A stretch of DNA of 58,654 nucleotides from Butyrivibrio sp. (GTDB taxonomy: Bacteria > Bacillota > Clostridia > Lachnospirales > Lachnospiraceae): the NCBI GenBank assembly GCA_014799955.1, contig JAAVHB010000015.1:1-58654 (forward strand), in the 5' to 3' direction. The position numbers and the translations under genes are program-made. Below the pieces are notes generated by a model. It did not search any database, was not told the DNA's origin, and was given only the letters and a program-made list of their open reading frames with translations. This document shows, one piece after another, positions 1-58,654 of the stretch; positions within the stretch are counted from its first letter, which is position 1; the number at the start of each line of letters is the position of its first letter.

Positions 1-544
1 CATGACCGTTGCCGTAGCCTCCAATCCCAAAATGTATGTGCGGATGGCACCGAGAGAAAGCCAGATGCCCGGAGGAAGCATATCGCCGTCGGAGGGGTAT
101 CTTGACAACATTGCGGATTTCGGGGAAAAAGTTTATTTTGAACTTCCGCAGGATAGCTGTACCGGAGAGTGCATAGGCTGGACCGTAGGGAGCGTAAACT
201 CCCAAAAGGTATATCTTTTTACCGACGAGAAGGGAGTGCATCTTACGCACAGCTCTTCATATGACAGCAGAGCGGGATTTTATGTAAAGCTTGATGACGA
301 TTTCATGTATGATATGCCGTTAAACGGAACCGTGAATTTTCTTTACGTCAGCATGACAGGCGTGATAGTGCTTCCCACCGATATGGTAAAAAGAGAGTCC
401 GACGACAAAACCTTTGTATGGCGCGTGAAGGACGGCCAGCTCGTGAAGCAGTATGTGCTTGTTGACCAAAATATTGCGAACGGTCAGAATCAGGTAATAC
501 TTTCGGGAATCAGTCCCGGTGACGTGCTGGCGGTTTCTTATTAG
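1..544 (+). CDS. Efflux adaptor subunit (HlyD/MacA-like), C-terminal part
   Basis: The reading frame is open from the window edge, so only the last ~180 residues of a longer protein are present. The ATG at position 2 is probably internal. The sequence is beta-rich. Its end (a VWRVKDGQLVKQ-like strand, then a turn with LSGISPGDVLAVSY) matches the membrane-proximal domain at the C-terminus of periplasmic/extracytoplasmic adaptors of the HlyD/MacA type, where 'G(L)xxGDxV' is typical. The large FtsX permease begins 14 bases downstream and two ATPases follow, so adaptor, permease and ATPases form one operon. The adaptor would bridge the permease to the outside. The substrate cannot be read from the sequence. 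The assignment rests on family resemblance and context; the N-terminal signal and coiled coil lie outside the window. Confidence 0.7.
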   Translation, partial: MTVAVASNPKMYVRMAPRESQMPGGSISPSEGYLDNIADFGEKVYFELPQDSCTGECIGWTVGSVNSQKVYLFTDEKGVHLTHSSSYDSRAGFYVKLDDDFMYDMPLNGTVNFLYVSMTGVIVLPTDMVKRESDDKTFVWRVKDGQLVKQYVLVDQNIANGQNQVILSGISPGDVLAVSY

Positions 545-558
545 ACGGAGGCGAGGTT

Positions 559-3378
559 GTGTTAAGATTTGTATTGAATAAAATTAAAAATAAAAAATGG
601 CTTAATCTTTGTCTGCTTGCCGGAATCTCTCTGCTTGCGGCGGTTTTTACATGCCATCCTATGCTTGAGAACGGCTCCGCCAACCGTCTTTTACGAACGG
701 GCTTTGCCGAATATGCGGAGGAAAACGGAGAGTTTCCAGCCGTATTTTCCAGAGACGGATTATATGATATAAATGAATGCCGGACCTCGGCGGAGGCGTA
801 CGAAAAGCTTGATACAAGGGCGGAGGACTGGCTTAGGTATATCGGCGCTCACTCCGTGGAATCGCAGAAGTACATCAGTATGACCGGCAGCAGCACGAGC
901 AGCAATCTCGGATCTAAAAGCAGAATGACCTCGGTTGCGTGTATGAGCGATCTGAAAGAACATGCCGAGGTCGTAAACGGGGTATGGGCCGACGAATATG
1001 TGACTGACGACGGAGAATACGCCTGTATGGTCAGCGAGAGCGTATCCGACGAAATGGGATTTATTGTAGGGGAAAAGATTTTCTTCGATTATCAGACGGA
1101 CAGCGACGAAAGAATTATGACGTTAGTGGTTGCGGGAATAATAAAAGAGGCCTCCGCCACGGACCCGTACTGGGAAATAAGACTTTCGGATATTACCAGA
1201 CAGGTTTTTGTGACAGAGGAGGTTTTTGACAGCCTGATTGAGCGTTTTGATTATAAAACTATTGTATATAAGCACAGGTTCATGCTCGACTATACGATGA
1301 TAAACAGTAAGAACGCATCGGAATATCTGGAATGTATGAAGACTCTTCTGGAGGAGGACAGAGAACTCTCAACAAATGCCGTGGATATACTCAGGCAGTT
1401 TGAGAACAGAAGAAATACCGTGAAGACAATACTGTGGGTGCTTGAGCTGCCCTGTGTTGTGCTGCTTGTGCTTTTCATATACATGGTTTCCTCGCAGATT
1501 CTTGTTTCCGAAACGGGAGAAATCGCCGTTTTAAGAAGCAGAGGTGTTACAAGGAGGCAGACCTTAAGGCTTTATCTGCTGCAGTCGGTTATAATATCCG
1601 TCGCCGGACTTGCGGCGGGCATGCTGTTGGGCTTTTTGTTATGCAGATGCGCGGCATCCACCGACGCCTTTTTGAAATTTACGTCAAAGGACGTGAGTAT
1701 GTATAATCCGGTGTGGGAAATGCTGCCCTTCGGAGCGGCCGCGTGCCTGCTCGCAATTCTCTTTATGACGCTTCCGGTTCTGAAGAAATCGCGTATTACG
1801 ATTGTGGAGTACAAAAGCGACAGCTTTTCCTTCAAAAGCAGGCCGTTTTGGGAGAAATATTTTATAGACGTAATCCTTTTGGGAATAGCCTCATATCTTT
1901 TGTACAATTACAACAAGCAGAGCGAGGCAATATCCTTGGACGTAATAGCGGGAAACGGGCTTGACCCGATAATATTTCTGGACGCGTCGCTTTTTATTTT
2001 CGCGTGCGGACTTGTGCTGCTGCGTCTGACGCGGTATATCGTTATATGGGTGAACCGTATCGGACAAAAGCGCTGGAAGGCTCCGATGTACGCGTCTTTT
2101 TTACAGATAATCAGGAACTTCGCAAAGCAGGGATTTATATCGGTTTTTCTCGTAATGACGATAGCCATAGGAATTTTTCAGGCGAATATGGCAAGAACGG
2201 TCAACGAGAACAATGAGGAAAGAATACGGTATAATGTCGGCTGCGATGTCCGCATGAATGAGAGATGGAAAAAGCATGTGCGCATGAGCGGCAGCCAGGC
2301 GGTATGGGTTTATACGGAGCCGGATTTCGGACGCTACAGTGAGCTTGTGGACTCGGGACTGTGCGAAAGAATTACCCGTGTTATAGAGGATAATGATGCA
2401 ATTGTAAAGATAGGAAACTCAACTATCAGAAAATGTCTTCTTATGGGAATAAATACAAAGGAATTCGGCGAAACGGCGAGGCTTGCCGATGGGCTTAACG
2501 ACAGTCATTGGTTCAACGCGCTCAACGCGCTTGCCGCAAAGCCCGAGGGGGTTATAATATCCCGGAATATGGCGGAGAATTATTCCGTAAAGGTCGGGCA
2601 GAGAATATCCTATACCCGGTATAATCCGGCGAATCCCGCCGGCGACCTTGCCGGCACGGCGTCAGCCGAGGTAGTTGCGATTGTTGACGCGTTTCCCGGA
2701 TATGAAAGGTACGGTTATGAATACGATGAGGACGGCAATTTTGCCAGCCGTGAAAATTATCTGGTCGTGGGCAATTACGCTCAGGTTATCAACGATTTCG
2801 ATATGTTTCCGTACAGCGTCTGGATGCGTCTTGCCGAAGGCACGGAAACGGAGAATATCAGAGAATGGCTGGAGCAAAAGGCGGTAAGCGTTGAAAAATG
2901 GAGTTCGGTTGACGAGAAAATAAGCGAAAGCCGGAGCTCTGCTCTTATACAGATTACGAACGGAATGTTTACGGTGAGTTTTATAATATCAATACTTATA
3001 TGCGTAACGGGATTCCTGATATACTGGATTATGTCCATAAAAAACAGAGAGATGCAGCTTGGAATATACCGCGCGATGGGAATGCGTATGTCGGGAATAA
3101 GGAAGATGCTTGCAAATGAGCAGATTTTCGGCTCACTGCTTCCGGTGTTTGCGGGCGGCGGAGCCGGAATGCTAAGCACGTTTCTTTTCGCGCGCCTGAT
3201 TGCGTTGGTATATCTGCCCGAGAGCCACAATATTGCGGTTCGGATTTTTACGGACATATCCGACGTAATCAAGATATTTGCGGTGGTTTTAGCGGCGGTG
3301 ATTGTCTGCTTCGCGGTAATCAGGCAGCTGATTAAGAATATGAAGATTGCTCAGGCGCTTAAGCTTGGAGAGGATTAG
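559..3378 (+). CDS. ABC transporter permease, FtsX/MacB type, 939 aa
   Basis: Starts at GTG 559 with a GACGGAGGCGAGG ribosome site just upstream. It has one N-terminal membrane segment (residues ~15-32), then a ~230-residue extracytoplasmic region. A first group of three membrane helices (~290-410) carries the FtsX-type 'ETGEIAVLRSRGVTRRQ' loop. Two more helices lie at ~435-500 and one near ~525. A second ~240-residue outer domain follows, and then a C-terminal trio of helices (~795-930) with the matching 'REMQLGIYRAMGMR' loop. This duplicated FtsX arrangement at ~940 residues is the large single-chain Gram-positive permease, which works by mechanotransmission rather than a classic pore. Its stop codon abuts the first ATPase gene. 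A role in export of peptides, antibiotics or lipids is likely; the substrate is unknown. Confidence 0.85.
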   Translation: MLRFVLNKIKNKKWLNLCLLAGISLLAAVFTCHPMLENGSANRLLRTGFAEYAEENGEFPAVFSRDGLYDINECRTSAEAYEKLDTRAEDWLRYIGAHSVESQKYISMTGSSTSSNLGSKSRMTSVACMSDLKEHAEVVNGVWADEYVTDDGEYACMVSESVSDEMGFIVGEKIFFDYQTDSDERIMTLVVAGIIKEASATDPYWEIRLSDITRQVFVTEEVFDSLIERFDYKTIVYKHRFMLDYTMINSKNASEYLECMKTLLEEDRELSTNAVDILRQFENRRNTVKTILWVLELPCVVLLVLFIYMVSSQILVSETGEIAVLRSRGVTRRQTLRLYLLQSVIISVAGLAAGMLLGFLLCRCAASTDAFLKFTSKDVSMYNPVWEMLPFGAAACLLAILFMTLPVLKKSRITIVEYKSDSFSFKSRPFWEKYFIDVILLGIASYLLYNYNKQSEAISLDVIAGNGLDPIIFLDASLFIFACGLVLLRLTRYIVIWVNRIGQKRWKAPMYASFLQIIRNFAKQGFISVFLVMTIAIGIFQANMARTVNENNEERIRYNVGCDVRMNERWKKHVRMSGSQAVWVYTEPDFGRYSELVDSGLCERITRVIEDNDAIVKIGNSTIRKCLLMGINTKEFGETARLADGLNDSHWFNALNALAAKPEGVIISRNMAENYSVKVGQRISYTRYNPANPAGDLAGTASAEVVAIVDAFPGYERYGYEYDEDGNFASRENYLVVGNYAQVINDFDMFPYSVWMRLAEGTETENIREWLEQKAVSVEKWSSVDEKISESRSSALIQITNGMFTVSFIISILICVTGFLIYWIMSIKNREMQLGIYRAMGMRMSGIRKMLANEQIFGSLLPVFAGGGAGMLSTFLFARLIALVYLPESHNIAVRIFTDISDVIKIFAVVLAAVIVCFAVIRQLIKNMKIAQALKLGED

Positions 3379-3398
3379 TGAGAATGTTAGGAGGGCTT

Positions 3399-4070
3399 AT
3401 GGAAGCGGCGGTACATACCGAGCATATTGCGAAATGCTTTAAAATTCCGGGGCGCGAGGATTTTTACGCGCTCAGGGATATTAATATAGAGGTTCCGGAG
3501 GGGAAGCTCGTCATTTTAAAGGGGCGCTCCGGTTCGGGCAAAACTACTCTGTTAAATATCTTAAGCACCCTTGACGCTCCTTCAAAGGGCGAGGTATGGT
3601 TTGGCGGCGAAAAACTGTCGGAGCTTGGAGAGAAGCAGAAAGAGAAGCTGCGCAGGCAGAAAATGGGATTCGTATTCCAGTCAATCGCGCTTATACCCGT
3701 TATGAGCGCGTACGAAAATATGGAATTCGCCCTGCGCCTTTCGGGATATGAGGGTAACCATGACCTGAGGATACGGGAGCTGATGGAGCGCGTCGGACTT
3801 TCAAAACGTATGCACCATATGGCAAACCAGCTTTCGGGAGGAGAGCAGCAGCGTGTCGCGATAGCCCGCGCAGTCGGACACCATCCGTCCGTTATTTTCG
3901 CGGATGAGCCGACGGGAGCCTTGGATACCGAGTCGGGCATTGCGGTTGTGCGGCTTTTTAAGGAGCTGGTCGCAAATGAAAACACGACGGTTCTTATGAC
4001 CACGCACGACCCGAATCTCATGGAGCTTGGCGATATTGTTTATGAAATCGCGGATGGGAGTATTTTATGA
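3399..4070 (+). CDS. ABC transporter ATP-binding protein, MacB/LolD-like
   Basis: A complete nucleotide-binding subunit. Walker A is GRSGSGKTTLLN, the signature is LSGGEQQR, Walker B is VIFADEPTGALD, and an H-loop follows (TTHDPN). The frame is open upstream to a GTG at 3378 that overlaps the permease stop. The ATG at 3399 is preferred because AGGAGGG at 3389-3395 sits right before it and the family begins near this residue. The protein is of the MacB/LolD/FtsE class that pairs with FtsX-type permeases. It overlaps the next ATPase gene by four bases (ATGA), so the two ATPases are translationally coupled and may form a heterodimer on the single large permease. Confidence 0.88.
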   Translation: MEAAVHTEHIAKCFKIPGREDFYALRDINIEVPEGKLVILKGRSGSGKTTLLNILSTLDAPSKGEVWFGGEKLSELGEKQKEKLRRQKMGFVFQSIALIPVMSAYENMEFALRLSGYEGNHDLRIRELMERVGLSKRMHHMANQLSGGEQQRVAIARAVGHHPSVIFADEPTGALDTESGIAVVRLFKELVANENTTVLMTTHDPNLMELGDIVYEIADGSIL

Positions 4071-4999
4071 AAAAGGACACGGCATATATTGTGCAGGATG
4101 ATATTCCTGAGAATGTTATTATATACTGCGACAGTCTGGTGAAAATATTTATGTCAGAGGGACTTAAGGTCATGGCGCTTCAGGGGCTTGACCTTGAGAT
4201 AAAGCGCGGCGAGATGATGGCTATTATAGGCAAATCCGGAAGCGGCAAATCCACTTTGCTCAATATGATAGGCGGTCTGGAAACGCCGTCGGCGGGGCGG
4301 CTCTGCATCGAAGGACGCGAGATGTCTCAGCTCTCCGAAAAGGACATGGTATTTTACCGTAAAAAAACCGTGGGTTTCGTGTGGCAGAAAAGCTCGCGCA
4401 ATCTTTTTCCGTATCTGAGTGTGCGCGAAAATGTAGAGGCGCCGATGTATTTTGAGAAGGGCAAGGAAAAAGAGCGCAAAAAAAGGGCTATGGAGCTGCT
4501 TGCGGAGGTCGGAATGGCGGAGCACGCGGACAAATTCCCTTCGCAGATATCGGGCGGAGAGCAGCAGCGCGTCGCAATAGCTGTGGCGCTTGCCAACAAT
4601 CCCTCAATACTGCTTGCGGACGAACCGACGGGAGCCGTTGACAGCAAAACAGCCGATATGATTTTTGATTTGTTCAGACGACTTAACGAGAAGCACGGAC
4701 TCACGATTCTTATAGTAACCCATGACATGAGCCTTGCGGACAAGGTGCAGCGCACCGTTATGATAGCCGACGGCAAAATCAGCACCGAGAAGGTGCGGCG
4801 CGAGCTGTACGAGAAGTCAGAGGGCGGCTTTGCCTCCGTTGGCGGTGAGGACGAGGAAACTCACGAGGAATTTTCCGTTCTCGATAAAGCGCACAGACTT
4901 CAGCTTCGCGACGATGTACTGGCGCAGGCGGGAATCACTTCAAACCGCGTAAAGGTCGAGGTGATTGACGGCAAGGTTGTAATCAGCAAGGAAAATTAA
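4067..4999 (+). CDS. ABC transporter ATP-binding protein with C-terminal extension
   Basis: Second ATPase of the efflux operon. It contains Walker A GKSGSGKSTLLN, the signature ISGGEQQR, Walker B ILLADEPTGAVD and an H-loop in VTHDMS. The ATPase core ends near residue 235. A further ~75 residues follow, with an acidic stretch (GGEDEETHEEF) and a short C-terminal beta-like segment (VKVEVIDGKVVIS) that ordinary MacB-type ATPases lack. The tail could be a regulatory or dimerisation element; this is inference. The start ATG overlaps the previous stop by four bases. The last bases overlap the end of the convergent GH18 gene by four bases, and no terminator is visible between them. Confidence 0.85.
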   Translation: MKKDTAYIVQDDIPENVIIYCDSLVKIFMSEGLKVMALQGLDLEIKRGEMMAIIGKSGSGKSTLLNMIGGLETPSAGRLCIEGREMSQLSEKDMVFYRKKTVGFVWQKSSRNLFPYLSVRENVEAPMYFEKGKEKERKKRAMELLAEVGMAEHADKFPSQISGGEQQRVAIAVALANNPSILLADEPTGAVDSKTADMIFDLFRRLNEKHGLTILIVTHDMSLADKVQRTVMIADGKISTEKVRRELYEKSEGGFASVGGEDEETHEEFSVLDKAHRLQLRDDVLAQAGITSNRVKVEVIDGKVVISKEN

Positions 5000-6138
5000 G
5001 GAATAAGCACGTCAAAATATTCTGCCAGCAGATACCAGTTGGCACGGAAAAGATTCATAACCGTCCAGTAGCCCGCGCCCCTCAGTCTGTATTCGAGTAT
5101 CAGATTGAATTTTGCGCGGACGCTGCGGATGTCCTCAAACCATACCTCATGGTTTTCTCCGTCTTTGGAATAGTAAAAATAAGGAGCCATAGCGGTTTCG
5201 TCATAAAGTATTTCGACGTTGTTTTCCACGGCAAGCTGTACCGCCTCAACGCTGCCGAGCGTGACAGCGCCCTGTCCGCCCCGTACATAGGGGAGCGTCC
5301 AGTCATAGCCGTAGTTCGGAATTCCGAGGTGAATTTTTTCCGGCGGAATTACGGAAACGGCGTAGTCAAGAACCTCGCGCACCTTATTGATAGGAGCTAC
5401 AGCCATGGGCGGTCCGTATTTATAGCCCCATTCGTAGGTCATAAGCAGTACATAATCGGCAATCGCGCCGAGCGCGGCGTAATCCTTGCCCTCATACAAA
5501 AGCCCACGCTGCGCTGCTGAGGTTTTCGGGGCAAGCGCAACGGAAACCGGATAGCCGAGCGAGTGCACTGCTTCGGTTATATATCGCACAAAATCCGTAA
5601 AAGCGTCCCTGTCCTCCGCTTTGATATATTCAAAATCAATATCAACGCCGTAAAAGCCTTTTTCCTGTACGGCGGCGATGATATTGTCCTTTAGACGTTC
5701 CCTTGCCTCCGTATCGTTTACAACCGCGGATATGAGATTATTATTGAAATTGCCGTCCGCTCCGAAGGGTGTCAGAGTGAGCACCGGTTCGGCTGTAAAC
5801 TGGGCCGCCGCCTCTATCATAAAGCCGTCGTCCAGTATCGGAGGAACAAGCTCCCCCTCCGCCGTGAAGCCGTAGGAAAAAACATACAGATAGCTCAGAT
5901 ACGGGAGAGTTTCGTTAAGCACGAAGCGGCTGATAAAGGGATAGGCATAGCCACCTATATATGCCGCCCTCTGCTCCGAAACCAATGGGTTTGCGGATTC
6001 AAGCAGCAGTGCCTGACCGACAGCAAGGCGGTAGGGATACGGAATCTGATTTATATATATTATCGAGTCGGAGCTGACGCCGTTTGCTGCGGCTATCGAA
6101 TCAACCGTGTCGTCCGGCTGTACGGTGTATATGGTCAT
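4996..6138 (-). CDS. LysM-GH18 glycosidase (spore cortex/peptidoglycan type)
   Basis: Residues 1-48 are one LysM motif (IYTVQPDDTVDSIA...). The remainder is a glycoside hydrolase family 18 barrel with the catalytic signature GVDIDFE, whose D166, D168 and E170 match DxDxE. There is no signal peptide. This combination (N-terminal LysM, GH18, no export signal) is that of SleL/YaaH-type N-acetylglucosaminidases, which are packed into spores and act on peptidoglycan or cortex fragments during germination. It usually carries one or two LysM copies; here there is one. The frame is open up to 6228, but ATG 6138 is preceded by AGGAGT at a good distance and begins directly at the LysM. The spore role is inferred from family knowledge; a vegetative wall role is possible. 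Confidence 0.85.
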   Translation of the reverse strand: MTIYTVQPDDTVDSIAAANGVSSDSIIYINQIPYPYRLAVGQALLLESANPLVSEQRAAYIGGYAYPFISRFVLNETLPYLSYLYVFSYGFTAEGELVPPILDDGFMIEAAAQFTAEPVLTLTPFGADGNFNNNLISAVVNDTEARERLKDNIIAAVQEKGFYGVDIDFEYIKAEDRDAFTDFVRYITEAVHSLGYPVSVALAPKTSAAQRGLLYEGKDYAALGAIADYVLLMTYEWGYKYGPPMAVAPINKVREVLDYAVSVIPPEKIHLGIPNYGYDWTLPYVRGGQGAVTLGSVEAVQLAVENNVEILYDETAMAPYFYYSKDGENHEVWFEDIRSVRAKFNLILEYRLRGAGYWTVMNLFRANWYLLAEYFDVLIP

Positions 6139-6285
6139 GGCTGTACTCCTGAAAAGCTGTTCTGCGGGCGCACCCGTGATAAATAATTTTATGCCGCGCC
6201 GTATAAAGTTATGCCGTACGCGCTTCACAAGAATCGCAAAAAATGTTATAGTATAATCATATTATCGGACAGGACGGCGGGAAAA

Positions 6286-7077
6286 ATGGATTCGGAGCAG
6301 ATAACGGAAAAGAATACCGATACGGAAAGAATTCTGAATATAGCGATTGAGGCAGGCCGCATCCTGCTTGAGAACGGAGCCGAGATATTCAGAGTTGAGG
6401 AAACCATGGAGCGGATTACGGGTCACTACGGCATGGAAAAAAGGGATTTTTATGTGCTGACCAACGGCATTTTTGCAACCGGGAATTCCTTTGCGGCTGT
6501 GCGGCAGATTTCGGTCAGCAGCGGCGCGAGGCTTGACAAGATAGTTGCGGTAAACCAGCTTTCGCGTGAGATTGCCGAAGGGCGTTATACGCCTTCGGAG
6601 GCGGAGGAAAGGCTTGAGCAAATCCGGAGCATGAGGGATAAAAGACCGATTATGCAGATTCTTGCTTCGGGAGTGGGGAGCGCGGGCTTTTCCGTGCTTT
6701 TCGGCGGAAGTCCGATGGACGCGGCGGTGGCGTTCGCTGCGGGAATTATTCTGTATATTTATATACTCTATGTCGCCAATCCGCATCTGTCCAAAATACC
6801 GGGCAATATTTTCGGGAGTGCGCTGGTAACCTTTATATGCATTTTCTGTTACAGACTCGGCATCGGCGAGGGGCTGAGCCATATGGTAATCGGGGCGGTA
6901 ATACCTCTTATTCCCGGAGTGGAGTTTGCGAACGGGGTAAGGGACATAGCCTACGGCGATTATCTGTCCGGCTTTATAAGGCTTCTTGACGCCATTCTGG
7001 TGTTTGTCAGCATAGCTATCGGAGTGGGTGTTGTTTTTCTTATATACGGACATGCGTTCGGAGGTACGATTATATGA
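6286..7077 (+). CDS. Threonine/serine exporter, large (ThrE N/YjjP-like) subunit
   Basis: A 263-residue protein of the ThrE/YjjP family (DUF1212). The N-terminal half (to ~125) is the soluble amphipathic domain, with 'LENGAEIFRVEETMERI' and 'NGIFATG', and the C-terminal half has about five membrane helices. It overlaps the small partner gene by four bases, and the pair would form an inner-membrane exporter for small amino acids or carboxylates. The frame is open to an ATG at 6211, but a -10 box TATAAT at 6252-6257 lies inside that extension. ATG 6286, at the family's usual start, is therefore chosen. No convincing -35 box was found at the right spacing. Members of this family have also been linked to succinate transport, so the substrate is not certain. 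Confidence 0.82.
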   Translation: MDSEQITEKNTDTERILNIAIEAGRILLENGAEIFRVEETMERITGHYGMEKRDFYVLTNGIFATGNSFAAVRQISVSSGARLDKIVAVNQLSREIAEGRYTPSEAEERLEQIRSMRDKRPIMQILASGVGSAGFSVLFGGSPMDAAVAFAAGIILYIYILYVANPHLSKIPGNIFGSALVTFICIFCYRLGIGEGLSHMVIGAVIPLIPGVEFANGVRDIAYGDYLSGFIRLLDAILVFVSIAIGVGVVFLIYGHAFGGTII

Positions 7078-7541
7078 TTATCAAAATTGCGGCGGCGGCT
7101 GTCGCCACGGTCGCCTTTGCGCTGCTTTTCAGGACGCCTTCAAAATACTATATACACTGCGGAATCATAGGCGGAATGGCGTGGGCGGTTTATGACCTTT
7201 TAAATACGTATACATTTTTCAGTCCGACGGAGGCGACGTTTCTTGCGATGCTTCTGGTCAGTCTGGTTTCGCGTTTCTGCGCCGTATGGGAGAAATGCCC
7301 CGTGACCGTGTTTCTCATATCGGGTATTCTGCCGCTTGTTCCGGGGGCGGGAATATACTGGACGGTATATTATCTTGTGACAGGACAAACTTCTCCGGCT
7401 AAGGACAGCGGCTTTGAGGCGCTTAAAATAACCGTAGCGATAGTGCTCGGAATCGTAATGGTATTCGAGCTGCCGCAGAAGCTTTTTCGCTCGCCAAAAA
7501 AGCACAAACACGCAAAGGATACCGACGGAGGCGGTGTATAA
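7074..7541 (+). CDS. Threonine/serine exporter, small (YjjB-like) subunit
   Basis: A 155-residue membrane protein of the YjjB/ThrE C-terminal family (DUF3815) with about four helices, including 'SGILPLVPGAGIYWTVYYL', which resembles the 'ALIPLVPGVEFANG' segment of its partner. It overlaps the partner by four bases (ATGA), as in most split ThrE systems. The C-terminus is basic (SPKKHKHAKD) and probably cytoplasmic. The LysR gene starts one base after its stop, so the three genes form one transcript. The LysR protein may control this exporter or the redox genes beyond it. Confidence 0.82.
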   Translation: MIIKIAAAAVATVAFALLFRTPSKYYIHCGIIGGMAWAVYDLLNTYTFFSPTEATFLAMLLVSLVSRFCAVWEKCPVTVFLISGILPLVPGAGIYWTVYYLVTGQTSPAKDSGFEALKITVAIVLGIVMVFELPQKLFRSPKKHKHAKDTDGGGV

Positions 7542-8432
7542 ATGCTCAAGCAAATCAAGTATTTTCAGACGGTGGTTCGCTGCAAAAGCTTTACCGAAGC
7601 CGCGGAGGAATGCTACATATCCCAGTCGGCAATATCCCAGCAGATTCGGGCATTGGAAAACGAACTCGGAGTGAAGCTTTTAAAACGGGAAAAACGCAGC
7701 TTTTCGCTTACTAAGGCAGGAGAGTATTTTTATAAAAAAAGCCTGGTACTCACTGCCGACTTTGAAAGACTGTGCAATGAAACGGCGCGCATTGCGAATG
7801 ACGGTGAAAAGCGGCTGCGCATAGGATACCTGAAGCGCTACGGAGGACAGGAGCTGCAGCACGCTGTCGCGGAGTTCTCAGCGAAATATCCCGATGCACC
7901 GATTGATATTGTAAACGGAAATCATGAGGAACTGTACGATTTGCTTCGGTTCGGGGATGTGGATTTGGTGCTTAACGACCAAAGAAGGGCTTTTTCCGAC
8001 GAATATGTCAATCTTCCTCTTATGATTTGCAATTGTTATATTGAAATTTCAAACCGGAGTCCCGTCTCACGGCTTGAAAGTGTGAATGTGGAGGATTTGA
8101 AAAATACACCTTGCATTCTGGTAGCCTCCCGTAACCAGCAGGAGAACGAGCTTGTCTATTACCGCGATGTGGTCGGTTTTTCCGGGGAATTTCTTTTCGC
8201 GGAAAATCTTGACGAGGCAAGACTGATGGCGGCGGGCATGAAGGGCTTTGTTCCCGTTGAAGGCGCCGGGCAGACGGTACGCTTTGGCACTGCGCTTTGC
8301 GGTATTCTGCTGTGCCGTAATAACAGACCGGTAAGGCGCAATTACTGCGCTTTTTGGAAAACGGATAACGCTAATCCTTATGTTGTGGAATTTGCGGATA
8401 TCCTTAAATTACAGTTTCAGGATAAATTATAA
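7542..8432 (+). CDS. LysR family transcriptional regulator
   Basis: A typical 296-residue LysR regulator. Residues 1-60 form the winged helix-turn-helix (FQTVVRCKSFTEAAEECY... SAISQQIRALENELG), and residues ~85-290 form the periplasmic-binding-like effector domain. The start ATG 7542 directly follows the exporter stop, with GGAGGCGG before it. The gene is followed by a terminator and then the flavodoxin gene with its own promoter. LysR genes next to Flavodoxin_4 proteins recur in Clostridia; in this window a second such pair occurs at 32.1-33.6 kb. The inducer is unknown. Confidence 0.88.
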   Translation: MLKQIKYFQTVVRCKSFTEAAEECYISQSAISQQIRALENELGVKLLKREKRSFSLTKAGEYFYKKSLVLTADFERLCNETARIANDGEKRLRIGYLKRYGGQELQHAVAEFSAKYPDAPIDIVNGNHEELYDLLRFGDVDLVLNDQRRAFSDEYVNLPLMICNCYIEISNRSPVSRLESVNVEDLKNTPCILVASRNQQENELVYYRDVVGFSGEFLFAENLDEARLMAAGMKGFVPVEGAGQTVRFGTALCGILLCRNNRPVRRNYCAFWKTDNANPYVVEFADILKLQFQDKL

Positions 8433-8466
8433 GGCTGTTTTCATTACATGAGAACGGCCTTTTTAA
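8431..8466 (+). terminator. Intrinsic terminator after LysR gene
   Basis: A 12-bp stem (AAGGCtGTTTTC paired with GAgAACgGCCTT, two G-U pairs) closes a seven-base loop and is followed by TTTTT. It overlaps the last bases of the LysR stop codon. It separates the exporter-regulator operon from the redox genes. Confidence 0.85.
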
Positions 8467-8501
8467 TAAGTTTTTCTTATGAATCGGCGGCGAAATTGAG
8501 A

Positions 8502-8530
8502 TTGTTATCGTGCCGCAGTATTTATATAAT
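8502..8530 (+). promoter_or_regulatory. Sigma-A promoter of flavodoxin operon
   Basis: TTGTTA at 8502-8507, a 17-base spacer, and TATAAT at 8525-8530. The ribosome site AAGGAGG (8537-8543) and ATG 8551 follow closely, so the leader is short. Confidence 0.8.
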
Positions 8531-8550
8531 AGAGAAAAGGAGGCTTTACC

Positions 8551-9069
8551 ATGGCTAAAAATCTGATTATTTACTATTCCCGCAAGGGAGAAAATTATTG
8601 GAACGGCGGTATTAAAAAGCTTGAGAAGGGCAATACCGAAATTGTTGCCGAATACATACAAAAGGCGGTCGGCGGAGATTTGTTTGAGGTGGAAACCGTA
8701 AAGTCTTATTCCGACGATTATTATATTTGCATTGACGAGGCAAAAAAAGAGCTGCGTGAGAACGCAAGACCCGAGCTTAAGAAATATCTTACCGGAATCG
8801 AAAACTATGACAATATATTTGTGTGCGGACCGTGCTGGTGGGGCACTTTTCCGTGCGCCGTTTTTTCACTGTTGGAGCGTCTTGATTTTAAAGGGAAAAA
8901 GGTCATGGCGGTGATGACGCATGAGGGAAGCGGACTCGGAGGAAGCGAGAGTGATTTGAAAAAGCTGTGCGTCGGAGCGTCCTTTGGCAGCGGAATCGCA
9001 GTTCACGGCGCGGAGGCGTCAATGTCCGAAAGCAGGATTGCAAAGTGGGCTAGGCATGAGGCTGAGTGA
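8551..9069 (+). CDS. Flavodoxin family protein (Flavodoxin_4)
   Basis: A 172-residue flavodoxin-like protein. The N-terminal phosphate loop is degenerate (YYSRKGENYWNGG, lacking the classic TGNTxxxA spacing, with GNTEIVAEYI further on). The central GPCWWGTFPCAVFSLLE loop and the MTHEGSGLGGSESDLKKLC segment are typical of the Flavodoxin_4 group, which binds FMN and serves as electron carrier or quinone/nitro-reductase partner. It heads an operon with the Fe-S aldo/keto reductase and the short-chain dehydrogenase, which suggests electron transfer to or from these enzymes. It is clearly related to the flavodoxin at 33117-33620: the two share the YSR..ENY.NG opening, 'GNTE' and 'THEGSG.G.SE'. Confidence 0.85.
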   Translation: MAKNLIIYYSRKGENYWNGGIKKLEKGNTEIVAEYIQKAVGGDLFEVETVKSYSDDYYICIDEAKKELRENARPELKKYLTGIENYDNIFVCGPCWWGTFPCAVFSLLERLDFKGKKVMAVMTHEGSGLGGSESDLKKLCVGASFGSGIAVHGAEASMSESRIAKWARHEAE

Positions 9070-9080
9070 GGAGGCGAAAG

Positions 9081-10199
9081 ATGAATAGGTTTTTCAATGA
9101 GGTAAAAAAGAATTTCGGTTTCGGATGTATGCGTCTGCCGATGAGGGACGGAGAGGTGGATTGCGTTGAATTTACAAAAATGGTGGACGCCTTTATAAAT
9201 AACGGTTTTAATTATTTTGATACGGCGCACGGTTATCTGGGAGGCAAAAGCGAAACCGCTCTGCGGGAATGCCTTACATCACGCTATCCGAGAGAGGCGT
9301 ATATTCTCACGGATAAGCTTTCAACCCACCATTTTAACCGACAGGAGGAAATACGCCCGCTGTTTGAAAGTCAGCTTGACGCCTGCGGTGTGGATTACTT
9401 TGACTTCTATCTCATGCACGCGCAGGATGCCAATATTTATGCCAAGTATAAAAGACTTTGCGCCTATGAAACGGCGCTGGAATTCAAAAGGGAAGGGAAA
9501 ATAAAGCACTTCGGAATTTCCTTTCACGACAAGGCGGATGTTCTGGAGCAGATTCTGACCGAGTACCCGCAGATTGAGGCTGTGCAGATTCAGTTCAATT
9601 ACGCGGATTATGAGGACGCCTCCGTGGAAAGCAGAAAATGCTATGAGGTCTGCAAAAAGCGCGGATGCCCCGTGATAGTAATGGAGCCTGTAAAAGGCGG
9701 CAGCCTTGTGAATCTTCCCGAGGATGCCGGAAAAATTTTTGACGCACTTCACGGCGGCAGTCCCGCAAGCTACGCAATCCGCTTTGCCGCGAGCTTCGAC
9801 GGTGTGATGATGGTGCTGTCCGGTATGGGGGATATGAATATGATGACCGAGAATATCGGATTTATGAAGGATTTTACTCCGCTCGACGGTACGGAGATGG
9901 AGGCGGTCAAAAAGGTATGCGGAATTTTTCGCTTGCAGAACCTGATTCCCTGCACCGCCTGCCGTTACTGTACGGAACAGTGCCCGAAAAATATCAATAT
10001 TCCGGATTTGTTCGCGTGCCTGAACGCAAAAAAGCAGTTCCGGAACTGGAACACGGATTACTATTACAACAATATCCATACGCAAAGCGGCACCAAGGCT
10101 TCGGATTGCATAAAATGCGGCAGGTGCGAGCAGATTTGCCCGCAGCATCTTTCAATCCGTGAACTTATGAAAGAAGTTGCGAATGAGTTTGACAAATAG
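9081..10199 (+). CDS. Aldo/keto reductase with two 4Fe-4S clusters
   Basis: The N-terminal ~270 residues form the aldo/keto reductase barrel, with GFGCMRLPM, the 'YFDTAHGY' substrate loop (Asp and Tyr), a Lys in 'LTDKLS', and the His in 'DFYLMHAQD'. The C-terminal ~90 residues carry two ferredoxin-type cysteine clusters, CTACRYCTEQCP and CIKCGRCEQICP, each followed by proline. This fusion is common in anaerobic Clostridia and lets NAD(P)H-type carbonyl chemistry connect to low-potential electron carriers. The frame is open to GTG 9066, but AGGAGG at 9069-9074 sits six bases before ATG 9081, which is the likely start. It lies between the flavodoxin and the dehydrogenase in one operon. Confidence 0.88.
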   Translation: MNRFFNEVKKNFGFGCMRLPMRDGEVDCVEFTKMVDAFINNGFNYFDTAHGYLGGKSETALRECLTSRYPREAYILTDKLSTHHFNRQEEIRPLFESQLDACGVDYFDFYLMHAQDANIYAKYKRLCAYETALEFKREGKIKHFGISFHDKADVLEQILTEYPQIEAVQIQFNYADYEDASVESRKCYEVCKKRGCPVIVMEPVKGGSLVNLPEDAGKIFDALHGGSPASYAIRFAASFDGVMMVLSGMGDMNMMTENIGFMKDFTPLDGTEMEAVKKVCGIFRLQNLIPCTACRYCTEQCPKNINIPDLFACLNAKKQFRNWNTDYYYNNIHTQSGTKASDCIKCGRCEQICPQHLSIRELMKEVANEFDK

Positions 10200-10208
10200 G
10201 AGGCTTTT

Positions 10209-11033
10209 ATGAAAAAGGTAATGATGTTGACCGGAGCGGGACAGATTGGAATGGCAATCGCCCGCCGAATGGGATACGGTATGAAAATAATAATCGGCGA
10301 CAAAAAATACGGTAACGCGCAGGCAATCTCCAAAATTATGAACGATGCCGGATTTGACACCGAGGCAATCGAAACGGATATTTCTTCGCGCGAATCCGTT
10401 TTGGACATGATAGAAAAAGCGCAGAGCTGCGGAGAGCTTTCGATGCTCGTAAACGCGGCGGGAGTGTCTCCGAGTCAGGCGCCTGTTGAGGCGATTTTAA
10501 AGGTTGACTTGTACGGTACAGCTGTTTTATTAGAGGAGGTCGGAAAGGTCATTACAGAAGGCGGAGTAGGCGTTACGATTTCAAGCCAGTCCGGGCACAG
10601 GATGCCGGCGCTCACGCCAAAGGAAGATGAATTGCTGGCTGTTACGCCCTGTGAGGAGCTTTTGAGCCTTGAAATGCTGCAGCCCGAAAATATCCGCGAT
10701 ACGCTTCATGCCTATCAGCTTGCAAAGCGCTGCAACGAAAAGCGTGTTATGGCGGAATCCGTAAAATGGGGTGAAAGAGGCGCGCGCGTCAATTCGATTT
10801 CTCCCGGAATTATCGTAACGCCGTTGGCGATTGACGAGTTTAACGGACCGAGAGGCGATTTTTATAAAAATATGTTTGCCAAATGCCCGGCGGGACGCCC
10901 CGGAACAGCCGACGAGGTGGCGAACGTGGCGGAGCTTCTGATGAGTGATAAGGGCGCCTTCATTACGGGAGCGGATTTTTTGATTGACGGCGGAGCCACA
11001 GCGTCTTATTTTTACGGACCGTTGAAGCCATAG
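10209..11033 (+). CDS. Short-chain dehydrogenase/reductase (SDR)
   Basis: A 274-residue Rossmann-fold SDR. The cofactor loop TGAGQIGMAIARRMG is at residues ~7-21, NAAGVS lies near residue 83, and the catalytic Tyr/Lys pair is in YQLAKR. The C-terminal segment FITGADFLIDGG is the usual SDR ending. The catalytic Ser is probably in the TISSQSG strand. It lies nine bases after the aldo/keto reductase with AGGAGG before the ATG, so it is the third gene of the redox operon. The long insertion between strand 5 and the active-site helix (MPALTPKEDELL...) is unlike the shortest SDRs and may shape the pocket. The substrate is not predictable. Confidence 0.87.
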   Translation: MKKVMMLTGAGQIGMAIARRMGYGMKIIIGDKKYGNAQAISKIMNDAGFDTEAIETDISSRESVLDMIEKAQSCGELSMLVNAAGVSPSQAPVEAILKVDLYGTAVLLEEVGKVITEGGVGVTISSQSGHRMPALTPKEDELLAVTPCEELLSLEMLQPENIRDTLHAYQLAKRCNEKRVMAESVKWGERGARVNSISPGIIVTPLAIDEFNGPRGDFYKNMFAKCPAGRPGTADEVANVAELLMSDKGAFITGADFLIDGGATASYFYGPLKP

Positions 11034-11069
11034 AATGCGCCTCGCTAAGCGTGGCGTAGGAACAGGTAA

Positions 11070-11108
11070 AAAAGAGACCGGAATGATGATTTCACTCCGG
11101 TTTCTTTT
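11070..11108. terminator. Bidirectional terminator between SDR and purH
   Basis: A 13-bp stem (11070-11082 with 11096-11108, one G-U pair) has A residues on the left and TTTT on the right, so it ends transcripts from both sides. It separates the redox operon from the convergent purO-purH operon. Confidence 0.8.
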
Positions 11109-11136
11109 GGCAATAATATAATTCTGCGGAACTGCT

Positions 11137-12312
11137 TTAGTGGTGGAAAAGCCTTATGCCCGTGAAGCACATTGCGATGCCGTATTTGTTGCAGGTTTCG
11201 ATAACATTGTCGTCGCGCACGGAGCCTCCGGGCTGCGCGATATATTTTACGCCGCTCTTGTGGGCGCGTTCGATATTGTCGCCGAACGGGAAGAAAGCGT
11301 CGGAGCCGAGGCATACGTCCTGCATATTGTCAAGCCATGCTCTTTTTTCCTCGCGGGTGAAAACTTCGGGCTTCTGCGTGAAGAATTTTTCCCATGTTCC
11401 GTCGCTAAGCACATCCATGTACTCGTCTCCGATGTATACGTCGATGGTATTGTCGCGGTCGGCTCTGCCGATTCCATCCTTAAACGGAAGCGAGAGAACC
11501 TTCGGAGACTGGCGCAGGAACCAGTTGTCCGCCTTTTGTCCGGCGAGACGGGTGCAGTGGATTCTCGACTGCTGTCCCGCTCCGATACCGATTGCCTGTC
11601 CGCCCTTTGTGTAGCAAACGGAATTGGACTGCGTGTATTTGAGGGTTATCATCGCGATTGCGAGGTCGATTTTCGCCTGCTCGGTGATTTCCTTATTGTC
11701 GGTCACCACGTTTGAAAAAAGAGCGTCGTCGATTACAAGCTCGTTGCGTCCCTGCTCGAAGGTTACGCCGAATACGTCCTTTTGCTCTATGGGAGCGGGA
11801 ACGTAGCTTTCGTCGATTTTGATGACGCAGTAATTGCCTTTTTTCTTTGATGAAAGGATTTCAAGTGCCTCGGGCTCGTAGCCGGGGGCGATTATTCCGT
11901 CCGAAACCTCGCGCTTGATAAGCCTTGCGGTATCGGCGTCACATACGTCGGAAAGCGAGATAAAATCGCCGAAGGACGACATTCTGTCCGCTCCGCGCGC
12001 TCTTGCGTATGCGCACGCGAGAGGAGAAAGCTCTCCCATATCGTCAACCCAGTAAATTTTGCGTTCAACCTCGGTGAGAGGAAGTCCCACTGCCGCGCCC
12101 GCGGGAGAAACATGCTTAAAGGAGGTTGCGGCGGGAAGTCCCGTTGCCTTTTTAAGCTCCCTTACAAGCTGCCAGCCGTTGAATGCGTCGAGAAGATTGA
12201 TGTAGCCCGGTCTTCCGCACAGTATTTCAATGGGAAGCTCACCCTCCTTCATAAAGACGCGAGAGGGCTTCTGGTTGGGGTTGCACCCGTATTTCAGTTC
12301 AAATTCTTTCAT
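11137..12312 (-). CDS. purH: AICAR formyltransferase, stand-alone
   Basis: A 391-residue protein equal to the C-terminal transformylase half of bifunctional PurH. It contains KYGCNPNQKP at the N-terminus, the catalytic 'SFKHVSPAGAA' (Lys-His pair), and near the end 'GSDAFFPFGDNIERA' and 'IAQPGGSVRDDNVI'. These are the folate and AICAR binding signatures. It transfers a formyl group from 10-formyl-THF to AICAR, giving FAICAR in the ninth step of purine synthesis. The IMP cyclohydrolase domain found at the N-terminus of PurH is absent. That job is done by PurO encoded 16 bases upstream on the same strand. The start ATG at 12312 has a GGAG ribosome site. Its control comes from the ZTP riboswitch before purO. 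Confidence 0.92.
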   Translation of the reverse strand: MKEFELKYGCNPNQKPSRVFMKEGELPIEILCGRPGYINLLDAFNGWQLVRELKKATGLPAATSFKHVSPAGAAVGLPLTEVERKIYWVDDMGELSPLACAYARARGADRMSSFGDFISLSDVCDADTARLIKREVSDGIIAPGYEPEALEILSSKKKGNYCVIKIDESYVPAPIEQKDVFGVTFEQGRNELVIDDALFSNVVTDNKEITEQAKIDLAIAMITLKYTQSNSVCYTKGGQAIGIGAGQQSRIHCTRLAGQKADNWFLRQSPKVLSLPFKDGIGRADRDNTIDVYIGDEYMDVLSDGTWEKFFTQKPEVFTREEKRAWLDNMQDVCLGSDAFFPFGDNIERAHKSGVKYIAQPGGSVRDDNVIETCNKYGIAMCFTGIRLFHH

Positions 12313-12328
12313 TGTATTTCTCCTTTGG

Positions 12329-13042
12329 TTACTTATTTTTGTTAATTATCCTGCTCTCGTAGGTTCCGTCCTGAATATTTACATAGCGGACAAAAAGCGA
12401 TACCTTGTTTTCATCGTTCAGGCTGTTCCATACCGTATCTGCGAATTCGTCCATGCTGTCGGGAATATCGACCAGGGTCGGCTCTCCCTCAAAGCTCGGG
12501 AGCGGGTTTCCGTCGCCCATGTAGGTGTGGATAAAACGACCCTCGCCGGAAGCGGGATTGGAATAAGCAAAGGTGTAGCGGTTGCAGGAATCGGGATTGC
12601 CGTTGTCGCTCTTGAGAATGGACATGGCGTAGTTGAAATCTCCGTTCTCGAAATGAAGGATTCCCGAAATTCTGGGAGTGTAGTTGGGCGCGTCCGGCTC
12701 AAATTCCCTGTTTCTCAAGGACTGCTCAAAGGTGTACTGCTTGTCCATCAAATCGTAGATTGTGTCGGTCTGGTCGCCGTTGGTGACGATTGTCTTGTTG
12801 CCGAGAACGCGTACGGGAGCGTAAATTATAAGACTGGGGTCTTCAAGCTTTGAGGGGTCAAACGCCTGTGTGCGGATTCCTTCTCCGTCCTCCACGAATA
12901 CGCGGTTGCGGCTGTTCTGGCTTCTGCCCATAATAAAATAGGCAATGGCGGCTTTGGAGCCGTCCGGCGTTCTGCCGATAACGATTCCCCTGCCGGGGTA
13001 GCTTGTGGAGCAAAGCTCCTGCGCAAGTGATTTTTTCTGCAT
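12329..13042 (-). CDS. purO: IMP cyclohydrolase, PurO type
   Basis: A 237-residue member of the PurO/IMP cyclohydrolase family, first known from archaea and also found in many Clostridia. The motif YPGRGIVIGRTPDG at the N-terminus and 'RISGILHF' in the middle are typical. It closes the ring of FAICAR to give IMP, the last step of purine synthesis, and so complements the stand-alone formyltransferase encoded next. The open frame extends to 13138, but the extension runs through a riboswitch and its terminator. ATG 13042 has AGGAGG a few bases upstream and is the true start. The gene follows the terminator of the ZTP riboswitch by about 20 bases. Confidence 0.9.
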   Translation of the reverse strand: MQKKSLAQELCSTSYPGRGIVIGRTPDGSKAAIAYFIMGRSQNSRNRVFVEDGEGIRTQAFDPSKLEDPSLIIYAPVRVLGNKTIVTNGDQTDTIYDLMDKQYTFEQSLRNREFEPDAPNYTPRISGILHFENGDFNYAMSILKSDNGNPDSCNRYTFAYSNPASGEGRFIHTYMGDGNPLPSFEGEPTLVDIPDSMDEFADTVWNSLNDENKVSLFVRYVNIQDGTYESRIINKNK

Positions 13043-13061
13043 GATAGCCTCCTTTTTGAAT

Positions 13062-13088
13062 AAAAAACCGCCAAGGTACCCTAAGCGG
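13062..13088 (-). terminator. Riboswitch-controlled terminator of purO-purH
   Basis: On the minus strand a nine-base stem (CCGCTTAGG with CCTTGGCGG, one mismatch and one G-U) closes a GTA loop and is followed by six T. It lies directly after the ZTP aptamer and ~20 bases before purO. Its left arm adjoins the 3' part of the aptamer, so ligand binding can compete with it. Confidence 0.85.
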
Positions 13089-13158
13089 CGCCCAGACGGT
13101 CGGCAATTACATGCTGCGCTCCCCGTGGGTAATCCCACTTTCCGTCAGTTACGCAGCC
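13089..13158 (-). promoter_or_regulatory. ZTP riboswitch (pfl motif)
   Basis: Read on the minus strand, the segment has the conserved pieces of the pfl/ZTP aptamer in order: CTGCGTAACTGACGGAA, then a hairpin GTGGG-ATTA-CCCAC, then GGGGAGCGCAG, which pairs back with the opening CTGCG. After a short joining region comes CCGACCGTCTGGGCG, the 3' hairpin whose CCGnCUGGGC core is a hallmark of the class. ZTP riboswitches sense ZMP/ZTP, which builds up when 10-formyl-THF is short, and turn on purine and folate genes. Placing one before purO-purH, whose products consume ZMP (AICAR), fits exactly. The expression platform is the terminator at 13062-13088. Confidence 0.92.
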
Positions 13159-13167
13159 GTTAATATT

Positions 13168-13195
13168 ATTTTACAGGATAAAAATAAAAATGCAA
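13168..13195 (-). promoter_or_regulatory. Promoter of riboswitch-purO-purH transcript
   Basis: On the minus strand TTGCAT (13190-13195), a 16-base spacer and TAAAAT (13168-13173). The predicted start lies just before the aptamer. Confidence 0.65.
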
Positions 13196-13238
13196 GGATT
13201 TTATACAATTTCCCGTTTCCTGAGCCGGGGAAAAATTC

Positions 13239-13267
13239 TTGTGCCGGATACCTTATTATGCTACAAT
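13239..13267 (+). promoter_or_regulatory. Promoter of HAD phosphatase operon
   Basis: TTGTGC at 13239-13244, 17 bases, TACAAT at 13262-13267. The transcript would start about 28 bases before ATG 13302, which excludes the upstream in-frame ATG at 13239. Confidence 0.6.
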
Positions 13268-13301
13268 CAAATTGTTATATTTGCGAAAACGGGAGCGTTT
13301 T

Positions 13302-14021
13302 ATGTATAAGAATTTTATTTTTGATTTGTACGGAACACTGATAGATATACACACGGACGAAGAGGGAGAGCAGACGTGGGACGGATTCGCGGACTGGCTT
13401 ACCGCTCACGGAATGCCCTATTCGGGAAGTGAGGCGCGTGAGATTTATAAGGCGGAGGAGGCGGCGCTGCGGGCAAAGCCGAGTCCTTACCGATATGCGG
13501 AGATAGACATAATTCCCGTGTTTTCTTTAATCTGCCGCAGGCGCAGACCCGAGATTTCAGATGATGAAATATGGCAGGCGGGAGAGTGCTTCCGCAGAAT
13601 ATCGACGAAGAAGATAAGGCTTTACGACAATTCCCGTAAGGTTCTTGACGGGCTTCGCGCTGCGGGCAAAAAAATATATCTTTTGTCAAACGCTCAGCGC
13701 GTGTTCACATGGCAGGAGCTTGAACGGACGGGCATTACGGACTGCTTTGACGATATTTTTATCTCGTCGGACGAGGGCTGTCAGAAGCCGGATGCGGCTT
13801 TTTTTAAGAAGCTTATAGACAAGCACGGGCTTGATGTAAAGGATTGCGTTATGATCGGGAACGACGGCAGCGCGGATATTGCGGGCGCGAATGCCGTCGG
13901 TATGGATGCGCTGTATGTGAGGACGGGAATATCGCCGCAGGGCGATTTGCTTCCCGAATGCAAGTATGTGTTTGAGGACGGGGATATAGCTCATGTTCTT
14001 GAGCTTATAGCAAAAAGGTGA
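13302..14021 (+). CDS. HAD family hydrolase, YjjG-like
   Basis: A 239-residue haloacid-dehalogenase phosphatase. Motif I is FDLYGT with nucleophile Asp, motif II is LLSNA, and the motif III/IV area is KPDAAFF followed by 'MIGNDGSADIAGA' with the metal-binding Asp. The alpha-helical cap between motifs I and II places it in the C1 subfamily with YjjG-type nucleotidases. It starts at ATG 13302 with GGGAG ahead, and overlaps the next HAD gene's region closely, so the two phosphatases are co-transcribed. The substrate is probably a small phosphorylated metabolite or nucleotide; not determinable here. Confidence 0.82.
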   Translation: MYKNFIFDLYGTLIDIHTDEEGEQTWDGFADWLTAHGMPYSGSEAREIYKAEEAALRAKPSPYRYAEIDIIPVFSLICRRRRPEISDDEIWQAGECFRRISTKKIRLYDNSRKVLDGLRAAGKKIYLLSNAQRVFTWQELERTGITDCFDDIFISSDEGCQKPDAAFFKKLIDKHGLDVKDCVMIGNDGSADIAGANAVGMDALYVRTGISPQGDLLPECKYVFEDGDIAHVLELIAKR

Positions 14022-14029
14022 GTTTTGTT

Positions 14030-14671
14030 ATGTACGATACGGTTGTTTTTGATTTGGACGGAACATTACTGAATACGCTTGAGGATTTGCGTGCCAGCAC
14101 CAATTACGCGCTGGCTGCTCACGGCTATCCCGAGCGCACGCCGGACGAGATACGGCGTTTTGTGGGAAACGGAATACGCCTGCTGATTGAGCGCGCCATG
14201 CCGGAGGGCGTGACGCCGGAGAAATTCGACGCGGTTTTTGCTGACTTTAAAGCGCATTATCAGGCTCACTGCAACGACAGGACAGGTCCGTATGACGGAA
14301 TTCTGCCGCTGCTTAGAGAGCTTAAGCGCCGGGGCTATAAAACAGGAATTGCCTCCAACAAAATAAAATCCGCCGTTCTTAAGCTTTCCGAGATATATTT
14401 TGAAGGTCTGATTGACAGGGCGGTGGGAGTTGCCGACGGGATTCTTCCGAAGCCAGATTCCGGCATGGCAGAGGCTCTGCTTGAGGAGCTGGGAAGCGTA
14501 GCCGCAAATACACTCTATGTGGGGGATTCCCAGGTGGACGTGCAGACCGCGGCGAATGCGGGGCTGGATTTGGTAGCGGTGCTTTGGGGCTTCCGCGACA
14601 AAGCGGAGCTTACGGAGGCGGGAGCGGTAAGATTCATAGAAAAGCCCATGGAGCTGTTGGAGTATCTGTAG
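14030..14671 (+). CDS. HAD hydrolase, phosphoglycolate phosphatase-like (Gph)
   Basis: A 213-residue C1-cap HAD phosphatase: FDLDGTLLNT (motif I), GIASNK (motif II), PKPDSG (motif III) and YVGDSQVDVQTA (motif IV). The length and cap match phosphoglycolate phosphatase Gph/PgmB-like enzymes. GTG 14018 overlaps the stop of the upstream gene, but ATG 14030, reached from an AGGTGAG site, begins right at the beta strand and is preferred. Translational coupling with the preceding HAD gene is likely. In anaerobes such enzymes often serve damage repair (2-phosphoglycolate) or sugar phosphate turnover. Confidence 0.83.
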   Translation: MYDTVVFDLDGTLLNTLEDLRASTNYALAAHGYPERTPDEIRRFVGNGIRLLIERAMPEGVTPEKFDAVFADFKAHYQAHCNDRTGPYDGILPLLRELKRRGYKTGIASNKIKSAVLKLSEIYFEGLIDRAVGVADGILPKPDSGMAEALLEELGSVAANTLYVGDSQVDVQTAANAGLDLVAVLWGFRDKAELTEAGAVRFIEKPMELLEYL

Positions 14672-14698
14672 CGCAGGAAGCGGAAGGAATCATATAAA

Positions 14699-16558
14699 AT
14701 GAAGGATTTTTTACCCGTCAGCAGAGCGGATATGGAAAAAAGAGGCTGGGACAGCGTTGATTTTGCGTATGTAATAGGAGACGCTTACGTTGACCATTCC
14801 TCGTTCGGACCCGCGATAATCAGCAGGGTTCTTGAATCGCGCGGCTACAAGGTCGGAATTATCGCCCAGCCTGATTGGAGGGACAAAAACAGCATAGACA
14901 TATTCGGCAGGCCGAGGCTCGGTTTCTTAATTTCCGGCGGCAATATGGATTCAATGGTAAATCATTATACGGTTTCCAAAAAACGCCGCAGTTCGGACGC
15001 GTACACGCCGGGAGGTGCGGCAGGGAAGCGCCCTGACCGTGCGACGGTGGTGTACGGCAATCTCATAAGAAGCAAATACAAGGACTGTCCCGTGATTATA
15101 GGCGGGATAGAGGCGAGCTTAAGGCGGCTGGCGCATTACGATTACTGGTCTGACAGCCTTAAGCGCTCCATACTTCTGGATTCGCAGGCCGATTTGATTT
15201 CATACGGAATGGGAGAGCGCTCGGTTGTGGAGATTGCGGAGGCTCTGGATTCGGGACTTGATGTAAAGGATATTACATTTATTGACGGAACCGTTTACAG
15301 GACGGGGCGGATAGAGGACGTATACGATTATAAGCTGCTTCCTTCCTTTGAGGAGCTTAAGGCGGACAGACTTTGTTACGCCGAAAGCTTTTATACGCAG
15401 TATCGCAATACCGACCCGTATAGCGGAAGCCGCCTTGTTGAGCCATACGGCGACGGACTTTATGTAGTGCAGAATCCGCCTTCAAAGCCCCTGTCGCAAA
15501 TGGAGATGGACGATGTTTACGCTCTGCCGTACATGAACGGTTATCACCCAATGTACGAAAAGGACGGGGGAGTTCCGGCAATATCGGAAATAAAATTCAG
15601 TCTTACGAGCAACAGGGGATGCTTCGGAGCCTGCTCCTTCTGCGCGCTGACCTTTCATCAGGGACGTATAGTCCAGTCACGCAGCCACGATTCTCTTTTA
15701 AAAGAGGCAAAGGAAATGACAGAGCAGCCGGATTTTAAGGGTTATATCCATGACGTGGGAGGACCGACCGCAAATTTCAGACGGCCCGCCTGCAGCAAAC
15801 AGCTAAAGCACGGAGCCTGCGCCGACAGGCAATGTCTTTTCCCGAAGCCCTGTCCGAATCTTTTGGCGGACCACAGCGACTACGTAAGTCTTTTGCGAAA
15901 GCTGAGAAAGCTTCCCAAGGTAAAGAAGGTTTTTGTGCGCTCGGGAATACGTTTTGACTACGCGCTTGCCGATAAGGACGATACCTTTATAAAGGAGCTT
16001 TGCGAGCATCACATAAGCGGGCAGCTCCGCGTCGCGCCTGAGCATGTTTCGGATAATGTTCTGAGGCTTATGGGAAAGCCGGGCAACGACGTATACGAGG
16101 CTTTTGTAAATAAATGCGCCAAAATAAACAAGGCTCTCGGCAGGGAGCAGTACCTTGTCCCTTATCTGATGTCATCCCACCCTGGCTCGACTTTAAAGGA
16201 TGCCATAGCACTTGCGGAGTATATAAGGGATATAGGCTATATGCCTGAGCAGGTGCAGGATTTTTACCCCACGCCGTCTACGATATCCACCTGTATGTAT
16301 TACACGGGCGTTGACCCGCGGACGATGGAGCCGGTGTATGTTGCCCGCAGTCCTCACGAAAAGGCGATGCAGCGTGCGCTTATCCAGTACCGCAGACCGG
16401 AAAATTACGAGCTTGTAAAGGAAGCGCTGTTTAAAGAGCATCGCACGGATTTAATAGGCTTCGGACGCGAGTGTCTTATCCCGCCGCGCAAAATTGCGCC
16501 GCGCAAGCCCGGAAACAACCGCGCCGGAAACCGTGCCAAAAGCCGCAAAAAAGGTTGA
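14699..16558 (+). CDS. ygiQ: YgiQ family radical SAM protein
   Basis: A 619-residue protein of the YgiQ (UPF0313) family. An N-terminal B12-binding-like region (~1-180) contains [16 protein letters not shown] and [15 protein letters not shown]. The radical SAM core has the cluster cysteines C308, C312 and C315 in [12 protein letters not shown]. The 3' end has '[17 protein letters not shown]' and a lysine/arginine-rich tail ([12 protein letters not shown]). The family's substrate is unknown; the cysteine-rich segment between (CSKQL...CADRQC...CPN) suggests a second metal or tRNA contact. The family's length is 600-750 residues, so the gene is intact. The ATG is chosen because the family begins with '[15 protein letters not shown]'. 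Confidence 0.9.
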
Positions 16559-16583
16559 AAAAAGTCATATATGGGAATAGAAT
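16555..16583 (+). promoter_or_regulatory. Promoter of upp
   Basis: TTGAAA at 16555-16560, 17-base spacer, TAGAAT at 16578-16583. The -35 box overlaps the ygiQ stop codon. Confidence 0.65.
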
Positions 16584-16639
16584 AATAGGTAACAATATAC
16601 GTTGAAAAATATCGCAATAATTAAAGAGAGGACGAAATT

Positions 16640-17281
16640 ATGTATAACGGCAACGACAAAATTACAATTACGGAACACCCGCTTATCCAGCATAAAATAA
16701 CCATGCTCAGGATGGAATCAACCGGAACGAACGAGTTCCGCAAGCTTACGGACGAAATTGCGGTTCTCATGGGCTATGAGGCGCTCCGCAATCTTCCGAC
16801 GAAGGACGTTGAGATTAAAACTCCGATTCAGGAAACCAAAAGCCCTATGATTGACGGCAAGAAGCCCGCAATCGTGCCGATTCTCAGGGCGGGGCTTGGC
16901 ATGGTGGGCGGTTTGCTCACACTGATTCCCGCCGCTAAGGTCGGTCACATCGGACTGTACCGCGACGAGAGCACGCACGAGCCGCATGAGTATTACTGCA
17001 AGCTGCCCAATCCTATTGAGCTTCGCAAAATCATAGTATGCGACCCCATGCTCGCAACGGGCGGCTCAGCCGTTGCCGCGATTGATTTTATCAAACAGCG
17101 GGGCGGAAAAGACATCACATTCATGTGCATAATCGCCGCGCCGGAGGGCTTGAAGCGCCTGAGCGAAGCGCACCCCGACGTTGAAATATACTGCGGACAT
17201 CTTGACGAGCGTCTTAACGAAAACGCATACATCTGTCCGGGACTCGGAGACGCGGGCGACAGAATTTTCGGAACAAAATAA
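16640..17281 (+). CDS. upp: Uracil phosphoribosyltransferase
   Basis: A 213-residue enzyme with all Upp signatures: '[12 protein letters not shown]' near the start, the PPi-contact region [12 protein letters not shown], the PRPP loop [12 protein letters not shown], and the uracil-binding C-terminus '[16 protein letters not shown]'. It makes UMP from uracil and PRPP for pyrimidine salvage. Length equals that of the Firmicutes enzymes. The gene has its own promoter and is followed by a strong terminator, so it is monocistronic; no uracil permease is adjacent. Confidence 0.95.
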
Positions 17282-17292
17282 TTTGAGCGTAA

Positions 17293-17337
17293 AAAATAAT
17301 CACCGCAACCTGTTTATGGGTAGGCGGTGATTATTTT
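17293..17337. terminator. Terminator after upp (bidirectional form)
   Basis: A 14-base perfect stem (AAAATAATCACCGC with GCGGTGATTATTTT), 17-base loop, A/T-rich on both sides. It serves upp and possibly the convergent methyltransferase. Confidence 0.85.
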
Positions 17338-17423
17338 ATTCCTTTTTCGGAAAAGAGTTTCGGCGGTTCTTTTTCCAGTCGATTTGATTGATGAAGCGGT
17401 AAAACGGAATTTAAAAGTATACA

Positions 17424-18206
17424 CTATTTTTGTGCAACAATGGAAATCCATGCTGGCAACGCTGCCATAGGATTGTGTTCCCAGTTATTTATTTTTGCAA
17501 TTTTTTCTTTCTTCTGCTTTATTAATTCCGCATACGAAAACCAAAATGAAGCATTTACAGCCTGCAATTCTTCCATTTCCTTTATAGATAGTCGTGCCCA
17601 TATCATCGCATTTACTAAATCCTGCACACGCCAATGACAGTGCGGCATGATTTCTTCATAGGGCTTTTTAATTTTAGGTTCTTTCCAAGGTTCACCTGTA
17701 AATGGACGGTTAAACGGATGGATATCAAACATAATCGAAAGCCCGGTTGGTTTTAATACCCTATATATGTTTTTGTACATGGTCACTATATCTGCAATCC
17801 AAGTATGTGTACCGTTTGATGTATAAACCAAGTCAAAGCTATTATCTTCAATATTCGAAAGCTGTGTTGTATCATCGCAGACAAAACAAATACTAAGGTT
17901 AAACTTGTTTGCAATTTCTTGTGCATGTTCCAATTGCTTCTCACTTATATCAGATGAAGTAACCTCTGCACCCAATAATGCAAATGCAAAAGCGGCATGA
18001 TTATCTCCACTTGAAGGTAATAGCACCTTCTTCCCATGCAAATCAGGTATATATTTATTTATCAACTGATGCACTGAAGGATGAAAGGCGTTAGCCGGCT
18101 CTTTAACCAATTCTTCAATTTTCTCATTTGTTCTGAGCGACCGGTACCAGTCTGAGTCTGCTGTTTCATTCCAACTATCTTTGACCTGTTTTAACCACTC
18201 ATCCAT
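17424..18206 (-). CDS. Class I SAM-dependent methyltransferase
   Basis: A 260-residue methyltransferase. The SAM motif is VLLPSSGDNHAAFAFALLGA (motif I, with the GxG loop modified to SGDN), followed by 'VTSSDIS' (acidic end of strand 2) and 'DLVYTSNGTHTW' (motif IV). The gene is clearly more AT-rich than its neighbours (upp, the sigma factor), which is a sign of later acquisition. The start ATG 18206 follows AGGAGA and a good promoter. Relatives are annotated only as methyltransferases; the small-molecule or antibiotic target is unknown. It is monocistronic. Confidence 0.82.
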   Translation of the reverse strand: MDEWLKQVKDSWNETADSDWYRSLRTNEKIEELVKEPANAFHPSVHQLINKYIPDLHGKKVLLPSSGDNHAAFAFALLGAEVTSSDISEKQLEHAQEIANKFNLSICFVCDDTTQLSNIEDNSFDLVYTSNGTHTWIADIVTMYKNIYRVLKPTGLSIMFDIHPFNRPFTGEPWKEPKIKKPYEEIMPHCHWRVQDLVNAMIWARLSIKEMEELQAVNASFWFSYAELIKQKKEKIAKINNWEHNPMAALPAWISIVAQK

Positions 18207-18255
18207 CTTAATGTCTCCTTTATATTATTGTATTAAATTCCGGTTTATCAGCGTA

Positions 18256-18284
18256 ATTATAATCTATTTTCAGTAAGTACGCAA
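18256..18284 (-). promoter_or_regulatory. Promoter of methyltransferase gene
   Basis: Minus strand TTGCGT (18279-18284), 17-base spacer, TATAAT (18256-18261); AGGAGA and ATG follow after ~45 bases. Confidence 0.75.
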
Positions 18285-18307
18285 TGTGGGAAAGCAAATT
18301 ATTTTTA

Positions 18308-18343
18308 TATCATAGGAAAGTTATCGGAAACCTTCCTATGATA
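18308..18343. repeat. 11-bp perfect inverted repeat
   Basis: TATCATAGGAA (18308-18318) and its exact complement TTCCTATGATA (18333-18343) around a 14-base loop. No T-run follows on either strand, so an intrinsic terminator is unlikely. Confidence 0.75.
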
Positions 18344-18367
18344 CAAAAACCAACTAAGATATATGCA

Positions 18368-18411
18368 CGCAAATGCGGAGGAAAGATATTGCCTGAAAGC
18401 AAGCATTTGCG
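18368..18411. repeat. 9-bp inverted repeat
   Basis: CGCAAATGC (18368-18376) and GCATTTGCG (18403-18411), 26 bases apart. It could be a protein-binding dyad or the base of a hairpin; lies just downstream of the sigma-factor gene. Confidence 0.6.
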
Positions 18412-18458
18412 GCGAAGAATTTTGCAAAGAGAAATCCTTTTTTCATATCCGGAAAGCT

Positions 18459-20075
18459 TTACGCGTCCGGAAGTCTGTCGCAGAACATGATTAAGTCGGA
18501 GGTTACCCTTTCATTTTCCGTAAGAGGCTTGAAGGTGCCGTTTTTGTAAAGTATATCCATTACCATAACAGCCACGGAATTGCTTACGAAATTTCCGGCG
18601 TGAGTGCTGATGATAAGATCCCTCATCTGCGGCGGATAGCTTCTGGCAATCACTTCTGCGGATTCAAGCGCGTACCCGGCGAATTCCTTTTTGACAATGT
18701 CGTCAAGGGACGGTATTGTGCCGAAGAAGCCTTCCGATTTTCCTTTTATTACCATGATGTTGACCTTGTTGTCGGGGGTTATGAATTTCCGTTCCCTGAG
18801 ACGCTTGAATTTGTCTGCGTTGGCAGGAGTGTCCGAAATTTCACCTGTCATAAATTCATACAAATACTCATAGTCGGAGAGGAGGTTATTTTTCCATAGA
18901 CCTTCCCTTGAGCAGAATTTCGTGTCAACGGACCATGAGTATACCGGATATTTTTCCGAAAGGCGGTTCATGTTTCCGCAGGCAGTGAGGTCCTGGGGCT
19001 CCAATGTGGGTACATAATCCTTATCAATCCGTTCCGAGGGCAGATGGACGTAGGTGATAAAATCTCCGCCGTCGGTTGTTTTGATGTAATATTTTGATAA
19101 ATCCTTGTTTGTCGGAAGTGTGCACTTGTTTATCACGCCGTAGATAATTGCGGCGGCTTCAAGAAGCTCTTTGTTTCCGCCGGGAATATACACGTCGGGA
19201 TAATCGGCGATGGCCTTTCGTATTGACTGCGTGTAATCCTTTGCAAGAAGCTTGGCGACCTCGCGCTGTTTTTTCAAGGTGTTTTCCGTTTCCTCAAGCG
19301 AATAGGTTTCCGGATCGAAACTCACATATGTCGTGTAGCGGTTTTTGGACTGTTTGACCAGAAATCCGTTGCGCTCCAGAAAATCGATTTTTTCCTCGAT
19401 AAGTACAGGAGTGGCGCCCAGCTCCTCGGCGATTTCCTCCGTTGTTTTGGGCTCGCGGTAAACGCTGTACACAATGTTCAGATTCAGACTGTCGCCCAGA
19501 TAAAATTCAGGACCGCCGTTTGCTCCCGGATTTCCGCTGTGGCCGAAGCCGGTTGCTTTGATTGGTTTTAATCCTAATTTTCCTATTTTTCTTTCCATAA
19601 CGAATCCTTCTTTCAAATCATTTCTTGCCTTGTTCAGATGCCATTTCACCGTTCCGACAGGCAGGTTCATAGCGGAAGAAATGGCAGCTATGCTTTTGTT
19701 TTCGTAATAATATGAGTAAACGATTTCGCGGCGCACCTTTGTAAGAAAGGATATTTCGCGCCTCAGACGCAGCAGGTCTTCATCCTCGTCGGAAAAATAC
19801 TCGTCATGGAACGGAATATCCATTCCGTCGATTGAAATTCCCTGATGCTTTTTCTTTGACGAGACGAATTTGGAATACACATGCGCGCTGATTCGCCACA
19901 CATAGCCGTCAACATTATATATTTTGTCGGCGGCAAGCAATGAGCGGTACAGCTCGTTTACAATGTCGGAGCACAAATCCTCAGCCTCATCGTAACTAAA
20001 GGACTTGCTGACCGCAAAGCCGTATATTTTCGGCAGGTATTCCGTTATGAGCGCGTCTGCTTTCTGTTTAATCAT
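18459..20075 (-). CDS. ECF-type sigma factor with ~370-residue C-terminal extension
   Basis: Residues ~1-75 are sigma region 2 (DEAEDLCSDIVNELY, then VDGYVWRISAHVYSKF) and ~105-155 are sigma region 4 (REIVYSYYYENKSIAAISSAMNLPVGTVKWHLNKAR), which together equal a normal ECF sigma factor. The protein then continues for ~370 residues instead of stopping. A Gly/Asn-rich linker leads to a winged-helix-like block near 200-250 (TTEEIAEELGATPVLIEEKIDFLERNGFLV). A further ~280 residues with no domain I recognise contain scattered Cys residues (near residues ~380 and ~395). No membrane segment and no adjacent anti-sigma gene are seen, so the tail may replace the anti-sigma factor as sensor. The start has GGAGT upstream. 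Confidence 0.8.
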   Translation of the reverse strand: MIKQKADALITEYLPKIYGFAVSKSFSYDEAEDLCSDIVNELYRSLLAADKIYNVDGYVWRISAHVYSKFVSSKKKHQGISIDGMDIPFHDEYFSDEDEDLLRLRREISFLTKVRREIVYSYYYENKSIAAISSAMNLPVGTVKWHLNKARNDLKEGFVMERKIGKLGLKPIKATGFGHSGNPGANGGPEFYLGDSLNLNIVYSVYREPKTTEEIAEELGATPVLIEEKIDFLERNGFLVKQSKNRYTTYVSFDPETYSLEETENTLKKQREVAKLLAKDYTQSIRKAIADYPDVYIPGGNKELLEAAAIIYGVINKCTLPTNKDLSKYYIKTTDGGDFITYVHLPSERIDKDYVPTLEPQDLTACGNMNRLSEKYPVYSWSVDTKFCSREGLWKNNLLSDYEYLYEFMTGEISDTPANADKFKRLRERKFITPDNKVNIMVIKGKSEGFFGTIPSLDDIVKKEFAGYALESAEVIARSYPPQMRDLIISTHAGNFVSNSVAVMVMDILYKNGTFKPLTENERVTSDLIMFCDRLPDA

Positions 20076-20165
20076 ATTTATTACTCCGGTACCGTTTGAT
20101 TATATAGTGGAAAGAAAATCGGAAAGGTTGGCGGATTAGGAAAAATTTTCGTATAATACAGATAC

Positions 20166-20194
20166 GGGCAGAATCCGGAAAACCGGTTCTGCCC
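20166..20194. other. Strong hairpin after hybrid kinase gene
   Basis: GGGCAGAA and TTCTGCCC enclose CCGG-AAAA-CCGG, a 12-bp stem with one bulged base. It lies 15 bases past the kinase stop. No U-tract follows on the minus strand, so it may protect the 3' end or act as a weak terminator. Confidence 0.6.
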
Positions 20195-20208
20195 ATTTGT
20201 AAAGCTGC

Positions 20209-23200
20209 TTATTTTAATATATCCTCCAGTGTCTGCATCAGCTTTTCTATGTTTATTGGTTTAGCAACATACCCGTTCATTCCGGAATCTATTGCTTCCT
20301 TCCTGTCCTCGTCAAAAGCATTGGCTGTCATCGCCACAATCGGAACCGCTGCCTTTACGGGGTCATCAAGCGCCCGGATGGCTCTCGTTGCCTCATAGCC
20401 GTTCATAATAGGCATCTGAACATCCATAAGGATCAAATCATATGTGTCCGCGGGCATTTCTTTCATCCGTTCCACAGCTATGCTTCCGTCCTCCGCCGTA
20501 TCAATAGCGAAACCCGCAGCCTCCAGAATTGTCTGCGCAATCTCCTGATTCAGCTCATTATCTTCTACCAGCAGAAGCCTCATTCCGTCAAAGCGCGGCT
20601 CGGATGTATCCGGTTCTTCTGTGCTTTCCTGCTCCATGTAGGGTGCTGCCAGAACGTTCCGCAGCTCCGAAAGGAAGAGCGGTTTGGAGCAGAATGCCGT
20701 CACGCCTGCCTCTCGTGCCTCCTCCTCGATGTCCGACCAGTCATAGGCGGTCAGTATAATAATCGGAGTCATATCGCCGATTACCCTGCGGATTCGGCGG
20801 ACAAGCTCTATACCGTTCATATCCGGCATCAGCCAGTCAATGATATATGCGCTGTAGGGCTCGTTCTGCTCCAGCGCGAATTCCGTGCGGATGACGGCTT
20901 CATTTCCCAGTGTTGTCCAGTCGGGGCGCATACCGATGGCGGAGAGCATTTTGCTGACGCTGATGCAGGTATTCACATCATCGTCCACAACAAGCGCTTT
21001 GAGATCAGCAAGCTGCTCCAACCGCTGTGACTCCATAGGAGCGTCCGCGATCCGAAAACAGAAGGTTACGGTAAACTCAGACCCTTTGCCTTCCTCACTG
21101 TCCACAGTAATCGTGCCGCCCATCATATCCACAATGTTTTTGGTGATGGCAAGTCCCAGACCTGTTCCCTGAATGCCGCTTACGGTTGATGTCTGTTCCC
21201 TCTCAAAGGGCTCGAAAACGTGCTTCAGGAATTCACGGCTCATACCTATGCCGGTATCCTTGATACTGAACTCATATGTGGCATAGCCATCCGGTGCTTC
21301 GGCCTTCTGGATAACACGGACGCTGACCATACCGCCGGGTTTTGTATATTTCATGGCATTGCTCAGAATATTAAGAAGCACCTGATTAAGACGGAGCTTA
21401 TCGCAGATAATTGTCTCGTTTGCCACGTCCAGAGTATCAATGTAGAATTCCAGCTGCTTTGCTTTTACATCGGACTGAACGATGGTTTTCAAATCGTGCA
21501 TAATCTCGGGGAGGCTGGTTTCCTTCTCCTCGATCTTGACCTTGCCGCTCTCAATCCGGCTCATATCCAAAACGTCGTTAATCAAGCTGAGCAGGTGATT
21601 GCCCGACGTCATGATTTTGCTCAGATAATTCCGTATCTGCTCCTTGTTGTCAATATGGGTTACGGCTAAAGATGTAAATCCGATGATGGCGTTCATCGGT
21701 GTACGGATATCGTGTGACATATTGTTCAGGAAGGTGGTCTTGGCATTGTTGGCATACTGAGCCTGAGCCAGTGCCTCCGACAGAACGTCCTTCTGCTCCT
21801 GTTCCTTGCGTATCATTTCGTCAATATTACGGAACCCCGCAAGGATAAAGCCGCCGTGTCCGTGGTCGTTATCTTCAATTTTTAAATATGTATATTGAAA
21901 ATGATGTATATCTCCGTCATCAACTATGCGGTAGCTGCCCATATATTCACCGTCTTCGTTCAGCTTCTCTTTGACCGTGTCCAGCGAAAGGGCCTGTGCC
22001 AGCTCCTGCTGATCGTCGGGATGAACGCGGCTGCTGATATAATGTTCAAGAATGGGGGTATAGTTATGCTCCTGTGTTGAACCCTTTTTAAGTCCCTCGG
22101 TCACATAACCCTCCAATTTAATGATCCGTGCGGTGGCACGCTCTTCGTTGACGGCATAAACGTTTGTATAGTCACGGCTGAGAGCTTCCACAATGGCAAG
22201 CTGTTCCCCCATCTTAATGTTTGACTGCTCCGTTGCGTGCAGCAGCTTCTTGTTCCACCGTCCTCGCAGATAGAGCGCAATGATAACACATGCAATCAGG
22301 GCGAATACAAAGAACACCGCGAGTATCATTCCCGGATGTGCCTGCATATACTGCAGAATGCTCATATCGCTGATTGTATAGGAGGTGTGCTTTGAAACCA
22401 GTTGGTTGAGCGTTTCCTCGGAAATCTGATTGATGCATTTGTTCAGTATGGTAAGCAGTTCATGATCCGTATTTTCGCTGACATACATACTGAATTTTGT
22501 GCTCATGCCGTTCAGTATACTGTAATACAGAGAATTGGTGGCGTCATGGTTTACAAATAACTGTGCGGTATAGGCATATACATAAGCGGCGTCCGCCTCA
22601 CGGTTCAGGACGGCACGCATAGCTTCCTCACCGGTAGGATAGCTAAGGACGGTATATCCTTCTAAAAATTCCCGTTCAATAAGCTCTTTGCCTTGTGAAT
22701 CCGACACGGCGACAACCTTGATATCGCCGTTAAAATCCTGCCGGGTTACCTTTGCCATTCCCGCCGTCATATAGCCGTTTGTATTGAAGCCGCGGTAAAC
22801 GGCATCTTCGACAGTGTCGTCGGAGCCGATCTTGTCAATGACCACATTTACCCCGTTTGTGTCGGCAAGGGCGTAATAAGCGTCCTTGTCCTCAGGAGCA
22901 ACAATCTCATAAGGCAGCCCCGCAAGCTCCATAACTGCGGCAAAATAGTCGGGCAGAATACCCTTTAATTCACCGTTCTCCGTGTAGGAATAGGGAGCCT
23001 TGTCTCCGAGAGCGGTCACGGTAATGGATTTCTCTCCGGAAACCACCTGACGGATATATTCCGCCTCACGCTCGTTAAAGGAGAGAGCGGAGGAATAGAC
23101 AGGACCGTAGTACTTATAGAACAGCACATTTTTCCAGTCGCCCTCATTGATATCCATCTGTTCGATAGCATAATTGATTTCATCAAGCAGCTCCGTATCG

Positions 23201-23880
23201 TCCTTTCTGACGATAGCGTAAAAGTCAGCTTCCTCGATGATATCCAACGTCTTTTCGTTTTCCGCCTTTCTCAGATCGCTGGAAAGTATCGCATCGACTT
23301 CGCCGCTTTGCAAAGCGGCGGCAAGAACGTCGGAATCGTCATATTCCTTTACATGATAGGAAAAGCCGTTTTCCTCCGCAAATTCCACTAAGCTTTGGTT
23401 CTGGCTGCTTCCAACCAGCTGACCCACAGTCATTCCGTTATAGGATTTATACTCGCCGCGGTGAAGCTGCGTGTTATCAACACGGATAGAGAGAATCGTA
23501 TTGTTTCTGCCAATTGGGAGAGAAAAAGCGAAGCGCTCCTCACGTTCCGAGGTTCTGCGGGCGGAGGTCACCACGTCGATTTCGCCGTTTTCCAGCATAT
23601 CAAGCATTTCGCCCCATGATCTGTCATAGCCCGTGTATTGAAAATTCAACCGTGAATATTCGGAAACAAGATTGAGAAATTCTATGCCGTATCCCGTCAG
23701 CCTGCCGTCCTCGTCCTTCATGTGATAGCCGTCAAAACTGAAAATGCCGGCTTTGACCGTCCGGTTATTGGACTGTACATCGTCGGCGAATATCGTTATG
23801 AAATTCGAAAGAATGAGGAGCAGGCATACCGTAAATGCCGCGATTCTTTTCATCCACTTATTTTTGGGAATGTTCTGCAT
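20209..23880 (-). CDS. BvgS-like hybrid histidine kinase, two SBP sensor domains
   Basis: A 1223-residue one-chain phosphorelay. An N-terminal signal/anchor helix (~11-30) is followed by two bacterial substrate-binding domains (type 3, ~40-265 and ~280-505), a second membrane helix (~517-537), a PAS-like linker, and HisKA with the phospho-acceptor His in NNMSHDIRTPMNA. HATPase_c follows with NILSNAMKY and GTGLGLAI, and then two receiver domains with DWLMPDMNG and DVQMPIMNG as phosphorylation sites. No output or Hpt domain is present, so the signal leaves through an unlinked partner. The receptors suggest it senses an amino acid or related solute outside the cell. The frame extends upstream through tRNA-Leu to 23994, but ATG 23880 follows AAGGAG and begins the signal peptide. 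Confidence 0.9.
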   Translation of the reverse strand: MQNIPKNKWMKRIAAFTVCLLLILSNFITIFADDVQSNNRTVKAGIFSFDGYHMKDEDGRLTGYGIEFLNLVSEYSRLNFQYTGYDRSWGEMLDMLENGEIDVVTSARRTSEREERFAFSLPIGRNNTILSIRVDNTQLHRGEYKSYNGMTVGQLVGSSQNQSLVEFAEENGFSYHVKEYDDSDVLAAALQSGEVDAILSSDLRKAENEKTLDIIEEADFYAIVRKDDTELLDEINYAIEQMDINEGDWKNVLFYKYYGPVYSSALSFNEREAEYIRQVVSGEKSITVTALGDKAPYSYTENGELKGILPDYFAAVMELAGLPYEIVAPEDKDAYYALADTNGVNVVIDKIGSDDTVEDAVYRGFNTNGYMTAGMAKVTRQDFNGDIKVVAVSDSQGKELIEREFLEGYTVLSYPTGEEAMRAVLNREADAAYVYAYTAQLFVNHDATNSLYYSILNGMSTKFSMYVSENTDHELLTILNKCINQISEETLNQLVSKHTSYTISDMSILQYMQAHPGMILAVFFVFALIACVIIALYLRGRWNKKLLHATEQSNIKMGEQLAIVEALSRDYTNVYAVNEERATARIIKLEGYVTEGLKKGSTQEHNYTPILEHYISSRVHPDDQQELAQALSLDTVKEKLNEDGEYMGSYRIVDDGDIHHFQYTYLKIEDNDHGHGGFILAGFRNIDEMIRKEQEQKDVLSEALAQAQYANNAKTTFLNNMSHDIRTPMNAIIGFTSLAVTHIDNKEQIRNYLSKIMTSGNHLLSLINDVLDMSRIESGKVKIEEKETSLPEIMHDLKTIVQSDVKAKQLEFYIDTLDVANETIICDKLRLNQVLLNILSNAMKYTKPGGMVSVRVIQKAEAPDGYATYEFSIKDTGIGMSREFLKHVFEPFEREQTSTVSGIQGTGLGLAITKNIVDMMGGTITVDSEEGKGSEFTVTFCFRIADAPMESQRLEQLADLKALVVDDDVNTCISVSKMLSAIGMRPDWTTLGNEAVIRTEFALEQNEPYSAYIIDWLMPDMNGIELVRRIRRVIGDMTPIIILTAYDWSDIEEEAREAGVTAFCSKPLFLSELRNVLAAPYMEQESTEEPDTSEPRFDGMRLLLVEDNELNQEIAQTILEAAGFAIDTAEDGSIAVERMKEMPADTYDLILMDVQMPIMNGYEATRAIRALDDPVKAAVPIVAMTANAFDEDRKEAIDSGMNGYVAKPINIEKLMQTLEDILK

Positions 23881-23918
23881 ACTACATCTCCTTGTCAATT
23901 CCGAACTGCGGTTTTGGA

Positions 23919-24000
23919 TGCGGTTAACAGGACTTGAACCTGCACGTCTGTTGACAATAGAACCTAAATCTATCGCGTCTGCCAATTCCGCCATAACCGC
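23919..24000 (-). tRNA. tRNA-Leu (anticodon UAG)
   Basis: Minus-strand GCGGTTATGGCGGAATTGGC opens the acceptor stem and D-arm. The anticodon stem ATAGA/TCTAT holds loop TTTAGGT (anticodon TAG), followed by a short variable arm and the T-arm GCAGGTTCAAGTCCTGT. The acceptor closes with AACCGC and discriminator A. CCA is not encoded. The bulk of the leucine-type signatures (type II, TGG C GGAAT) agree. A consensus promoter lies immediately upstream. The kinase gene begins only 38 bases beyond its 3' end. Confidence 0.95.
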
Positions 24001-24016
24001 ATTTTATATCCTTATA

Positions 24017-24045
24017 ATTATATGATTTTTGAATATCAATGTCAA
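24017..24045 (-). promoter_or_regulatory. Consensus promoter of tRNA-Leu
   Basis: Minus strand TTGACA (24040-24045), exactly 17 bases, TATAAT (24017-24022), a full consensus match. It ends ~17 bases before the tRNA and may also feed the kinase gene. Confidence 0.9.
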
Positions 24046-24081
24046 TAAATTTCGGGGCTGTTCTGTGTAGGGCGTATGCCG

Positions 24082-26493
24082 TTATTTTCCGGGATTGAGC
24101 AGTTCCTCAGCGTAATATACGGACTGCATCGCGTCTTTGCCGTAGAAGTCTGCGCCTATCATATCGGCGTATTCCTGAGTGAGAACCGCGCCGCCCACCA
24201 TGATTTTGCACCAAGGGCAGGAAATTCTGAGCTGCTTTATGGTTTCCTCCATATTTACGACGGTGGTGGTCATAAGCGCGCTTAAGCCGACGAGGGGCGC
24301 GTGCGTCTGCGTGACCGTGTCTACCACGGTTTCGGGCGGTACGTCCTTGCCGAGGTCAATTACGTCGTAGCCGTAGTTTTCAAGAAGCACCTTGACGATA
24401 TTTTTGCCGATGTCGTGAATGTCGCCCTTGACCGTCGCTATGACTACGGTTGCTTTTTTCTCCTGAGAGGTTCCCTTACGGCTGACATAGGCTTTAATCG
24501 CTTCAAAACCTGCCTTTGCCGCCTCGGCGCTCATAAGAAGCTGGGGCAGAAACAGCGTGCCCTTTTCAAATCCCTTTCCCACAATATCGAGAGCCGGAAC
24601 AAGCTCGCCGTTTATTATTTCCATCGGTTCCTTTGTTTCAAGAACCGCTTCCGTCGCCTTGTATGCCTGCTCCTTAAGCCCCTTGACAATGCAGTCGGTG
24701 AGCGAAAGTCCCGCCGATGCCGGGGCGGCATTGGCGGAGGCGGAAGAGGGAAGCGCGGCGGTTATTGTTTTGGGCGCGGCGGTACTGACTGCGTAACGCT
24801 CGATGTATGACATACACTGGCTGTCAAAGCCTCCGAGAACGCAGAAGGTATCGTATGCCTGCCTCATTGCCGCAGAATTCGGATTTATGATTCCGGCGGA
24901 CAGACCCGCCTGCATAGCCATGGTAAAAAACGCGGAATTTATAAGCTCGCGCTGCGGCAGTCCGAAGGAGATATTGGATACTCCCAGCACGGTGCGTCCG
25001 CCGTGTTTCTTTATGCGGCGGACCGTTTCCAGAGTCACGTTGGCGGAATTGCTGTCCGTGCTCATGGTCATGGTGAGAGCATCAATAACAATATCCTTGG
25101 GCTTTATTCCGTATTCCGCCGCGGTGTCGTATATTTTGCGCGCGATAGCAAGACGTCCCTCTGCGGTGTCAGGGATGCCGTTCTCGTCGAGGGCAAGTCC
25201 GACGACTACGCCTCCGTATTTTTGTACGAGCGGGAAAATTTCCCTCATGACCGACTGTTTGCCGTTGACGGAATTAATCATGGGTTTGCCGTTGTAAATA
25301 CGCATTGCCTGTTCCATTGCCGCCGCGTCCGTCGTGTCAATCTGGAGAGGGAGAGGGAGAATGCTCTGAAGCTCGTAAACGGTGCGGCGCATCATCGCGG
25401 GCTCGTCTATTTCGGGGAGCCCCACGTTTACGTCCAGTATGTGCGCGCCCGAATCCGACTGCTTAACGCCCTCCTCGAGAATATATTCCATATTTCGGTC
25501 TCGGAGAGCCTGCTTGAATTTGGATTTTCCGGTCGGGTTGATCCGTTCGCCGATTATTACGGGAGCGCCGCCAAGCTCCACTGCGCGGGAGTAGGAGGTG
25601 ACGAAGGTATGCTTTTTTTCCGTAAGAGGCACGGGCTTAATGGCAGAGCAGCGTTCGGTCAATGCTCTGATATGCTCCGGTGTGGTGCCGCAGCAGCCCC
25701 CGGCAAACCATGCGCCCATTCCGATAAGCTCCTCCATGTCGTCGGCAAATTCCTCGGGACCCACGTCGTATACGGTTTTGCCGTTCTCGGTGCGGGGAAG
25801 TCCGGCGTTGGGGTTGATTACGAGCGGAACGCTTGCGTATTCGGCGAGCCGCGCAAAAACAGGCTTCATCTGCTTGGGACCCAGCCCGCAGTTCATTCCG
25901 AGTGCGTCCACACGAAGCCCCTCAAGCATAGCGACCACCGCCTCGGGGCTTGCTCCGGTCAGCATTTTTTGATTTTCCCCGAAAATAACGGTGGCGATAA
26001 CCGGCAAATCGGAATTTTCTTTTGCAGCAAGAACCGCCGCCTTGAGCTCGTAGGTATCGCTCATGGTTTCTATAAGAATCAAATCGGCTCCCGCCTTGAC
26101 GCCGGACTTCACTATTTCGGCAAAAACGCTGACCGCTTCTTCAAAATCAAGCGTTCCCATCGGCTTTAAAAGCTTACCCGTCGGACCGATGTCCAGAGCG
26201 ACGTAAGCGCTGCTCCCCGAAAGCTCTATGCCCTTGCGGGCGTTGGCGATTCCGGCGCCGATTATTTCGTCGAGGTTGTCAAATTTGAATCGGTTTGCCC
26301 CGAAGGTATTGGCGAGGATTATATCAGCGCCCGCCTCGGCGTAAGCCCTGTGAATATCTATGACGGGTTGGGGATTGTCGGTATTCCAGTGCTCGGGCAG
26401 TTCGCCCGGCTCAAGGCCGCGCTCCTGCAAAAGAGAGCCCATTCCTCCGTCAAAAAAAAGTATTCTTTTTCCGAATTCGTCACGAATATTCAT
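24082..26493 (-). CDS. metH: Cobalamin-dependent methionine synthase, without activation domain
   Basis: An 803-residue short MetH. The homocysteine domain (1-~300) carries the zinc cysteines in GMNCGLG and GGCCGTTPEH. The pterin domain (~315-570) starts with 'INPTGKSKFKQAL' and contains DVNVGLPE. A cap region (~590-690) is followed by the B12 domain with DIHDIGKNI (the His ligates cobalt) and the SALMTTT turn. The reactivation (AdoMet) domain present in E. coli MetH is missing here and is encoded by the separate gene just upstream. The enzyme methylates homocysteine from methyl-THF. The Ala/Ser-rich linker (PSSASANAAPASAG) between pterin and cap domains is longer than usual. Confidence 0.93.
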   Translation of the reverse strand: MNIRDEFGKRILFFDGGMGSLLQERGLEPGELPEHWNTDNPQPVIDIHRAYAEAGADIILANTFGANRFKFDNLDEIIGAGIANARKGIELSGSSAYVALDIGPTGKLLKPMGTLDFEEAVSVFAEIVKSGVKAGADLILIETMSDTYELKAAVLAAKENSDLPVIATVIFGENQKMLTGASPEAVVAMLEGLRVDALGMNCGLGPKQMKPVFARLAEYASVPLVINPNAGLPRTENGKTVYDVGPEEFADDMEELIGMGAWFAGGCCGTTPEHIRALTERCSAIKPVPLTEKKHTFVTSYSRAVELGGAPVIIGERINPTGKSKFKQALRDRNMEYILEEGVKQSDSGAHILDVNVGLPEIDEPAMMRRTVYELQSILPLPLQIDTTDAAAMEQAMRIYNGKPMINSVNGKQSVMREIFPLVQKYGGVVVGLALDENGIPDTAEGRLAIARKIYDTAAEYGIKPKDIVIDALTMTMSTDSNSANVTLETVRRIKKHGGRTVLGVSNISFGLPQRELINSAFFTMAMQAGLSAGIINPNSAAMRQAYDTFCVLGGFDSQCMSYIERYAVSTAAPKTITAALPSSASANAAPASAGLSLTDCIVKGLKEQAYKATEAVLETKEPMEIINGELVPALDIVGKGFEKGTLFLPQLLMSAEAAKAGFEAIKAYVSRKGTSQEKKATVVIATVKGDIHDIGKNIVKVLLENYGYDVIDLGKDVPPETVVDTVTQTHAPLVGLSALMTTTVVNMEETIKQLRISCPWCKIMVGGAVLTQEYADMIGADFYGKDAMQSVYYAEELLNPGK

Positions 26494-26508
26494 AAAATCT
26501 CCTTTTTA

Positions 26509-26546
26509 CATTCCCGCGAGGTGCTATCATTCCCGCGAGGCGCCAT
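26509..26546. repeat. Tandem 19-bp repeat before metH
   Basis: Two adjacent copies of CATTCCCGCGAGGxGCxAT (26509-26527 and 26528-26546), differing at two positions, lie in the 77-base gap between the activation gene and metH. They do not show a ribosome site or promoter. Confidence 0.65.
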
Positions 26547-26570
26547 GCACCGAACGGGATTTACTTTAAT

Positions 26571-27212
26571 TCAGCGTCTGTATGCGCAGTCCGTTTTGCC
26601 GCACGCCTCGCAGCCCTCTATATGGCAGCGGCTGTTTTCGTGGCTTAAGCCCATAAGCGCCGTCACGGATTTTTCCGGCAGCATGATTCCGCCCTCCGAG
26701 AGATAGATGCCAACGGTTTTCTGCGCGTTAAGCACCCTTAAAAAATCCGGCTGGAGCGTAAGCGGTAAATCGCCGTAGCCCGGACTGAAACGCGGTCTTA
26801 CATAAATATTTTCGGCGGCAAGCTTCTCTTCGATATTTCGCTGGCACTCGTTGCAGTAGCCCTCTATAGCCGCCGCCGCAACCGCCTGCAAAACAGCCGC
26901 TTTGCTTATCGAAAGCTTTGAATATCTGTTCATCAGCATATCGGGGCCGTTTCCGAGCGTAGCCGCGAAGAAAATCACCTCGCCGCAGCCCGTGAGATTG
27001 CGCTCCAGACTGCGGCTTTTCATTTCAAGTCCGCCCGCCCTTATTACGCCGTCATCGGTAATTTCAAGATCAAAGCGCCTGCAAATATGCTTCGGCTCCG
27101 CTTCATTCCGAACCGCGGTTGCGCATTCTTCAATAAGCTTCATAGCGGCGGCGTCAGGTCCGGCGTTTCGGTAGCCTAGATATCTTGCCGCCTCTTTAAA
27201 ATCAATTGTCAT
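26571..27212 (-). CDS. Methionine synthase activation-domain protein
   Basis: A 213-residue stand-alone version of the B12-dependent methionine synthase activation domain. Its hallmark RPRFSPGYGDLPL, which binds AdoMet near the corrin, is present near residue 148. The C-terminus has the Cys pattern CHIEGCEACGKTDC, which could bind a metal. In E. coli these parts are fused at the C-terminus of MetH. Here the gene overlaps metF by four bases (ATGA) and lies upstream of metH on the same strand, forming a complete methyl-THF to methionine operon. Its task is reductive methylation of oxidised cob(II)alamin in the short MetH. Confidence 0.9.
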   Translation of the reverse strand: MTIDFKEAARYLGYRNAGPDAAAMKLIEECATAVRNEAEPKHICRRFDLEITDDGVIRAGGLEMKSRSLERNLTGCGEVIFFAATLGNGPDMLMNRYSKLSISKAAVLQAVAAAAIEGYCNECQRNIEEKLAAENIYVRPRFSPGYGDLPLTLQPDFLRVLNAQKTVGIYLSEGGIMLPEKSVTALMGLSHENSRCHIEGCEACGKTDCAYRR

Positions 27213-28075
27213 TTTATAATCTCCGAAAGATTTCTCTGGATTCCCGCCGCGATTTCCGCCTTGTTCATCGAATAAACATGGATATTGTTGATTCCGTTTG
27301 CAATCAAGTCGATTATCTGGTCGGTTGCGTAGGCAATTCCCGCCTGCTGCATGGCTGCGGGACTGTCGCCGAAGCGGTCAACGATGCTCTTGAATCTTTC
27401 GGGAACATTGCAGCCCGACAGCTTAACCGCGTTTTCAACCTGATTGGCGCGCGTTATCGGCATTATTCCCGGAATCACCGGAACCTTGATGCCCGCGTCC
27501 CTGACCTTATAGAGAAAATTATAGAAAATATTATTGTCGAAAAACATCTGTGTCGTCAGGAATTCGCAGCCCGCGTCAACCTTTTTCTTAAGGTTCATTA
27601 TGTCCTCTTTTTTGCTGACGGAATCGGGATGCCCTTCGGGATAGCAGGCTCCGCCGACGCAGAAATCCCCGTAAGCTTTGATTTCACTTACAAGCTCCGA
27701 CGCATAGCAAAAATCTACGAAGGGGCTGCCCTCAAAATCCTTCGGCTTATCGCCTCTGAGCGCAAGCACGTTTTCGATTCCCGCCGCCTTCATTTCGTCC
27801 AAAGCTCTATGTATATCCTCTCTGGAGGCTCCCACGCAGGAAAGGTGAGCTATTGCCGTCACGCCGAATTTGCTCTGAATGCCTTCTGCTATTTTTACCG
27901 TGTTGCCCCTTGTGCTTCCTCCGGCGCCGTAGGTCACGCTCATATAACTGGGATTAAGCTGCGCTACCTCGAAAGCGGCTCTCTCCACGGATTCGTAGTT
28001 GGCGTTCGTCTTTGGCGGAAAAACCTCAAAGGAAAGTGTTATTTTATCTTTACCCAATATCTGATTAAGCTTCAT
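27209..28075 (-). CDS. metF: Methylenetetrahydrofolate reductase
   Basis: A 288-residue MetF barrel. The signatures are SFEVFPPKT (catalytic Glu), 'YMSVTYGAGGSTRGNT', 'ALRGDKPKD' in place of the usual LRGDxP, and 'GCEFLTTQMFFD' toward the end. It reduces methylene-THF to methyl-THF, the donor for MetH encoded two genes downstream. A promoter with TTGCAA and TAAAAT sits ~45 bases upstream, and the leader is too short for a SAM or cobalamin riboswitch, unlike many met genes. AGGAGG lies at the correct distance from ATG 28075. Confidence 0.92.
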   Translation of the reverse strand: MKLNQILGKDKITLSFEVFPPKTNANYESVERAAFEVAQLNPSYMSVTYGAGGSTRGNTVKIAEGIQSKFGVTAIAHLSCVGASREDIHRALDEMKAAGIENVLALRGDKPKDFEGSPFVDFCYASELVSEIKAYGDFCVGGACYPEGHPDSVSKKEDIMNLKKKVDAGCEFLTTQMFFDNNIFYNFLYKVRDAGIKVPVIPGIMPITRANQVENAVKLSGCNVPERFKSIVDRFGDSPAAMQQAGIAYATDQIIDLIANGINNIHVYSMNKAEIAAGIQRNLSEIIK

Positions 28076-28124
28076 AAAAAGCCTCCTGAGTTGAATTTAC
28101 GGCGGTATTGTCACCGGAGAGTAT

Positions 28125-28153
28125 ATTTTAGCACTTTTTTAAGCCCGTTGCAA
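28125..28153 (-). promoter_or_regulatory. Promoter of metF-activation protein-metH operon
   Basis: Minus strand TTGCAA (28148-28153), 17 bases, TAAAAT (28125-28130). It leaves a leader of ~40 bases. Confidence 0.7.
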
Positions 28154-28184
28154 GGCTCTTAGAGGCTTACGGCAAGCGTAGAAG

Positions 28185-28213
28185 TTGAAAACTCCGTATT
28201 TTTAATATATAAT
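28185..28213 (+). promoter_or_regulatory. Promoter of NUDIX gene
   Basis: TTGAAA (28185-28190), 17 bases, TATAAT (28208-28213). It is divergent from the metF promoter. Confidence 0.8.
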
Positions 28214-28253
28214 GGGAAAATATTTTTAAAGAAGCAAGGAGGACAAAAGCGTC

Positions 28254-28784
28254 ATGGAATTATGGGATTTGTACACGGTTGACCGCGAAAAGACCGGACA
28301 GAAAATGGTCCGAGGGGAAAAACAGCCGGAGGGATTTTACAGACTGGTGGTTCATGTCTGCATATTCAACAGCCGCGGAGAGATGCTGATACAGCAGCGT
28401 CAGCCGTTCAAGGAGGGCTGGTCAGATATGTGGGACATAACGGTGGGCGGCAGCGCCGTATCCGGGGATACGAGCAGAACCGCCGTCGCGAGGGAGCTTT
28501 CCGAGGAATTGGGGATAGAGCTTTCCTTTGAGGACAAAAGACCTTCTTTGACGGTGAATTTTCCGGGCGGTTTCGACGATATTTATCTGATTGAAAAGGA
28601 AATTGATTTATCGGAGCTGAAGCTGCAGTACGAGGAGGTTCAGGCAGCCAAATGGAGCGGCATGGAAGAAATTCTCGGCATGATTGACTCGGGGGAATTT
28701 ATTCCGTACAAAAAAAGCCTGATTGAGCTGATGTTTGCAATGCGGGACAGCATGGGAGGACTTACAAGAGAGGACACGAAGTAA
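28254..28784 (+). CDS. NUDIX hydrolase
   Basis: A 176-residue protein with a Nudix box 'GGSAVSGDTSRTAVARELSEELGI' in two parts (G-x5-E-x7-REUxEE-x-GU), where the first Glu of the box is replaced by Thr/Asp-like residues (GDTSRTA). The REL-SEELG core is intact. The layout (DLYTVDREKTGQKMVRGE at the start) resembles the IPP isomerase-like/YfcD subgroup of Nudix proteins. It is monocistronic: its own promoter upstream, a hairpin terminator downstream. The substrate is unknown, and the altered first position of the box may affect metal binding. Confidence 0.85.
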   Translation: MELWDLYTVDREKTGQKMVRGEKQPEGFYRLVVHVCIFNSRGEMLIQQRQPFKEGWSDMWDITVGGSAVSGDTSRTAVARELSEELGIELSFEDKRPSLTVNFPGGFDDIYLIEKEIDLSELKLQYEEVQAAKWSGMEEILGMIDSGEFIPYKKSLIELMFAMRDSMGGLTREDTK

Positions 28785-28824
28785 GCAAAGCGGCGTCAGG
28801 CGGACAATCAAAGCATATTTAGGA

Positions 28825-28855
28825 AGGCGGTCACAGAAGTGACCGCTTATTTTTT
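28825..28855 (+). terminator. Terminator after NUDIX gene
   Basis: GCGGTCAC-AGAA-GTGACCGC, an 8-bp perfect stem with tetraloop, followed by TTATTTTTT. It is the last feature of the GC-richer left half. Confidence 0.9.
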
Positions 28856-28958
28856 AACTTTTCAGAAACATTTCCTAATCATTTCAAAAACATACGGACT
28901 GTAATATACAGACAACAAGTGAGAGAACACAAAAAAATTAAGGGAGGAATTTCATACG

Positions 28959-29969
28959 ATGGATGATATCGACAAGGAGACATTGCGGAAGTATCGACAG
29001 ATTTTTGAGATCAGAAATGATGGGCATGTCTGGAATTCACTTGATGACAAATCATTTCTTGAGAAACTTGGAGGGTATCGAAAAGACAGAAGAGAGGGCA
29101 AGGAGGGCCTGACACTTGCAGGTTTAATGATGTTTGGCAACGGGCTTGCCATACGGGATGAGTTTGACAATATTTTTATGGATTATCGCAACGAAAGCGA
29201 AATTACAATGGATATCCGCTGGAATGACAGGATTACCTATGATGGGACATGGGAAAATAATCTTTTTAATTTCTTTACCAAAGTCACACCTAAATTAACA
29301 GAGGACTTGAAGAAACCATTTAAACTTGAGGGAATACAGCGGATAGATGAGACACCGGTACACAAAGCAGTAAGGGAAGCATTTGTAAATCTTATTATAC
29401 ATGCAGATTATTTGATGGATGCAGGTGATCTGAAAGTAATAAAAAGGTCAAATGGCTTTGAATTTACGAATCCGGGTATTCTGAAGCTTCCTTTAGAGGA
29501 TATTTACCGGGGCGGAAATTCAAAATCACGGAACCCGCATATGCAGACTATGCTTAGAATGGTTGGATTTGGAGACAATGCAGGTTCCGGCTTTCCCTCT
29601 ATATTGGCAACTTGGAAAGAAGAAGGATGGGTAAAACCGGAACTGATAGAAGATACCGCCCTTAATCAGGTGACTCTTTATCTTAAAATGATCCCGGAAC
29701 ATGGAGAACAATCAGGAAAAAAAGTAGCAGAAAAATCAGCAGAATCAGCAGAAAAATCAGCAGAAATGCAAGAGGTATTGTTATCTGAAAGGCAGAAACA
29801 GATACTTGCCTGCATGGAATTGGAAGTATTGTATAAGACAGAAGAGATTGCTGAAAAAATTGGATTAAAAGGACCGAGGAGAAGGCAGCTGCTGAATGAA
29901 CTGGTGGCAATGGGTAGATTAACCTGCACAGCAGCCACAAAAAACAGAAGGTATATAAGGATTGAATAA
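28959..29969 (+). CDS. AlbA/HATPase_c_4 transcriptional regulator, lacking N-terminal domain
   Basis: 336 residues. It begins at 'DIDKETLRKYRQIFEIRNDGHVWNSLDD', which in full-length relatives is the linker after the AlbA_2 (Schlafen-type) domain, so ~140 residues are missing. The remainder is the HATPase_c_4 region (~125-235, with VREAFVNLIIHADY and GSGFPSI), a repeat-bearing linker (EKSAESAEKSAE), and a C-terminal winged helix (~285-336). AGGGAGG precedes the ATG, so the short form may still be translated. No remnant of the missing domain is seen upstream, where the NUDIX terminator ends at 28855. This suggests the gene was cut at a junction. Confidence 0.6.
   Translation: MDDIDKETLRKYRQIFEIRNDGHVWNSLDDKSFLEKLGGYRKDRREGKEGLTLAGLMMFGNGLAIRDEFDNIFMDYRNESEITMDIRWNDRITYDGTWENNLFNFFTKVTPKLTEDLKKPFKLEGIQRIDETPVHKAVREAFVNLIIHADYLMDAGDLKVIKRSNGFEFTNPGILKLPLEDIYRGGNSKSRNPHMQTMLRMVGFGDNAGSGFPSILATWKEEGWVKPELIEDTALNQVTLYLKMIPEHGEQSGKKVAEKSAESAEKSAEMQEVLLSERQKQILACMELEVLYKTEEIAEKIGLKGPRRRQLLNELVAMGRLTCTAATKNRRYIRIE
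29727..29768 (+). repeat. In-frame 21-bp tandem repeat in regulator linker
   Basis: A 21-bp unit that begins GCAGAAAAATCA occurs twice, the second copy ending differently, coding for AEKSAES/AEKSAEM. It lies between the ATPase-like and winged-helix domains. Confidence 0.7.
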
Positions 29970-30111
29970 AGTAAGGAATGGCGTGAAATGTGCAATAAGA
30001 TAAGTATTTTATCAAAATAGCGGACATGGAATTGCTATGTATAGGACAAAAATTTGCTTATGATTGGCATATGGATTATTGCCTTAAGTGCTTAGATGGA
30101 GGAAATGAAAA

Positions 30112-30429
30112 ATGGTTGAGCCTTCAAAAAGGGACTGGAAATTATATAGGGAGAAAATTGGTGAATGGCAGGAACATTACATGGAGAAGTTGGTAAAGGA
30201 ATATGCGGACTATTTGTGTAGCGACTTGCCTGCATCCACCAAGTTTTGGGAGATAGAGAAAAGGATTAAGAGAGACAGAAAAACGCCGGGTGTTTGCATT
30301 GAGTTAAGAAAATCTGACATGTTTTGGGACATTGCAGGACTGATTAATGATAAGGTCATTTCAATGGATGATCTGGAAGAATTTAGTGATGATTTAAAAG
30401 AAGCAGTAGCCCTGATTTTGAGAAGATGA
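30112..30429 (+). CDS. Small conserved hypothetical protein, 105 aa
   Basis: A charged, mostly helical 105-residue protein with no signal or membrane segment. 'KRDWKLYREKIGEWQEHYMEKLVKEYADYL' at the N-terminus and 'DDLEEFSDDLKEAVALIL' at the C-terminus look like helices that could pack as a bundle. The ATG at 30112 is preceded by GGAGG. Similar small proteins are seen in many Lachnospiraceae next to accessory regulators, but no function is established as far as I know. It lies between two damaged AlbA-type regulators. An HTH or DNA-binding role cannot be shown. Confidence 0.65.
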   Translation: MVEPSKRDWKLYREKIGEWQEHYMEKLVKEYADYLCSDLPASTKFWEIEKRIKRDRKTPGVCIELRKSDMFWDIAGLINDKVISMDDLEEFSDDLKEAVALILRR

Positions 30430-30555
30430 AAATGATATATTTACTGCTTGATATTGAGATATAGTATCACAAAAGTGTTTGCTTTTTATCGAAATCAGGG
30501 TCATAACACACATATGGATTAGTAAGCCACATTCACATTATTCTCTGATTAGAAT

Positions 30556-32028
30556 TTGTCGGTTGACAAAGGAGGATGTAAGCCGCCGGATACCATAATA
30601 ATGATGAAAAATGGTGTTGGTACTGGTTTGGTACTACTTTACAAAGTAACAAGAAATAATGTAGGAAATACACTGGTTGGTCTTACAGATATACGGGCAA
30701 TCTCAGAGAAAATCAGTGAAATCATCAAGACAAGAATGGACCCCATTCCACAGGCAGATTTGGAAATTCACGAAGAAGATGGCAAGCAGTTTATTATTCT
30801 TCGGGTATCAGCGGGAGTGGAAACTCCATATTACTATGTAGGTGATGGGAGCAGAGTGGCATTTATACGTGTTGGGAATGAAAGTATACCAGCCGGAGCA
30901 CTTGAGATGAAACGTTTGGTATTGCGTGGAAGCAATAAGACTTACGACAGTCTGCCATCAAGTTATCCCTATGAGAAATATGCTTTTACAAAGCTGCGTT
31001 CAGTGTATCGGCAACGTACAGGAAAGGAATTGTCAGAGGCAGATTTTATTTCATTTGGATTAATGGATGACAATGGAATACTTACGAATGCAGGAGCGTT
31101 GCTGGCAGATGAACCGCCAATGCGTCATTCAAGGCTTTTCTGTACTCGGTGGAATGGATTGGATAAGGCATCAGGTGTGATGGAAGCGCTTGATGATAAA
31201 GAATATAGTGGAAGCTTGGTAGCATTGTTACAAGATGGAGAAAAATTTATAAAAAATAACACGAAGAAGCGTTGGAAGAAAGCACCTGATGGACGCATTG
31301 AAATGCCGGATATACCAGAAAGAGCAGCACTTGAATGTATTGTGAATGGGTTGATTCACAGAGATTACCTTGAATTGGGAAGTGAGGTACACATTGATAT
31401 TTTTGATGACCGTATGGAAATCTATTCTCCCGGCGGCATGTTTGACGGTTCTTTTGTACAAAATCTTGATACGGACCATGTGCCTTCCAGACGGAGAAAT
31501 CCGGTTATTGCAGATGTTTTTAGTCGTATGAATTATATGGAACGAAGAGGAAGCGGATTCAAAAAAATCAAGGATGATTATCATAGGGCAGTTAATTATC
31601 GTTTGGAATTAGAGCCTAAGTTTTATTCAGATGCAACATCATTTTGGGTAACGCTTTATAATTTGAATTATAATGTGACGATTGATGAAATAGGTGTTGG
31701 AGCTAAAAAACAGCCGTTTGAGGATGAAAAAACAGTCGTTTCAGCTAAAAAACAGTTGTTTGAAGCTGAAAAAGCAGTTGTTTCAAATGAAAAACAGTCG
31801 TTTGAAGGAAAGGTCAATAAATTGCGGATGAGTATACACACAAAGGGAAGAATCTTGCGGCTTTATGATGTGATTGGGTTAAATACCTTTTTTTCCAGAG
31901 CAGATATAATGCGGATAACAGGGCTTACATCTTCACCAGCAGGCGATTTAATTAAGAAAATGAAAAATGAAAATTTGATAGAATCTGTTGCCGGACATGG
32001 GAAGGGCAAGTATAAATTTAAAATATAG
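30556..32028 (+). CDS. AlbA_2/HATPase_c_4 regulator with damaged N-terminus
   Basis: From ~residue 40 the protein matches the AlbA_2 domain (GLTDIRAISEKISEIIKTRMDP), then a central region, the HATPase_c_4 domain (~280-360: IPERAALECIVNGLIHRDY, RRGSGFKKIKDDY), a repeat-bearing linker, and a C-terminal winged helix (~440-490). The first ~35 residues of AlbA_2, normally 'ETVEFK...AFAN', are absent. The start region (TTG 30556, or ATG 30601/30604) reads as an unrelated lead-in, so the gene was rearranged or shortened at its 5' end. The best start is unclear; AGGAGG at 30569-30574 precedes ATG 30601 by an overly long distance. Confidence 0.55.
   Translation: MSVDKGGCKPPDTIIMMKNGVGTGLVLLYKVTRNNVGNTLVGLTDIRAISEKISEIIKTRMDPIPQADLEIHEEDGKQFIILRVSAGVETPYYYVGDGSRVAFIRVGNESIPAGALEMKRLVLRGSNKTYDSLPSSYPYEKYAFTKLRSVYRQRTGKELSEADFISFGLMDDNGILTNAGALLADEPPMRHSRLFCTRWNGLDKASGVMEALDDKEYSGSLVALLQDGEKFIKNNTKKRWKKAPDGRIEMPDIPERAALECIVNGLIHRDYLELGSEVHIDIFDDRMEIYSPGGMFDGSFVQNLDTDHVPSRRRNPVIADVFSRMNYMERRGSGFKKIKDDYHRAVNYRLELEPKFYSDATSFWVTLYNLNYNVTIDEIGVGAKKQPFEDEKTVVSAKKQLFEAEKAVVSNEKQSFEGKVNKLRMSIHTKGRILRLYDVIGLNTFFSRADIMRITGLTSSPAGDLIKKMKNENLIESVAGHGKGKYKFKI
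31702..31809 (+). repeat. In-frame 42-bp tandem repeat in regulator linker
   Basis: Two full 42-bp units and a partial third (31702-31743, 31744-31785, 31786-31809) each begin with [GA][CA]TxAAAAACAG and code for the pattern AKKQxFExEKxVVS. They join the ATPase-like domain to the winged helix. Confidence 0.85.
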
Positions 32029-32072
32029 CTTTTAAGTAAGCACTTTCAATTAGCTACACACTGTGCAACTAA

Positions 32073-32981
32073 TTATGACTGCCATTGACCTTCCAAATCC
32101 AATCCCGCCACAGCCCCAACAAATCTCCTCACCTCATCCGAAGCATCAGCACTATAGAGCAAACCATAAGGAATGCTGTAATCCCAACGAACCGGAATGG
32201 AAACTAAACCGGGATGCACATCCCGCCAGCATTCAATGGTGAGAAGCACTTTCCCTGTTTCAGCACAGCGGTTGAACACCGTCATATCGTAAAAAGTAGG
32301 GGTATCTTCAATCTGAATGGAGGGGTGATTCTTCTCTAAATCGTTTCGTATAAAATCATTTGTTCCGGAATCGCCTGACGGTACCATCATCAGTGTCTGC
32401 CCGTATAAATCTTCTATTTCTATGAGTTTTTTGGAGGCAAGACGGTGGTCTCTTGATACAGCTATCATTTTTTTATAGGTGCCAAGGGGTAAAAACTCAC
32501 ATCGCATAAGCCATTTCCTAGAATCGCATACGCCAATCAGAAAATCAAACTTTTCCCCCAGCTTTTCAATTTCAGACAGAATTCCCTCATGGTTATCCTC
32601 GAAGGGAACAAGGTGCAGTTTATAGTCTGGGAAATCTTTATTTACACGATACCATAAATCCATAAAAGGCTTTGCCGGATTCAACAGCGATGTACCCACG
32701 CAAAATGTGGTGTCATGAGCCACAGCTGCAGCATTGGCGCTTGCAATGGATTTTCTGGAGTAATCAATCATAAACTTTGCGTCTTTGTAGATAACCTTTC
32801 CGGCAGGTGTCAGATGAATGCCCGAGGGAGTGCGCTCTATCAGCTTCAAATTCAAATGATTTTCAAGGGAATTCATCTGTTTCATAATTGCGGTAGGTGA
32901 AATATACAGATGTTCTGCGGCTTTTGTAAAACTTCCGCAGTCCACAACCGTTATAAAAGTATCAAGAACAGGGTTATACAT
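32073..32981 (-). CDS. LysR family regulator
   Basis: A 302-residue LysR regulator. The N-terminal HTH (MYNPVLDTFITVVDCGSFTKAAEHLYISPTAI in several parts) is followed by a ~200-residue effector domain. The frame extends upstream to 33116, but ATG 32981 is preceded by AGGAGG, and the HTH starts right there. It is divergent from the flavodoxin gene with a 135-base shared promoter region, the usual geometry for a LysR regulator and its target operon. The target is therefore probably the flavodoxin-cupin-CMD cluster. Confidence 0.87.
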   Translation of the reverse strand: MYNPVLDTFITVVDCGSFTKAAEHLYISPTAIMKQMNSLENHLNLKLIERTPSGIHLTPAGKVIYKDAKFMIDYSRKSIASANAAAVAHDTTFCVGTSLLNPAKPFMDLWYRVNKDFPDYKLHLVPFEDNHEGILSEIEKLGEKFDFLIGVCDSRKWLMRCEFLPLGTYKKMIAVSRDHRLASKKLIEIEDLYGQTLMMVPSGDSGTNDFIRNDLEKNHPSIQIEDTPTFYDMTVFNRCAETGKVLLTIECWRDVHPGLVSIPVRWDYSIPYGLLYSADASDEVRRFVGAVAGLDLEGQWQS

Positions 32982-33021
32982 AGCGAACCTCCTAAAAGAG
33001 CATAAACCATAGGTTAATACT

Positions 33022-33050
33022 GTCATAACATATTGGAGATTCTTTGTCAA
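33022..33050 (-). promoter_or_regulatory. Promoter of LysR gene
   Basis: Minus strand TTGACA (33045-33050), 17 bases, TATGAC (33022-33027). On the other strand TATAAT at 33063-33068 lacks a good -35, as expected for a LysR-activated promoter of the flavodoxin operon. Confidence 0.65.
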
Positions 33051-33116
33051 ATCCGAAAATAGTATAATACCTATAAAAATTATAATAGATGCAGAAAGAG
33101 GAATGGAGGTAGGCAA

Positions 33117-33620
33117 ATGTCAAAGAAACTGATTGCTTTCTATTCGAGAGCAGATGAGAACTATGTAAACGGCCAGCTTAAGCAATTAGAGATTGGCAAT
33201 ACAGAAGTGGCAGCAGGTATGATCAAAGAGTTGACAGGTGCAGATCTATTTAAAATGGAACAGGTACAAGCTTATTCCAAAGACTATAATGAGTGTATTG
33301 CACAGGCACAGGCCGACCAAAAGCGTGATGCCCGTCCGGAATTGAAAAATTATCCAGAGAGCATGGAAGAATATGATGAGATTTATCTGGGATTTCCAAA
33401 TTACTGGAGCACCATGCCCATGGCTGTCTTTACTTTTTTGGAGCATTTTGATTTTGCCGGAAAAACAATACACCCGTTTTGTACCCATGAAGGCAGCGGA
33501 ATGGGCAGCAGTGAAAGAGATATTAAAAGGCTGTGTCCTGGTGCAAAGGTGGAAAAAGGTCTTGCAATCCACGGTGGCAGCGTAGAACGTTCCAGAAACG
33601 AAATAGAAAAATGGATTTAG
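33117..33620 (+). CDS. Flavodoxin family protein (Flavodoxin_4)
   Basis: A 167-residue flavodoxin-like protein, parallel in sequence to that at 8551-9069. It has FYSRADENYVNGQL at the N-terminus, GNTEVAAGMIKE, FPNYWSTMPMAVFTFLEHFDF and CTHEGSGMGSSERDIKRLC. These regions contact FMN. It is the first gene of an operon with a cupin and a carboxymuconolactone decarboxylase-like protein and is probably controlled by the divergent LysR regulator. Such operons are common in gut Clostridia and are thought to respond to reactive or electrophilic compounds; that role is inference. Confidence 0.86.
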   Translation: MSKKLIAFYSRADENYVNGQLKQLEIGNTEVAAGMIKELTGADLFKMEQVQAYSKDYNECIAQAQADQKRDARPELKNYPESMEEYDEIYLGFPNYWSTMPMAVFTFLEHFDFAGKTIHPFCTHEGSGMGSSERDIKRLCPGAKVEKGLAIHGGSVERSRNEIEKWI

Positions 33621-33632
33621 GAGGTTTTTATT

Positions 33633-34070
33633 ATGGATAAGAAAGAATTTGACAAGATGAATGTATTTGGACAGGGTGAACCAAATGTGAATTTCGCCCA
33701 GTATTTTATCGGAGATTCCTTTTTGAATCCCCTTACAGTACCGGGAGAGTGTCCGGTATTTCTGGCAAATGTCACTTTTGAACCCGGATGCCGGAATAAC
33801 TGGCATATACACCATGCCAAGAGTGGAGGAGGACAACTGCTCATTTGTACAGCCGGAAAAGGTTGGTATCAGGAAGAAGGAAAGGAAGCTGTCAGCCTGA
33901 CTCCGGGAACTGTGATTACAATTCCGGCAAATGTAAAGCACTGGCATGGTGCCAAGAAAGATGAGTGGTTTGCCCATATTGCAGTGGAGGTTCCAGGTGA
34001 GGAAACCAGAACGGAGTGGTGTGAACCTGTAACGGATGAAGAATACGGAAAATTGGAAAGGGAGGTGTAA
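33633..34070 (+). CDS. Cupin domain protein
   Basis: A 145-residue single-domain cupin. The first motif is CRNNWHIHHAKSGGGQLLIC with two His and a Glu-like site, and the second is TPGTVITIPANVKHWHGA, containing His. These residues bind a metal (Fe or Mn). The size fits small anaerobic cupins paired with CMD proteins. The last bases overlap the CMD gene start. The two often form a functional unit of unknown chemistry, perhaps removal of reactive carbonyl compounds. TAGGAGG precedes the ATG. Confidence 0.88.
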   Translation: MDKKEFDKMNVFGQGEPNVNFAQYFIGDSFLNPLTVPGECPVFLANVTFEPGCRNNWHIHHAKSGGGQLLICTAGKGWYQEEGKEAVSLTPGTVITIPANVKHWHGAKKDEWFAHIAVEVPGEETRTEWCEPVTDEEYGKLEREV

Positions 34071-34393
34071 TGATGGCAAAGGTAACAGCAGGAAGAGATG
34101 AACTTGGTGAATTTGCCCCTAAGTTTGCACAGTTAAATGATGATGTATTATTTGGTGAGGTATGGGCGAGAGAAGATAAGCTTTCCGCAAGAGACAGAAG
34201 TATCGTAACGGTAACGGCTCTTATGGCAGGCGGAATTTTAGACAGCTCGCTGAAATTCCATATCCAAAATGCAAAGAATCATGGTGTGACGGCAGAAGAA
34301 ATGGCGGAAATTCTTACCCATGCTGCATTTTACGCAGGCTGGCCCAAGGCATGGGCAGCATTCAGAATGGCAAAAGAAGTGTATGGAGAATAG
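34070..34393 (+). CDS. Carboxymuconolactone decarboxylase family protein (AhpD-like fold)
   Basis: A 107-residue CMD-family protein, with 'SARDRSIVTVTALMAGG' and 'HGVTAEEMAEILTHAAFYAGWPKAWAAF', the helix that holds the catalytic His and usually a Cys pair. Here there is no CxxC, so it is not a thiol peroxidase partner of the AhpD kind. It overlaps the cupin gene by one base and ends 110 bases before a terminator. ATG 34070 or 34073 are both possible starts. Confidence 0.88.
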   Translation: MMAKVTAGRDELGEFAPKFAQLNDDVLFGEVWAREDKLSARDRSIVTVTALMAGGILDSSLKFHIQNAKNHGVTAEEMAEILTHAAFYAGWPKAWAAFRMAKEVYGE

Positions 34394-34503
34394 CATTGTG
34401 AAGAATAAGACTTCCTATTATTACGGCGAATTAAAGCCGAAAGAATAACGGGGATAAATAATTTTGGACTATGTTTTATACGAAATATAATGAGACAGGG
34501 ATG

Positions 34504-34546
34504 CCCTGTGCAGTTCGATTGAGACGAACAGCGCAGGGTATTTTTT
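34504..34546 (+). terminator. Terminator of flavodoxin-cupin-CMD operon
   Basis: CCCTGTGC pairs with GCGCAGGG (one G-U), then GTTCG pairs with CGAAC after one A-A mismatch, and TTTTTT follows. Confidence 0.88.
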
Positions 34547-34572
34547 AGTAAATCATATATTAGTAAATCATA
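34546..34572 (+). repeat. Two direct copies of TAGTAAATCATA
   Basis: Copies at 34546-34557 and 34561-34572, 15 bases apart, lying just upstream of the -35 box of the ATPase gene. They may be operator half-sites. Confidence 0.6.
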
Positions 34573-34573
34573 A

Positions 34574-34602
34574 TTGACTAAAAAATAGTAGCGTGGTATA
34601 TT
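34574..34602 (+). promoter_or_regulatory. Promoter of DUF234 ATPase gene
   Basis: TTGACT (34574-34579), 17-base spacer, TATATT (34597-34602); the ATG follows at 34631. Confidence 0.75.
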
Positions 34603-34630
34603 ATGGTTAATATAAAACGGAGGCAGGAAT

Positions 34631-36028
34631 ATGTTTATTGGCAGAGAGCAAGAGTTGGCATCCCTAAATAAATTATATGCATCGGACAAATTTGAGTTTG
34701 TGGTCATCTATGGGCGACGGCGTGTGGGTAAAACTGCGCTCATTAACCAGTTTATCAAGGATAAAAAAGCAATCTACTTTATGGGCGTGGAGAGCAATGC
34801 TAAGCAGAATTTGGAAAATTTCAGCAAAAATATTATGGAGTACAGCACGGGGGCACAAGTGGACACCTCCTTTCTGTCATTTCAGGCAGCATTGGAGTAT
34901 GTGTTCCAATTAGCAGAGAAAGAGCGACTGATTTTGGCGATTGATGAGTATCCCTATGTGGCTCGTTCTTCCAAAAGCCTTGCTTCTACATTTCAGCTTT
35001 TAATTGATAAATGTAAGGACAACTCAAAACTGATGTTGATTCTTTGTGGTTCTTCCATGTCCTATATGGAAGATCATGTGCTGGCTTATAAAGCACCTTT
35101 GTATGGCAGACGGACAGCACAAATGAAAATTCTGTCCTTTGATTTTGTGGATACATGCAGATATTTCAAGAACTTTTCAGATGAGGACAAGGCATTAATC
35201 TACGGTATTGTAGGTGGAACGCCTCAATATCTGTTACAAATGGATGACCGGTTAAGTGTTGAGGACAATATCAAGAACACATTCTTAAACCAAACCTCTT
35301 CCCTCTTTGAGGAGCCGGAAAATCTGTTGAAGCAGGAGGTACGGGAACCGGCAATTTATAATGCAATCATTACGGCAATTGCAACCGGCGCTTCTCGTAT
35401 GGCAGAGATTTCTACCAAAGTGGGAGAGAGCACCAGCGTCTGTGCCACCTATCTGAAAAATTTAATGGCATTGGGGCTGATTCAAAAAGAAACGCCTTAT
35501 GGAGAGAAGGCTTCCCGAAAGTCAATCTATGTCATTGATGATAATATGTTCCGGTTCTGGTATCGGTTTGTACCAGAGAATAACTCCATCATTGCTCGTG
35601 GAGCTGCCGATTTGGCTTATAGACGGATTGAACCGTATCTGTCGGATTATATGGGAAAAGTATTTGAAGAAATTTGCAAGCAGTACCTTTGGAACCTGTT
35701 GCTGAGCGGCGAATCTCCTGTGGAGTTTAAGGAGCTTGGCCGCTGGTGGGGGACTGATCCATCCACCCGTAGCCAGACAGAGATTGACATTATGGGTGAG
35801 CAGGATAAGGATACCGCACTGTTTGGCGAGTGTAAGTGGACAAATGAGAAAGTGGATGTGGGAGTTTTAGAGACGATGGTAAAGAGAAGTCAGATGTTTC
35901 ATTATAAGAAGATATACTTGTATCTGTTTGCTAAGAGTGGGTTTACCAAGGGCTGTGTAGAGCGGATGAATGAACTGCAGAATGTGACACTGGTAACGTA
36001 TGCAGATATTTTAAATAAATTTAAATGA
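34631..36028 (+). CDS. AAA ATPase of the archaeal ATPase/DUF234 family
   Basis: 465 residues. The N-terminal ATPase (~1-240) has FIGREQELASL and the Walker A GRRRVGKTALI, then Walker B ILAIDEYPYV and sensor LCGSSMSYM. A winged helix follows (~240-320, 'MAEISTKVGESTSVCATYLKNLMALGLIQKE'). The C-terminal DUF234 region (~370-465) has EIDIMG and FGECKW, the PD-(D/E)xK nuclease pattern. It is a STAND-like mobile or defence-associated protein widespread in archaea and anaerobic Clostridia. No partner gene is evident. Function unknown; a conflict or phage-defence role is often suspected but is inference. Confidence 0.85.
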   Translation: MFIGREQELASLNKLYASDKFEFVVIYGRRRVGKTALINQFIKDKKAIYFMGVESNAKQNLENFSKNIMEYSTGAQVDTSFLSFQAALEYVFQLAEKERLILAIDEYPYVARSSKSLASTFQLLIDKCKDNSKLMLILCGSSMSYMEDHVLAYKAPLYGRRTAQMKILSFDFVDTCRYFKNFSDEDKALIYGIVGGTPQYLLQMDDRLSVEDNIKNTFLNQTSSLFEEPENLLKQEVREPAIYNAIITAIATGASRMAEISTKVGESTSVCATYLKNLMALGLIQKETPYGEKASRKSIYVIDDNMFRFWYRFVPENNSIIARGAADLAYRRIEPYLSDYMGKVFEEICKQYLWNLLLSGESPVEFKELGRWWGTDPSTRSQTEIDIMGEQDKDTALFGECKWTNEKVDVGVLETMVKRSQMFHYKKIYLYLFAKSGFTKGCVERMNELQNVTLVTYADILNKFK

Positions 36029-36359
36029 AAAGATGCAACTGTTTACATGACATCGAAACTGTGTTATGGTGTTATGAGTGAAGCGATAGTGATAGTTACA
36101 ATAAAACAAAATAAAAGTATAAGTGGAGAAATTATGCAGTGAGTATTAGTTTTCTATATGAGCCAGATGCCGGGATTGATTGCCTGTCCTAGGGAGAGGC
36201 AGATTCCTATGCTGAATTCTTATCAGGCACATTTTTTTGCTTACGATGATGGATTATACTTCCGGACGATGAATGCGGAAACTATTACACAGTCTGTCCG
36301 GTTCAGGCAAAAGGAGAGTAATATTTATAAAAATAATAATATACAGGAGGATGTAACTA
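36029..36359. other. Non-coding 331 bases with a possible gene remnant
   Basis: A possible promoter (TTTACA, 17 bases, TATGGT, ~36044-36072) is present. Between ~36158 and 36300 one frame reads MSQMPGLIACPRERQIPML... then FAYDDGLYFRTMNAETI, which resembles the middle of small flavin-type oxidases, but the family cannot be claimed. No ribosome site or full domain is visible. AGGAGG before ATG 36360 belongs to the next gene. Confidence 0.4.
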
Positions 36360-37202
36360 ATGAAAAAAAGAATAGGTATACTTATGTCACTGTTGCTATT
36401 GATTTTGGTAGCAGGCGGCTGCGGAAAGGAAGAAACGAAAAAGGAAGAAAAAAAAGAGGATCCATTGGTGGTGGCAATGGAGTTGGCTTATCCTCCCTTT
36501 GAGGGTAAAGATGAGGCGGGGGAGCCTACAGGGGTCAGCGTAGATCTGATGAAAGCCTTTGGTGAGTATATTGGCCGTGAGATTAAGATTGAAAATACGG
36601 CATGGGATGGTCTGATTCCTTCCCTGCAGACTGGGACGGCCGATCTTGTGATTTCCTCTATGACAATCCGGCCTGACCGGGCGGAACAGGTGGATTTTTC
36701 TGATCCTTATGCAAATGCCCTGTTAGCTGTGTTGGTCAATAAAAATACAGATGCTTCATCTATAGAAGACCTGAACCAGGCAGGGATGAAGATGGCTGTA
36801 AAGTCGGGCTCCACCGGGCATCTCTATGCGGAGAGTAATCTAAAGAACGCAGAGCTGATGGTATTGCCGGATGAAAGCGCCTGTGTTACTGAAGTGGCCC
36901 AGGGGCGCGCGGATGGTTTTATCTATGACCAGCTTACAATTTACCGAAACTGGCAGAAGAACTTAGATACCACCGATGCTATATTTATTCCTTTCCAGGA
37001 GCCGGAAAAATGGGGGATTGCAGTTCAGAAGGGTAACAGTGAGTTACTTGAACAGGTGAATGCTTTTTTGAAAGAATTCCGTGAGAAAGGCGGTTATGAT
37101 AAGTTGGAAGAAACCTATCTTTCAGAAGAGAAAAAAGCTTTTGATGAGCTGGGTTTCCAATGGTTTTTTGATCTGGACGATGATATGGACGGGGAAGAGT
37201 AA
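36360..37202 (+). CDS. Amino acid ABC transporter, substrate-binding lipoprotein
   Basis: A 280-residue type 3 periplasmic-binding protein. The N-terminus has the lipoprotein signal LMSLLLLILVAGGC (Cys 21), then a charged linker rich in Lys/Glu. The two-lobe body begins 'VVAMELAYPPFEG' and continues 'DLVISSMTIRPDRAEQVDFSDPY'. The motif 'SGSTGHLYAESNL' holds the ligand. It is the receptor for a polar amino acid (for example Gln, Glu or Arg class). The permease lies three bases after the stop and the ATPase follows, so the uptake system is complete. Confidence 0.92.
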   Translation: MKKRIGILMSLLLLILVAGGCGKEETKKEEKKEDPLVVAMELAYPPFEGKDEAGEPTGVSVDLMKAFGEYIGREIKIENTAWDGLIPSLQTGTADLVISSMTIRPDRAEQVDFSDPYANALLAVLVNKNTDASSIEDLNQAGMKMAVKSGSTGHLYAESNLKNAELMVLPDESACVTEVAQGRADGFIYDQLTIYRNWQKNLDTTDAIFIPFQEPEKWGIAVQKGNSELLEQVNAFLKEFREKGGYDKLEETYLSEEKKAFDELGFQWFFDLDDDMDGEE

Positions 37203-37204
37203 AG

Positions 37205-37987
37205 ATGAGGAGAAAGCTGTTTTTTGTACAGGAGGATGGAACGGCTGACTGGCTGGGAACTTTGTTGAATCTCTGCCTGGTGATTGGTTTGTTTGTGGTA
37301 ATTTTCTGGCTGTCCCTGGGAGCGATTAACGTTCGTCTGGAATTTGGTTTTCTGGGACAATTCCGGTTGCGTATCTGGGATGGGTTCTGGATGACCATCG
37401 GCATTAGTGCAGCCAGCCTGGTCTTAAGCCTGCTGATTGGGATTTTAAGTGCTGCAGGCTGTAGCTCATCTCTGTTGTTCTTACGATATTTTTGCAGCGT
37501 TTATGTAAAGTTTATCCGTGGGACTCCTCTGATTATGCAAATTTACCTGTTTTTTTATATCGTAGGAACTGCATGGGGAGTAGAGAACCGTTTTGCAGCA
37601 GGGGTGATTATCCTGTCAATCTTTGAGGGAGCTTACATTTCAGAGATTATCCGCGGGAGCCTTTTGTCCCTGGAGGAATCACAGTTGGAGGCGGCTAGGG
37701 CGGTGGGGTTTACACAGCGTCAGACATTGCGCTATGTGATACTGCCGCAGCTTGTTACCCGCACGCTTCCTGCCCTTACAGGTCAGTTTGCCTCCATTAT
37801 CAAGGATTCCTCATTGCTTTCTATGATTGCGGTAATTGAACTAACTCAGACGATTCGGGAGATTACAGCTGTGAATTTCCGGATGTTTGAATGTTATCTG
37901 TTGCTGGGGTTTTTGTATCTGTGCCTGACGCTGCCGATTTCATTTGTCAGCAAGCGGCTGGAAAGGAGATTTCAATATGAAAATTGA
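37205..37987 (+). CDS. Amino acid ABC transporter permease
   Basis: A 260-residue HisM/GlnP-type permease with about five membrane helices. The first ~60 residues include an extra helix and a region before the core 'GFWMTIGISAASLVLSLLIGI'. The EAA loop reads 'ESQLEAARAVGFTQRQTLRYVILPQ', the ATPase docking site. It contains 'FIRGTPLIMQIYLFFYIVG', which is typical for polar amino acid permeases. It overlaps the ATPase gene by eleven bases. Confidence 0.92.
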   Translation: MRRKLFFVQEDGTADWLGTLLNLCLVIGLFVVIFWLSLGAINVRLEFGFLGQFRLRIWDGFWMTIGISAASLVLSLLIGILSAAGCSSSLLFLRYFCSVYVKFIRGTPLIMQIYLFFYIVGTAWGVENRFAAGVIILSIFEGAYISEIIRGSLLSLEESQLEAARAVGFTQRQTLRYVILPQLVTRTLPALTGQFASIIKDSSLLSMIAVIELTQTIREITAVNFRMFECYLLLGFLYLCLTLPISFVSKRLERRFQYEN

Positions 37988-38717
37988 GTTTCAGGGGCTG
38001 ACGAAGCAGTATGACCAGGAGCACATTGTCCTGAAGCCGATGGATTTTTCGGACGATATCCATACGCTTGCCATCATCGGTCCTTCCGGCGGTGGAAAGT
38101 CTACGCTGCTTCGGATATTGGGGGGACTGCTCCTGCCTACTGCCGGACGCATGGCTGTAGGGGGAGAAGAGCTGCCAGTGGATGAAAGCGCCTTGCAGAA
38201 ATACCGTCAGCGGTTGGGTTTTGTATTCCAGCAGGGAGGGTTATTTCGGCATCTTGATGCGATTGAGAATATCGCTTTGCCCTTAGAGAAAGTCCATGGC
38301 TATACCAGACAGGAGGCTGTTAGGCGTGCAGAAGAACTTTTGGAACGCTTTGGCCTTGGTGCGGATGGAAGGAAAAAACCAGGCGCATTGTCCGGAGGAC
38401 AACAGCAGCGGGTAGCAATTGCACGGGCAGTGGCTGCAAAGCCCAGGCTTCTTTTGCTGGATGAGCCCACGAGTGCCCTGGATCCGGAGTACACCAATGA
38501 GGTGCTGGATGTCATTGATGAACTGAAAAAGGAAGGTATGGACTTTGTGATTGTCACTCATGAGATGGGATTTGCCCGTCATGCCTGTGAGAAAGTGGCG
38601 TTTCTCTGTGAAGGTTCGTTGCTGGAATATGGGGATAGTGCGTCACTGTTTGCACATCCCAAAACGCATCAGCTGGATCGTTTTTTAAGCAGACTGTTGG
38701 AGTGGAATGGGAAATGA
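37977..38717 (+). CDS. Amino acid ABC transporter ATP-binding protein
   Basis: A 246-residue ATPase of the GlnQ/HisP type. It has Walker A GPSGGGKSTLLR, the signature LSGGQQQR, Walker B LLLLDEPTSALDPE and the H-loop VTHEMGFA. ATG 37977 follows GGAG and is the family start; the open frame extends to 37944 inside the permease. It completes a three-gene uptake system for a polar amino acid. Confidence 0.93.
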   Translation: MKIEFQGLTKQYDQEHIVLKPMDFSDDIHTLAIIGPSGGGKSTLLRILGGLLLPTAGRMAVGGEELPVDESALQKYRQRLGFVFQQGGLFRHLDAIENIALPLEKVHGYTRQEAVRRAEELLERFGLGADGRKKPGALSGGQQQRVAIARAVAAKPRLLLLDEPTSALDPEYTNEVLDVIDELKKEGMDFVIVTHEMGFARHACEKVAFLCEGSLLEYGDSASLFAHPKTHQLDRFLSRLLEWNGK

Positions 38718-38730
38718 TATTAACTGCGGT

Positions 38731-38850
38731 ATGCGGTTTTATACCACTGACCTGTCGGAAGAACAGATTCAAGAGAAATTTCAGGCTGCCATATTTTGTT
38801 TCGATATGATTATGAGGATGAGATTCATGTCATCAATGTGCCTTTTTATA
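38731..38850 (+). pseudogene. Possible frameshifted short gene after ABC ATPase
   Basis: The frame from 38731 reads MRFYTTDLSEEQIQEKFQAA, then loses sense (a run of Met and Phe residues). The overlapping frame from about 38797 reads FRYDYEDEIHVINVPFYIH and stops. The two pieces look like one gene with a lost or gained base. No family is recognised. Alternatively it is a short unrelated open frame (81 codons from 38707). Confidence 0.3.
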
Positions 38851-38921
38851 TACATTGACAGGCAGGGGATTTCTTCACGCACTGCCCTTCTGGGACAGGA
38901 ATATGAAAACGGAGATAGGTT

Positions 38922-39632
38922 ATGGATTATGCTGGATTTATTACAGAAATGAAAAAATATTGGGATTTGCGCAGCAGGGGACTGAAAAAACAGGCTAATA
39001 GCTTTCTGTTTGATTTTGCAGGAAGGTTTAAGAAGGAAGTTCCGCAGAATGCGGCAGATGAGATTTTGTTCCAATTTTGCTGTGAATATATAGATGAGTT
39101 AAAATTTCCCGGTAATCATTTACCTCGACGTCACATACCCTTTCAGATAACGGAATTGCTGAACAGTTATTTGAACAGAGAGTGCAGGAAAAATAAAATG
39201 CCTCAAATGCGGTGGGCATATGAGCTTTTTGGAGAATGCTATAATCCCCACGACCCCAAATGCGAACATGATACGTACCACATTTTGGAGTGTGCCTATG
39301 CCCATAAGCAATGTGATCAAAAGACCGTGGAGCTTTATTTTAAACAACAGGTAAATTTGTTATGGTTGGGACAGCACCATTTTCCGGAAGGCTGTTGTAT
39401 CACGCAGGAAGCATTTGAAAATACTGTGCAGACTGCCAGGAAAATCCTATCAGAGAAAACAGTACCCCAATCGCTTGTAGAGGAGTTTGAATATTATGTA
39501 AAGTTGTACCGGATATATTTTGATTGGGAGAAAAACGACAGGAACGGTGATTTTTATAAATTGTGTAAAAGTGAAGGAATGGAATATAAACCGCTTCCCA
39601 CAGTTTATGTTGATAAGGATACAACCGGATGA
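38922..39632 (+). CDS. Hypothetical protein, 236 aa
   Basis: A 236-residue soluble protein of mixed helical composition with no signal peptide or membrane segment. Several aromatic- and His-containing stretches (ELFGECYNPHDPKCEHDTYHILECAY, in two parts) suggest a metal- or nucleic-acid-binding protein, but no fold is recognised. ATG 38922 follows GGAGATAGG. It sits between the ABC transporter and a convergent GNAT gene. It is not clearly co-transcribed with either. Confidence 0.6.
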   Translation: MDYAGFITEMKKYWDLRSRGLKKQANSFLFDFAGRFKKEVPQNAADEILFQFCCEYIDELKFPGNHLPRRHIPFQITELLNSYLNRECRKNKMPQMRWAYELFGECYNPHDPKCEHDTYHILECAYAHKQCDQKTVELYFKQQVNLLWLGQHHFPEGCCITQEAFENTVQTARKILSEKTVPQSLVEEFEYYVKLYRIYFDWEKNDRNGDFYKLCKSEGMEYKPLPTVYVDKDTTG

Positions 39633-39674
39633 AAAGGTCTGTTCTGGAATATCCGGAAGCGACTTATAACCATT

Positions 39675-40094
39675 TTAAATAGATTTTTTCATCCAAATAT
39701 GAGGGCAGCCCTCCTCATTTTCTATGCTTCCAAATTCTACAAATCCTAATTTTTCATAAAAACCGGTAGCACGGCATTGTGCGTGTAGTACGATGTCTTT
39801 TCCGCCCTTTTTCTGCACATATCCTTCCGCCTCTTTCACTATGGCAGAACCAATATTTTTACCACGGCATTTTTTTATAACAGCAAGTCTTCCAAGAGTA
39901 TATGCATTCATCATTGCATTCCAAAATACACGGCACGTTGCAACAGGTACTTCATCTTCATCAAACAACACAATATGTGCGGCTGCATGATCGATTTCGT
40001 CAAATTCATCTTGAAATCCCTGCTCATCCATAAATACCGCTTTTCTAATCTCTTTTGCACAGTCTGGAAAACTCTCATATACTGATATTTTCAT
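39675..40094 (-). CDS. GNAT family N-acetyltransferase
   Basis: A 139-residue GCN5-type acetyltransferase. The core has 'TLGRLAVIKKCRGKNIGSAIVKEAE', which contains the acetyl-CoA loop (RGKNIG), and the C-terminus 'ATGFYEKLGFVEFG' is typical. It resembles ElaA-like small GNATs, which often act on small molecules. Its own promoter lies 40145-40173. The substrate is not predictable. Confidence 0.87.
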   Translation of the reverse strand: MKISVYESFPDCAKEIRKAVFMDEQGFQDEFDEIDHAAAHIVLFDEDEVPVATCRVFWNAMMNAYTLGRLAVIKKCRGKNIGSAIVKEAEGYVQKKGGKDIVLHAQCRATGFYEKLGFVEFGSIENEEGCPHIWMKKSI

Positions 40095-40144
40095 TGAAAA
40101 TTTAATCCTCCAAATTTCGCTTTGTCATTATCAACGACACTGAA

Positions 40145-40173
40145 AGTATAGCACATGCCCCACTGGATTACAA
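40145..40173 (-). promoter_or_regulatory. Promoter of GNAT gene
   Basis: Minus strand TTGTAA (40168-40173), 17 bases, TATACT (40145-40150). Confidence 0.7.
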
Positions 40174-40206
40174 TGATATAGAAAGCCCGATAAAGAAATT
40201 TGAATG

Positions 40207-40236
40207 TTGCCGAAAGACAATGGCAACTGCTATAAT
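40207..40236 (+). promoter_or_regulatory. Promoter with dyad in spacer, before DUF1349 gene
   Basis: TTGCCG (40207-40212), 18 bases, TATAAT (40231-40236). GTTGCC and GGCAAC form a six-base inverted repeat in and next to the spacer, as in promoters controlled by MerR-type regulators. The leader (~110 bases) contains TTCTCC/GGAGAA and a 21-codon frame (40303-40368) that overlaps the gene start. Confidence 0.5.
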
Positions 40237-40358
40237 GAATAGAAAAGATTCAGCTGTAATGGATATCATATTCTCCATAAAGAGGAGAAAGAAAAAACAG
40301 AAATGAGAGAGGGCATTGTGATCGCTGATGATAAAAAACGTGGAAAAGGAGATATAGC

Positions 40359-40967
40359 ATGGATATAAAAAAATTCAAGTGGACAAGAGAACCAAAAGAA
40401 TACCATATGGATAGAAACAAGATCGAAATTGTTTCAAATCCCCATACGGATTTATGGCAGAGAACTTACTATCATTTTCAAAATGACAATGCCCCGGTAT
40501 TTCAAATGGAGACAGAAGAAAAATATTTCAGCTTTGTTGTAAAAACAGAGTTTACAGAAAGTCATCACCGCTTCGACCAATGCGGCATTGTCATGTACCT
40601 TGACAGCGAAAACTGGTTAAAGGCTTCCGTTGAATACGAAAATGAAAAATACCAGCATTTAGGTAGCGTTGTAACCAATCAGGGATATTCAGACTGGGCA
40701 ACAACCGTGATAGATGCCTCTGTAAAATCCATGTGGTATCGCTTTAGCCGCAGAGAAGACGACTATTGTGTAGAATGCTCAACAGACGGTATCGATTTTC
40801 AGCAAATGCGGATTTGCCATATGCATAAAGGAGCCGGAAAAATCCAATTTGGCATTTACGTCTGCTCCCCGGAAGAATCTTCCTTTAAAGCAGTCTTTAC
40901 CAATATGGCAATCACCCAATGCCAATGGAAAGCCCACAACGGCCAACAACCAGATAAAAATCTTTGA
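40359..40967 (+). CDS. DUF1349 domain protein
   Basis: A 202-residue protein of the DUF1349 family: beta-rich, with 'FSFVVKTEF...FDQCGIVMYLDSENWLKASVEYEN' and 'WYRFSRREDDYCVECSTDGIDFQQMRI' as typical strands of a concanavalin-like sandwich. DUF1349 proteins (YxaL-like/regulation of enolase protein 1) are found in many bacteria without a solid function. ATG 40359 has GGAG ahead. It is monocistronic and precedes the large inverted repeat at 41043. Confidence 0.85.
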   Translation: MDIKKFKWTREPKEYHMDRNKIEIVSNPHTDLWQRTYYHFQNDNAPVFQMETEEKYFSFVVKTEFTESHHRFDQCGIVMYLDSENWLKASVEYENEKYQHLGSVVTNQGYSDWATTVIDASVKSMWYRFSRREDDYCVECSTDGIDFQQMRICHMHKGAGKIQFGIYVCSPEESSFKAVFTNMAITQCQWKAHNGQQPDKNL

Positions 40968-41042
40968 TTCCACTTTACAAGTTTACAAGCCACACCGCCA
41001 ACCCCTCTTAAATTCCTTGTCCGTGCATTTTGCCGATACCCA

Positions 41043-41180
41043 GCAGGAGCAGCCATAGGAATGTCTTCCGGGCCTTGATGAAAACGCCGGCACTTATGCA
41101 CCGTCCTTTGGTGCATTAGTACCGCTGCGTTTTCATAGAGCGAAAGCGTGCCCAGAAGACATTCCTATGGCTGCTCCTGC
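41043..41180. repeat. 138-bp nested inverted repeat (MITE or structured RNA candidate)
   Basis: The outer arms 41043-41068 and 41155-41180 are complementary over 26 bases without a mismatch. Inside follow GGGC/GCCC (41070-41073 with 41150-41153), then a ten-base perfect helix ATGAAAACGC/GCGTTTTCAT (41078-41087 with 41127-41136). A terminal hairpin CGG/CCG plus ATGCACC/GGTGCAT (to 41124) has a seven-base loop. A small GC-GAAA-GC hairpin sits in the asymmetric gap at 41140-41147. The whole element folds as one long rod. No transposase or clear target duplication flanks it, no U-tract follows. It may be a miniature element or a structured RNA. Confidence 0.85.
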
Positions 41181-41326
41181 GTCCCCATCCCCAAAAAAAC
41201 CTCCCCACCAAGGAATAATTCCCCCTCTTTTTGGTAAAATTGTAATAGAAACAGAACCCCACACTCAAAACTCTATCCAATATCACTTAAAATGAAATAT
41301 TTTAGGAAATATTTTCAAAATACATC

Positions 41327-41355
41327 TTGAAATTTCTGGACAAATTAGGTAAAAT
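41327..41355 (+). promoter_or_regulatory. Promoter of gap
   Basis: TTGAAA (41327-41332), 17 bases, TAAAAT (41350-41355). A second TTGACA at 41394-41399 has no fitting -10 box. Confidence 0.75.
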
Positions 41356-41363
41356 AATCCTGC

Positions 41364-41379
41364 TGACAAAATTTTGTCA
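41364..41379. promoter_or_regulatory. 16-bp perfect palindrome, probable operator of gap
   Basis: TGACAAAATTTTGTCA begins eight bases after the -10 box, covering the expected transcription start. It is well placed for a repressor. It does not match the Rex or CggR sites I know; CGGGATTGACA at 41389-41399 shows only partial likeness to a CggR half-site. Confidence 0.65.
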
Positions 41380-41440
41380 ATCTGAAAACGGGATTGACAG
41401 AATCATATAAAAAAATTCATTATTTAGGAGGAACTAAAAA

Positions 41441-42442
41441 ATGGCAGTAAAAGTAGCAATCAATGGTTTTGGACGTATTGGTCGTCTTGCATTCAGACAG
41501 ATGTTCGGTGCAGAAGGATACGAAGTAGTAGCAATCAATGACTTGACAAGTCCTAAGATGCTGGCACATTTATTAAAATATGATTCAGCTCAGGGTAAAT
41601 ATGCATTAGCTGATAAAGTAACAGCTGGTGAAGATTCCATCACAGTTGACGGAAAAGAAATCAAAATCTACGCAAAGGCAAACGCTGAAGAGCTTCCTTG
41701 GGGAGATTTAGATGTAGACGTTGTATTAGAATGTACAGGCTTCTATACATCCAAAGAAAAAGCATCTGCTCACATCAAAGCAGGCGCTAAGAAAGTTGTT
41801 ATTTCTGCTCCAGCAGGAAATGACCTTCCTACAATCGTTTACAATGTAAACCATACAACATTAACAAAGGAAGATACTGTTATTTCTGCAGCTTCCTGTA
41901 CAACAAACTGCTTAGCACCTATGGCTAAGGCTCTTCATGAGTTAGCAGGCATCAAGTCTGGTATCATGAGCACAATCCATGCTTACACAGGCGATCAGAT
42001 GATCCTTGACGGACCACAGAGAAAAGGCGATTTAAGAAGAAGCCGTGCAGGCGCTGTAAATATCGTTCCAAACTCAACAGGTGCTGCAAAAGCTATCGGT
42101 TTAGTTATTCCTGAATTAAACGGTAAATTAATCGGTTCCGCTCAGCGTGTACCTACCCCAACAGGTTCTACAACTATCTTAGTTGCAACTGTTGAAAAAT
42201 CCGTAACAAAAGAAGAAATCAATGCAGCTATGAAAGCAGCAGCTACAGAATCCTATGGTTACAATGAAGATGAAATCGTATCCAGCGATATCGTTGGTAT
42301 GACATATGGTTCTTTATTCGATGCAACTCAGACAATGGTTGGCGAAGACAACTTAGTACAGGTTGTATCCTGGTATGACAATGAGAACTCTTATGTAAGC
42401 CAGATGGTTCGTACAATCAAATACTTTGCTGAATTAGCATAA
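41441..42442 (+). CDS. gap: Glyceraldehyde-3-phosphate dehydrogenase
   Basis: A 333-residue GapA. The NAD fold has '[18 protein letters not shown]', the catalytic Cys153 lies in [12 protein letters not shown], and His lies in '[12 protein letters not shown]'. '[16 protein letters not shown]' closes the protein. It oxidises glyceraldehyde-3-phosphate with NAD in glycolysis. The codon use is strongly biased (frequent A/T-ending optimal codons), as for a highly expressed gene. It has its own promoter and operator, and a terminator-type hairpin separates it from pgk. Confidence 0.97.
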
Positions 42443-42461
42443 GTATCATGACAGTTGGTGA

Positions 42462-42481
42462 CAACAGCCAGCAGGCTGTTG
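42462..42481. other. Hairpin after gap
   Basis: CAACAGCC-AGCA-GGCTGTTG, an 8-bp perfect stem with tetraloop, 20 bases past the gap stop and just before the terminator. Confidence 0.75.
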
Positions 42482-42497
42482 CATAAGAAGACCTATC

Positions 42498-42533
42498 AGG
42501 GTCCGGTCTTATGGACCGGGCCCTATGTTTTTT
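42498..42533 (+). terminator. Terminator between gap and pgk
   Basis: An 11-bp stem (AGGGTCCGGTC with GACCGGGCCCT, one G-U pair) with a five-base loop, then ATG and six T. It would stop most gap transcripts, so pgk may be read through or use its own promoter. Confidence 0.9.
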
Positions 42534-42640
42534 ATAGACCGGATGTTAGCCTGGTCAGCCGATTTAAGGCAATGAAGAAAAGCAAAATAAATAAAAAATT
42601 CCCTCATATGAGATTAGGGAAAAGTCAGGAGGCAGACAAA

Positions 42641-43864
42641 ATGTCATTAAACAAAAAATCAGTTGATGATATCAACGTAAGCGGAAAACGCGTGCTTGTA
42701 AGATGTGATTTCAATGTACCATTAAAGGATGGACAGATTACAGATGAAACACGTATCAAAGCAGCCCTTCCTACCATCGAAAAATTACTCAAAGACGGCG
42801 GCAAGGTAATCCTTTGCTCCCATCTTGGCAAAGTGAAAAACGGCCCTAATGAAGGCGAGTCTTTAGCGCCTGTTGCAAAGAGACTTTCCGAAAAATTAGG
42901 AAAAGAAGTAAATTTCGTAGCAGATGACAACGTAACCGGAGAAGCAGCAACTGCAGCCGTTGCAGCTATGAAAGAAGGAGATGTGGTACTGCTTCAGAAT
43001 ACACGTTTCCGTGGTGCAGAAGAAACCAAAAATGGAGAGGCTTTCTCCAAAGAATTAGCAGACCTTTGCGATGCTTATGTATGTGATGCCTTTGGCTCTT
43101 CTCATAGAGCACATGCTTCTGTTGCCGGCGTAACCGAAGTGGTACGTGCAAAAGGCGGAGAATGTGCAGTTGGATATTTGATGCAGAAGGAAATCGATTT
43201 CCTTGGAAATGCAGTAGAAAATCCGGTAAGACCTTTCGTTGCAATCCTTGGCGGCGCTAAAGTTGCTGACAAATTAAATGTTATCAACAACTTACTGGAA
43301 AAATGTGATACCTTGATCATTGGCGGCGGTATGGCATTTACCTTCTTAAAGGCAAAGGGCTATGAAGTAGGAAACTCCTTAGTAGATAATGAGAAGCTTG
43401 ACTATTGTAAAGAAATGATGGAAAAGGCTGAAAAGCTTGGCAAGAAGTTACTGCTTCCGGTAGATACCACCATTGCAGCTTCTTTCCCGAATCCTATTGA
43501 TGCGAATATTGATGTTCAGGTTGTGGATGCAGATAAGATTCCTGCAGACATGGAAGGCCTTGATATCGGCACAAAGACAGCAGAATTATATGCAGATGCA
43601 GTAAAATCTGCAAAGACAGTTGTTTGGAACGGACCTATGGGTGTATTTGAAAATCCGGTTCTTGCCAAGGGTACCATTGCAGTTGCAAAGGCTTTGGCTG
43701 AAACAGACGCTACCACCATCATCGGCGGCGGCGATTCTGCAGCAGCAGTAAACCAGTTAGGCTTTGCTGACAAGATGTCCCATATTTCTACAGGCGGTGG
43801 TGCTTCCCTTGAGTTCTTAGAGGGTAAGGTGCTTCCAGGCGTAGCAGCAGCAGACGACAAATAA
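42641..43864 (+). CDS. pgk: Phosphoglycerate kinase
   Basis: A 407-residue Pgk. The N-terminal '[17 protein letters not shown]', '[11 protein letters not shown]' and '[16 protein letters not shown]' are the 3-phosphoglycerate site. The C-terminal half has '[14 protein letters not shown]' and the nucleotide loop '[13 protein letters not shown]'. It makes ATP from 1,3-bisphosphoglycerate. The open frame reaches back to 42455 through the terminator, but ATG 42641 has AGGAGG ahead and begins the family. The length is standard. Confidence 0.97.
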
Positions 43865-43913
43865 AAATATTTGCAAAAGCAAAATAGAATGAAATAAAAG
43901 GAGATTTACCAAA

Positions 43914-44663
43914 ATGGCCAGAAAAAAAATCATTGCCGGCAACTGGAAAATGAACATGACTCCCAGTGAAGCGGTAGAATTGATCAACACATTAAAACCA
44001 TTAGTAGCTACTGAGGAAGCAGACGTTGTTTTCTGTGTACCTGCTATTGACATTATCCCTGCTATGGAAGCAGCAAAAGGCTCCAACATCCAGATTGGTG
44101 CAGAAAATATGTACTTTGAGGAAAAAGGTGCATACACAGGAGAAATCGCTCCTGCAATGCTTACGGATGTAGGAGTAAAATATGTCATCATCGGACATTC
44201 CGAAAGAAGAGAATACTTTGCAGAAACAGATGAGACAGTAAATAAAAAAGTATTAAAGGCTTTCGAGCATGGTATTACCCCAATCGTATGCTGTGGCGAG
44301 ACCCTTACCCAGAGAGAACAGGGCGTTACCATTGATTTCATCCGTCAGCAGATTAAGATTGCGTTTTTAAATGTTACAGCAGACCAGGCAAAAACAGCAG
44401 TTATCGCTTATGAACCAATCTGGGCAATCGGAACAGGCAAGACAGCTACTTCCGATCAGGCACAGGAAGTCTGCTCCGCTATCCGCACATGCATTGGAGA
44501 AATCTATGATGAAGCTACCGCAGAAGCAATCCGCATTCAGTACGGCGGTTCCGTAAATGCTTCCACAGCAGCAGAATTATTTGCAAAACCGGACATCGAC
44601 GGCGGCCTTGTAGGCGGTGCAGCATTAAAGCCGGATTTTGGAAAGATTGTAAATTATAAATAA
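43914..44663 (+). CDS. tpiA: Triose-phosphate isomerase
   Basis: A 249-residue TIM barrel. '[11 protein letters not shown]' holds the catalytic Lys, 'VIIGHSERR' the His, and '[12 protein letters not shown]' the Glu and flexible loop. 'QYGGSVN' and '[10 protein letters not shown]' bind the phosphate. It interconverts DHAP and glyceraldehyde-3-phosphate. It follows pgk by 49 bases with AAGGAGA as ribosome site, so the pair is one transcript ending in the terminator at 44695. Confidence 0.97.
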
Positions 44664-44694
44664 GAGTTTGTTTAGAACCTTATAAAAGGAGAAA

Positions 44695-44735
44695 GACATC
44701 CCAAAAGCCATTGATGGTTTTTGGGATGTCTTTTT
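44695..44735 (+). terminator. Terminator after tpiA
   Basis: A stem GACATCCCAAAA with TTTTGGGATGTC plus inner CCAT/ATGG, followed by TTTTT. Confidence 0.92.
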
Positions 44736-45103
44736 AATCATGGAGAACCATGTTGTTTGCTAAAAATGTAGACATTATTCCTGATTTATGTAAAGAAAAG
44801 TTGGTTGTAAAGAAAAGAGAGTTTCAATATACTTGTTTTATAATAAAATATCTGTTGAAAAGAAGAGTAAGATGAATTCAATCAAAAGAAAAAATCTATA
44901 TTACTTGTCTGTTTGCCATGACTTATCCACATGATGTCTGCTTTGCAGGATTATATCCTCATGAGACCTGCCAAACAAGAGGATCGTGTGAATATTCACT
45001 GCGCATAGGTCATAAAAATTTCGGCATTTTTACAATAATGTTTTACTCCAGTTCAGCCGGAAGGGTGAACTGCAACAAAAAATAGACAAAAAGTATTTCA
45101 AAA
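44736..45103. other. Intergenic region with remnants, between tpiA and surface gene
   Basis: It contains a broken copy of the start of the small secreted-protein gene (44872-44914) and a seven-base stem CAGTTCA/TGAACTG (45052-45075). No intact gene is visible. Confidence 0.6.
44872..44914 (+). pseudogene. Broken 5' copy of the 193-aa secreted-protein gene
   Basis: The 43 bases from ATG 44872 match the first codons of the gene at 50284 except for three C-to-T differences and a missing A in the A-run (6 A instead of 7). The lost base shifts the frame after about seven codons. Beyond 44914 the likeness stops. The signal-peptide start (MNSIKRK-) is recognisable, and the promoter-proximal region shares a weak AT-rich likeness. 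Confidence 0.75.
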
Positions 45104-45132
45104 TTGATAATCGTATCAAATGCGATTAGAAT
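45104..45132 (+). promoter_or_regulatory. Promoter of large surface-protein gene
   Basis: TTGATA (45104-45109), 17 bases, TAGAAT (45127-45132). Confidence 0.65.
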
Positions 45133-45205
45133 TAAGTTATAGAAAAATACATAGGCGGGATTAAGCATAAAACAAATGAGAAATATAAAAAGGAGGAAAA
45201 CAAAA

Positions 45206-48200
45206 GTGAAATCAAAAAGCTCAACAAAAAAAGCAATGAGAATCCTGTCCTTGCTGTTAGCAGCATCCCTTTTCTTAGGCACCCAAGGGTTTACTGTATT
45301 TGCAGAAACCATTAGCGGGAATGGGACAGCCGCCGCAGGAAGCAAGGAGCAGGAAAATGACGGGGAGGGAGGAAATAGCCAGACAGAACCGGAAGCCGTA
45401 GATACGGAAATTGATTCAACCTATCTGGAGGATTCTACTAATCAGCAACAGGAAATGCTCCCGGATAGCAATGTTAGTGAAAACAATGCTCGTGTGGGAG
45501 AAGGAGGGCCTCAGAATCCCGTTCATCACTGCGCACTGGAGAGTGGTAGCACAGATTATACGGATTTTAGTTACGTATATTTTGGAGCCTATCCCCAAAG
45601 TGAAGTGACAGATAGTGCTACTATAGCTGCTATAGATAATGCTATCGCCATGTCTGGAACGAGAGAGGATGCAGAGATGGATGCAGGGATAGATGTATGG
45701 GTAAACGGAACAAAGTACCGTAGGATTAGTAAGGATGATACAAATTACGGCTATTTTTTTGACTATATGCCAACAAACAACGGCTATCGCTATTTCAAAT
45801 GGCAACGAATCAAGTGGAGGGTGTTGGAAAATGACGGAAACACGTTATTTGTGATAGCGGATAAAATTGTTGACTGTAAGGACTATAATGATCTATACAG
45901 CAACACTACATGGAGTTACAGCACCATAAGGTATTGGCTGAATAATAGCTTTTATAACACAGCTTTTAGCAATGATGAGCAGAGTGCTGTTGCAACACAA
46001 ATGATAGTAAATGAGGATAACCCATTCTATGGGACTAAAGGTGGAACTAAATCAAGGGATAATATTTATCTGCTTTCTATTAGTGAAGCGAAAAATCCAA
46101 TATATGGATTTTGCAGTTCCTTTACTGCTAATTCTATGAGTCGGAAAATGAAAACAAGTGATTATGCCAACGCAAGAGGCATGTGGACAGAAGGTATTGC
46201 TGATTATGAATATGAATGGAATTGGTGGTTGCGTTCTCCCGGTGGTGGCGATGACTGCATCCGCGCTGCCGCTGTCAAAGATGGGGAAATCATTGGGGGT
46301 GGCTATTATGTCAACTATAGCCAGTGCGGTGTCTGCCCGGTCTTACATATAAATCTGTCATCTGATACTTGGTTCATGGCAACTGGCGAAGCCGATGACG
46401 AAGGAGAATACGTCGGTGTACTGGCTCCCGAGGCAAGCATAAAGGGTGGAACCTACTTCACATCACAGAAAATAGAATTGGCTTCTGCTACGGAAGGAGC
46501 AGAAATCTACTATACAACAGATGGGAGCACACCGGGAAAAGAAAACGGAATCAGTTACACTGGTAAGATATTAGTCCAGAATCCCATTACCCTTAAGGCA
46601 GTTGCGGTCAAGGACGGAATGGTGGACAGCCAAATTATGGAAGAAACCTACAAATTTTCTGCGCCAATATCAGAAACAATAACAATTCCCGCACCTGTCC
46701 TGGGGGAAAATGCAAGTGGTACTGTAGAGAACGAGGAGGTTCTCCAGTTCTTTCCGGGAAACTTTAGCCTGTCATCAACGTTGGTTCCGATTAGCGCAAG
46801 CCATACGGTAGAGACGAACGGTTCGCATACGCTGAAGGTTGCCATAGGGATTAAAGAGGCAGACTGGCTGGATAAAAGCTCCGAATGGAATAATTTCAAA
46901 GAGAGTGTAAAGACACTCCAAGAGAGCCAAAGACGGATTGATGCAATGGAGTCTTTATGCAAGGCATTTGGAGGAGATACGGTTTCTTTCTTTGAGTCAG
47001 AAAAAATTAAAGCAAAGCCGGAGGTTTCTGTCCTGGGGTACTATGAATATAAAATAGATAAGGATAATAAGGTGATAACGAATTCTGGGATGCTTCAGAC
47101 GGATGCAAAATGGAAAGCAAGTTGTGACTGGCAGTTCTTCACGCCAATCGGTCCTATGTATATAAGTATAGAAGGATCCGGAAAAATAACAGGGAAATTA
47201 GGTCTTTCCTATGAATATGAAGACGATGGAGCCGCAAGCTTTTTAAACGGAACATGGGAAAAGCAAGGAGAAGTTACCCTGACTCCCGGTCTATCCTTAG
47301 AAGGCGGCTATGGTGTAGCAAAAATAGCAACCATTGGAGCCAGTGGTTCTGCAGAAGTACCTATTCAGATTTATCCTGCTTCAAAGGCAGATTTTGATGC
47401 AGCCGCATCGGTACATGTATATATAATCTTTATACTGGATGCAACTTGGGATCTTGCAACTTATCATATAAACCTTTGGGATACCACTAATGATACCACT
47501 AATGTCATCAGCCCGAAAGGAAGCTCCAGAAGCGGCATTTCCCAAGGGGATGTGGCGGATATGCAGCTGAATCCGGAGGACTTAAAGCCGGTAGACCGTT
47601 CCTATGCGGAACATACCACCTCATGGCAGGGAAACACAGCTTCCAGTACGGATACCAAGAGCCTGTCAGCAAGGGCAGGTGCAGAAGGGGAAACGGCTGC
47701 TGGAGAGACAGAACATGTCCTGCAGTCCGGCATCATGCCCAATTCACTGCCTGCAATCAAGCAGATTGGAAACGATACCGTGATGGTATTCCAGGCAAAC
47801 GATGCAAGCCGCAACACCCTGGACAGTTCGGTCCTTATGTATTCCGTATACAGAAGCGGTACATGGTCAGAGCCGGTGCCTGTATGGGATAACGGAACCT
47901 GTGACATGTATGCGGACCTGCAGGTTATAAACGATGACTTGTATCTCGTATGGCAGAAGGAAAACGCCCGGATTGCCGAAAATGGGGAAAACGGCGAGCA
48001 GATACTTTCCCGTATGGCGGAAAAATCCGAAATCTGCTTTGCAAAATATGACCAGGAACAGAAGAAATTTGTGGACGTAACCTATATAACCTCTGATAAA
48101 AAAGTAGACATGATGCCAAAGCTGGCTACAAACGGAAACAAGGTCACGGCAGTCTGGATCACCAACAGCGAAAACAGCTTCTTACAGGAAGAGGGAACCA

Positions 48201-50179
48201 ACCGAATCGTTTATGCGGATTGGGAAGATGGTGCCTTTTCGGAAGAAAAAGTGCTCTGTGAAATGGAATCCGGAATAGAAGAGTTTGCCCCGTATTATGC
48301 AGACGATACTTTGTATGCAGCATATGTCTCCAATATTTCGCAAGAAAACGCTGCCAATCAGGCATTCCTAAGCACAGTAAACGGTGGGGACAAAGAGGTT
48401 TCCGATGGAAGCACCCTGACCTCCAACCTTCAATGGCAGGATGGAGTACTTTACTATTATGAAGGCGGAACCATGAAAGCCTATGACATGGCAGCCGATG
48501 AACTATCTACCATCACAGCAGGAGAAAGCCCGATCAGTGCTAACGGAAAGATCTTCGTAAACGACGGAAAGACAGCAGTGCTGTGGAGCGCGCCGGATCA
48601 GGTAACAGGCACCTCCAAGGTGTATTCCTCCGTAAAAACGGCAGAAGGATTTAGCAAGCCGATAGCCTTATACAGCACAGATTCCTCCATTAAATATCTG
48701 GACGGAGTATTAAACGCAGACGGTTCATGGCAGTTCATGATGAATACAGCGAAGACAGGCTCACAAGAGCAGCTCCATTCCCTTGTATTCGTTACCAAAG
48801 AGGAGGCGCCGGAAATAGAAGTGGAATCCATTACTGTGGATGATGCCGCAAAAGAAAATGAAGCAACGCCTATTTCCTACATGGTGACCAATACAAGTGA
48901 AGAGACCATTACAAGCCTTGTGCTTACCATAGAGGGCGAAAATGGATTCCAGGAACAACAGGACGCTCCCGCACGGGCAGGGCTGGGAGAAAGTGCTAAT
49001 GACACGGCAGATACGGAAGGCGGAAATGGATTCTGGAAACAACAGAACATTCCTGTATCCATAGCGCCGGGAGAAACTGTTTATGACACGGTAGATGTGG
49101 ACTTGGCAGAAGTAACGGATACCACCAATGTGAACATCACACTTTGCGCCCAGGGACAGGCCAATACCAGAAACAATACAGTGGAAGCAGTCATAGGCCA
49201 GACGGATCTGACGCTGGAGGCCGCTATGATAGAAACGGAAGAGGATGTCTGCATCGTGGCAACTGTATCCAACAACAGCATGATTCCGGCAGATGCCACC
49301 CTTACCCTTTATGAGGACGTGGAACAGACCAGACAGATAGAAACCGTTCCAATGGGAGAAATATCAAAAGAAGAGGGAGGAAGCCATACATTCTACTTGA
49401 AAAAGAGCAGCCTTACCATGAATGAAAACGGCGCTGTGTATATGCCGCTGGTTGTGACCTCTGATAAAACGGACAGCAATGAAGATAACAACAGGGTAAT
49501 CGAGATTGCCTATGCCACTCTGGAGGATCCGGATGAAAAGGGTGAAGGCGGAACGACAGAAGGCGGAACAACAGAAGGCGGAACAACAGAAGGTGGAACA
49601 ACAGAAGGCGGTGATAAGAAAGAGGGCAGTACCGATAACAGGGAATCCATAAAAGTAACCCAATTAACGATTACTGCACCGTCTAAAAAACTGGCAGCCG
49701 GAAAGAAGGTAAAACTGACTCTTGGCGTTGCACCGGCAAATGCCGCCAATAAAGAAGTCTCATGGGAGACAAGCAATAAAAAGTATGCCACCATAGACAA
49801 GAATGGAATGCTCACTCTGAAAAAAGCAGGGGCAGGTAAGACGGTTACAGTCACTGCCACCGCAAAAGACGGCAGCGGCAAAAAAGCCACTATAAAGATC
49901 AAGATCATGAAGCATGCCGTAAAAAGCGTGAAGCTGAAAGCACCTTCCAAGACTTTAAAGGCAGGAAAGACCATGACAGTCAAGGCGACCGTAAAGACCA
50001 CTGGAAAGAGTGTGAATAAGACTTTAAAATGGCAAAGCTCTAATACCAAATATGCCACCGTCAACCAGAAAGGAAAGGTGACAGCCAAAAAAGCTGGAAA
50101 AGGAAAGACTGTAACCATTACGGCAGTATCTACGGACGGAAGCAATAAAAAGGCAAAAGTAAAGATTAAAATTAAATAA
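45206..50179 (+). CDS. Large secreted repeat protein with DUF6273 and Ig-like (Big_2) domains
   Basis: A 1657-residue secreted protein. Start GTG 45206 has AGGAGG nine bases before it; the ATG at 45176 would put this site inside the gene. An export signal (MRILSLLLAASLFLGTQGFTVFAE) opens it. The DUF6273 domain (~110-395) has its hallmark WWLRSPGGGDD and PVLHINLS. A CHB_HEX_C_1-like Ig domain (~410-485) contains IYYTTDGSTPG. A long middle region is followed by CARDB-like folds (~1205-1430), a TEGG-T linker (~1446-1470), and two Big_2 Ig domains at the end. No LPXTG or SLH anchor is visible, so attachment is unclear. It likely binds host or microbial glycans or proteins. Confidence 0.85.
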   Translation: MKSKSSTKKAMRILSLLLAASLFLGTQGFTVFAETISGNGTAAAGSKEQENDGEGGNSQTEPEAVDTEIDSTYLEDSTNQQQEMLPDSNVSENNARVGEGGPQNPVHHCALESGSTDYTDFSYVYFGAYPQSEVTDSATIAAIDNAIAMSGTREDAEMDAGIDVWVNGTKYRRISKDDTNYGYFFDYMPTNNGYRYFKWQRIKWRVLENDGNTLFVIADKIVDCKDYNDLYSNTTWSYSTIRYWLNNSFYNTAFSNDEQSAVATQMIVNEDNPFYGTKGGTKSRDNIYLLSISEAKNPIYGFCSSFTANSMSRKMKTSDYANARGMWTEGIADYEYEWNWWLRSPGGGDDCIRAAAVKDGEIIGGGYYVNYSQCGVCPVLHINLSSDTWFMATGEADDEGEYVGVLAPEASIKGGTYFTSQKIELASATEGAEIYYTTDGSTPGKENGISYTGKILVQNPITLKAVAVKDGMVDSQIMEETYKFSAPISETITIPAPVLGENASGTVENEEVLQFFPGNFSLSSTLVPISASHTVETNGSHTLKVAIGIKEADWLDKSSEWNNFKESVKTLQESQRRIDAMESLCKAFGGDTVSFFESEKIKAKPEVSVLGYYEYKIDKDNKVITNSGMLQTDAKWKASCDWQFFTPIGPMYISIEGSGKITGKLGLSYEYEDDGAASFLNGTWEKQGEVTLTPGLSLEGGYGVAKIATIGASGSAEVPIQIYPASKADFDAAASVHVYIIFILDATWDLATYHINLWDTTNDTTNVISPKGSSRSGISQGDVADMQLNPEDLKPVDRSYAEHTTSWQGNTASSTDTKSLSARAGAEGETAAGETEHVLQSGIMPNSLPAIKQIGNDTVMVFQANDASRNTLDSSVLMYSVYRSGTWSEPVPVWDNGTCDMYADLQVINDDLYLVWQKENARIAENGENGEQILSRMAEKSEICFAKYDQEQKKFVDVTYITSDKKVDMMPKLATNGNKVTAVWITNSENSFLQEEGTNRIVYADWEDGAFSEEKVLCEMESGIEEFAPYYADDTLYAAYVSNISQENAANQAFLSTVNGGDKEVSDGSTLTSNLQWQDGVLYYYEGGTMKAYDMAADELSTITAGESPISANGKIFVNDGKTAVLWSAPDQVTGTSKVYSSVKTAEGFSKPIALYSTDSSIKYLDGVLNADGSWQFMMNTAKTGSQEQLHSLVFVTKEEAPEIEVESITVDDAAKENEATPISYMVTNTSEETITSLVLTIEGENGFQEQQDAPARAGLGESANDTADTEGGNGFWKQQNIPVSIAPGETVYDTVDVDLAEVTDTTNVNITLCAQGQANTRNNTVEAVIGQTDLTLEAAMIETEEDVCIVATVSNNSMIPADATLTLYEDVEQTRQIETVPMGEISKEEGGSHTFYLKKSSLTMNENGAVYMPLVVTSDKTDSNEDNNRVIEIAYATLEDPDEKGEGGTTEGGTTEGGTTEGGTTEGGDKKEGSTDNRESIKVTQLTITAPSKKLAAGKKVKLTLGVAPANAANKEVSWETSNKKYATIDKNGMLTLKKAGAGKTVTVTATAKDGSGKKATIKIKIMKHAVKSVKLKAPSKTLKAGKTMTVKATVKTTGKSVNKTLKWQSSNTKYATVNQKGKVTAKKAGKGKTVTITAVSTDGSNKKAKVKIKIK
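48935..49102 (+). repeat. 84-bp diverged tandem duplication in surface gene
   Basis: Two 84-bp blocks (48935-49018 and 49019-49102) encode GENGFQEQQDAP... and GGNGFWKQQNIP..., then GESANDTAD and GETVYDTVD. The second fits the CARDB strand order better, so the first looks like the inserted, drifting copy. Confidence 0.8.
49544..49612 (+). repeat. 15-bp tandem repeat coding TEGGT linker
   Basis: Four units of GAAGGCGGAACAACA-type sequence plus part of a fifth, in frame, coding EGGTT repeats. The first unit has one base change, the fourth another. Copy number may vary between strains. Confidence 0.9.
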
Positions 50180-50217
50180 TGTAAAAAACATTAAATTCTC
50201 AAAAATATGAAAATCAC

Positions 50218-50246
50218 TTGCGGACAAAAAAGAAATCCGTTATACT
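50218..50246 (+). promoter_or_regulatory. Promoter of small secreted-protein gene
   Basis: TTGCGG (50218-50223), 17 bases, TATACT (50241-50246). Confidence 0.7.
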
Positions 50247-50283
50247 TATGTTACTATATACTGTTTGAAGAAAGGAGAAAATA

Positions 50284-50865
50284 ATGAACTCAATCAAAAG
50301 AAAAAAATCTACATTACTTGTCTGCTTAGGATTGGTAATGGCACTGGTGCTTACTACATTAGTACCGACCACCAGTATGGAGGTACAGGCAGCAAAAAAG
50401 GTTACCACAAATTATAATTGGAGAAAAGCCCCAACTGTAAAAGTCGGTACGACTACAGTCACTGCAAGACCCGTAAAAAGCAGCAATTATAAGAAAAAGA
50501 ATTTAGCTTCGGTAGGCTTTATAAAGTTCACAGCACCAAAGGCAGGAACTTACCAGTTTACGATTTCAAATCTTGTCAAAAAAGGGGATGCCCAAAGATA
50601 TACAAATGGAGCAGTTACTTTTTGGACAGGTAACGGAAGCGCTAATTCCATCTGGCCGGATAAATATCTTAAGGTAAAGACACAAGGGGGCAAGTCACAC
50701 ACGCTTTGGCTTTGTTCGAAGAGATATTCAAGTGGAAAGGTAACGGCAGCAACATTTTTGACTTCTCGTACAGCAACTGTAAAGCTGAGCAAGGGACAGG
50801 TTGTATATATGGATTTTAATAACAGTTATACCAATACATGTACCCTGAAAATTAAAAAGAAATAA
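50284..50865 (+). CDS. Small secreted protein of unknown fold, 193 aa
   Basis: It has a signal peptide (STLLVCLGLVMALVLTTLVPTTS, cut probably after EVQA), then a ~155-residue beta-rich mature part with many Lys and Tyr: 'FIKFTAPKAGTYQFTISNLVKKGDAQRYTNG' in parts and 'LCSKRYSSGKVTAATFLTSRTATVKLSKGQVVYMDF'. This resembles a small jelly-roll or PPC-like extracellular domain, but the family is not certain. It lies 104 bases after the surface gene, has its own promoter and terminator, and a broken copy of its start lies in front of the surface gene. Function unknown. Confidence 0.7.
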   Translation: MNSIKRKKSTLLVCLGLVMALVLTTLVPTTSMEVQAAKKVTTNYNWRKAPTVKVGTTTVTARPVKSSNYKKKNLASVGFIKFTAPKAGTYQFTISNLVKKGDAQRYTNGAVTFWTGNGSANSIWPDKYLKVKTQGGKSHTLWLCSKRYSSGKVTAATFLTSRTATVKLSKGQVVYMDFNNSYTNTCTLKIKKK

Positions 50866-50881
50866 ATAGGATAGTATGAAT

Positions 50882-50922
50882 AAGGAGATGATCGAAAACG
50901 GTTTTCTCCTTATTTTTCTTTT
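50882..50922 (+). terminator. Terminator after small secreted-protein gene
   Basis: AAGGAGA pairs with TCTCCTT around a 16-base loop, followed by ATTTTTCTTTTT. Confidence 0.7.
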
Positions 50923-50959
50923 TGCTATATACAAAATTGCTAAAAATTACAAAAAACCG

Positions 50960-50988
50960 TTGCCAATCCCCTCATCCTGTGCTAAAAT
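50960..50988 (+). promoter_or_regulatory. Promoter of secG
   Basis: TTGCCA (50960-50965), 17 bases, TAAAAT (50983-50988). Confidence 0.7.
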
Positions 50989-51017
50989 AAACCTTGTTTG
51001 ACATTAGGAGGTTAAAA

Positions 51018-51257
51018 ATGGGTACAATAAGATTGATTTTAACAATAGTTTTCATATTAGTATGTATTGCAATTACAGTGCTTGTATTGATGCAGGAAGG
51101 GAAGTCAGCAGGACTTGGTGCCATCAGCGGTGCAGCAGAGTCTTACTGGGGCAAGAATAAAGGTCGTTCCATGGAAGGAGCCTTAGTAAAGATTACAAAG
51201 ATTTTAGCTGTTGTTTTTTTACTCCTTGCAGTAGTATTGAACATTAACAAATTTTAA
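51018..51257 (+). CDS. secG: Preprotein translocase subunit SecG
   Basis: A 79-residue SecG with two membrane helices: ILTIVFILVCIAITVLVLMQ and, at the end, ILAVVFLLLAVVLNIN. The loop between them (GKSAGLGAISGAAESYWGKNKGRSMEGALVK) is typical. It is part of the SecYEG export channel. ATG 51018 has AGGAGG ahead. Its own promoter and a short terminator enclose it, followed by rnr, as in many Clostridia. Confidence 0.93.
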   Translation: MGTIRLILTIVFILVCIAITVLVLMQEGKSAGLGAISGAAESYWGKNKGRSMEGALVKITKILAVVFLLLAVVLNINKF

Positions 51258-51262
51258 GATAT

Positions 51263-51294
51263 AAGCACTCTTTACAGAGTGCTTTTCTTTTTTT
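51263..51294 (+). terminator. Terminator after secG
   Basis: AAGCACTCT-TTAC-AGAGTGCTT, a 9-bp stem, then TTCTTTTTTT. Read-through would supply rnr, which has no clear promoter. Confidence 0.88.
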
Positions 51295-51304
51295 GGAGCA
51301 AAGA

Positions 51305-53443
51305 ATGAGTAAAAAAACATTGGAAGAAAGAAAAAAATTAATATGTGATTTTGTGACGGAAGATTTATACGTTCCCATGAAGGAAAAAGAGCTGGCAATT
51401 ATGTTTCAGGTAGAGCCGGAGGAACGGCCTGAATTTAAAAGGGTGTTAGAAAGCCTGTTAGCGGAAGGAAAGCTGCAGATTACCAAAAGAGGAAAATATA
51501 TAAAGCCGGAAAAAACAGCTTTCATCGGTACATTTATCAGTAATGCAAAAGGTTTTGGGTTTGTAGAAATAGAAGGACAGCCGGAAGACTTTTATGTGCC
51601 GGAAACAAAAGTAAACGGTGCTTTTCATCAGGATAAAGTGGAAATCGCCCTTCTTCCGGGGAAGCGGGGAATGCGTCAGGAAGCGGAAGTAGTGGCTGTT
51701 TTGGAAAGAGGCATGAAAACAGTCGTGGGCACATTTGAAAGAGGAAAAAGCTTTGGATTTGTAGTGCCGGACAACAAAAAGCTGCCGGATGATATTTTTA
51801 TCCCTTTAGAGCGTTCTAAGGGAGCCGTCAACGGGCATAAGGTAGTAGTGGAGATTACCGACTATGGAAAAGGCTATAAGGGAAAGCGGCCGGAAGGAAA
51901 AGTGGTGGAGATTTTAGGCCATATCAATGATCCGGGCGTGGACATTTTAGCTATTGTAAAGGGCTTTGACCTTCCTATGGAGTTTGCCGAAAAAGTGCTT
52001 AACCAGGCGGAACGGGTAGGAAAAGAAGTGTCTGCAGCAGACATGGAAGGCAGAAAAGACTTAAGACAGATGGAAATGGTCACCATTGACGGGGAAGATG
52101 CAAAAGATTTAGATGATGCCGTAAGCCTGACCGTAAAGGATGGCAATTACTATTTAGGCGTCCATATTGCGGATGTGACCAATTATGTCCAGGAGAATTC
52201 CGCTTTAGACAGGGAAGCGCAAAAAAGAGGTACCAGCGTGTATTTGGTGGATCGGGTGATTCCCATGCTGCCTCATACCCTGTCCAATGGAATCTGTTCC
52301 TTAAATGAAGGAGTAGACAGGCTTGCCCTAAGCTGCCTGATGACCATTGACGAAAAGGGTGTAGTAAAGGATTATGAAATTGCGGAAACCGTTATCAATG
52401 TAAACCGCCGCATGTCCTACACCAGTGTGAAAAAGATTTTAGAGGACAAAGATGAGGAAGAATGCGAAACCTATAAAGAGCTTGTCCCCATGTTTGAGCG
52501 GATGGCAGAGCTTTCCGGAATCTTAAGAAAGAACAGACAGAAAAGAGGTTCCATTGATTTCGATTTTCAGGAAAGTAAGATTTTGCTTGATAAGGAGGGA
52601 TATCCTGTAGAGATCAAGCCTTATGAGAGAAATAGTGCAACAAAGCTGATTGAGGATTTTATGCTTCTGGCAAATGAAACAGTTGCCCAGCATTTTTACT
52701 GGATGGAGCTGCCTTTTGTGTATCGCACCCATGAGGTTCCGGATACGGAAAAGATAAGGAAGCTGATTACCTTCATCCGAAATTTTGGCTATGGAATCAA
52801 GCTGAAAAACGAGGAAGTCCATCCAAAAGAACTGCAGAAGCTGTTAGGGAAAATACAGGGAACTGCAGAAGAAGCCCTGATAAGCCGTTTAGTGCTCCGA
52901 AGCATGAAGCAGGCCAGATACACGGAAAGCTGTACCGGACATTTTGGATTGGCTTGTGAGTACTACTGTCATTTTACTTCTCCCATCCGCCGATATCCGG
53001 ATTTGCAGATTCACCGGATTATCAAGGAACAGCTCCGGGGAAGATTGACACCGGAAAGAATTGCCCATTATAAAAGTATTTTAACGGAAGTGTGCAGGCA
53101 TTCTTCGGAAACAGAACGAAGAGCAGAGGAAGCGGAACGGGAAACCGATAAGCTGAAAAAGGTGGAATATATGGAAAGGCATATAGGAGGGCAGTTTGAA
53201 GGCATTATTTCGGGAATCACCTCCTGGGGAATCTATGTGGAGCTTCCAAATACGGTAGAAGGCATGGTTCATGTGGCTTCCATACCGGGAGGCTATTATT
53301 ACTATGATGAGAATTCTTATGAAATGGTAGGAAAAGATACCCAAAAATCATACAAGCTTGGAGAGAAAATCATCATTCAGGTAAAAGACGTGGATAAAAT
53401 AGCAAAAACCATTGATTTTGTCATTCCCTATGGGGAAGGGTAA
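51305..53443 (+). CDS. rnr: Ribonuclease R
   Basis: A 712-residue RNase R. An N-terminal winged helix (~1-65) is followed by two cold-shock domains (~70-215: GFGFVEIEGQPEDFYVP, SFGFVVPDNKKLPDDIFIP). The RNB catalytic domain (~245-575) has the acidic site 'IDGEDAKDLDDAVSL', and an S1 domain (~625-710) contains 'GQFEGIISGITSWGIYVEL'. It degrades structured RNA 3' to 5' and works with SmpB-tmRNA in the clearing of stalled messages, both encoded next to it. The Lys-rich tail of E. coli RNase R is missing. ATG 51305 follows GGAGC; an upstream TTG is not favoured. Confidence 0.95.
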   Translation: MSKKTLEERKKLICDFVTEDLYVPMKEKELAIMFQVEPEERPEFKRVLESLLAEGKLQITKRGKYIKPEKTAFIGTFISNAKGFGFVEIEGQPEDFYVPETKVNGAFHQDKVEIALLPGKRGMRQEAEVVAVLERGMKTVVGTFERGKSFGFVVPDNKKLPDDIFIPLERSKGAVNGHKVVVEITDYGKGYKGKRPEGKVVEILGHINDPGVDILAIVKGFDLPMEFAEKVLNQAERVGKEVSAADMEGRKDLRQMEMVTIDGEDAKDLDDAVSLTVKDGNYYLGVHIADVTNYVQENSALDREAQKRGTSVYLVDRVIPMLPHTLSNGICSLNEGVDRLALSCLMTIDEKGVVKDYEIAETVINVNRRMSYTSVKKILEDKDEEECETYKELVPMFERMAELSGILRKNRQKRGSIDFDFQESKILLDKEGYPVEIKPYERNSATKLIEDFMLLANETVAQHFYWMELPFVYRTHEVPDTEKIRKLITFIRNFGYGIKLKNEEVHPKELQKLLGKIQGTAEEALISRLVLRSMKQARYTESCTGHFGLACEYYCHFTSPIRRYPDLQIHRIIKEQLRGRLTPERIAHYKSILTEVCRHSSETERRAEEAERETDKLKKVEYMERHIGGQFEGIISGITSWGIYVELPNTVEGMVHVASIPGGYYYYDENSYEMVGKDTQKSYKLGEKIIIQVKDVDKIAKTIDFVIPYGEG

Positions 53444-53499
53444 GCGCCCCGCAGAATAAGTGGTGAAAAAGAAAAAGTCGGCAAGGCAGGTGAAAAGAA

Positions 53500-53964
53500 A
53501 TGAGCAAAGAACAGGGAAAACTGGTAGCAAATAATAAAAAGGCATATTTTGATTTCTTTATTGATGAGAAATATGAAGCAGGGCTTGTGCTGCATGGCAC
53601 GGAAGTAAAATCCCTGCGCATGGGGAAATGCAGCATAAAAGAAGCCTTTATCCGGATTGAAAAGGGAGAAGCCTTTATTTATGGTATGAATATCAGCCCA
53701 TATGAAAAAGGAAATATCTTTAACAAGGATCCTTTGAGAATCCGAAAGCTTTTGTTTCATAAATCGGAAATCAATAAGCTTGCAGGGAAACTTGCAGAAA
53801 AGGGGTATACCTTAGTGCCGCTGCAGGTATATTTTAAGGATGGAAAGGCAAAAATGGAGGTAGGTCTTGCAAGGGGCAAGAAATTATACGATAAACGCCA
53901 GGACATTGCCAAAAAGGATCAAAGGAGAGAGGCACAGAAGGAATTTAAAATTAAAAATTTATAA
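53500..53964 (+). CDS. smpB: SsrA-binding protein SmpB
   Basis: A 154-residue SmpB, with '[28 protein letters not shown]' (in parts) and '[22 protein letters not shown]' as the beta-barrel that binds tmRNA, and a Lys/Arg-rich tail '[25 protein letters not shown]' (in parts) that enters the decoding site. The ATG follows AGGTGAAAAG. It sits between rnr and ssrA, forming the classic trans-translation cluster. Confidence 0.96.
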
Positions 53965-53981
53965 AATCCTGTTTTTCCCTA

Positions 53982-54010
53982 TGGACGGAAAGCAAGAATA
54001 CCGATATACT
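53982..54010 (+). promoter_or_regulatory. Promoter of tmRNA
   Basis: TGGACG (53982-53987), 17 bases, TATACT (54005-54010). The 5' end of tmRNA is ~28 bases on. Confidence 0.55.
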
Positions 54011-54037
54011 AAATAAGCAGCAAAGAAAACTGAATAC

Positions 54038-54375
54038 GGGGTAGTAAAGGTTTCGACAGGGGTCTTGCAGCTGGAGAAGCTATCCGCAGGTGATGCGTCA
54101 AATCACGACAATAAATATAAACGCTGAAGATAATTTAGCATTCGCTGCCTAGTTGCAGCGTGTCCGCCTTAGTGCACCTACACATTAAGAACCGGGCATC
54201 GACTATGTAGGAAACGACATGGGCAAAGCTTTGAGCCTGTGGGCGTACAATGAAGCTACTAAAACCTGCAGGGTGTTAGTTCCCGGCAGGCAGAGGGAAT
54301 GAAAAAGAACTGACTATGATAGTAGAAGTACAGGGAATGGGCTTTTGGACACGGGTTCGACTCCCGTCTACTCCA
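54038..54375 (+). ncRNA. ssrA: Transfer-messenger RNA (SsrA)
   Basis: The 5' end GGGGTAG(TAAAGGTTTCGAC) pairs with CTACTCC at the 3' end (54368-54374), and TTCGACTCCCG forms the T-arm. The tag frame is near 54120: it ends in AEDNLAFAA and stops with TAG, so degraded proteins would receive an LAFAA-type C-terminus. Several pseudoknot-forming GC blocks follow. CCA is not encoded. The RNA rescues ribosomes on broken messages with SmpB, encoded immediately before, and RNase R. Confidence 0.95.
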
Positions 54376-54396
54376 TGATGGCTATTTACAAAAAAG

Positions 54397-54436
54397 ATTT
54401 AAGCAAGTATAGTATATGTATTGCTTAAATTTTTTT
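54397..54436 (+). terminator. Terminator after tmRNA
   Basis: ATTTAAGCAA (54397-54406) pairs with TTGCTTAAAT (54421-54430) and T-rich sequence follows. Confidence 0.88.
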
Positions 54437-54472
54437 GCTTTTTAACTAAGAAGCGTGAATAAGGAGAAGAGT

Positions 54473-55030
54473 ATGGCAGTAAGAGACGATTATATAGCGG
54501 GTGGCTTTGCTTTTGCTACGGAAGTGGAGGCAAAGGCAGCAAAAAATGATGAAAATAAGATTCAGTCCATTGATAAAAAGTTGAATTATAAAAATTTTGA
54601 AGCAGTTGCCATGGTTTACAATAAGGCAATTGAAAACCATATCTTTGAAACGATTATAGGAGAAATGTATTTAAAAAAGCTTCAGGGACATTTACTTGAA
54701 ACAAAAGAGGCAGACAGTGATTTTGAGCTTCAGCCTATTCCCATTCGTTCTAAGCTGTCTTTTACAAAGCAGCCCGATGAAACAGCAAAACCAAAGCTTC
54801 AGATCCGTTCACAGAAAGAGAACAGGGAAAAACTGAAATTTTCTATTATACTGAATTTCTTTTTGGCATTTCTGATCGTGATACTCTTTATTATTACATT
54901 GACGGGAGAAAATGCCAATATTATTAACTATAAGATGGTTATTACCAATAAATATGCCCAGTGGGAGCAGGAATTGCAGGAAAGGGAAGCAGCAGTGAGG
55001 GAAAAGGAAAAGGAACTTTTTGCAAAATAA
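54473..55030 (+). CDS. Hypothetical membrane protein, 185 aa
   Basis: A 185-residue protein with one membrane segment (FSIILNFFLAFLIVILFIITLTG, ~residues 123-145). A soluble N-terminal part of ~120 residues, rich in Lys/Glu/Ala, precedes it, and a coiled-coil-like C-terminal tail (WEQELQEREAAVREKEKELF) follows. The family is not recognised. The start ATG 54473 follows AAGGAG; the GTG at 54455 would put the site in the coding part. It comes just before the two-component genes but may be an independent transcript. A single-helix protein next to a kinase could be an accessory sensor (inference). Confidence 0.65.
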   Translation: MAVRDDYIAGGFAFATEVEAKAAKNDENKIQSIDKKLNYKNFEAVAMVYNKAIENHIFETIIGEMYLKKLQGHLLETKEADSDFELQPIPIRSKLSFTKQPDETAKPKLQIRSQKENREKLKFSIILNFFLAFLIVILFIITLTGENANIINYKMVITNKYAQWEQELQEREAAVREKEKELFAK

Positions 55031-55113
55031 CTTCATTGAAGATTTTCACAATTTTTACATACTTGTCTGTTAACATAAAAGACAGCTTCAAAAATGATGT
55101 AAGAGGTGTGGAA

Positions 55114-55794
55114 ATGGAAAAGATGAAAATTCTCGTTGTAGATGATGAAAGCAGAATGAGAAAGCTTGTGAAAGACTTCCTTACCAAAAATAATTATGAG
55201 GTGTTGGAGGCAGAGGATGGTGCCCAGGCTTTGGATGTTTTTTTTCAGACAAGGGACATTTCCCTTATTTTGCTGGATGTGATGATGCCTAAAATGGACG
55301 GGTATCAGGTTTGCAAGGAAATCAGAGAATATTCCAAGGTTCCTATTATTATGCTGACTGCAAAGGCAGACGAGCAGGATGAGCTGAAAGGGTTCCAATA
55401 TGGAGTGGATGAGTATATCACAAAGCCCTTTAGTCCAAAGATTATGGTCGCAAGAGTAGAAGCGGTGCTTCGAAGGGCAGGAAACGGCACATCAGAGGAG
55501 TTAGTACAGGTAGGGCAGATTACCATTGATAAAACAGCGCACATTGTTACCATCGGAGAAAAGCAGGTGGACCTTAGCTACAAGGAATTTGAGCTTCTTA
55601 CTTATTTTTTGGAAAATAAAGGAATTGCCTTATCCAGAGAAAAGATATTAGACCATGTTTGGAATTATGATTATTTTGGAGATGCCAGGACCATTGATAC
55701 TCATGTGAAAAAACTGAGAAGCAAAATGGGAGAGCAGGGAAACTGCATTAAGACGATCTGGGGTATGGGATATAAATTCGAGGTAGAAGAATGA
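55114..55794 (+). CDS. Response regulator, OmpR/PhoB family
   Basis: 226 residues. The receiver (1-~120) has the acidic pair DDE, phosphorylation Asp in LILLDVMMPKMDG, Thr/Ser in IIMLTAKA and Lys in ITKPFSP. The C-terminal winged helix (~130-226) carries YKEFELLTYFLENKGIALSREKILDHVW. The frame extends upstream to 54961, but the receiver starts at ATG 55114 after a GAGGTG site. It overlaps the histidine kinase gene by four bases, so the two are made together. Confidence 0.93.
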   Translation: MEKMKILVVDDESRMRKLVKDFLTKNNYEVLEAEDGAQALDVFFQTRDISLILLDVMMPKMDGYQVCKEIREYSKVPIIMLTAKADEQDELKGFQYGVDEYITKPFSPKIMVARVEAVLRRAGNGTSEELVQVGQITIDKTAHIVTIGEKQVDLSYKEFELLTYFLENKGIALSREKILDHVWNYDYFGDARTIDTHVKKLRSKMGEQGNCIKTIWGMGYKFEVEE

Positions 55795-57260
55795 AATACA
55801 AACATTCCATAAAAAGACAATTTGCAATTATTTTTATTGGACTTTTAGCCGGCACAATTTTATTGTGCTGGTTTCTTAATAGCATTTTTCTGGAAAAGTA
55901 TTATGTGCAGAATAAAGAAACCGATTTAAAAAACGCTTATGCCAGCATTAGCTATGCTGCGGAACAGGGAACGCTTGGTTCAAAAGAATTCTATTATCAA
56001 TTTCAAAAAATATGCGCTACCTACAATATGAATATTATTGTAATGGATGCGGAATCAAAACTGATTTTAAGTTCAGTCAATGACTATAAAAGAATGATTA
56101 CCCAATTGCTGGAAAGTGCCATGGGGATGAATGAACCCGACGAGCTCTTGGAAGAAAATGAGGAATACGTTATCCAGAAAAGCTTTGATAAAGAAACAAA
56201 CAGCAATTACATTGAAATGTGGGGAGTGTTGGAAAACGGCAATTTGTTCTTACTGCGCTCATCCGTGGAAAGTATCAGGGACAGTGTAAAGATATCCAAT
56301 CAATTCCTGGCATACGTGGGAATAGGAGCAGTAATAATCAGTGCATTTTTGACCCTGACTGTAACAGGGCGGGTAACCAGGCCTATTTTACAACTGGCTA
56401 AAATATCGGAGCGGATGAAGAACCTGGATTTTGATGCCAAATATACAGGGAATGATAAAAATGAAATCGGTATTTTAGGCGACCATATCAATCAGTTGTC
56501 GGATACATTGGAAAAAACCATTTCAGAGCTGAAGACAGCCAATAATGAGTTAAAGAATGATATTCGCCAAAAAGAAAAAATCGACGAGATGAGAAAGGAA
56601 TTTCTATCAAATGTTTCCCACGAATTAAAGACGCCCATTGCTCTGATCATGGGATATGCAGAAGGCTTGAAAATGGGAATCAATGAAGACGACTCCAGCC
56701 GGGAATTTTATTGCGATGTGATTATGGATGAAGCAGGAAAAATGAATATTATGGTAAAGAAGCTTCTTACCTTGAACCAGTTGGAATTTGGAAATGACGT
56801 AGTTACTATGGAAAGATTCGATCTGCATGAGCTTGTTGAAAATTATATCCAATCTGCGGACATTCTGATAAAACAGAATGATGTGAAAGTGGAATTTCAT
56901 TGTAAGGAACCTGTGTATGCCTGGGGGGATGAATTTAAAGTGGAAGAAGTATTTATGAATTACTTTACCAATGCAATGAATTATGCCATGGGAGAAAAGA
57001 AGATTGACATAGATGTTAAGAGGCTTTCGGATAAAATAAGAGTATCTGTTTTCAATACGGGAAATCCCATTCCGGAAGAATCCCTGCCTTTGATATGGGG
57101 GAAATTTTATAAAGTGGATAAAGCCCGTACAAGAGAATATGGAGGCAGCGGCGTCGGTCTTTCTATTGTAAAAGCGATTATGGAATCCATGAATCAAAGC
57201 TTTGGAGTGACCAATTATGAAAACGGCGTGGAATTTTGGTTTGAACTTGCAACCGAATAG
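55791..57260 (+). CDS. Sensor histidine kinase
   Basis: A 489-residue sensor. There are two membrane helices (~10-32 and ~172-192) around a ~140-residue outer domain, then a HAMP linker (~193-245: 'RVTRPILQLAKISERM'). HisKA has its His in SNVSHELKTPIALI, and HATPase_c has YFTNAMNYA and the G-box GGSGVGLSIV. It pairs with the OmpR-type regulator with overlapping genes. The extracytoplasmic domain resembles small Cache or PAS folds; the ligand is unknown. The lipoprotein gene follows 80 bases later. Confidence 0.93.
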   Translation: MKYKHSIKRQFAIIFIGLLAGTILLCWFLNSIFLEKYYVQNKETDLKNAYASISYAAEQGTLGSKEFYYQFQKICATYNMNIIVMDAESKLILSSVNDYKRMITQLLESAMGMNEPDELLEENEEYVIQKSFDKETNSNYIEMWGVLENGNLFLLRSSVESIRDSVKISNQFLAYVGIGAVIISAFLTLTVTGRVTRPILQLAKISERMKNLDFDAKYTGNDKNEIGILGDHINQLSDTLEKTISELKTANNELKNDIRQKEKIDEMRKEFLSNVSHELKTPIALIMGYAEGLKMGINEDDSSREFYCDVIMDEAGKMNIMVKKLLTLNQLEFGNDVVTMERFDLHELVENYIQSADILIKQNDVKVEFHCKEPVYAWGDEFKVEEVFMNYFTNAMNYAMGEKKIDIDVKRLSDKIRVSVFNTGNPIPEESLPLIWGKFYKVDKARTREYGGSGVGLSIVKAIMESMNQSFGVTNYENGVEFWFELATE

Positions 57261-57280
57261 TGGTAAAATAATGTGGAAAG

Positions 57281-57301
57281 TCTCCGATATGGAATCGGAG
57301 A
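57281..57301. other. Hairpin between kinase and lipoprotein genes
   Basis: TCTCCGAT and ATCGGAGA form an 8-bp stem with a five-base loop. A run of A rather than T follows, so it is not a terminator for the kinase. Confidence 0.5.
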
Positions 57302-57340
57302 AAAGAAAGTGAAAAAAATCAAATGATGTGAGGACAGCGC

Positions 57341-58159
57341 ATGAAAAAGAAAACAATAGCTATTTTTTGTATGGCGGCTATGATGATGGGACTAAGCGGG
57401 TGTGGAAATGCCATACCGGATATGACAGAAGAACAAGGCGCCATAGTTGCAGAGTATGCGGCAGGATTATTATTGAAGTATGATAAAAATTATACTACCA
57501 GACTTGTAGACGAAGAAGAGATGGAAACAGATACGGAACCGGAAACAGAAGCAGAAGAGCCGGCGGGACAGGAGATAGAAAAAGCAGAGGAGCCATCCGT
57601 TTCTACAAACCAGATAGCAGAAAAGCAGGATGGGATATCCGGGTTGGAAGCTGTCGTAAATATTGGAACCTTTTTGGAATTGGGAACTGTTCAGGTAGAC
57701 TATCAAGGCTATGAAATCGTTGATTCTTATGGGGAAGGAAATGATACAGACATTGCCTTTGCCATGAATGCTTCTCCAGGTGCGAAGCTGGTAGTGACAA
57801 AATTTCTGCTTACGAATACTGGTACGGAAGATGCAGCCTGCAATATTCTTACGAAGGATGTGCGCTTCCGCATAAAATACGGTTCGGAAACCAAGAACGC
57901 TCTGATTACTATGCTTTCAGATGATTTTTCCACCTTAAGTACAACGCTTCCAGCAGGAGAAAGTACCACTGCGGTGCTTATCATAGAAGTAAGCGCAGAA
58001 GAGGGGGAGAACCTGGCAGATTTATCATTGCTGATCCGATATGGTGGTGATAGTGTGGAAACAAAGCTTCAGGCGGAAACATCCAAAGATACGATGCGGG
58101 AGCAGCAGCCAGAAGCCGCAGGCATGGAAGAGGAGACACAAGAGGCTCAGAGTGAATGA
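57341..58159 (+). CDS. Lipoprotein with Ig-like domain
   Basis: 272 residues. The N-terminus MKKKTIAIFCMAAMMMGLSGCG is a lipoprotein signal with LSGC as lipobox (Cys 21). An acidic low-complexity linker (~60-105, Glu/Thr-rich) is followed by a beta-rich domain (~110-245: VQVDYQGYEIVDSY, AKLVVTKFLLTNTG), similar to DUF4352/DUF5067-type Ig-like domains. The tail is Glu/Gln-rich. Proteins of this kind sit on the outer face of the membrane near two-component systems and may modulate the kinase. Co-transcription with the kinase is likely, given no terminator between. Confidence 0.75.
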   Translation: MKKKTIAIFCMAAMMMGLSGCGNAIPDMTEEQGAIVAEYAAGLLLKYDKNYTTRLVDEEEMETDTEPETEAEEPAGQEIEKAEEPSVSTNQIAEKQDGISGLEAVVNIGTFLELGTVQVDYQGYEIVDSYGEGNDTDIAFAMNASPGAKLVVTKFLLTNTGTEDAACNILTKDVRFRIKYGSETKNALITMLSDDFSTLSTTLPAGESTTAVLIIEVSAEEGENLADLSLLIRYGGDSVETKLQAETSKDTMREQQPEAAGMEEETQEAQSE

Positions 58160-58199
58160 AAATTGCACGGATTGAGTTGTTAAAGAAAGAGTAGTAAAG

Positions 58200-58279
58200 A
58201 AGCATTTGTATCAGAGGCGCATCCCGAATATTGCATTGGGAAAATTGGGAAAAAGCTTCTTGGTACAAATGCTTTTTTT
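58200..58279 (+). terminator. Terminator after lipoprotein gene
   Basis: AAGCATTTGTA (58200-58210) and TACAAATGCTT (58264-58274) form an 11-bp stem around a ~53-base loop that may itself fold, then TTTTT. Confidence 0.75.
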
Positions 58280-58363
58280 GCATAAATCCGGCAGTTTCCG
58301 GGATTGATTTGGGGATGAAAAATAAGAATTGAAAAAAATGTAAAAAAAAATGAAAAAAAAGTG

Positions 58364-58392
58364 TTGACATTCTCAAATCGAAATGATAGTAT
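58364..58392 (+). promoter_or_regulatory. Strong promoter with upstream A-tracts, probably of an rRNA operon
   Basis: TTGACA (58364-58369), 17 bases, TAGTAT (58387-58392). Three A-tracts within 40 bases upstream look like an UP element. It is the strongest promoter at this end of the window. Confidence 0.7.
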
Positions 58393-58654
58393 ATACAAGT
58401 CGCTTGTGACAAGCAAGCAACAAAGCACCTTGACAAATAAACAGCAATGCAACCCTGAAATTCTAAGAGAAAAGTACCTGATGAAGAATCGGGGAAAAAG
58501 AAATTCAGAGAGTTCGAACAAAATAACGAACCAAGAACAGTAAAGAACGGTAAAATTAGCTAGAAGTTGATTTTGACCGGATCAAGGAAACTCCTCTACA
58601 CTAAGCTCGTGGGAGACCTCGCTAAGTGTAGCAGAGTGTGTTTTTACTAGGCTC
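58393..58654 (+). other. Probable leader of an rRNA operon, cut by window end
   Basis: No protein frame with ribosome site is present. CACCTTGACAAATAAACA (58426-58443) resembles boxA of rRNA leaders, and AAGTACCTG follows as in Firmicutes leaders. Near the end CTACACTAAGC pairs with GCTAAGTGTAG (58596-58606 with 58621-58631, one mismatch). The 16S gene itself is not in the window, so the assignment is inference. Confidence 0.45.

Follow-up and report, generated by a model that had tools for sequence, protein, structure and literature searches.

The window, by which we mean the whole stretch of 58,654 nucleotides analyzed here, is a contig of a Butyrivibrio sp. genome (Lachnospiraceae). Rfam searches of the whole window at gathering score identified a tmRNA gene, a ZMP/ZTP riboswitch, and a tRNA. 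The hairpin at 41043-41180 is at the top of the list from an inverted-repeat scan of the window, and it lies between a 202-codon open frame and a gene that we take, by eye, to encode glyceraldehyde-3-phosphate dehydrogenase (Table 1). The upstream frame (40377-40928) has a relative with 73% identity at G000:C134:25897-26445. Farther along the window, a smaller hairpin just past a frame ending at 44663 is perhaps a terminator. A frame of 1667 codons, whose start is signal-like and which contains a run of GGTTE repeats, looks by eye like a large surface protein.

Table 1. Coordinates of the hairpin parts, neighboring genes, and other features of the window.
Feature	Position	Strand	Description
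5' tail	about 41025..41042	+	Ends in CCA, one side of the basal internal loop; resembles GGCwTTTCGATAmmCA
Left outer arm	41043..41068	+	26 bases, complementary to the right arm without error
Conserved RNA core	41070..41153	+	Inner P1, P2 with CU bulge, distal hairpin, and GNRA mini-hairpin P3 (three-way junction)
Inner helix GGGC/GCCC	41070-41073 / 41150-41153	+	From sequence and fold
Helix ATGAAAACG/CGTTTTCAT	41078-41086 / 41128-41136	+	From sequence and fold
P2 distal hairpin ATGCACC/GGTGCAT	41096..41116 (41096-41102 / 41110-41116)	+	Sequence and length vary among copies
CU bulge, 3' strand of P2	41125..41126	+	From fold and comparison of copies
P3 mini-hairpin GC-GAAA-GC	41140..41147	+	GNRA loop
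Right outer arm	41155..41180	+	26 bases, complementary to the left arm without error
3' tail	about 41181..41197	+	GTCC start forms the other side of the basal internal loop; resembles CGTCC..TATCCAAA of related copies
Upstream neighbor	40359-40967		202-codon open frame
Downstream neighbor	41441-42442		Presumably glyceraldehyde-3-phosphate dehydrogenase
ZMP/ZTP riboswitch	13083-13162	-	Rfam
Second hairpin	44692-44733		20-base arms, 95% complementary, 2-base gap
1667-codon frame	45176-50179		Presumably a large surface protein
tmRNA gene	54038-54378		Rfam

The sequence-only reading had described a near-perfect nested inverted repeat with 26-base arms, and the arms, the inner and distal helices, and the GAAA mini-hairpin are all present as it described them. 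The sequence 41043-41180 folds at -93.8 kcal/mol, whereas 200 shuffles that preserve its dinucleotides average -40.5 (sd 4.15), giving z -12.8. None of the 200 shuffles folded as well, which bears out the claim that the register of the helices is beyond chance. No T-run follows the right arm, so the U-tract of an intrinsic terminator is missing, and the frames across the hairpin span just 69 and 86 codons, with nothing else to support them; this agrees with the proposal that the hairpin is neither a terminator nor part of a gene. A coding role is not supported either: an open frame seen by eye through some copies of its kind, here called type-1, is thrown out of register in several other genera by one additional base. 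The resemblance of the flanks to the conserved tails of other copies indicates that the full element in the window exceeds 138 bp; in one related genome, 35 type-1 copies conserve the tail GGCwTTTCGATAmmCA. The window copy is a type-1 solo copy, and neither a TwoAYGGAY RNA nor a second copy of the new RNA was found adjoining it. No family of Rfam 15 matched the hairpin at gathering score in the window, and a search of eight loci at E up to 1 gave, on the element, nothing beyond long-hairpin or chance matches below threshold (e.g. MIR2118).

The core shared by the copies is ~84 bases long and is made up of an inner P1, a P2 carrying the CU bulge, a distal hairpin whose length varies, and a P3 of two pairs capped by a tetraloop. 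The window core scores 103.8 bits against covariance model R1 in a search of 100 loci. In an alignment of 114 distinct sequences, 92.3% of the cells in the helices are paired compared with 66.7% after shuffling, and both-sided changes occur in 29 of the 31 pairs (886 cells vs 269 shuffled). This signal was lost when the partners were slid by one to three columns. The 114-sequence alignment was fitted to the covariance model; in an independent MAFFT alignment of 25 sequences, 25 of the 31 pairs change on both sides. The compensatory base changes of a structured RNA are therefore found, and selection of the core as a folded molecule is well supported, in line with the earlier suggestion of selection on folding, although the counts do not represent independent events, as the copies are related. 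In P3, 112 of the 114 sequences have a GNRA loop, with six types (GAGA, GAAA, GGGA, GCAA, GCGA, and GGAA), and all 112 have a purine and none a pyrimidine at position 3. G-U pairs in the core exceed A-C mismatches by 142:37, which falls to 79:36 without the closing G-U pair and to 56:36 without a second G-U-rich pair, so part of the excess is concentrated in two pairs. The purine at position 3 of the GNRA loops and the excess of G-U over A-C speak for RNA rather than DNA.

The sequence-only reading had proposed searching related Lachnospiraceae genomes with a covariance model, and this search uncovered a dispersed family. With a model built from 25 cores and 12 candidates scored per genome, 126 of 299 sampled Lachnospiraceae genomes carried the RNA (E up to 1e-4), corresponding to 125 of 298 sampled genera, and blastn with the 84-base core matched 58 of 397 family genomes. 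A phylum-wide sample of 299 genomes, Lachnospiraceae among them, gave four positives; all four are Lachnospiraceae and one is the window's own genome. In named genomes, the core pattern occurred in at least 117 stretches, and most of the 80 listed have record titles that name Lachnospiraceae or genera of this family, whereas a few bins bear other labels. Three matches (L188, L258, and L205) are in records titled Muribaculaceae or Mogibacterium, which are either mislabeled bins or real transfers. The window copy had no match in phages or plasmids at E 1e-5, and the core pattern had none in viral contigs. The window's genome has four strong copies, namely the window hairpin, C75:10273, C75:18750, and C57:3774, and five copies at E up to 0.01. 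At this threshold, among ten genomes most of which were picked for already having matches, we counted at least 141 copies in G271 (a lower bound, as 150 candidates were scored), 93 in G077, 31 in G388, 12 in G004, 6 each in G110 and G115, and 5 in G000. Local arrays were also observed: three tandem copies with a 151-base period lie directly before an exonuclease III-like gene at L055:1217-1630 (G388:C5), and three equal-scoring copies lie 187 bases apart on G113:C21.

The new RNA is often found with TwoAYGGAY (RF01731), which has been listed as probably an RNA (PMC2864571) and has been given an improved structure (PMC11701678). Both are structured and multi-copy, have a long stem, occur in the same bacteria, and are found back to back. 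The basal loop of one TwoAYGGAY copy, in L090 (ACA-G..C-GTCC), resembles by eye that of the new RNA. However, the TwoAYGGAY tip consists of two AYGGAY hairpins and differs from the tip of the new core, and neither RF01731 nor any other Rfam family matched the new element above gathering score. In 139 kb of G271, chosen as stretches around copies, all five TwoAYGGAY matches lie a few hundred bases from a copy of the new RNA, back to back. Across all loci, the pairs within 700 bases were 47 divergent, 8 tandem (in one of these, L076, an insertion divides a single core), and 0 convergent. The divergent pairs comprise 24 mixed, 21 new/new, and 2 TwoAYGGAY/TwoAYGGAY pairs, and about 20 of the 47 are outside the G271, G401, and congener stretches. 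Two mixed pairs lie in the window's genome itself, each on C75. Of the 299 family genomes, 43 carry TwoAYGGAY. These overlap with the 126 carriers of the new RNA in 28 genomes, where about 18 would be expected if the two were independent; in the other 15, no new RNA was detected.

The strong conservation of the fold across so many genera would also suit a regulatory RNA that benefits the host, either a cis leader or a trans sponge, which was amplified and whose mobility is incidental. The proposal that the co-packaged TwoAYGGAY binds CsrA (PMC4333381) points in the same direction. We nevertheless consider this reading unlikely, as the genes next to the copies are unrelated, the orientation is unbiased, and related genomes hold anywhere between 0 and at least 141 copies, with none at E up to 0.01 in three congeners of the window's genome (G001, G002, and G003). 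A cis-regulator of one gene was rejected because the neighbors are unrelated. Most copies are intergenic: among 48 G271 copies flanked by a gene on either side, 44 are outside frames and 4 are inside frames of 102-120 codons, and outside G271, 12 of 204 copies are inside frames of at least 100 codons. Copies flanked by tandem genes show no significant sense preference (16:15 in G271; 67:51 elsewhere, p 0.17). We saw no enrichment of sigma-70-like promoters directed at the RNA (16 of 258 vs 11 shuffled), and a promoter of its own near the element is not supported. Promoters pointing away from the RNA are enriched (26 vs 5 and 30 vs 4 shuffled).

That the units move as DNA is a reading well supported by their sequences, because the same core occurs in units with unrelated ends and target duplications. 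In 764 kb of G271 and G401, chosen as stretches around copies, GTAACAGTTCAGCC ends with no more than 2 mismatches delimit 29 short units, and 23 of these units contain the core. Their flanks comprise 9 perfect 8-base duplications, 4 that match at 7 of 8 bases, and 16 that match at 1-6 of 8. Exact GTAACAGTTCAGCC ends number 263 in G401 and 23 in G271, compared with 0 for the backward control. One such unit with a perfect duplication contains TwoAYGGAY and an apparently decayed copy of the new RNA. Of the empty sites that had been expected, one was found, for a single unit elsewhere, in two congeners (G402 and G403); for the window copy, none was found in the congeners compared. A 63-bp unit at L123:18560-18622 consists of almost only GTAACAGTTCAGCC ends, without the core, and has a perfect 8-base duplication. 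No insertion-sequence partner was found for these ends. IS66 mobilization was rejected, since PF03050 is absent from G271, G401, and G077, and three congener IS66 copies have no GTAACAGTTCAGCC-like end within 3 mismatches. Many G401 contigs carry a GTAACAGTTCAGCC end about 40-80 bases from the start; the assembly possibly breaks at a longer repeat with such ends, which would be the missing autonomous element.

A second end type did lead to a transposase. B91_16_CH has six 189-bp units with CAATGTCATTAAGTTAAG ends (two with one change) and with the core and basal loop inside, all six of which are flanked by perfect 9-10-base duplications, three at an identical site sequence. Ends of the CAATGTCATTAAGTTAAG type also bound a 1.6-kb insertion sequence at L325:499-2099 (G271:C9), although the genus of this element differs from that of the six units. 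It is itself inserted in a core, at the distal loop, and is flanked by a 9-base duplication; its 438-aa protein is an IS4-family transposase (NF033592, 164.6 bits with a cut-off of 115; PF01609, E 7.6e-25). A third end type, around GGTAATTGCGAAAC, was noticed by eye. The terminal inverted repeats of a MITE are therefore found at GTAACAGTTCAGCC and CAATGTCATTAAGTTAAG-type ends, both with target duplications, and the combination of no transposase of its own and ends common to a resident insertion sequence is found for one end type. Type-1 copies, including the window copy, have an end repeat that is only imperfect and no clear target duplication. At one type-1 locus, the pair is absent in G401, G402, and G403 and a remnant is left in G399, a pattern that looks like loss rather than insertion.

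The inverted pairs of mostly intergenic palindromes would also fit a single-stranded DNA element of the REP or IS200/IS605 kind, in which a Y1 transposase recognizes the folded tip and the back-to-back pairs are like REP dimers. An unpaired CGTC 3' of type-1 stems is shared with the CGTC-tagged REPs described in PMC3733652. We regard such an element as improbable. Y1_Tnp was found in 2 of 10 genomes and is absent from the carriers G077, G388, and G004 and from the window's genome, some of these assemblies being incomplete, and Y1/RAYT mobilization was rejected on this ground. The copies have no replication-strand bias (49:48), which gives no support to a single-strand insertion bias. The purine at tetraloop position 3 and the target duplications of 8 to 10 bases also argue against it, and the core shared by units with unrelated ends speaks against the core as a transposase signal. 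Of the two substrates offered by the sequence-only reading, folded RNA is the more likely one and single-stranded DNA the less likely.

Outside the core, the stem differs among copies and yet stays paired, with 16-85 Watson-Crick pairs (median 31) in 123 copies and up to 100 pairs in G271. Among 616 copy pairs of G271, G401, and congeners, limited to equal ungapped arms and to identities of at least 0.8 (core) and 0.5 (arms), the mean identity is 0.923 for the core and 0.723 for the arms; the stem thus evolves faster than the core. The arms differ at 6328 positions, of which 5249 changed on both sides with pairing kept and 844 on one arm; outside these genomes, the numbers were 134 and 43 of 195 (copies with N, short flanks, identical cores, or fewer than 12-15 arm pairs were excluded here and from the G-U and A-C counts of the arms). 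Template switching, which has been proposed to create and maintain RNA hairpins (PMC8794818), would explain such concerted changes. The basal loop of the CA..GTC form is present in 48 of 86 copies of G271, G401, and congeners and in 22 of 188 copies elsewhere, and the GA..GAC form in 0 of 86 and 7 of 188; mixed forms occur in none of these, and 159 of the 188 have neither form.

By symmetric scoring, the pooled arms of 123 copies (from 142 matches) have similar numbers of G-U and A-C (110:103). Splitting by arm length and position confined the G-U excess to the inner stem, at positions 8-27 (100:33 for the 180 copies with short arms, 42:17 for the 94 with long arms), and it is absent at positions 0-7 (26:40 and 25:18). 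Counted per element, G-U outnumbers A-C in 61 short-arm copies and the opposite holds in 17, compared with 28 and 35 long-arm copies. We read this as an RNA domain made of the core and roughly 28 bp of stem, with putative DNA ends outside. The ratio is reversed at positions 28-47 of the long arms (47:91), for which relatedness of the copies is the sole explanation we offer and may account for it, and is even beyond position 48 (25:28). These outer arms, together with the lack of promoter enrichment, would be expected of a palindrome that acts only as DNA, with the core as a spacer that stops cruciform formation and no role for RNA. This is very doubtful, as a mere spacer would not keep a GNRA loop, a CU bulge, and covarying helices. 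An assembly fold-back artifact or a chance inverted repeat can be dismissed in view of the z-score and of homologues in many independent assemblies, which among the matches listed include named isolates such as Oribacterium sinus DSM 17245 and Lachnospiraceae bacterium FE2018.

The element resembles several known repeats. Correia/NEMIS, ERIC, BOX, and RUP are likewise short, intergenic, folded, multi-copy, and moved in trans, and bacterial MITEs such as these have terminal repeats and target duplications (PMC10969869, PMC3049150). The new element differs in having a covarying RNA tip common to units with unrelated ends, which is not part of the descriptions of those MITEs that we compared. GTAG/CGTC-tagged REPs are also palindromes in inverted pairs, some with CGTC beside the stem, but REPs measure 20-40 bp (PMC3733652), whereas the new element measures about 130-190 bp and has a three-way junction and target duplications. 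The MRSC-65-2 motif is covarying and multi-copy and is thought to be a selfish structured repeat, but it is a single long stem from diverse phyla, unlike the new element (PMC11109978). The same source counts 250 mobile or repeat candidates, among which the new repeat may have been listed without a name. No description of it was found in the literature searched.

We conclude, with a probability of roughly 70%, that the window hairpin is a solo copy of a MITE-like, non-autonomous palindrome whose cargo is a conserved structured RNA domain, and that it belongs to a dispersed, multi-copy, mostly intergenic family. The miniature mobile element and the new structured RNA, offered earlier as alternatives, would then be true together. 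Resident transposases likely move the units in trans by way of the outer DNA ends, with an IS4-type enzyme for one end type. Stem pairing may be kept partly by self-templating, through template switches inside the palindrome, and in the part next to the core by selection on the RNA. The RNA would be made by readthrough from either side. Our guess, and the reading that we found most likely for its function, is that the RNA made in this way and carried as cargo binds a host factor common to these bacteria, so that insertions are tolerated or useful. More tentatively, the element may be defined by its RNA and not by a transposase: a folded domain with a basal loop and a self-templating stem would be mounted in several unrelated end sets, back to back with TwoAYGGAY or with itself, so that readthrough either way gives one sense RNA, which would act on a Lachnospiraceae-wide factor and pacify or parasitize the host.

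The finding adds a structured RNA without an Rfam match that is present in a major gut family, in 125 of the 298 genera sampled. It also places TwoAYGGAY, a candidate RNA since 2010 without a known role, inside mobile units. The hundreds of natural stems in the family could be used to test how long hairpins keep their pairing while their sequence changes.
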